Origin: a virus
Reading direction: 5' to 3' (one strand)
Virus record (IMG/VR): IMGVR_UViG_3300006880_000141
Location: 1 to 25,161 of that record
DNA: 25,161 nucleotides
Position numbers and translations under genes: made by a program. Below, one piece after another: positions 1 through 25,161 of this stretch (positions are counted from its first letter, which is position 1; the number at the start of each line of letters is the position of its first letter). The notes below the pieces were generated by a model. It was given only the letters and a program-made list of their open reading frames with translations, did no database searches and was not told the origin of the DNA.

Positions 1-2
1 TA

Positions 3-458
3 CTTGAAATTCCTATTTCGAGTATTCAAATTGCAGATTCTATCGTAAAAGATTACTGTAACGGTCTACTCGCGTGTAATATGGCTGATTTGATGCCGGG
101 AATCTTTTATATTCCTGGTGAACTTACAGTAGAGAAACTAAAGAAAGAGCATATGCCTTCGTTGTTGAAGGCTCAACAGAATCAGAAAAACTGGTACAGG
201 GAATTGATTCGTGTCGCTGATATTCTGTGGTCGCGCACTAATGGGAATCCATTGGCAATATCAGATGATGCGCGCTTGGCTTGTAAAGAGCTAAACATCA
301 CGAATAAACCGTGGCTAGGTGATCTACAGACATTGGAACTAGTTCGATGTATCGCGTGTGGAACTCTCAGGAATCCACTGTTTCCAATCTGTCAAGCGTG
401 TAAGGCTATTGTAGATCCTGCTAAAGCTAAAGAACTCGGATTGACATTTGCTCAGTAA
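3..458 (+). CDS. Zinc-ribbon phage protein, 5' end outside window
   Basis: The reading frame is open from the left edge; position 3 is the first complete codon. The first in-window ATG is at 81, but no Shine-Dalgarno sequence precedes it and the 26 codons before it read as ordinary protein, so the gene probably starts upstream of the window. Near the C-terminus (counting from the ATG at 81) two Cys pairs, C90-x2-C93 and C104-x2-C107, form a typical zinc ribbon. The middle is helical and polar, with a KNWYRELIRVADILW stretch. It ends 5 bases before the beta-helix gene, so it is probably co-transcribed with it. I do not recognise the family. A small structural or regulatory phage protein stabilised by zinc is the safest reading. 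Confidence 0.75.
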   Translation, partial: LEIPISSIQIADSIVKDYCNGLLACNMADLMPGIFYIPGELTVEKLKKEHMPSLLKAQQNQKNWYRELIRVADILWSRTNGNPLAISDDARLACKELNITNKPWLGDLQTLELVRCIACGTLRNPLFPICQACKAIVDPAKAKELGLTFAQ

Positions 459-463
459 GTAAA

Positions 464-1732
464 ATGGCTACAAAAGAACAGATACTACGACAACTAACGC
501 TCGCGGAAAGACACATAGAAAGAGCGAAAAGAATGATCGAGGGAGTCGGTCCCTCTGATTATGTGTCGGTCAATCCGGGTGACAACATCATGCAAATGAT
601 TGCTGATAACCCAGAGGGAACTAAGTTTCAGATTCACGATGATTTTGTGCAAGATTGTGGAATTGAAGCAATTCTAGCAAAACCATGCAGTCTAGTGTCT
701 GAGCGCGCACGACTCATTGGAATCTTCTTTCCACAACCAAATACAAACTTCATCGGAATGACTCTTGATGGAGCTAATGAGAATACTATCGTTACTGGAG
801 CTGATTATGTCACTTTCGATGCGTGTACTCTGAATGGTCATCCAGAAAAGGGTCAGCATCGTGGAATTATGGTTAATGCAAAAGGAATGCGCGTCAAGAA
901 TACTAAAATCCTCAATATCGCAAAAAGTCAGGATACTCAAGCTATTTGTGGAACTGACAAAACTAATGATTTAGAAGTTACGGGGTGTATGCTTGAAGCT
1001 TCTGGTGAAAATATACTGTTTGGTGGTGATAATTCGAGTTCTGAGGAGAATATACCTCGAAACATCAAAATCGAAGGAAATCTCCTTACAAAGAAACTAG
1101 AATGGCGTGAATCAGATGCTACTTGTAAGAATCTAATTGAACTGAAGGAAGCAGATGGAGTAATTATCGTAGGAAATACGATGGAATATAGCTTCGTAGA
1201 TGGTCAGACTGGATATGCAATTGTCCTAACGGTTAGGAATCAGGATGGAAACTGTCCGTGGGCTACTATTAGAAATATTATTGTAGAAGATAATACCATT
1301 AGTCATGTAGCAGGTGGAATCCACATTTTGGGACGTGATGACAGAAATATATCCCAAATCATGACTAATATTCTCATCAAGAACAATAAGATAGAAGATA
1401 TGAGTTGGGAGTGGGGTGGCAATGGACGATGCATATTCCTTACAGGCGGACCAGATAAGGTCACTTTTGAAGGAAATGAATTTCACTGTCCTACACTCCC
1501 AAACAGTGCAATCTCATTCGATCAACCTGAATATCTATGCACCGATCTAGTGTTTAGAGATCAAAAACAACTTGTTGAAGGTGAATATGGAATTATTGGT
1601 ACGTCCGCTCCATCATTAGGAGTAGGCGCGCTAGAAATGTATGCTCCTGGTTACATATGGGAGAACAATAATGTCAAGAAAAGTGATGTAAATCCTTACA
1701 TTACATGGCCTGCTGGAACTAACTTCATTTGA
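464..1732 (+). CDS. Right-handed beta-helix virion protein (tailspike/fibre-like)
   Basis: 422 residues. Residues 1-27 look helical and charged (MATKEQILRQL...ERAKRMIEGVG). The rest has the rhythm of a parallel beta-helix: short strands separated by Asn/Gly turns, with recurring N-x-I/F-x-x-N patterns such as NIKIEGNLL, VIIVGNTM, NIIVEDNTI, NILIKNNKI and KVTFEGNEF, giving an apparent Asn ladder. This fold is common in phage tailspikes and polysaccharide-degrading or -binding proteins, so a host-surface role is likely, but I see no recognisable catalytic set. It could equally be a non-enzymatic capsid decoration or fibre. The Shine-Dalgarno is weak (taagtaaa just before the ATG), suggesting coupling to the gene that ends 5 bases earlier. 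Confidence 0.75.
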   Translation: MATKEQILRQLTLAERHIERAKRMIEGVGPSDYVSVNPGDNIMQMIADNPEGTKFQIHDDFVQDCGIEAILAKPCSLVSERARLIGIFFPQPNTNFIGMTLDGANENTIVTGADYVTFDACTLNGHPEKGQHRGIMVNAKGMRVKNTKILNIAKSQDTQAICGTDKTNDLEVTGCMLEASGENILFGGDNSSSEENIPRNIKIEGNLLTKKLEWRESDATCKNLIELKEADGVIIVGNTMEYSFVDGQTGYAIVLTVRNQDGNCPWATIRNIIVEDNTISHVAGGIHILGRDDRNISQIMTNILIKNNKIEDMSWEWGGNGRCIFLTGGPDKVTFEGNEFHCPTLPNSAISFDQPEYLCTDLVFRDQKQLVEGEYGIIGTSAPSLGVGALEMYAPGYIWENNNVKKSDVNPYITWPAGTNFI

Positions 1733-1750
1733 TAGAGGAAGGAAAAGAGA

Positions 1751-2077
1751 ATGGCTGATGTAGCTGCTATTGATGCCGTAACAGGACCGGGTAGACGTAC
1801 TCTACTGTTTGAAGAAGGTATTCAAGAGATTACATTTCGATTGAAGAAGAAAGTAATTGAAATAATCAATCGAGATGGAAGTATGGGTCAGTATGATCTG
1901 GCTCAAGTAACTCAGATTAATGTTAGCAGTGATAAAGATAGTTTCACAGTATCAGTCATGTCAGTTCCAGTAGAGGAAACCAATGAACGAACAGAAAGAG
2001 ACGAAAAAAGAGCAGCCCCAGTCAGCGCAGGAACTCCTACAGCAGCACCAAATCCACCCACCAAAGCAGGACAATGA
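1751..2077 (+). CDS. Small phage protein of unknown function
   Basis: 108 residues, preceded by a good ribosome-binding site (aggaagg, with gagag closer to the ATG). Residues 10-70 look like a small beta-rich domain (RRTLLFEEGIQEITFRL, KVIEIINRDGSMGQYDL, TQINVSSDKDSFTVSVMSV). Residues 75-108 are a disordered Glu/Arg then Pro/Ala/Thr-rich tail. The tail is exactly the part that overlaps the next gene (1983-2225) in another frame. The family is not recognised. Lying between a beta-helix protein and tail genes, it is likely a structural or assembly accessory protein. Confidence 0.7.
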   Translation: MADVAAIDAVTGPGRRTLLFEEGIQEITFRLKKKVIEIINRDGSMGQYDLAQVTQINVSSDKDSFTVSVMSVPVEETNERTERDEKRAAPVSAGTPTAAPNPPTKAGQ

Positions 2078-2225
2078 AAGAGCTGATCTACTTCAGAAAA
2101 TCGGTCAGTATATTAAAGATCACGGTGGAATCGAATCCAATATTCCTTTGACTAGTGAGTATTGGAATCTAGTTAATCAGTATCGAGTGTTGGCTAAGAA
2201 TCAAGAGTCTGATTTAGTAAAGTAG
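1983..2225 (+). CDS. Small polar protein overlapping the previous gene
   Basis: 80 residues in the +1 frame relative to the 1751-2077 gene, overlapping it by 95 bases. A stop codon at 1971-1973 in this frame fixes ATG 1983 as the only nearby ATG start, and gagg at 1973-1976 sits just upstream as a Shine-Dalgarno site. The N-terminal third, within the overlap, is Gln/Glu/Lys-rich. The C-terminal half, outside the overlap, reads as a normal folded segment (LLQKIGQYIKDHGGIESN...YWNLVNQYRVLAK), which argues that this is a real gene and not a shadow. It could be made independently or, less likely, by a +1 frameshift from the upstream gene. Function unknown. Confidence 0.6.
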   Translation: MNEQKETKKEQPQSAQELLQQHQIHPPKQDNERADLLQKIGQYIKDHGGIESNIPLTSEYWNLVNQYRVLAKNQESDLVK

Positions 2226-2233
2226 ATTGTTGG

Positions 2234-2270
2234 GGATAACTTGGGGATCACTCAAGTTATCCATTTGTTT
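2234..2270 (+). terminator. Candidate intrinsic terminator or processing hairpin
   Basis: A perfect 10-bp inverted repeat, GGATAACTTG (2234-2243) and CAAGTTATCC (2253-2262), with a 9-base loop that can close two further pairs. It is followed by atttgttt. It lies in the 54-base gap between the small polar gene and the 2280 gene, the largest gap in the plus-strand block. The stem is AT-rich and the T tract is interrupted, so partial termination or RNA processing is as likely as full termination. Confidence 0.5.
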
Positions 2271-2279
2271 AGGTGAACC

Positions 2280-2960
2280 ATGCCCATAATGTATGATCGA
2301 CTCGTTGCAAGTCAAGCAATGCATGGTGCTGCATTACTAAACAATGATCCAGCACATACAGATTATACTTATGATGTTATGATGCCATATTTAAACATGG
2401 CAATTTATGAATTAAATGAGCATTTAGCAGAGTCGAATGCTCCTGCAACTAATCAGATTTCACCTCCAATAATGATTTTTAAAGGTGAGAATCATATTAG
2501 TAATCTTCCCTATTTTCTAATTAATGTTCAAGAAGTGGCAGAAAGAGCAGCTAAAAGTACTGATGCATTCAGGCCACTTCCCCGTAAAGAATTTGCTGAA
2601 GCATATGCATCATCTAATTCACTTGTGTTCTGGGCACAAGAAGGTGAACAAATAGTATTTAATAGAAATGGTGCTTCTATTGATATTGAAGTTCAATTAA
2701 AATACATCCAGGTATCAGTAAAACCGGCAGTAACTTTTGAATCCGTAATTGGACCTACTATTGCTACGATGTTTTTAATTTACAAAACTGGAGCCTTACT
2801 TGCACAATTCATTGGAGAAAATGAATCTCGTTCATCTATTCTCAATGAACAAGCCGAATTAGCATTAGAGAGAATTATTGGAATTGGTAATAAGAGTAAA
2901 CAACAGACGATGACTCGCCATCGACCATTTAGAGCTGGTTATAAAATGAGGAGCTATTAG
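2280..2960 (+). CDS. Virion protein, candidate head-tail adaptor
   Basis: 226 residues with no signal peptide. It starts at ATG 2280 after aggtgaacc. The early part has helical segments (YDRLVASQAMHGAALLNND, YLNMAIYELNEHLAESN). The middle (FWAQEGEQIVFNRNGASIDIEVQLKYIQ) is beta-like. A long C-terminal helix (NESRSSILNEQAELALERIIGIGNK) leads into a basic Gln/Arg tail (QQTMTRHRPFRAG). A helix-rich domain with a basic arm, just upstream of a large tail protein, fits the place of the T7 gp11 / P22 gp4-type adaptors between portal and tail nozzle. The assignment rests on shape and position only. It could also be a neck or tail-completion protein. Confidence 0.4.
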   Translation: MPIMYDRLVASQAMHGAALLNNDPAHTDYTYDVMMPYLNMAIYELNEHLAESNAPATNQISPPIMIFKGENHISNLPYFLINVQEVAERAAKSTDAFRPLPRKEFAEAYASSNSLVFWAQEGEQIVFNRNGASIDIEVQLKYIQVSVKPAVTFESVIGPTIATMFLIYKTGALLAQFIGENESRSSILNEQAELALERIIGIGNKSKQQTMTRHRPFRAGYKMRSY

Positions 2961-2962
2961 TC

Positions 2963-3349
2963 ATGGCAGTTTATTCATCTGTTAGAATCCATCTCCAACT
3001 AAGTGGAGATATCACGGCAGACATGGTTTATAACATGGAAAACCCTGCTGCTGCCGGAATTATTTTCACTCAAGTTATCATAGGGGGAGAATTCAATGTA
3101 ATTTTCAATCCTATGCCAATTCCTGGAATAATTTTACAGGGATTGATGGTAATTCCTCCAAAAGATAACATCTATTTTTATAATCTGGTCACAGATTATC
3201 CGGGTGCGCCTTCAGTTCAACAATCTTGGGTGGTTTTTCATCCAACTAAACCTTCAATATTTTCAATTAGTAATATTCTATTTCCAATTAAACTCAGTCA
3301 TAATGGCGGAGTTGGACATGATGTTCCTTTCACATTCATCTGGTTCTAG
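2963..3349 (+). CDS. Small virion protein of unknown function
   Basis: 128 residues, starting two bases after the previous stop with aggag at 2950-2954 as ribosome-binding site. The sequence is almost entirely beta-like and rich in Ile, Phe, Pro and Asn (IIFTQVIIGGEFNVIFNPMPIPGIILQGLMV, split by turns), without charged clusters, Cys pairs or a signal peptide. It looks like a small beta-sandwich domain. Tight packing between the adaptor candidate and the 650-residue tail protein suggests a part of the neck or tail. No family recognised. Confidence 0.6.
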   Translation: MAVYSSVRIHLQLSGDITADMVYNMENPAAAGIIFTQVIIGGEFNVIFNPMPIPGIILQGLMVIPPKDNIYFYNLVTDYPGAPSVQQSWVVFHPTKPSIFSISNILFPIKLSHNGGVGHDVPFTFIWF

Positions 3350-3352
3350 GAT

Positions 3353-5305
3353 ATGACCTTACGAGATCATGCACCATTTGTAATCGAGGAATTGAATGGA
3401 CTGTGGGATAGAGGAGATGATGAAACCTGTCCATCTAATCATTTTACTGTAGCAGATAATATCCAATTCACTGAATCAGGAATTGAGACTCGTTATCCAT
3501 TAGCACGATGGCAGGATGGATCGGGTTCTACTATTCCTTTGACTATGATTCAAAGGGCTTATAATTATGTAATGCAAACAGGTCAATCTCTTCTCGTAAT
3601 GGTTCGTGGTGGTGCAATTTATCATTTAATTGGACCAAATACAGTACACGGTCCAATTGCTACATTTCCTGCTGCAACTGATTTTGGATTCATTTCAATT
3701 GCAGGTAAGGCATACATTACTCCATTTAGTACACGTATCGATGTGACTGGTCAGACCTATGAATTAGGTTTGGAAAATGAGAAAGTATGGGTCTATAAGG
3801 GAGATGGCACACCCGCGCGTATAACAGGTGGAAAAGCTCCGACTAACGGAGGATTAGTACCATTCATCATTTTCAATGACATAAATGACGGATCTATCAC
3901 TAAAGGAATTCATTTCGTAATTATTGTTCATCAACCTAGTGGATGGTATCATCCTGGTGCAGTTCAGATGGTTGATGCACCTGGAAATCTTAAACTTCAA
4001 TTAACTGGTATTAAAATTGGGCCTGTTGGTACTACTAGTAGACAAGTGGTGATGACTAAGGCTATTGATCCTAAAGACATTACCGCGGGTCCATCTGGTT
4101 GGTATGTTGCATGGACTATTCCAGATAATGTAACAACTAATATGAAATTGGATGTTCCAGATAGTGCATTAACTGTTGGTGCAGGATGGATAGGTGCTGA
4201 AGTATCATATGAGATGAATTGTGTTACTTCATCTGTACCGGGATTTTCCGAGACTGGATTTCATCTCTTCGGTGTAGTATATGAAACTGATACTGGCTAT
4301 TTAACTATGCCCGGACCTGAACATTTCTGTGGTAATACACTCGTAAATGTTAGACAGCAAGTTCAGATTTATAATCTTCCTGTTACTGATGATCCTACTA
4401 TTAAGAAAAGGCATATAATTGCTACTAAGACAATTACTGAATATAATGGTGATCAGAGAGGATATCAATTCTTCTTTGTTCCCGGTGCAGTTATTCAAAA
4501 TGCTAATATTGATAGAGGAATATCATTTTCAATGTATGATTCGGATTTAGTTGCAGATGCTTCACATCTGTTAGATAACTATGAATCAATTCCAGCAGGA
4601 GTAGCATTAAATACCTATCATGGTCGGATGGTGGTAGTAGGAATTAGTACAGTTCCTGAAGAACCTACTGTTGCTCCTCATGCTGATTTATTACGACCAG
4701 ATAATCGTTCGGTAGCACTATTAAGCGCACCCGGTGAACCTGAAGCAATTAGTAAAGTAGATGGGTTGATTGTTACTCCACTTGACGGAAGTCCATTGAC
4801 TAATGCTCAGGAATTCCGTGATATTCTGTATTTATTCAAGAAGACACGCACGTATGCGTATTCAGACAATTTCGATGAACCATCTACATGGGTTGAAGAG
4901 GTATTAGATCAGGGTATTGGTGCTCCTGTACATGGAATCGCTTCGGTATTAGACTCAGGTGGCGTAAATACTGACTTTTTACTGATTGTAGACTGGTCAG
5001 GTTTAGTGTTATTCAATGGAACGTATTCCAGACCTGAATTAACCTTCAAAATTGAGGATTTTTGGAATGCTTTAGATCGAAATGCATTCAGTAAAATACA
5101 AATAGCTAATGATTCAATTAGTAAGAAAATCTATATTACTATGCCTCATCCTTTTAAGCAATTTGTATTACACGCGGACTATAGTAATGGAATGGATGCT
5201 AAGAATATTCGATGGGCACGATGGATATTCGATTCTAAAGTTACTACATTGTGTTTAATTGAAACCAATAAGTTAATCGTTGGCGTAGATGAGGCATGGG
5301 CATGA
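3353..5305 (+). CDS. Large tail protein, candidate tail nozzle / stabilisation protein
   Basis: 650 residues. The opening (FVIEELNGLWDRGDDE, CPSNHFTVADNIQF, GIETRYPLARW) resembles the start of a widespread family of podovirus structural proteins in which a GLW-RG motif is followed by an N-I-F strand and a G-x-x-T/E-R strand. Beyond it the protein is a long series of short strands with Gly/Asp turns, as in a beta-propeller. Late segments (YLFKKTRTYAYSDNF, DWSGLVLFNGTY, KKIYITMPHPF) look like propeller blades. By length, fold style and position it could play the role of T7 gp12 or P22 gp10, the nozzle that seals and extends the tail. The function is inferred from general resemblance. It ends overlapping the next gene. 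Confidence 0.5.
   Translation: MTLRDHAPFVIEELNGLWDRGDDETCPSNHFTVADNIQFTESGIETRYPLARWQDGSGSTIPLTMIQRAYNYVMQTGQSLLVMVRGGAIYHLIGPNTVHGPIATFPAATDFGFISIAGKAYITPFSTRIDVTGQTYELGLENEKVWVYKGDGTPARITGGKAPTNGGLVPFIIFNDINDGSITKGIHFVIIVHQPSGWYHPGAVQMVDAPGNLKLQLTGIKIGPVGTTSRQVVMTKAIDPKDITAGPSGWYVAWTIPDNVTTNMKLDVPDSALTVGAGWIGAEVSYEMNCVTSSVPGFSETGFHLFGVVYETDTGYLTMPGPEHFCGNTLVNVRQQVQIYNLPVTDDPTIKKRHIIATKTITEYNGDQRGYQFFFVPGAVIQNANIDRGISFSMYDSDLVADASHLLDNYESIPAGVALNTYHGRMVVVGISTVPEEPTVAPHADLLRPDNRSVALLSAPGEPEAISKVDGLIVTPLDGSPLTNAQEFRDILYLFKKTRTYAYSDNFDEPSTWVEEVLDQGIGAPVHGIASVLDSGGVNTDFLLIVDWSGLVLFNGTYSRPELTFKIEDFWNALDRNAFSKIQIANDSISKKIYITMPHPFKQFVLHADYSNGMDAKNIRWARWIFDSKVTTLCLIETNKLIVGVDEAWA
5288..5294 (+). promoter_or_regulatory. 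Ribosome-binding site that favours start 5302
   Basis: gatgagg ends 7 bases before ATG 5302 but only 1 base before the in-frame ATG 5296. The spacing favours 5302, where the ATG overlaps the previous gene's TGA as ATGA. Confidence 0.6.
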
Positions 5306-5667
5306 CAGTATCAATGGTGACTATGTTCTGTGGGATGCCTTGGATAGATATTCTTGGAACTAATCTAATTGGAGACCCAAAATTAAAACTGAGGAAATCA
5401 AATGGAACTTATATGTCATTTATACTTGCATGGGTAAGTCCACATTGGATTAGAATATCTAATTTTACTCCAGCATTTGCTAATGATATCTATACAGTTG
5501 AATATGATGGACGAGATTTATTCAATACGTATCTTCAATGTCCTACTCCTACATATGATGGAATCTATTTTATTGATTCAAGGAGAGTACGTAATTCAGA
5601 TGTTTATAATAATGTAAGTAAGAAAATTCCTGATCCTACAATTCGTACTGCTCTTATCGGAGAATAA
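5302..5667 (+). CDS. Small virion protein, coupled start
   Basis: 121 residues from ATG 5302 (123 from the in-frame ATG 5296). I choose 5302 because it forms an ATGA overlap with the stop of the 650-residue tail gene and has a well-spaced gatgagg. The protein is beta-rich (TYMSFILAWVSPHWIRISNFTP, NDIYTVEYDGRDLF, YDGIYFIDSRRVRN) and probably a compact structural domain. Translational coupling to the large tail protein suggests the two are needed in a fixed ratio, for example as a tail accessory. No family recognised. The N-terminal MTVSMVTMFCGMPW is mildly hydrophobic but short for a membrane segment. Confidence 0.6.
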   Translation: MTVSMVTMFCGMPWIDILGTNLIGDPKLKLRKSNGTYMSFILAWVSPHWIRISNFTPAFANDIYTVEYDGRDLFNTYLQCPTPTYDGIYFIDSRRVRNSDVYNNVSKKIPDPTIRTALIGE

Positions 5668-5669
5668 TT

Positions 5670-5981
5670 ATGCCACTAGGATCAGCGGCTAGTGAGGCAA
5701 GTTCTGGTGAAAACATATCTCATTTTGCAGCCATTAGAGTTAGAGTATATGGAGTGGGCAAATTGTATATGTTCGTATTTTCATTAGATGATGTTAGATA
5801 TAAGACATTAGTTCCATTCAAGTTAGAACCAAGAGCTAGAATTATCCCTACTAGAATAGTAAATTTTAAGGAACAACGTGCAGCATTTGAATTAAAAACA
5901 TCTGGAACTAATGAATATTTTAGAATTAATCGAATTGTAATATACTCTAAAGAATCCGATTCATCGTATCCTGGCTCATAA
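5670..5981 (+). CDS. Small beta-rich virion protein
   Basis: 103 residues. ATG 5670 follows the previous stop by two bases, and ggaga about 8 bases upstream serves as ribosome-binding site. After a Ser/Ala-rich N-terminus the sequence reads as a single beta domain (FAAIRVRVYGVGKLYMFVFSL, then YKTLVPFKLEPRARIIPTRIV, then AFELKTSGTNEYFRINRIVIY). The pattern of paired strands ending in R-I-x-R-I-V-I-Y is typical of small tail or baseplate beta-sandwiches, but I cannot name it. It lies directly before the first fibre gene, so an attachment or adaptor role for the fibre is plausible. Confidence 0.6.
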   Translation: MPLGSAASEASSGENISHFAAIRVRVYGVGKLYMFVFSLDDVRYKTLVPFKLEPRARIIPTRIVNFKEQRAAFELKTSGTNEYFRINRIVIYSKESDSSYPGS

Positions 5982-5983
5982 CG

Positions 5984-7486
5984 ATGTCGTTCAAACCGGA
6001 GCCTAAACCTCCCCAATTTGCTGATTTAAAGGGGATGTTAGCTCAGTCTAAACAGACTGATAATGCATTAAATCAGACTTTAACGATTTTAATCGATCGG
6101 TTAGATCAGCTTGAAGTTGCACGAGCAGATGTTGTTCAGCGTATTAACAATAGTGTCAATACGATTACCAGTTATGTCACATATTTAACAAATAATACAG
6201 CTACTTACCTCACTACATCTCCAGAAGAGGTTGCATTAGCTAATTCCTCTCAACTACTACCCGGTGCGAATATCGTATTTGATGCATCGGTTCCACATCG
6301 ACTTACCATTCACTCAACTGGAGGAGGTGGTACTGGCGGTGGAATGAATTTGGACTACTTAGGTGATTATGTAGGTGGTCCAGTCTATAATGATGGTGAT
6401 ATCGTAATTGGAGCTGATGGCGTAGCTTATATGTGTGTAGTAGATGGCACTACTACACCTCCAGAACCGTGGCCCGGAACAGGAGCAGCAGTAAATATCG
6501 GATTAGATGCAACATATTGGACTGTCAGTCCTCATACTGGTCTAACAAATGAACGCGCACTCAGCTTACTCGGAAATGGATACGTTAAAAGTACGGCAGG
6601 TGAACCATCAGTAGTTCCATCGATTCCACCGGGAGATTTACCACCATATATTGCATATACGAATATCGACAATCACTTTGTAGCTCAAACTTTTGCCTCA
6701 TTTTCGAGAATTTTAGGAACTAATGGTGCATTAATTTTTGCAGATACTGCTGCTCCAGTAAATAACACAATTTGGAGGCAATTAGGATATGGAAATGGTA
6801 ATTTTTATGTAGAAGCTTTGACAGATGACTATACTGTCATTCAAACGCAATTTTACTTTAGACGTGATGGATATTTTGGTGCAACTGGATTTATTGGAAA
6901 TGGTAGTAATCTTACCGCATTAAATGCAACTAATCTTACACTTGGAACAGTCCCACTCGCACGACTTGGAACTAATGCACCTACTGGAGGTTTATTTCTT
7001 GCTGGTGATAATACATGGAAAACTCCTGGTGGGATTCCTAGTGGGTTGATTGTGTTATCTACCACTGCGTGTCCTGTAGGATGGACGCGCATCACTGCAT
7101 GGGATGGTAGGTATATTCGTGTTGGTCCCGGTGGATTAGGTGGTTCTGCATCACATGGTCATACGTTTACCACGGATGCTGGAGGCGCTCATAATCATAC
7201 TGGTGAAACTAATGCTTTGGGCGATCATACTCACGGTTTTGGTGTACATACTCTATCTGGTACTGAGTCTGCTGGTACAATGAATGTGGATGCTGGTCAG
7301 AGCGGTAATATGTCTCGTGGTTTACATCAACACGGTGTTGATTATGATGGAAATACTGGTACTTCAGGATTTCACAGTCACCAAGTGAATCTAGTTGCAG
7401 CTGCTGCTCACGCGCACACGGGTGGTACTAACGCAGCTAATAATGATCCCTTGTATGTAGATTTATGGCTCTGTCAAAAGGACTAA
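5984..7486 (+). CDS. Tail fibre with tail-collar-like, His-rich C-terminal tip
   Basis: 500 residues. Residues 1-75 look like a coiled coil (TDNALNQTLTILIDRLDQL, ARADVVQRINNSVNTI) that would trimerise. A Gly-rich hinge near residue 110 follows, then a carbohydrate-binding-like segment (DYVGGPVYNDGDIVIG, AYMCVVDGTT). The shaft holds GFIGNGSNLTALNATNL and GTVPLARLG motifs common in phage fibres. The C-terminal 150 residues begin SGLIVLSTTACPVGWTRI and resemble the tail-collar family. Within residues 389-485 there are six H-x-H motifs (HGH, HNH, HTH, HQH, HSH, HAH), like the metal-binding H-x-H repeats of the T4 gp37 needle. It is the likely receptor-binding fibre. The Shine-Dalgarno is weak. 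Confidence 0.8.
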   Translation: MSFKPEPKPPQFADLKGMLAQSKQTDNALNQTLTILIDRLDQLEVARADVVQRINNSVNTITSYVTYLTNNTATYLTTSPEEVALANSSQLLPGANIVFDASVPHRLTIHSTGGGGTGGGMNLDYLGDYVGGPVYNDGDIVIGADGVAYMCVVDGTTTPPEPWPGTGAAVNIGLDATYWTVSPHTGLTNERALSLLGNGYVKSTAGEPSVVPSIPPGDLPPYIAYTNIDNHFVAQTFASFSRILGTNGALIFADTAAPVNNTIWRQLGYGNGNFYVEALTDDYTVIQTQFYFRRDGYFGATGFIGNGSNLTALNATNLTLGTVPLARLGTNAPTGGLFLAGDNTWKTPGGIPSGLIVLSTTACPVGWTRITAWDGRYIRVGPGGLGGSASHGHTFTTDAGGAHNHTGETNALGDHTHGFGVHTLSGTESAGTMNVDAGQSGNMSRGLHQHGVDYDGNTGTSGFHSHQVNLVAAAAHAHTGGTNAANNDPLYVDLWLCQKD

Positions 7487-7487
7487 T

Positions 7488-7841
7488 ATGGTACTAAACT
7501 TTGAAGATGATAAAGGTAAGAAACGATTTGAATTCTGTTTCGTTGGTTTCGTCCTTGGTGGTAGTTTACAACAGACTAAAGGAATGACAGTCCTACGAAA
7601 TGAAGTAGCTATTTTCGAGAAATTAGAGGCAATCAGTGATCCTAAACCATGTGGTAAAAAGATGGTTAATGGTGAGCCTGAGAGACAACTAAAAACTGAA
7701 GGAAATCGTCAATTACAGCTTCATATAACTGAATTTGATTTATTATTTAGCTACATGGTTCAAGTTCCGTGGCAAACTGGTACTCCTTCGCGCATGGCAT
7801 TAGAGACATTAGATTGGATGATGGGAGAGAGTAAGAAATAA
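7488..7841 (+). CDS. Small protein between the two fibre genes
   Basis: 117 residues, starting one base after the fibre stop with aaagga upstream. It is a mixed alpha/beta sequence with no signal peptide: an N-terminal [20 protein letters not shown], a basic/acidic middle ([24 protein letters not shown]) and a C-terminal helix ([17 protein letters not shown]). Its last base is the first base of the next ATG (TAATG), so translation is coupled to the collagen-like fibre. The place between two fibre genes suggests a fibre assembly chaperone or adaptor, but I recognise no family and this is position-based only. Confidence 0.6.
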
Positions 7842-9427
7842 TGGTTGGACCACCCGATCCTGCTACTACTGAATGGGTTCCTATATGGACTCCCATGAAT
7901 ACTGGCCCTGTAGGTCCACAGGGTCCACAAGGTATTCAGGGTCCACAAGGTATACAAGGTCCGATAGGCCCACAAGGTATAAAAGGTGATACAGGATTAA
8001 CAGGCCCACAAGGTCCGATAGGATTAACAGGGCCACAGGGACCAATAGGATTAACTGGACCACCCGGACCTACTGGTGGAGTACATCATACACAACATGA
8101 ACCCGGTGGTACCGATCAAATCGTAGCTCTTACTTTAACTAGAAATTATACTGTAAATAATCATGCTCTAAAGTTACAATCAAGTCTTCCATTAATGTCA
8201 TTTGTGGAAGATGCTGCACCTGCTAATAGTAAAATATGGCGACTTTATGCAAATGCTCAAATATTTACTATTCAACCTACAAATGATGATGATTCTACTG
8301 CAACTGGATCAGTACGGATCAATCGTACTGGTGGTATTACTGCTAGTGGATTTGTAAGTGCCGGTGCACATATAGATGCTGCTACTCATCTAGCTACTCT
8401 TGGGGGTATACTTTACTTTGTTGCAGCAAGTGCTAGTTATCCAGCATTACGATATTCACAAGCAGGTTATTTAGATGTAGTACGAGGAGATCAGACCAAT
8501 TGGTTTGGTTTGATGGCTGAAAAGCTCTATACTGTAGCAGGAGGAACCAGTTTATTAGATTTGACAGTACGTGGTAATGCGGCTCTTACTACAGCACAAT
8601 TTAGTGGTGCTGTAAGTGTATATACACTAGTTGCAACTAAAGGTCCAAATAATTTAATTGGATATACTACAATTCAAACTGATACTGCTACAGCAGGAGA
8701 TACATCATTATTTCTAGATAATATTGCAGCAACTACTGATAAAAACTTTCGATTAATGAGTTATTCTGAATATTTTAGAATTTGGAATCAGAGCAGAGCA
8801 GGATTAGAATTATTTAAAATAGATGGTGTAGGTAATGCTACAATTACTGGTGCTTTATCAGTGATGGCGAATTTGCATACTGGAGCATATATGTATCCAG
8901 GAGCACTTACTGCCCCCGGTACTATTCAGACTAGTTGGTATCTTGGCGCTCATTCATCTTATGGATTGTACACAAACACTGGTCTTTATTTAGAATCTGC
9001 CATTTGGCCCAACTATATTGAAGCTAGAGCACATATCCGAGCAGCAGGTGGAATATATGATTTAGGCCGTGGCGTTCCAATGGGCTATTGGACTGATTTT
9101 TCACCAACTATTTCAAATGGAACCTTAGTGGGACTTGTTACTTGTAAATATGCATTAATATATAAAATGTTATTTATTAATATGAATATAGTAATTTCAA
9201 GTGCTAATTTAAATAATATGGGTATGTATTTACCAGCAGGAATAACTAATGTAGGTTCATATACGAATGATATAATTATGTATGCAGATAGTCAAACTAT
9301 TGGTAGTGGTATGGCACAATGTTCACCCAATGATGTATGGGTATATTTCTATAAGAATATTTTAGCTAATGCTAATTGGTCTGGTCAAGTGACAATAATA
9401 GGTACTATTTGTATACCATTCGCTTAA
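7841..9427 (+). CDS. Collagen-like tail fibre
   Basis: 528 residues. Residues 22-78 are about 19 consecutive G-x-y triplets ([12 protein letters not shown]), a collagen-like triple-helical stalk. The following G-G-V-H-H-T-Q-H-x-P-G-G-T-D segment is a common junction in phage fibres. Residues about 120-175 ([16 protein letters not shown] ... [12 protein letters not shown]) are related to residues about 247-300 of the first fibre, so the two fibres share a shaft module. Further [11 protein letters not shown] and [16 protein letters not shown] repeats follow. The last about 110 residues (from [11 protein letters not shown]) form a distinct beta-rich head, probably the receptor-binding tip. Start ATG 7841 overlaps the previous stop (TAATG). 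Confidence 0.8.
7904..8074 (+). repeat. Collagen-like G-x-y repeat region
   Basis: About 19 nine-base units encoding Gly-x-y triplets, with near-repeats of ggtccacaaggta and ggattaacaggcc at the DNA level. It forms the stalk of the 528-residue fibre. Such tracts expand or contract by replication slippage. Confidence 0.9.
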
Positions 9428-9431
9428 GGAG
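9426..9431 (+). promoter_or_regulatory. Strong ribosome-binding site for the 53-aa gene
   Basis: aaggag, 5 bases before ATG 9437 and overlapping the end of the fibre gene. It is one of the best matches in the window and supports the short gene that follows. Confidence 0.7.
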
Positions 9432-9436
9432 ATGAA

Positions 9437-9598
9437 ATGCCAGATACACCGCCGATGCAGGTATCACTCGCAGAACTCTATCAAGTCATTGGAGAGAAAG
9501 AAATGCTCCGATTCAAATTAACCGAGGAGAATGTGCGATTAAAGGAATTGGTTGAAAATCTTACGAATGAACTGAAGGAGCTGAAAAATGCCGGTTGA
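9437..9598 (+). CDS. 53-aa coiled-coil protein
   Basis: A short gene with the sequence MPDTPPMQVSLAELYQVIGE, continuing as a regular charged helix rich in Leu (MLRFKLTEENVRLKELVENL, then TNELKELKNAG). Leu, Ile and Val fall at heptad positions, so a two- or three-stranded coiled coil is likely. It has the strong Shine-Dalgarno aaggag at 9426-9431 and overlaps the next gene by 11 bases (start 9588). The alternative ATG at 9432 is in another frame and too close to that site. Small helical proteins at this point in phage genomes may be assembly factors or lysis components, but there is no membrane segment here, so a structural or chaperone role is more likely. Confidence 0.75.
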   Translation: MPDTPPMQVSLAELYQVIGEKEMLRFKLTEENVRLKELVENLTNELKELKNAG

Positions 9599-9938
9599 AA
9601 CTTCTACTCAACAGATGGCTCTAACACGCGATCAGGGGCCGGGTGGATTTATGGAGCGTGTGCAGGCAATGATGGCATTTTGCTGTGGCACTGTATTAGG
9701 TGAGGGTGGATCTGTTCCATATCATCCATTACGCGCATCATACGCGCAAAGAGTAGTCAGTAATCCCCGAATGGCAGCAGATCAGGCTGCTCCACAGGTA
9801 GTTATGGGTGTAAATGTGGTTGCAGCGACTACTTACCACGAAGAAACTAAAACATCTACTTGTACAATAGCTGATATCGATCTACAGTCACAAATTCTGA
9901 CACTCTGGAATTCACTTGCAGGCATCGATACTGCGTAA
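9588..9938 (+). CDS. Small phage protein of unknown function
   Basis: 116 residues, starting inside the end of the 53-aa coiled-coil gene, with aaggag at 9575-9580 as ribosome-binding site, and ending in TAATG, where its last base begins the next start. An early helix (GGFMERVQAMMAFCCGTVLGEG) is followed by an Ala/Val-rich beta-like segment (APQVVMGVNVVAATTYHEET) and a C-terminal helix (LQSQILTLWNSLAGID). The segment RASYAQRVVSNPRMAADQAA is polar and may be a loop. No family is recognised. The tight coupling on both sides places it in the set of small genes before the ejection proteins. Confidence 0.65.
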   Translation: MPVETSTQQMALTRDQGPGGFMERVQAMMAFCCGTVLGEGGSVPYHPLRASYAQRVVSNPRMAADQAAPQVVMGVNVVAATTYHEETKTSTCTIADIDLQSQILTLWNSLAGIDTA

Positions 9939-10312
9939 TGATTATTCGATCCTATGATCCCTCTGATTTAAAAGAATTGATGCGAATTCATGCAGAGAAT
10001 TTCGCAGATGAATTCCCTTTACCTGACTTTCTTGACTATGTATGTGCATTTGTAGTCGAGGATGAAAAAGGAATACTAACATTCGGTGGAATACGTGATA
10101 TAGCTGAATGCGTGACAGTAACTGACAAGACCCGTGACCCTCGTGAACGACTTAAGGCGTTATATCAAGTTTTAGATGCCTCAGTTTACATCGCTCAGAA
10201 GATGAAATATGACCAATTGTACGTATGGAGTCAGAATCCCAAGTGGGCGAGAAGATTGAGGCGTAATGGCTTTAGACCACCAGATGGTCAGTCACTCATT
10301 TTAGATTTGTGA
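9938..10312 (+). CDS. GNAT-like acetyltransferase-fold protein
   Basis: 124 residues. The N-terminus IIRSYDPSDLKELMRIHAEN is the usual GNAT first strand and helix. FVVEDEKGILTFGGIRDIAECVTV fits strands 2-4. ALYQVLDASVYIAQKMKYDQLYVW fits the helix and strand around the acetyl-CoA site, and NPKWARRLRRNGFRP is the familiar late N-x-x-A/R-R-x-x-x-x-G-F motif. The usual R/Q-x-x-G-x-G/A loop is poorly kept (TRDPRERLKAL stands there), so catalysis is doubtful. Podoviruses often carry a GNAT-like small protein before the ejection genes, and T7 gp13 has a similar place. Coupled to the previous gene by TAATG. Confidence 0.6.
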   Translation: MIIRSYDPSDLKELMRIHAENFADEFPLPDFLDYVCAFVVEDEKGILTFGGIRDIAECVTVTDKTRDPRERLKALYQVLDASVYIAQKMKYDQLYVWSQNPKWARRLRRNGFRPPDGQSLILDL

Positions 10313-10318
10313 GGCGTT

Positions 10319-11503
10319 ATGGGCAGCAATAAGAATAAGAAAACAGCTCAGACAGCTCTTCAACGCGCACCTGCTCAGACTAATGCTGTAGGTGGTAACA
10401 CCTCTCCTATTAGTTCAAATAATCCTATCTTTAAGGAGAGTGGGAATGATGAGCGCGGGCGCGTACAGAATCGTATTGTAGATGAACAATCACGATTCAG
10501 AGGCCAGATGGACCCCTATATGAATACATTAGGGGAAGGATTTGGCAGAGCGATGAGTGCTGGTACACAAGACTATGACTCAATTATGAGTGGATTTGGT
10601 AACATCCCTCAAGTAAATGCGCGTTATTCTAGTTATTCAGATCCATTTGCATCTTACGGTCAGTTTCAGGATATGAGTAAGACGGGTGGATATGACATCC
10701 CTAATAATGACGCTTATCAAGGGTATAAGGGGTTTGCAGATACCGGAGGATACTCGGCCAACGATATTGCTGATCTCCGTTCTCGTGGTGTTGCTCCTAT
10801 TAGGGCTGCATACGCAAACGCCGAAAGAGAAGTAAGTAGACAGAGAGCACTACAGGGTGGATATTCACCTAATGCTGCTGCTGTACAAGCTAAAATGGCT
10901 AGAGAACAGGGTCAATCAGGCGCGGACGCATTACAGAATGTAAATGCAGGAATTATTGCTAATCGTAATGCAGGTAGATTGTCTGGTATGCAAGGAATGG
11001 CTGGAATCGATACTAATCGTATCGGTAATCAAATTACTGGTATGAAAGGTATGTCTGACATTGAAGCTCAACGTCTAGGTGCTCAAATGCAGACTAATCA
11101 GTTCAATGCTACTGCTGGAATGCAGGCAGATCAGTGGAATGCAGGCAATAGATTGAATGCATTACAGGGTGCTAGCAGCTTATATGGAACTACCCCCGGA
11201 ATGGCTAATATGTTTGGAGATCAACTGGGCCGAGCTATTGCTCAGAGTGGTCAGCAAGGTACTTCATATATTAATGCTGAAAATCAGGCACAAGATCTAC
11301 CCGGTAGATATGAACAAACTAAAGAATACATTGGTGATGCAGCTAATGCAGCATATCCGTGGATTGATAAGATTGGTGGTTGGCTTAACAAGCCACAGGC
11401 CAATACTGGAGCTGGATATAGTGGTGGTGTAACTCCTACTGGTGGATATAATCAGGGTGCTCTGCCAATTGGTCAGGGTAGAGTTAAGATGCCTACGTTC
11501 TAG
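10319..11503 (+). CDS. Gln/Gly/Asn-rich internal virion (ejection) protein candidate
   Basis: 394 residues, with tgagg 5 bases before the ATG. A basic, disordered N-terminus (GSNKNKKTAQTALQRAPAQ) leads to an aromatic Tyr/Ser/Gly-rich part (residues about 90-150). A helical stretch (RAAYANAEREVSRQRALQGG) follows, then quasi-repeats rich in Gly-Met-Gln-Gly and Asn (RLSGMQGMAGIDTNRIG, QITGMKGMSDIEAQRLG, NQFNATAGMQADQWNAG). It ends in a Gly/Tyr tail. No signal peptide or enzyme motif. Composition, helical middle and place just before two larger proteins match the smallest of the three ejection proteins of T7-like phages (gp14 position). This is an inference from order and composition. Confidence 0.5.
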   Translation: MGSNKNKKTAQTALQRAPAQTNAVGGNTSPISSNNPIFKESGNDERGRVQNRIVDEQSRFRGQMDPYMNTLGEGFGRAMSAGTQDYDSIMSGFGNIPQVNARYSSYSDPFASYGQFQDMSKTGGYDIPNNDAYQGYKGFADTGGYSANDIADLRSRGVAPIRAAYANAEREVSRQRALQGGYSPNAAAVQAKMAREQGQSGADALQNVNAGIIANRNAGRLSGMQGMAGIDTNRIGNQITGMKGMSDIEAQRLGAQMQTNQFNATAGMQADQWNAGNRLNALQGASSLYGTTPGMANMFGDQLGRAIAQSGQQGTSYINAENQAQDLPGRYEQTKEYIGDAANAAYPWIDKIGGWLNKPQANTGAGYSGGVTPTGGYNQGALPIGQGRVKMPTF

Positions 11504-11512
11504 GATAGTATA

Positions 11513-13003
11513 ATGGCATATACACTTCCGACATTTGGCACTCCATCACTTGGTATCGAACAACTGCGTAAGAAACAGATGTTCGATAATTTCTTTGCTC
11601 AAAATCAGGCTCCTGAGAGACAACCAGCAGAAGGATTGTTTCAACCTTCCTCTCCAATACCACCTGATAGAGGAGAAGTGCCTACTCCCAGTTTTCAGGA
11701 AATGATGGATCAGATACCTAGTCCATCTACTGTAGATAGGGATAGATTCAGAGGATTACTCGATCAGGCTCCACAACGTCAGGAACCTGATATCACACGC
11801 AGGCTTGTAGCTACTGGAATGGGTCTAAGTTCTAGATTTGATAGGAATAGAGATCCACTCAAAACAATGGATGCTGTATTAGAAGAACCTAATGTGCGTA
11901 GAATGAAGGAATGGACTGATAAGGCTACTCCATTCTATCAGGGTGCATCATTAGAGAATACAGCCAATGTGAATGAACGTCAGATAGCTACATCTGTACT
12001 TAATAACAGAACTGCTCTAGAGAAGGCTGCTGCTACTGAAAGAACACAGAATGAGAAGAATCGGATAGCTGATGTTCGTGCTCAGGCATATAGATGGAAA
12101 TCTATGCTTCCAACTTGGGATTGGGATACGACTGGTCCAACTTATGTTCTTAAGAATCGTGATACTGGTGAAATTAGGGATACCAAGATTAAGACTGGTG
12201 AACTAGATGAAAGGACACTACAGGAACTTAAGAATACTGGTAATTTAGCTGCCGCAGAAGCTAGGGCTAAAGGTACCTATGCAACTGCTGCAATGACTAA
12301 AACTACACATTATAAAGATCAACAGGGTAATTTGTATTACATTGATCCTAGTAATCCAAGTCAACCACAACCTGTTGGTGATTCTCCTCAGACACCAGTA
12401 GGAGATCTAACTGAGGTTAAAGCAGCACCAACTGGAGCTAGTGCTAGAACTAATACAATGGAGAAGGTACGTCAGAGAAATGATAAGTTGGGTGCTGCAT
12501 GGCAAACTGAAGGTCCAGAAATTAAGAGATTCATTAAGAGAATTTCAGAGAAGGAATACACCTATCAGCCTAGACCTGTATTAGGTGCTCCAAAAGGTGG
12601 TCTATTTTCTACTGGTAAAATAACTCAGGATGACGTGGATGCTTACGATGAATTCAGATCAAGTATTGAACCTGATTATGTACCACCTACTAATCCTGCT
12701 ACTACTCCCCCTGCAAGTACTCCTCCACCAGCTAGACCACCTGCTGCTGGTAGAGGAACTAGTTATAATCCACCTACTAAGAAAATACCTCCATTAACTA
12801 CTGCTGATCCTAATAGACCTCCTACTCCTATTGGTAGTCCACAAGCTAGTAGTAATGAAGCAGTAACAGGTCCACGTATCAGATTCAGAGATCCTGCTAC
12901 TGGTAGAACTGGTACCATACCTGATAATCCTGAAGCCATTAAAGCGGCTCGTGAAGCTGGATACAGATTAGAATTAATCGTTAGACCTCCTGTCGGGAGA
13001 TAA
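11513..13003 (+). CDS. Pro-rich internal virion (ejection) protein candidate
   Basis: 496 residues. Residues 1-75 are Pro/Gln-rich. Residues 90-270 are mainly helical with many Arg, Glu and Ala (NERQIATSVLNNRTALEKAA, ERTQNEKNRIADVRAQAYRW, TLQELKNTGNLAAAEARAKG). Then comes a small KDQQGNLYYIDP strand motif, a helical segment, and a Pro/Thr-rich linker at residues 385-445. The C-terminus (RIRFRDPATGRTGTIPDNP then EAIKAAREAGYRL) is a short motif I associate with phage virion proteins. The place between the 394-residue and 1983-residue proteins matches the T7 gp15 slot. Function is inferred from context. Confidence 0.5.
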   Translation: MAYTLPTFGTPSLGIEQLRKKQMFDNFFAQNQAPERQPAEGLFQPSSPIPPDRGEVPTPSFQEMMDQIPSPSTVDRDRFRGLLDQAPQRQEPDITRRLVATGMGLSSRFDRNRDPLKTMDAVLEEPNVRRMKEWTDKATPFYQGASLENTANVNERQIATSVLNNRTALEKAAATERTQNEKNRIADVRAQAYRWKSMLPTWDWDTTGPTYVLKNRDTGEIRDTKIKTGELDERTLQELKNTGNLAAAEARAKGTYATAAMTKTTHYKDQQGNLYYIDPSNPSQPQPVGDSPQTPVGDLTEVKAAPTGASARTNTMEKVRQRNDKLGAAWQTEGPEIKRFIKRISEKEYTYQPRPVLGAPKGGLFSTGKITQDDVDAYDEFRSSIEPDYVPPTNPATTPPASTPPPARPPAAGRGTSYNPPTKKIPPLTTADPNRPPTPIGSPQASSNEAVTGPRIRFRDPATGRTGTIPDNPEAIKAAREAGYRLELIVRPPVGR

Positions 13004-13005
13004 TC

Positions 13006-16000
13006 ATGGGACAACAGATTCCCGGTCTTGAGTGGGATGATGAGACTAAGAAGAAAAGACCTGATATCCCAGGTTTGATGTGGGATGAACCTGTTCCTAC
13101 ACCTACTCAAAAACCTCCTGAACAGTCTACATTAGGTAAAGTATGGACTAAGGCTAATGAGGCATTAGTCCCATTTTCTCCTCAGATGCATCAGCATATG
13201 GAGGAGTTTGATAAACAGTATCCAATCGCTAGTATACCGGGTAGTTTAGCTGCTGAATTCACCGAATCTGGTACTAGTCCAGTAGGTCTAGCATTGATGG
13301 CTGGTGTAGAGGCTGCTCCTCTATTACAAGCTGCTAAATATGCCAAGACCGCACACGCACTCAAGGCGGCAGGCGCGATAGGCGCGGGCGCATTCGGTGT
13401 ATCAGGTGCTAAAGAAGTATTTGACGCCTCTAATGATCCCACACTAGATAATTGGCAAAAAGCTGGTAAAATAACGAAAGGATTGATTAAGCTAGAATTA
13501 GGTAAAATCGGCGCTGGAGTGTATGGTCACGGAACTACTCCTGCACAGGCTTCAGGACTCAAGAAGATAGGTGAATCTGATCAGCCTATCAAGTGGAATA
13601 CTCCTGCTGAACCTACAATGGGCCAACAGAAGTTTGATTTTGGACAGCAACAATTAGATCTTCCAATCGGTCAACATGGTGCTCCATCAATGGATGTTAG
13701 AGTGCCATTTGATGAAAGATTCCAACGAACTCCTATTGGTATCACTAGTCGTCCGGGTGTACCCGAAACTAGACCAGTAACACCTGCACCTATCGAGGGT
13801 CCAGAACTAGGACCATATGGCATTACACAGGATCATCCACAGTTACCATTAGGTGATGAAGGACAGCTAGATCTAGGTCTAAATCTGTGGAATCCTGAAG
13901 CTACCAATCTAAATGTCAGACCTTCATCTGATCTTCGTACTACTCCACCTGCTCCTCCTATTGAACCTACTAGTCCAACTTCTCCATCTCCTACTCCTGT
14001 TTCTACTGAAGCACCTATTGTTACCACTGAACCAAGAAGTACATCAACTGAGCCTCACATTGTTGAACTTGAAGGACCGAATAAGAAGGAAGAAGGTAAT
14101 AGGTTAAGGGCAGAAGGATATGAATTTCATCAGATAAATAAGAATGGTAACATAGAGTTAATTCGTCGTGCTGGTCCCGCTGCTCCTGCTGCACCATTAC
14201 CTACTGTAGAACCTCCTAAAGTAGGAGAGAATGATACTATAGATTATACTCCAGATAAGCCATTTTCACTTCCAAGTAAATACGTAAATGACACTACTAT
14301 TGCGAATCTAGCAAAAGCAGGTCATAAGTTCTTGGGCCGAGATTCTCAAGGAAATGGTCTATTTGATAAATTCATTCAGGATACTAGTGGTGCTTCAGAT
14401 GATCAGGCACTATGGGAAAATCTGAGGAAAATGTTTGGGCGTGAGCCTACTCCTGATGAAGTTCAATCTGCTAGGGATCGTGAACCTAAGATAGGTGAAC
14501 AGACTGGTCAGGTAGCTCAATTTCCTGATCCTACCCATAAAGCTTTAATGGGAGGAATGGGTAAATTAACTGATAAAGATATTAGATTTCTAGATTCATT
14601 CGATGATTTTGGTAATCCTCTAAATCCTGCTGATCGAGGTATAGAATCACCATCTCTTCCTCAAACACCTGAATGGACTATTGAGAAGGAAAGAGCTAAT
14701 GATAGATTAGAGGTTCAAGGGGCTAGAGAGCCTGAATTACTACAGAGTCTATTCGAGCATTGGACTGATGCGCGCGCACGAGCCATCGATTCAGGAGACT
14801 CTATATCAGCTAATCACGCTGATGAGATGCTTCAAATCGTTCGGGCTAAACAACTTCCATCTAATATGAATATTCCCGGTGCTAATCCAGACACGGGAGC
14901 AGCAGAACCTCCACTAACTCCAGAAGAACGTGGATGGACTAATAACGCTGCCTTTCCTGATCAATTTTCTGCCGATAGACCACATGAAGTAACGGGATGG
15001 GATCAGGCTATTCCACCACAATCAGGTCAGCAGAATCTCCCATTAGTAGGTGAGACTCCACCAGTAGAACCATCAGGAGATATAGGGAAGTTACGCGCGC
15101 GTCAGATACTCGGAGAGAATTGGGGCGAAACTCGTCAGCCTGAACAAATGTCAATGGCTGGTGAATTAGGTGATGATATCATCAATCAGTATTTGAAGGG
15201 AGAAGATGCCACTCCTCCTGAAATGACTGATTTGAGTCAATATGGACCTGATGATTTAGCTCCAAGGAAAGGTCATTTCGCTGAAGATCTCATCAAGAGG
15301 ACTGAAGGTTCAAATAATCCTGAAGAACTAGCACGTAAACTTCGAGAACTATTTAATGGTGGTAGACCACCATCTCAGACTATGACATGGGATACCGGAT
15401 ATCCAGAAAATTATCCACAGTATTATAGTTTACCCGAAGGAACATATGTTATTTTGAATCGCCAGAGTCAACCTGTGGGACCATTTCCTAGACAGGGACA
15501 GGCATATAATTGGGCAGCATTGGGTTCAATACCTGATGAAGTGAGACAAGCTTATCCTCCTACTGACCCATTTGTACCTACTAATCCAACTGAGGATATT
15601 CCTCCTATCAATCCAAATAGACCTACGTTCCCAAATGAACCTATCCGACCACCTCGTGACCCTAACTCACAGATTCCAGATAATGCACGGTTAGTGGCTG
15701 GTAGTGCAGGTTCATTTGAACATTATCTTGATCCCTATAGTGGAGAGATAATGGTTATCCATCCTAATATGACAGCATCAGAAGGTCCATTCAGAGATTT
15801 GGGTGAATCTACTCAATGGGTAATGGATCATCTTGATGAGATAGAACCTAGAGGTCCGGGTTCACCTCGTGATATCACAGATCCTAATGGTAATCCTAGA
15901 GGTGGATTAACACCAGTATCAATTCTGGATGAATTGAATAATACACATAATGTACCGAGACTTTATGAAATTTACAGGGATGAACCACCCTCACGTGAAT

Positions 16001-18957
16001 TGAGAAGTGCGATAATTAACAGAGCTGAAGAAATAATTAGACAGGAACCAAGTGAAGCCAGATTACTAGAAACAGTTGATTGGATTCAGGGAGAATTGGA
16101 TAGAACAAGTACTACTGATTTGGAGCATAGATTACTTACAGAAATGTATGATCATGCTCAAACACAACTCAATGAAATCAATCAAACTACTGGAGCTGAA
16201 TATACTTCATTGAACCCTCAAAATGTAAGTAGAGTACAACCACCAAGTCGACGGAATAATTACTTGGGAGATGAAGTTAATGATGCATTAGCATCAGCTA
16301 GTAATTCATCAGACCTATTCCATATTCTCAGACAGAATCGAGATCATCCTTATCGTCAAGATTTGATAGACCATCTAGAACATCAAGCTGATGATCTAAT
16401 CTCAATTGCAAGTTTAGATGGTTTGAATAATGAACGTGCTGATATAATTCGTAGAATGGGTAGAGCTTTAGAACCCCATGAACATGATTTCATGAATACC
16501 GTATTGAATATGGTAGATCAGAAAATTGCAGATATTAGTCAACAAACTGGAAGATCACGTAAGAGAGTTATTGATCGTCCTGAAATAGAAACTCATCAGG
16601 CGGAAATACTTAAGAAAACTACTATGACTTCATTGAATCGTGTCATAAATAGACATCTAGAATCAAGAAAAGATATTTTAAGATCTATGGTAGGTGATCC
16701 AGTAGCTGATGCAGCAAGATGGAAACTAGTTCATAAGCTCGATGGACTTCTAGCCTTAGCAAATGAACGAGGACAATATATTGAAAGTCAAGCTGGCTCA
16801 TCTCCTGTAACTAGATTTGAACAGGAGACGGGAGGACAACAAGTATTACCTGATACAGATCTATTTAGTGCCAATAGTATGGCACCATTAGCTGATGTGC
16901 CTCCTCAGACTAATGCTGCTCAAGTACTTCAACAGGGAGCCAAAGAAGTTCAACGTAATCTACCTCTTAGTAGGAGATCAGCTAGACTAAAAATTCCAGG
17001 TTTTAGTATGGCACAGTTTCTAGAGGCTATAGAAACTTACAAACCTGAAAATTGGGATCCCGGTCTAACTCATGAATTTGCCGACACTCAAGTAAAATAC
17101 TACAATCCACAAGATGGACCAGTAGGAATTAGTGTAGAGGATGCGCGCGGTAGACCCACTACAGATGTACAGGATGGAACGAGAATAGTATATCGAGCTA
17201 AAACTGGTAATGCGCCCGCGAGAGTAATCGGAGTTGCTAAAGTAGGAGAACTATATGATGGTACTGGTAGATTAGGTATCGACACACTAGGTGCAGATAA
17301 GAATGCCGGAGCACTATATGGTAAGGCAACCTTTGAATTACTCAAAAAGGGAGTCGAACTTGATGTCGTGAGATCAACTGGAACCTACTCTAGTTGGAGT
17401 AGAGACATGATTCGTGGTCTACGAGACTTCGTAGATGATGAAGCTGGTCACTCTGATGATTGGCAGATGTGGGAGAACATTAAGAATAGAACTGGATGGG
17501 GTAAAGGTGGTGCTCCTGAAACATTCCCTGAAGGTGAGAAACCTAGAGAACCTAAAGCTAGTCTATTAAAGGAATTAATTGCAGCATCAAGTGCTGCCAC
17601 CACTACAGGTGATCTATCTGCATCAGGTAGACAGGCTCTACCTATGATTGGTACGCCTGAATTCTGGAAAGCCCAAGGTCCACAAATTAAGGCTGCATTT
17701 TCTCAGAAATACTTTGAAAACTACAATGCACAGTTGGAAAGATTGCCTATATTCCAACAGAAACTAGACATGAATACTGGTAAGCCGATCAAATCAATAG
17801 CTGAACGAAATGGAATGAAATTAATGAAACAGACTGATCATTTGAATGATCGTGAAGCAGCTATTGTTCCGAAATGGGTTGAATCTGGTGGTGATATCCC
17901 CGGTTTCTCTAAGCTATATCGAGCCACATTAGGTGGGTATTTCAAGGGATCTAATCGCGCATACATGACACTCTTGAATTCCATACGCGCGAATAGAACT
18001 CAGAAACTATTTGACTTGGCTCGTGATATGTCATATGAAGCTCTGAGTACGGGAGAGGCTAGACCGGGATTCTTCAAGCGAGAATACACACCAAATGAAG
18101 CTATGGCATTGAATCCGTATGAGAATGACATAGCAGCCAGAGAGATAGTTGACTTCGTTAATACGGCTACTGGTCGTGGACCACTCAAGATGCACTTATT
18201 GCCACTGAGAGGTTCAGAGAAGTCAGCCGAAGCTATAGCAGGTAAACTTGGATACGTGATGTTTGCACCTCGAATGGTTGCATCTCGTCTGCGTATGCTT
18301 AATCCGAGTACCTACATAATGGCTACTCCATTCGTGCGAAAGCAATACATGAAGGCTGCCCTGTCTATGGGTGCCGCATGGTATACGATGGCACAGATGG
18401 GTAAGTTGGGTGGTGGTGAAGTCAGTGATGATATGGACAGTGCTGACTTTGGAAAGATTAGAATTGGTGATCTACGTTTAGATCCTGGTTCTAGTTTCCA
18501 ACAGTTCCTAGTCGCATTCCATCGACTCTATACTGGCACATACACATCATCTGCTACCGGAGAATCACATCGATTTGGTACTGGATTCCAAGCTCAAACA
18601 CAAGGTGATCAGGGAGAGAGACTATTCACTAACAAACTGAATCCAGTAGCTAAGTTTGCATGGGATGTTATGAATGCATCTGAGTATCAACCATTCCATG
18701 TGTATGATAGGACAGCACAACTGTTCGTACCACTGGTGATACAAGATGTATTGGAATTGATTAGAGAGGATCAGAATAGACCTGATGGCCCATCCCTATT
18801 ACCACTACTAGCTCCAATAGTAATGGGGATGGGTAGTCAGGTTTACAGCAAGGGTGAATCTGTAGGCAAGTTCATCAGTCCTGAAGATGATTGGCTCGCT
18901 ACAGGTGGTGGACTAAGGGATCTATTCCCTGAAATAGGAGGGAATAATCCCTACTAA
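13006..18957 (+). CDS. 1983-aa giant internal virion / polyvalent protein with LPD38-like C-terminus
   Basis: The largest gene of the window; gggaga at 12994-12999 serves as ribosome-binding site. Two copies of IPGLxWD(D/E) stand at residues 5-12 and 21-28. A Gly/Ala-rich hydrophobic segment (91-136) could enter a membrane. A Pro/Thr linker lies at 307-350. Two diverged helical repeats begin near 975 and 1092. A domain near 1325-1480 (ARVIGVAKVGELYDGTGRLG, NAGALYGKATFELLKKG) resembles a GNAT fold. The C-terminal part (about 1745-1965; FAPRMVASRLRMLNPSTY, DFGKIRIGDLRLDPGSSFQQ, LFVPLVIQDVLELI) resembles the large-polyvalent-protein domain LPD38. No lytic-transglycosylase motif is seen. It is probably the main ejection protein, delivered into the host with the DNA. 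Confidence 0.6.
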   Translation: MGQQIPGLEWDDETKKKRPDIPGLMWDEPVPTPTQKPPEQSTLGKVWTKANEALVPFSPQMHQHMEEFDKQYPIASIPGSLAAEFTESGTSPVGLALMAGVEAAPLLQAAKYAKTAHALKAAGAIGAGAFGVSGAKEVFDASNDPTLDNWQKAGKITKGLIKLELGKIGAGVYGHGTTPAQASGLKKIGESDQPIKWNTPAEPTMGQQKFDFGQQQLDLPIGQHGAPSMDVRVPFDERFQRTPIGITSRPGVPETRPVTPAPIEGPELGPYGITQDHPQLPLGDEGQLDLGLNLWNPEATNLNVRPSSDLRTTPPAPPIEPTSPTSPSPTPVSTEAPIVTTEPRSTSTEPHIVELEGPNKKEEGNRLRAEGYEFHQINKNGNIELIRRAGPAAPAAPLPTVEPPKVGENDTIDYTPDKPFSLPSKYVNDTTIANLAKAGHKFLGRDSQGNGLFDKFIQDTSGASDDQALWENLRKMFGREPTPDEVQSARDREPKIGEQTGQVAQFPDPTHKALMGGMGKLTDKDIRFLDSFDDFGNPLNPADRGIESPSLPQTPEWTIEKERANDRLEVQGAREPELLQSLFEHWTDARARAIDSGDSISANHADEMLQIVRAKQLPSNMNIPGANPDTGAAEPPLTPEERGWTNNAAFPDQFSADRPHEVTGWDQAIPPQSGQQNLPLVGETPPVEPSGDIGKLRARQILGENWGETRQPEQMSMAGELGDDIINQYLKGEDATPPEMTDLSQYGPDDLAPRKGHFAEDLIKRTEGSNNPEELARKLRELFNGGRPPSQTMTWDTGYPENYPQYYSLPEGTYVILNRQSQPVGPFPRQGQAYNWAALGSIPDEVRQAYPPTDPFVPTNPTEDIPPINPNRPTFPNEPIRPPRDPNSQIPDNARLVAGSAGSFEHYLDPYSGEIMVIHPNMTASEGPFRDLGESTQWVMDHLDEIEPRGPGSPRDITDPNGNPRGGLTPVSILDELNNTHNVPRLYEIYRDEPPSRELRSAIINRAEEIIRQEPSEARLLETVDWIQGELDRTSTTDLEHRLLTEMYDHAQTQLNEINQTTGAEYTSLNPQNVSRVQPPSRRNNYLGDEVNDALASASNSSDLFHILRQNRDHPYRQDLIDHLEHQADDLISIASLDGLNNERADIIRRMGRALEPHEHDFMNTVLNMVDQKIADISQQTGRSRKRVIDRPEIETHQAEILKKTTMTSLNRVINRHLESRKDILRSMVGDPVADAARWKLVHKLDGLLALANERGQYIESQAGSSPVTRFEQETGGQQVLPDTDLFSANSMAPLADVPPQTNAAQVLQQGAKEVQRNLPLSRRSARLKIPGFSMAQFLEAIETYKPENWDPGLTHEFADTQVKYYNPQDGPVGISVEDARGRPTTDVQDGTRIVYRAKTGNAPARVIGVAKVGELYDGTGRLGIDTLGADKNAGALYGKATFELLKKGVELDVVRSTGTYSSWSRDMIRGLRDFVDDEAGHSDDWQMWENIKNRTGWGKGGAPETFPEGEKPREPKASLLKELIAASSAATTTGDLSASGRQALPMIGTPEFWKAQGPQIKAAFSQKYFENYNAQLERLPIFQQKLDMNTGKPIKSIAERNGMKLMKQTDHLNDREAAIVPKWVESGGDIPGFSKLYRATLGGYFKGSNRAYMTLLNSIRANRTQKLFDLARDMSYEALSTGEARPGFFKREYTPNEAMALNPYENDIAAREIVDFVNTATGRGPLKMHLLPLRGSEKSAEAIAGKLGYVMFAPRMVASRLRMLNPSTYIMATPFVRKQYMKAALSMGAAWYTMAQMGKLGGGEVSDDMDSADFGKIRIGDLRLDPGSSFQQFLVAFHRLYTGTYTSSATGESHRFGTGFQAQTQGDQGERLFTNKLNPVAKFAWDVMNASEYQPFHVYDRTAQLFVPLVIQDVLELIREDQNRPDGPSLLPLLAPIVMGMGSQVYSKGESVGKFISPEDDWLATGGGLRDLFPEIGGNNPY
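18916..18952. terminator. Hairpin at the convergent gene junction, candidate bidirectional terminator
   Basis: AGGGAT (18916-18921), one bulged base, TATTCCCT (18923-18930), an 8-base loop, then AGGGAATA (18939-18946) and ATCCCT (18947-18952): 14 base pairs with a single bulge. It lies in the last codons of the giant gene, where two opposing genes overlap by 4 bases. There is no clean T tract on either side, so the mechanism is uncertain. Confidence 0.45.
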
Positions 18958-19175
18958 ACTGAGTAATTTCTAATTACTTCACCCGCGCGTGGTCCCTTTG
19001 GAGAGGGGACAGACTCGAATACTACATCGACCTTCTGTCCTCTCTCTACATCCATACAGAGACTTTCAAAGTCCTCTTGAAAATCTGCACGATGGAAGAA
19101 ATATTCCTTTCCATCATCACCCTTGATGAATCCGTATCCCTTGTCACTCATTAGTCTGACTATTTTACCGTTCAT
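18954..19175 (-). CDS. Cold-shock-domain protein (73 aa)
   Basis: A canonical-size cold-shock protein, a small OB fold that binds single-stranded RNA or DNA. Residues 3-17 (GKIVRLMSDKGYGFI) hold the RNP1-type motif K-G-Y-G-F-I. EYFFHRADF at 24-32 is the RNP2-equivalent, and QKVDVVFESVPSPKGPRAGEVI is the usual third part with GPRAGEVI near the end. The open frame extends to 19274, but ATG 19175 is preferred. It begins exactly at the conserved domain, has a purine-rich ribosome-binding site, and makes an ATGA overlap with the stop of the zinc-finger gene. Last gene of the minus block; its stop overlaps the giant gene's stop by 4 bases. Role: nucleic-acid chaperone, perhaps for late operon mRNA or replication intermediates. 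Confidence 0.85.
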   Translation of the reverse strand: MNGKIVRLMSDKGYGFIKGDDGKEYFFHRADFQEDFESLCMDVERGQKVDVVFESVPSPKGPRAGEVIRNYSV

Positions 19176-19360
19176 CTCTCCCTCTCCCGGCGACAACGCC
19201 AATCCGCACACCTCTTGTTCAGTCCGTGATTCGTGAGTCCGCACGCGCACTTCCATGATGGTAAGTTCATACATTCCCTGATATAGTTGTGATCTATTTC
19301 TCCCTTCTCTTCAATCAGTTCGATTGATTCCTCTTGATAGGTCGGAAGAGGGACAATCAT
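19172..19360 (-). CDS. Small RanBP2-like zinc-finger protein
   Basis: 62 residues. The first 33 are acidic and helical (YQEESIELIEEKGEIDHNYI). The C-terminal half holds W36-x-C38-x-C40-x3-N44-x6-C51-x4-C56, close to the RanBP2-type zinc finger (W-x-C-x2-4-C-x3-N-x6-C-x2-C), a fold known for binding single-stranded RNA or protein. It ends in an Arg/Glu tail (RRERER). The start overlaps the stop of the helicase candidate as ATGA (19357-19360), and its own stop overlaps the start of the cold-shock gene as ATGA. All three are therefore likely translated in series. The fold is visible from the spacing; the ligand is unknown. Confidence 0.65.
   Translation of the reverse strand: MIVPLPTYQEESIELIEEKGEIDHNYIRECMNLPSWKCACGLTNHGLNKRCADWRCRRERER
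19178..19188 (-). promoter_or_regulatory. Ribosome-binding site fixing the cold-shock gene start
   Basis: On the minus strand this reads gggagagggag, 2 to 12 bases before ATG 19175. It supports the 73-aa protein over the longer frame that begins at 19274. Confidence 0.6.
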
Positions 19361-20634
19361 CGATTCTTCCCTGCATACAGTCGGTTCAGTTCTCTCACTT
19401 GATTATCTGGCATGATGTAGATGATCTGATTCCCGATGGTTTCAGTCTTGATCATACCAGCCTGATCAAATGATATCATGATCTCATCTAATTCAGCGGC
19501 ATCCTTGTAATGCGCCCACATCTTCTTGAGTAACATCGCGCGCGAGATCTGATGTGAATCCCGTCCGAGTAGTTCCTTCAGAATCACATTCTTGATGTTC
19601 TTCGCTTCTGATAGTCCCTTCTTACCATGAGTCATCTCGCGCACGTTACCTATCAATTTCTCACAGTACACGACAGCTAATTCCATTGACTCTTCATCGA
19701 TCTTCAAATCAGGTGCTTTCGCTAGAGATAGTAGCATAGCTACCTTCAATACCGAATCACCGAATCTATTCAATGTACCAGTTTCATCCTTTACCTCTTG
19801 GACTGCCATGTCCTCAATGAATCCTTCATACCATTGCTGATACATTAGACCAGCTGATGTGAAGTAATTAGTCTCACCTGATTCAATCTCAACGTGAGGA
19901 ATCTTAAAGTCTCCTTCTTGTTCTCGACTGGCTAACGCCTGAAATGGACCATTCAGATTACTCAGTTCCTTTAAGTAATCCGTCAGCTCTGCATACTTGG
20001 GCGGATTAATTAAGGGGACGAGTAATGAGTTAGCTCGATTCCTTTTATTCTCAGATATAATAAAAGTACGAGCAAAATAGCCACCATGAATATCCTTTCT
20101 AGCAAAGAAATCATTCGAGTGAGCTTCATTAGTTGCCGTTAACATTGTAATGGTCGGATCCTTCAAATTGAAAGACTCCATTTTCAGCAGACTACGCCAC
20201 TCGCCAATATTGTACTGACGGTCATACAGGTCTGTGAGTATGTCTGTGGCTACCTTGTCCTCAACTATCGAACTAGTTAATTCGCTACTACAAATGAATG
20301 CAGTAGACTTACTATTAACTTTACCACCAGGTTGAGTCTGGGCAGTTCCTAATTCTTTTAGGATGCCCTGTATACTAGATCTGCCACTAATGATACGTGT
20401 CCCATTAACAGCTTTCACCAGTTGCTTTGCCATACTGATTGGTGGACCCTTCTTCAATCCACTCTCAGCATGATACATCACATAGATGTTTGGATACAGG
20501 TTGTAAATCTGTCTATCCATCCATACATTATCTTTTACAACTGCTGATATAGCACTTAAGCCACCCCATAACCAGAAGTTCATGGGACTTTCTAGCTCGG
20601 AGTGTTGACTCAGCAGCTTTTCTAGCCATGTCAT
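19357..20634 (-). CDS. DUF3987-type putative replicative helicase/ATPase
   Basis: 425 residues, starting after gaggaag that overlaps the polymerase stop. The N-terminal half has the marks of the DUF3987 family of phage and mobile-element helicase-like ATPases. There is a P-loop-like Y-H-A-E-S-G-L-K-K-G-P-P at residues 54-65 in place of a classical GKS/T, a Walker-B-like segment (STAFICSSELTSSIV) near 110, and a TITMLTATNEAHSNDFF sensor-like strand near 165. The C-terminal part is helical with a winged-helix-like end. Lying directly downstream of the polymerase and with no other helicase or primase in the window, it is the best candidate for the replicative helicase. The P-loop Lys is present but the Ser/Thr after it is not, so ATPase activity is assumed from the family, not shown. 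Confidence 0.65.
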   Translation of the reverse strand: MTWLEKLLSQHSELESPMNFWLWGGLSAISAVVKDNVWMDRQIYNLYPNIYVMYHAESGLKKGPPISMAKQLVKAVNGTRIISGRSSIQGILKELGTAQTQPGGKVNSKSTAFICSSELTSSIVEDKVATDILTDLYDRQYNIGEWRSLLKMESFNLKDPTITMLTATNEAHSNDFFARKDIHGGYFARTFIISENKRNRANSLLVPLINPPKYAELTDYLKELSNLNGPFQALASREQEGDFKIPHVEIESGETNYFTSAGLMYQQWYEGFIEDMAVQEVKDETGTLNRFGDSVLKVAMLLSLAKAPDLKIDEESMELAVVYCEKLIGNVREMTHGKKGLSEAKNIKNVILKELLGRDSHQISRAMLLKKMWAHYKDAAELDEIMISFDQAGMIKTETIGNQIIYIMPDNQVRELNRLYAGKNR

Positions 20635-20642
20635 TTACTTCC

Positions 20643-23276
20643 TCAGAATGGTATGTCATCATCTTTAATTGTCCTATTCCATTCGCGCTCTCTTCTCACA
20701 TCCAACTGTTCTAACTGTTCTTGTCTGACTTCCTCATCAGTCACTGTGAATTGTTCAGTAGGGGTCAACTCTCTTACACGTACCAGTTCAGGTACTTCAA
20801 TCTTAACAGGCTCATCCTTTCCTTTGAATTTGCGTAAATCCTTGTAGTTCTCTCCAATCTCTACATCACATGGTATCTTAAGATACCTACGTGGTAGACT
20901 GCAAGTCTTAAAATTCAAAGGACGTTCCATCTCCTTTCGAGCTATCGGAATAAAGTCATCAAGATACTCTTTTCGCACCGAGAAAAGAAGCGCATCATGC
21001 GCCTCAAGTATAATTTTTGCTTCTCTGAATTGTCGCTTAATTCTGATACCTGCTGCTTTGGTATTATCAGTAACGGCTCGTTGAGGGATGTATGCCATAG
21101 CTTCTCTGAACAGGTCATCACCCCACCTTTCATAGAAAATACGTACACCACCTCTCTCCGCGTCAATACCCCACGGGAGCGGGGCGATAAGTTGCCTAGT
21201 ATTTTTGAGGCATTCAATGATTCCGGCATGGAATATCCTTTGTATTTTAGGTTGACGTGCGTGGAATATCTTCAATGCACGGTCGGCGATTGCTTCCGTG
21301 ATGGTGATTGGGATCTTATATTTACGTGCTTGGGTATTGAGTTCTGTACTTGCTCTTCTCGCGCCCGCTCCAAGATGGCCCGCATGACGTAGAGTCTTCC
21401 CGGCGAATCTAATAGGAGATTCATATCCCAGAATCTTCTTGGAGTAATTCTCTTCAGTACCACCAAAAAACCATGAAGCAGTGAGTGCATGATAGTCATG
21501 TTCATCAATATCCTGTAATGCTTGTTCATCCATTGCCAAGTTAAACACTACACGCGCTTCAGCTTGACTAGAGTCCAGATTAACAAATATTTCCCCCTCA
21601 TCAGGGATATACATTCCGCGTACGTCAGCTCCAATATCACCATGCTTAGTGAATACTTGGAATGCCGTACCCATCACTTTCATGTCTTTCTTTTTACCCT
21701 TACCGACTAGATCGACTAGTGGTCTGATAGGTGGGTCTTGCTGACCTGTTGATGTGCGTCCAGTCTCTAGACACATATAACACGTCGTGCGCATCTTCTT
21801 ATCGTAATCAGGAATCGCAAAGAGATAAGTCGATATTGTTTTACGTACTCGACGTCTCTCAAGACACTTCTCTATCCATTCACGTTGATCTGCTGTCTTG
21901 ACTCCTGATTTGAGATTCAATAGAGCCGTAAGTTCCTCTTCTCCGACTCCTTTTCTTCTAGGTAGACCCCACTCATCGAATAGAAATGAATAGACTTGAA
22001 CTGGTGAACTGACGTTAATGTCTACTCCAGCTATCTTGAACATCTCGAATCCAAGACGCTCATCCCATTCGACGTACTTCTTGATTAACTCTGATCTCTT
22101 AGCTTCATCGACTCTGAATCCGTTGTTCTCAATCTCTAGATAGAAATCAGGGAGTTTCATCAGGAAGTTTTCATAGAATTTCCTGACTCCTAATTCATCT
22201 AAGTCCGCATCCATCGCCTCGTCTATTTCGTATGTGACACAAGCATCACGCGCGCATCCGAGCAATAAATCTCCAAGTTTCCCTTCATACATACCTTCAT
22301 CTTTATAGAAGGGTTCTCTGGTGTAGAGACTTGTAATAAATGCAAGCCCTTTCGGGAGTTCAGGGTTAATCGCGAATGCTTTGAGCATTGTATCTGAGTG
22401 TATTCCTCGAATAGTGAACCCCAGTCGTCTAAGTTTATCACGATCGTAGTTGAAGTTTTGTCCGACAATTTTCTTCTCCATTAATACTTCGGAGAGCATA
22501 CTCCAAAGTGTAGCCATATCCGAATCAGGGATAGTTGATATGCCACCATCATTCCACAAAGGGACCGTCATTCCATGAGATTTATTGAATGACAATCCTA
22601 CACAGATAGGAAGACAATGACCACCTGCTTCAATATCTACTGACAATTTCTCATGATTCTCATACTTCTTCAGGAACTCATACAAGTCACCAGAGTTACG
22701 ACAGATCTGAAGTACTCGATTAGGCAGTTCTAGTAGTGGACTCCACCTCTCTTCCCATGCCCTCTTGATATCGAATATCATTATTTGTCGATTCCAGTAT
22801 CCCTTGATTTCTCCGCCCGCAGCACTATGTAAAAGATGCGCGGGATGATAGGTAGGCACAAACTTATGGTCCATCCCCCACATGAGTGATCCGCGATGCC
22901 TAGATATTTTATCTTTCCCTGAGAGCGCCCAAAGAGCAGTGCCACCAAGAGCAAGTATGACGTTGGGCTTGATGTCATTTATCTCTACTCTCAGTTCAGC
23001 TAATTGCTGTTCCATGTCGATGCCATGATTACGCGCGCGCACATGGAATGGTAGCTTTTTCCTAGCTGCATTAGGTGGAACTTCATACTTGCATACATTC
23101 GTAATCCAACACTCACTTCTAGGGACTCCCGCATCTTTGAGTAGTCTATCTAGTTCTCTACCACTAGCTCCAACGAATGGCTTACCCGCGTGTGTCTCCT
23201 CATAACTAGGAGCTTCACCTAGTATGAGTACCTTCGCGCCCATCGGTCCCATTCCTGGGACATATTTATGTTCCAT
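20643..23276 (-). CDS. Uracil-DNA-glycosylase-like / 3'-5' exonuclease / family-A DNA polymerase fusion
   Basis: 877 residues with a strong ribosome-binding site (aaaggggg). Residues 8-170 are a family-4 UDG-like domain: G20-E-A-P, G31-K-P-F-V-G, T59-N-V and H145-P-A. They lack the usual Fe-S Cys set. Residues about 205-365 are a DnaQ-like exonuclease: motif I V-D-I-E near 214, motif II N-F-N-Y-D near 273, and motif III C-A-R-D near 340 with Gly where Tyr is usual. The polymerase follows: motif A D-S-S-Q-A-E-A-R near 565, motif B R-F-A-G-K-T-L-R-H-A-G near 622, motif C A-H-D-A near 760. No 5'-3' exonuclease. The architecture recalls the SPO1-type polymerase. A polar tail of about 50 residues ends in DDDIPF, the bacterial SSB tip. 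This is the main replicase of the phage. Confidence 0.9.
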   Translation of the reverse strand: MEHKYVPGMGPMGAKVLILGEAPSYEETHAGKPFVGASGRELDRLLKDAGVPRSECWITNVCKYEVPPNAARKKLPFHVRARNHGIDMEQQLAELRVEINDIKPNVILALGGTALWALSGKDKISRHRGSLMWGMDHKFVPTYHPAHLLHSAAGGEIKGYWNRQIMIFDIKRAWEERWSPLLELPNRVLQICRNSGDLYEFLKKYENHEKLSVDIEAGGHCLPICVGLSFNKSHGMTVPLWNDGGISTIPDSDMATLWSMLSEVLMEKKIVGQNFNYDRDKLRRLGFTIRGIHSDTMLKAFAINPELPKGLAFITSLYTREPFYKDEGMYEGKLGDLLLGCARDACVTYEIDEAMDADLDELGVRKFYENFLMKLPDFYLEIENNGFRVDEAKRSELIKKYVEWDERLGFEMFKIAGVDINVSSPVQVYSFLFDEWGLPRRKGVGEEELTALLNLKSGVKTADQREWIEKCLERRRVRKTISTYLFAIPDYDKKMRTTCYMCLETGRTSTGQQDPPIRPLVDLVGKGKKKDMKVMGTAFQVFTKHGDIGADVRGMYIPDEGEIFVNLDSSQAEARVVFNLAMDEQALQDIDEHDYHALTASWFFGGTEENYSKKILGYESPIRFAGKTLRHAGHLGAGARRASTELNTQARKYKIPITITEAIADRALKIFHARQPKIQRIFHAGIIECLKNTRQLIAPLPWGIDAERGGVRIFYERWGDDLFREAMAYIPQRAVTDNTKAAGIRIKRQFREAKIILEAHDALLFSVRKEYLDDFIPIARKEMERPLNFKTCSLPRRYLKIPCDVEIGENYKDLRKFKGKDEPVKIEVPELVRVRELTPTEQFTVTDEEVRQEQLEQLDVRREREWNRTIKDDDIPF

Positions 23277-23460
23277 TGATTTTCACCCCCTTTAATTTTC
23301 TAATGATTATATGTAAGTTTATCTCAATTTCATTAGTATTGGATGATATTATTTCACGTATTGAATTGGTCAAGTTTGGAGATGTAAGTACTAAAGAATC
23401 AATCTCTCCAAGCATCACTTTAATACGATGAATATACCATTCAACTTCCGGTTCACTCAT
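23266..23460 (-). CDS. Small protein of unknown function before the polymerase
   Basis: 64 residues, with agaaggaaga as ribosome-binding site. The start lies inside the end of the 50-aa zinc-ribbon gene (8-base overlap) and the end overlaps the polymerase start by 11 bases, so translation is probably coupled on both sides. The sequence is helical with many Ile and Leu (VEWYIHRIKVMLGEIDSLVL, then IREIISSNTNEIEINLHIII) and a short basic end. It has no Cys or signal peptide. The regular hydrophobic spacing suggests a small helical bundle or a dimerising protein. No family recognised; the polymerase neighbour suggests a replication accessory. Confidence 0.6.
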   Translation of the reverse strand: MSEPEVEWYIHRIKVMLGEIDSLVLTSPNLTNSIREIISSNTNEIEINLHIIIRKLKGVKINGT

Positions 23461-23605
23461 CTTCTTCCTTCTTCTCTACAGGCTTTTCCACAGAGAACAT
23501 CTTGGAACACACCACACAGAACCACAGCCTTCTGATGGGCATCCATTCCATCAGAGTAATATCACTGTTCGAACAGTGGGGACACTTCAGTAGTTGTGTC
23601 GTCAT
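23453..23605 (-). CDS. 50-aa zinc-ribbon protein
   Basis: A short gene beginning MTTQLLKCPHCSNSDITLME and containing C8-x2-C11 and, 19 residues later, FCVVC (C30-x2-C33), a clear two-knuckle zinc ribbon. It ends with an acidic/basic tail (VEKPVEKKEEDE). It overlaps the end of the upstream cold-shock gene by 44 bases in another frame and the start of the 64-aa gene by 8 bases. A purine-rich gagagaaag lies upstream of the ATG. The perfect Cys spacing in such a short frame argues strongly that it is real. Likely a nucleic-acid- or protein-binding zinc ribbon; the partner is unknown. Confidence 0.7.
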   Translation of the reverse strand: MTTQLLKCPHCSNSDITLMEWMPIRRLWFCVVCSKMFSVEKPVEKKEEDE

Positions 23606-23846
23606 CAGTTCTTTCTCTCTTATCAATCACACGCACATGGATTGCACGATGACCTTTACCCGGAATCTGAATTGGAGTGAACTCGACAATCATTCCAGTC
23701 TTCAATTCCTTAAATCCAATTGTGTCCTGTACGAGCGCAGTCCAATGAAAGAAGATACGTGTGAATTCAATATCCTTAGATGAGATGAATCCCCACCCTT
23801 CTTTACTCACTTTTATTACACGTCCAACGGCTTTCTTGTCAGTCAT
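23562..23846 (-). CDS. Second cold-shock-domain protein (94 aa)
   Basis: Residues 7-72 form a cold-shock OB domain: GRVIKVSKEGWGFISS carries the RNP1-like E-G-W-G-F-I, RIFFHWTALV is the RNP2-equivalent, and GMIVEFTPIQIPGKGHRAIHVRVI closes the fold. Compared with the 73-aa protein it is more diverged (Trp in RNP1, a longer loop before RNP2), so the two are paralogues or independent acquisitions. A tail of about 20 acidic/Thr residues (RTDDDTTTEVSPLFEQ) follows, whose codons overlap the 50-aa zinc-ribbon gene. A purine-rich aaagagaagaa precedes the ATG. It lies downstream of a long hairpin region that may control it. Confidence 0.8.
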   Translation of the reverse strand: MTDKKAVGRVIKVSKEGWGFISSKDIEFTRIFFHWTALVQDTIGFKELKTGMIVEFTPIQIPGKGHRAIHVRVIDKRERTDDDTTTEVSPLFEQ

Positions 23847-24042
23847 TTCTTCTCTTTCTTTTATTTGAATACACGAATAAGAAGCGGGGATACGCCCGTA
23901 AACTACTGGGTTGTAGTGTTAGGCGTATCCCCTGTTCACTAGATCCTCATATCTGGCATCAACTTATACTCTCATTGACCTGATACCGACACAGGGTGAC
24001 AGTAATTTCTGAACTTCCAGTAATCCAATCTAGTGCATTCTG
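23847..24042 (-). other. 196-base noncoding gap with hairpin
   Basis: This is the longest stretch in the window without a gene. Neither strand shows a convincing reading frame. It holds the large hairpin at 23886-23942 and a purine-rich leader just before the cold-shock gene. I see no convincing promoter, tRNA or attachment site. It may be a leader or regulatory RNA region between the acidic-protein gene and the cold-shock gene. Confidence 0.5.
23886..23942. promoter_or_regulatory. Long hairpin, candidate RNA control element
   Basis: GGGGATACGCC (23886-23896) pairs perfectly with GGCGTATCCCC (23932-23942). Inside, taa-actac and gtagt-g-tta add about 8 pairs with small bulges, around a tgggtt loop. 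The result is one GC-rich 57-base hairpin. There is no T tract after it on the minus strand (gcttcttattcg follows), so an attenuator, RNA-stability element or protein-binding site is at least as likely as a terminator. Confidence 0.5.
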
Positions 24043-24288
24043 CTAGTCGTCGTCGTCATCTTCATTCAGAAGACCTTCGGTAGTCTCTTCACTACCATCA
24101 TCGTCTTCATCATCTTCATCATCGTCTTCATCATCCTCGAAGACTTCTTCCTCATCTTCATCGTCCACTTCAGTCTCATCTTCAATGAGTTTCTCAGTGA
24201 CTCCGTCTCCCTCTTCAGTCGAATCATCATCTTCTGGATCAGATGATTCCACGCGCGCGTCACCAAATTCATCGAGATAGAATTCCAT
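24043..24288 (-). CDS. Extremely acidic small protein
   Basis: 81 residues from ATG 24288, of which 48 are Asp or Glu and only 2 are basic by my count. I choose ATG 24288 over ATG 24294 because aggag at 24296-24300 is 7 bases from the former and only 1 from the latter. The N-terminal MEFYLDEFGDARV and the segments VTEKLIE and GLLNE are the only hydrophobic parts. The rest is D/E runs ending in NEDDDDD. Such proteins may act as DNA mimics, histone-like-protein or SSB-site competitors, or chaperones. The runs resemble an isolated acidic tail. It sits between a terminator and a hairpin, so it may be expressed at its own level. Function unknown. Confidence 0.7.
   Translation of the reverse strand: MEFYLDEFGDARVESSDPEDDDSTEEGDGVTEKLIEDETEVDDEDEEEVFEDDEDDDEDDEDDDGSEETTEGLLNEDDDDD
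24046..24177 (-). repeat. GAT/GAA trinucleotide microsatellite
   Basis: Runs of gat, gac and gaa (read on the minus strand) encode the Asp/Glu tract of the acidic protein. The near-perfect tcatcatcttcatcatcg pattern on the plus strand invites slippage and length variation. Confidence 0.75.
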
Positions 24289-24295
24289 CGTCATT

Positions 24296-24300
24296 CTCCT
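24296..24300 (-). promoter_or_regulatory. Ribosome-binding site deciding the acidic-gene start
   Basis: aggag on the minus strand, 7 bases before ATG 24288 and 1 base before ATG 24294. Confidence 0.6.
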
Positions 24301-24317
24301 GATTGGACCTAGCTTAC

Positions 24318-24370
24318 AAAAAAGAAGAGAGTCAGAATAGTGTAGGTCGTGACTACTCTGACTCTCTTCT
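24318..24370 (-). terminator. Intrinsic terminator within the replication block
   Basis: On the minus strand AGAAGAGAGTCAGAGTAGT (24370-24352), a 10-base loop and ACTATTCTGACTCTCTTCT (24341-24323) form a 19-bp stem with one G-U pair, followed by six T (24323-24318). This is a textbook intrinsic terminator. It lies right after the SSB-like gene and before the acidic gene. Confidence 0.85.
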
Positions 24371-24378
24371 ACTAACTA

Positions 24379-24771
24379 CTAGCTACGAACGGGCCGATAC
24401 TTGTGATTGACGCGATTCACCATGCGTCCCTGCCACTCACCATTCTCAACGAATACTTCGACCTGACGGCCTACTGCATTCGCAAGATCGAATCGCGCAC
24501 CTGATTTCACCTCAACACCAAATGAGTTGAGGAAACCAACTGCGAATCCAATCGCCTTGGAGTTGAAGTTCCAATCGAGAGGAACCTTCGCGTACTCTTC
24601 TGATCCCGTATCGGCATTCTTGATGATCGTGGCCTCGACAGGATAGTTCGTAGAACCACCATCTTTCGATGGGCCTTCTCCGATGTTGTCGATATTGACA
24701 ACATACCATGCAGGCTCTACAACTTTACCGCGGAGAAGATCACGATCTGAAAACTGTACAATCGGACTCAT
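24379..24771 (-). CDS. SSB-like / OB-fold candidate protein
   Basis: 130 residues from ATG 24771. The frame also allows a GTG at 24780, but aggag at 24780-24784 is 8 bases from the ATG and overlaps the GTG, so ATG is preferred. The protein is beta-rich (LRGKVVEPAWYVVNIDNIG, STNYPVEATIIKNA, DWNFNSKAIGFAVGFLNSFG, GARFDLANAVGRQVEVFVEN, WQGRMVNRVNHKYRP). The pattern of a G-x-W-Y-x-V-x-I strand, a phosphate-turn-like G-E-G-P-S-K-D-G-G-S and a final G-R-x-x-N-R-V-x-x-Y resembles phage SSB-like proteins such as the DUF669 type. Its place beside a Sak4-like ATPase supports an ssDNA-binding role. It lacks an SSB-type acidic tip. Confidence 0.5.
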   Translation of the reverse strand: MSPIVQFSDRDLLRGKVVEPAWYVVNIDNIGEGPSKDGGSTNYPVEATIIKNADTGSEEYAKVPLDWNFNSKAIGFAVGFLNSFGVEVKSGARFDLANAVGRQVEVFVENGEWQGRMVNRVNHKYRPVRS

Positions 24772-24779
24772 TTCACACA

Positions 24780-24784
24780 CTCCT
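24780..24784 (-). promoter_or_regulatory. Ribosome-binding site deciding the SSB-like gene start
   Basis: aggag on the minus strand, 8 bases before ATG 24771; its last base overlaps the alternative GTG. Confidence 0.6.
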
Positions 24785-24789
24785 GTTTG

Positions 24790-25161
24790 TTAGAACTTCG
24801 ATGTTGGAACGTAGGTTTCTTTCATTTTGGTGATGGCTGGTTTGATGTAGCTATCGTAGAGAGGCTTGTCACCGAATACAATCTCTCTGTCCAGTCCAAG
24901 TGCTGTTCTTGCGAAGTCATCACCTGTGTGCTCAGTCAATAGTGAATAGTCACCTCCTGCTCCTTCTACGAATCCCTTCTTAATGTTGAAGTGATATACT
25001 TCACCACAATAAGCAGGGATTTTCGGTGCAACTTTTTTACCCGCAGTCACGATGGTTCTGCTGACGTGCGTGGTATTGTTCGTAGTGTTACGATATTCCG
25101 CCTGAACGACGTGCGCGATAAGGATAATGTTCACCTTATGGAAGGCACATATATCCTTTGT
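24790..25161 (-). CDS. C-terminal part of a Sak4/AAA_24-like RecA-fold ATPase, 5' end outside window
   Basis: The frame is open to the right edge, so this is the last about 123 residues of a longer protein. The apparent start at 25134 is only a GTG inside a continuing frame. NIILIAHVVQ is the strand-plus-His motif near the end of the RecA-like core in AAA_24/Sak4 phage ATPases. It is followed by a polar insertion and TAGKKVAPKIPAYCGEVYHF, then FARTALGLDREIVF and a last helix (YIKPAITKMKE), matching the usual C-terminal order of that family. The family takes part in single-strand annealing recombination. The Walker A part is not visible. It lies 18 bases before the SSB-like gene, a common pairing in phages. 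Confidence 0.65.
   Translation of the reverse strand, partial: TKDICAFHKVNIILIAHVVQAEYRNTTNNTTHVSRTIVTAGKKVAPKIPAYCGEVYHFNIKKGFVEGAGGDYSLLTEHTGDDFARTALGLDREIVFGDKPLYDSYIKPAITKMKETYVPTSKF

Follow-up and report, generated by a model that had tools for sequence, protein, structure and literature searches.

E. coli SSB ends in the sequence ...DFDDDIPF, and each SSB tetramer carries four such tips. This C-terminal peptide (SSB-Ct) is among the best-studied docking peptides of bacterial genome maintenance, and its interactions have been explored as antibiotic targets. The DNA analysed here, a stretch of 25,161 nucleotides from an uncultured phage hereafter called the window, encodes a DNA polymerase with the same ending. 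This raises the question whether the ending of the polymerase is functional and, if so, what it might do there.

The polymerase and its C-terminal tail

As the initial annotation of this DNA had stated, translation of the minus strand between 20643 and 23276 gave a polymerase of 877 amino acids that ends in K-D-D-D-I-P-F-stop (NRTIKDDDIPF-stop with the preceding residues). The tip had been placed at 20643-20660, an interval that covers DDIPF and the stop codon and misses the first Asp; the whole hexapeptide with the stop codon occupies 20643-20663. The SSB-Ct motif, [D/E]D(I/L)PF, stands exactly at the C-terminus, and the terminal Phe carries the free carboxylate. The following features were assigned to the polymerase and the adjoining gene.

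20643-23276, minus strand: UDG-exonuclease-family A DNA polymerase fusion ending in DDDIPF (translation, 877 aa; Pfam; profile-versus-structure matches)
22821-23258, minus strand: N-terminal type-4-like UDG domain, residues 7-152 (Pfam UDG, 2.9e-22; structure profile match)
20841-22061, minus strand: family A polymerase domain, residues 406-812 (Pfam DNA_pol_A, 3.3e-23)
20664-20822, minus strand: linker, variable and mostly of low confidence, residues 819-871 (AlphaFold2; identity among tip-bearing relatives)
20643-20663, minus strand: DDDIPF tip and stop codon, residues 872-877 (translation; conservation)
19357-20634, minus strand: primase/helicase-like gene, next downstream of the polymerase (Pfam DUF3987; phrog_14296, DNA primase)

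The domains are arranged in the order UDG, 3'-5' exonuclease, PolA, as in the phage UDG-bearing family A polymerases (phrog_17; 'SPO1 DNA polymerase-related'), to which the protein belongs. The exonuclease domain (residues 191-352) is weak and taken alone falls below the Pfam cut-off. The family profile matched structures of Klenow, Taq and type-4 UDG. UDG, exonuclease and PolA were the only Pfam domains of the window polymerase, and no OB-fold (PF00436) was found in it. In Caulobacter phage Kuura (L102) the UDG-exonuclease part and the polymerase part are two separate genes, and the polymerase of MW202554 (L104) is likewise annotated as two genes.

The initial annotation had described a probably disordered tail of about 50 residues beyond the polymerase domain. 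In an AlphaFold2 model computed from a 48-sequence alignment (mean pLDDT 84.6, pTM 0.80) the confident fold reached approximately residue 818. The pLDDT was below 50 at residues 820-837, 842-846 and 867-877, and a helix of moderate confidence (residues 848-870) was placed between low-confidence stretches. According to this model about 59 residues follow the fold, most of them disordered, and the tip stands at their end, in agreement with the earlier description. SSB-Ct, too, is presented on a disordered linker of variable sequence. The linker contains a TEQF-type motif ([S/T]xTEQF) at residues 840-843 (20748-20759, minus strand). Most relatives have this motif near the polymerase C-terminus, whether they bear the tip or not, and it is possibly another replisome docking peptide.

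Conservation and distribution of the tip

Scans of viral contigs yielded 101 distinct relatives. Fourteen distinct polymerases among them end in [D/E]DIPF (DDIPF in 11, EDIPF in three), after linkers that differ in length. Within this set the mean pairwise identity was 44.8% in the linker, which contains indels, 79.6% in the core and 92.7% in the last five residues; for these polymerases the expectation of the initial annotation, that the tip is constant while the linker varies, was thus confirmed.

On the tree of the 14 genes, a minimum of 25 base changes is required in the last five codons, and third positions account for all of them. Almost every change was synonymous (D/E being the sole difference), as compared with a synonymous fraction of 0.18-0.25 expected without selection. 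When ten tip-bearing polymerases were compared in pairs, which are not independent of each other, 119 synonymous and 0 non-synonymous codon differences were counted. These values indicate purifying selection on the tip residues. Since third positions vary and the next gene does not overlap the tip codons, the constraint acts on amino acids, which is strong evidence that the tip is kept by selection at that level. Constraint from an overlapping gene was ruled out for the tip-bearing polymerases, because the primase gene begins past the polymerase stop codon and third positions are free.

Polymerases are not the only bearers of the tip. It was found on the polymerase in 14 of the 101 relatives, on a small protein encoded at the same locus in 26, and in neither place in 34; contig ends prevented scoring of the remaining 27. 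No genome among the 101 relatives had both forms. In whole-contig scans DDIPF-stop occurred once per polymerase locus in tip-bearing contigs, at the end of the polymerase or of the small protein (the location of the matches was confirmed at several positions). The same scans gave no match in the genomes scored as having neither form, and a reversed control pattern gave 0 matches. One contig of 62 kb (IMGVR_UViG_3300036851_000016, G031) had two matches; it carries two diverged polymerase loci, L170 and L185, both of which encode a small tip protein, and could be two joined genomes. A relaxed scan of the tip-less genomes for [D/E]x[hydrophobic]PF detected only a zinc-ribbon ORF of one genome, which ends in DVIPF, and two ESLPF strings of putative coding status. 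Unlike the window polymerase, seven more distant annotated phages with related UDG-bearing polymerases of the phrog_17 type have no SSB-like tip. A search for hosts found no relatives in GTDB genomes.

On the polymerase tree most of the phages with the small protein form one sister clade, with L024/L028 and L075 as additions. In the window's clade tip-bearing and tip-less polymerases are interleaved, and at least three changes are forced by well-supported branches of this unrooted tree. This interleaving indicates that the tip was repeatedly gained or lost. With neither form present in 34 of the 101 relatives, the tip is facultative, and the family as a whole can do without it.

The initial annotation had allowed for a chance match, and had held that homologues ending in unrelated residues would speak against a function. 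A chance or neutral C-terminal sequence could be argued from the brevity of the match, which comprises only six residues, and from the many homologues without it. Because the tip is facultative, unrelated ends were indeed encountered, literally so in the 34 relatives with neither form. The conservation in the tip-bearing set is nevertheless incompatible with chance: the tip persists past a variable linker in 14 polymerases, its codons changed in third positions only, the control pattern was empty, and the same tip recurs on a second protein of the polymerase locus. Codon-level selection and conservation across the linker rule out a chance match, and we regard the probability of a neutral sequence as negligible.

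The small tip protein and other phage proteins with the same ending

The 26 relatives with the second form of the tip have a tip-less polymerase and encode a protein of 63-79 amino acids, whose gene is usually the first or second after that of the polymerase. In these sister phages it usually sits between the polymerase and the primase/helicase-like gene. The small protein ends in DIPF at 20 of the 26 loci (mostly DDDIPF or NDDIPF). Degenerate ends were found at four loci (DLPF, ELPF, NLPF and DLPL, one each), and two loci, L165 and L195, are broken. At L165 DDDIPF is one base out of frame, probably because of an indel or a sequencing error. The L195 phage differs from the near-identical L181 phage by a deletion that removed the C-terminal half of the small protein together with the tip, and represents a natural loss variant; the region concerned lies at about 7000-7300 and 7650-7940 in L181 and L195. 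The codon tests described above were run on polymerases only; in some sister phages the gene following the small one begins within the tip codons.

The predicted structure of the small protein (mean pLDDT 84.3) consists of two strands forming a beta-hairpin, a long helix and an unstructured end. No convincing family was found for it in Pfam or PHROG, and a fold search of PDB and BFVD returned nothing at E <= 0.001. The OB-fold that defines SSBs was found neither here nor in the polymerase; the tip-bearing proteins of this locus are not SSBs. Across 23 small proteins the mean column identity was 38%, and the sole invariant column was the Pro of the tip. A joint alignment of all small proteins proved too diverse to serve as a query for scanning the collection and was set aside. 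A tip-free profile of the core, whose training set was tip-selected, was run on the first 80 loci, and every intact member that it detected had the tip. As to an origin by gene fusion, most polymerase tails scored no better against the C-terminus of the small protein than many of their own shuffles.

The polymerases of the phages with the small protein often end in a tail of the DSKLTDIIY type. By eye, such tails were recognized at 18 of the 26 small-protein loci (L024, L057, L070 and L175 among them), in two of the 34 relatives with neither form, and in none of the 14 tip-bearing polymerases. Given this co-occurrence and the adjacency of the genes, the tail could be the docking site of the small protein on the polymerase. 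The co-occurrence could also reflect gene linkage and clade membership.

The presence of the tip on a neighbouring protein in 26 relatives indicates that what counts is a docking tip that can move within the replicase locus, and not the polymerase alone. The original view, in which the polymerase mimics SSB so as to bring host factors to the phage fork or to draw them away from host SSB, has to be modified accordingly: the tip is real, under selection and carried on a flexible tail, but it is not a fixed feature of the polymerase.

The ending was also sought in other viral proteins. A codon-subset scan of viral contigs for DDDIPF-stop gave at least 80 loci, from which class proportions can be read as those of a sample. 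Among the matches listed, the ending closes ORFs of 49-610 amino acids. Of 73 sampled proteins, 21 matched the SSB family and many more matched PHROG ssDNA-binding families, so that ssDNA-binding proteins make up most of those with a functional family match. A few matched a DNA helicase, a primase/helicase, a DnaB-like helicase, a polymerase processivity factor or a TIR-domain protein. No DNA polymerase was present in the 25 listed of the 37 PHROG families of the sampled proteins, and a polymerase with DDDIPF is unusual within the sample listed. Among the matches listed, the distribution of the sequence thus strongly ties the ending to proteins of ssDNA binding and replication, and it favours a functional reading of the polymerase tip. 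Two individual proteins may be mentioned. A phage helicase-like protein of 610 amino acids (L277, 942-2771, plus strand) ends in DDDIPF. So does a 296-aa viral-contig protein (L338, 11091-11978, plus strand), apparently the one that matches the CAP12/Pycsar-type TIR domain, in which the ending might link a TIR effector to SSB-reading proteins.

Candidate partners and the role of the tip

In bacterial SSB-Ct the terminal Phe fills a hydrophobic pocket, the carboxylate lies on a basic lip and Asp on a basic ridge of the partner, and removal of the Phe abolishes binding (PMC10164576). The features conserved in the polymerase tip are exactly those required by this pocket chemistry. Bacterial SSB-Ct and the polymerase tip have in common the identical hexapeptide, its location at the exact C-terminus, a flexible and variable linker, the conserved Pro and Phe and the preceding acidic residues. 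They differ in the bearer (here a DNA polymerase or a small protein without a detected OB-fold), in number (one tip per polymerase chain against four per SSB tetramer) and in that the phage tip is facultative across relatives. From the identity of the motif it is likely that the tip docks into pockets of the SSB-Ct type. We therefore consider it probable that the tip of the replicase is a docking peptide of this type, which recruits a reader of the SSB tip to the phage replication fork.

The genes upstream of the polymerase are relevant to the choice of partner.

24379-24780, minus strand: SSB-like protein, tentative, conserved in relatives (phrog_378, weak)
24790-25161, minus strand: Sak4-like ssDNA annealing ATPase, candidate partner, running off the window (phrog_124, E=4e-4)

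The assignment of the SSB-like protein is weak: its best match was to phrog_378 (3 of 12 members, E=0.0095), and comparison with Pfam and PDB gave no match. With this reservation as to its identity, the earlier observation that the nearby SSB-like protein lacks the tip was correct for the window, and neither an acidic nor a PF tip was present on it in any relative listed, including those without any tip. Lacking the tip, the SSB-like protein could not do the docking job proposed here for the replicase. Directly after its gene the window has a strongly acidic 83-aa ORF ending in DDDDD (24043-24294, minus strand). Most relatives have a short, strongly acidic ORF in this place, unconserved in sequence, which may be a detached acidic tail. 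The replication region also encodes two distinct cold-shock-domain proteins (18954-19274 and 23562-23846, both on the minus strand).

The steps of the proposed recruitment can be outlined as follows. The tip, on its flexible tail of about 59 residues, would bind to a protein whose usual ligand is the SSB tip, with the Phe entering a hydrophobic pocket, the carboxylate resting on a basic lip and the Asp on a basic ridge of the partner. The replicase would supply the tip that the phage's own SSB-like protein is without, and would hold the docked partner or partners at the phage fork. In the sister phages the 63-79 aa neighbour would supply the tip in trans. We infer that tips in cis (on the polymerase) and in trans (on the small protein) share one job, and that the effect is recruitment, not sequestration. 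Host SSB-interacting proteins are candidate partners, and so is the phage's own Sak4.

Sak4 is a candidate because in phage HK620 this protein is stimulated by the phage SSB through its last six residues, NDYPPF (PMC5928155). In HK620 and in the phages studied here alike, Sak4 belongs to a replication/recombination module in which a C-terminal tip occurs, but in HK620 the tip is on the SSB, whereas in the phages studied here it is on the polymerase or its small neighbour and the SSB-like protein is without it. The tip might then dock a phage protein, most likely the Sak4-like annealing ATPase, and couple DNA synthesis to annealing or concatemer formation. In favour of this version, all tip-bearing relatives whose sequence extends far enough upstream have a Sak4-like gene, and the SSB-like protein encoded next to it has no tip. 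However, wherever the upstream sequence suffices, the gene occurs equally in relatives of the other tip states, those without any tip included, so that the tip is not required for it. On balance, this version is rather unlikely. The SSB-like gene likewise occurred in all tip states. When gene presence and absence were compared between eight tip-bearing and 11 tip-less genomes of the window's clade, no gene passed correction for multiple testing; the highest-ranking clusters were small or possibly antisense ORFs.

Acidic C-terminal tails also tether the replisome proteins of phage T7, where those of gp2.5 and gp4 bind the gp5 polymerase. The T7 polymerase is thus the receptor of such tails; the window polymerase is a tail donor, and its tail has the SSB-Ct sequence. 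The acidic tails of gp32, T7 gp2.5 and E. coli SSB are known to compete with ssDNA, and by analogy the tip could regulate its own bearer, acting as a DNA mimic on the DNA-binding groove of the polymerase or of the SSB-like protein. An acidic mimic would need no invariant Pro-Phe end, yet in the polymerases and the small proteins alike few residues are as well conserved as Pro and Phe, which makes self-regulation highly improbable.

Alternatively, the tip could be a decoy: by binding the partners of host SSB in its place, it would put repair, restart or defence proteins of the host out of action. The small and possibly abundant trans proteins of the sister phages would suit a competitor. Replicases are usually not abundant, and SSB-Ct binds single partners weakly (micromolar), which would make a polymerase-borne tip a poor rival of the abundant SSB; moreover, the small tip gene stays at the replicase locus. 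A decoy role is accordingly unlikely, and it and self-regulation are both less likely than docking and recruitment.

Docking and recruitment by the replicase tip leave room for a more general arrangement, which we propose tentatively. The function of the SSB tip may have been separated from the ssDNA-binding protein and transferred either in cis to the polymerase or in trans to a small 'tip adaptor' attached to the polymerase through the latter's DSKLTDIIY-type tail. If so, the replicase, instead of SSB-coated DNA, would be the hub that gathers SSB-interacting proteins.

Neither the peptide nor the way in which it is used is new. The polymerase that bears it and the small protein family are apparently undescribed: in the open-access literature, to which the search extended, we found no description of a DNA polymerase ending in an SSB tip, or of a small protein family in which the tip is the sole invariant feature. 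A tip on the replicase reverses the usual order, in which SSB donates the tip and enzymes receive it. The three states encountered among related phages (tip on the polymerase, tip on a small neighbour, no tip) amount to a natural experiment, by which one can directly test what host or phage protein has to be captured at a phage fork.
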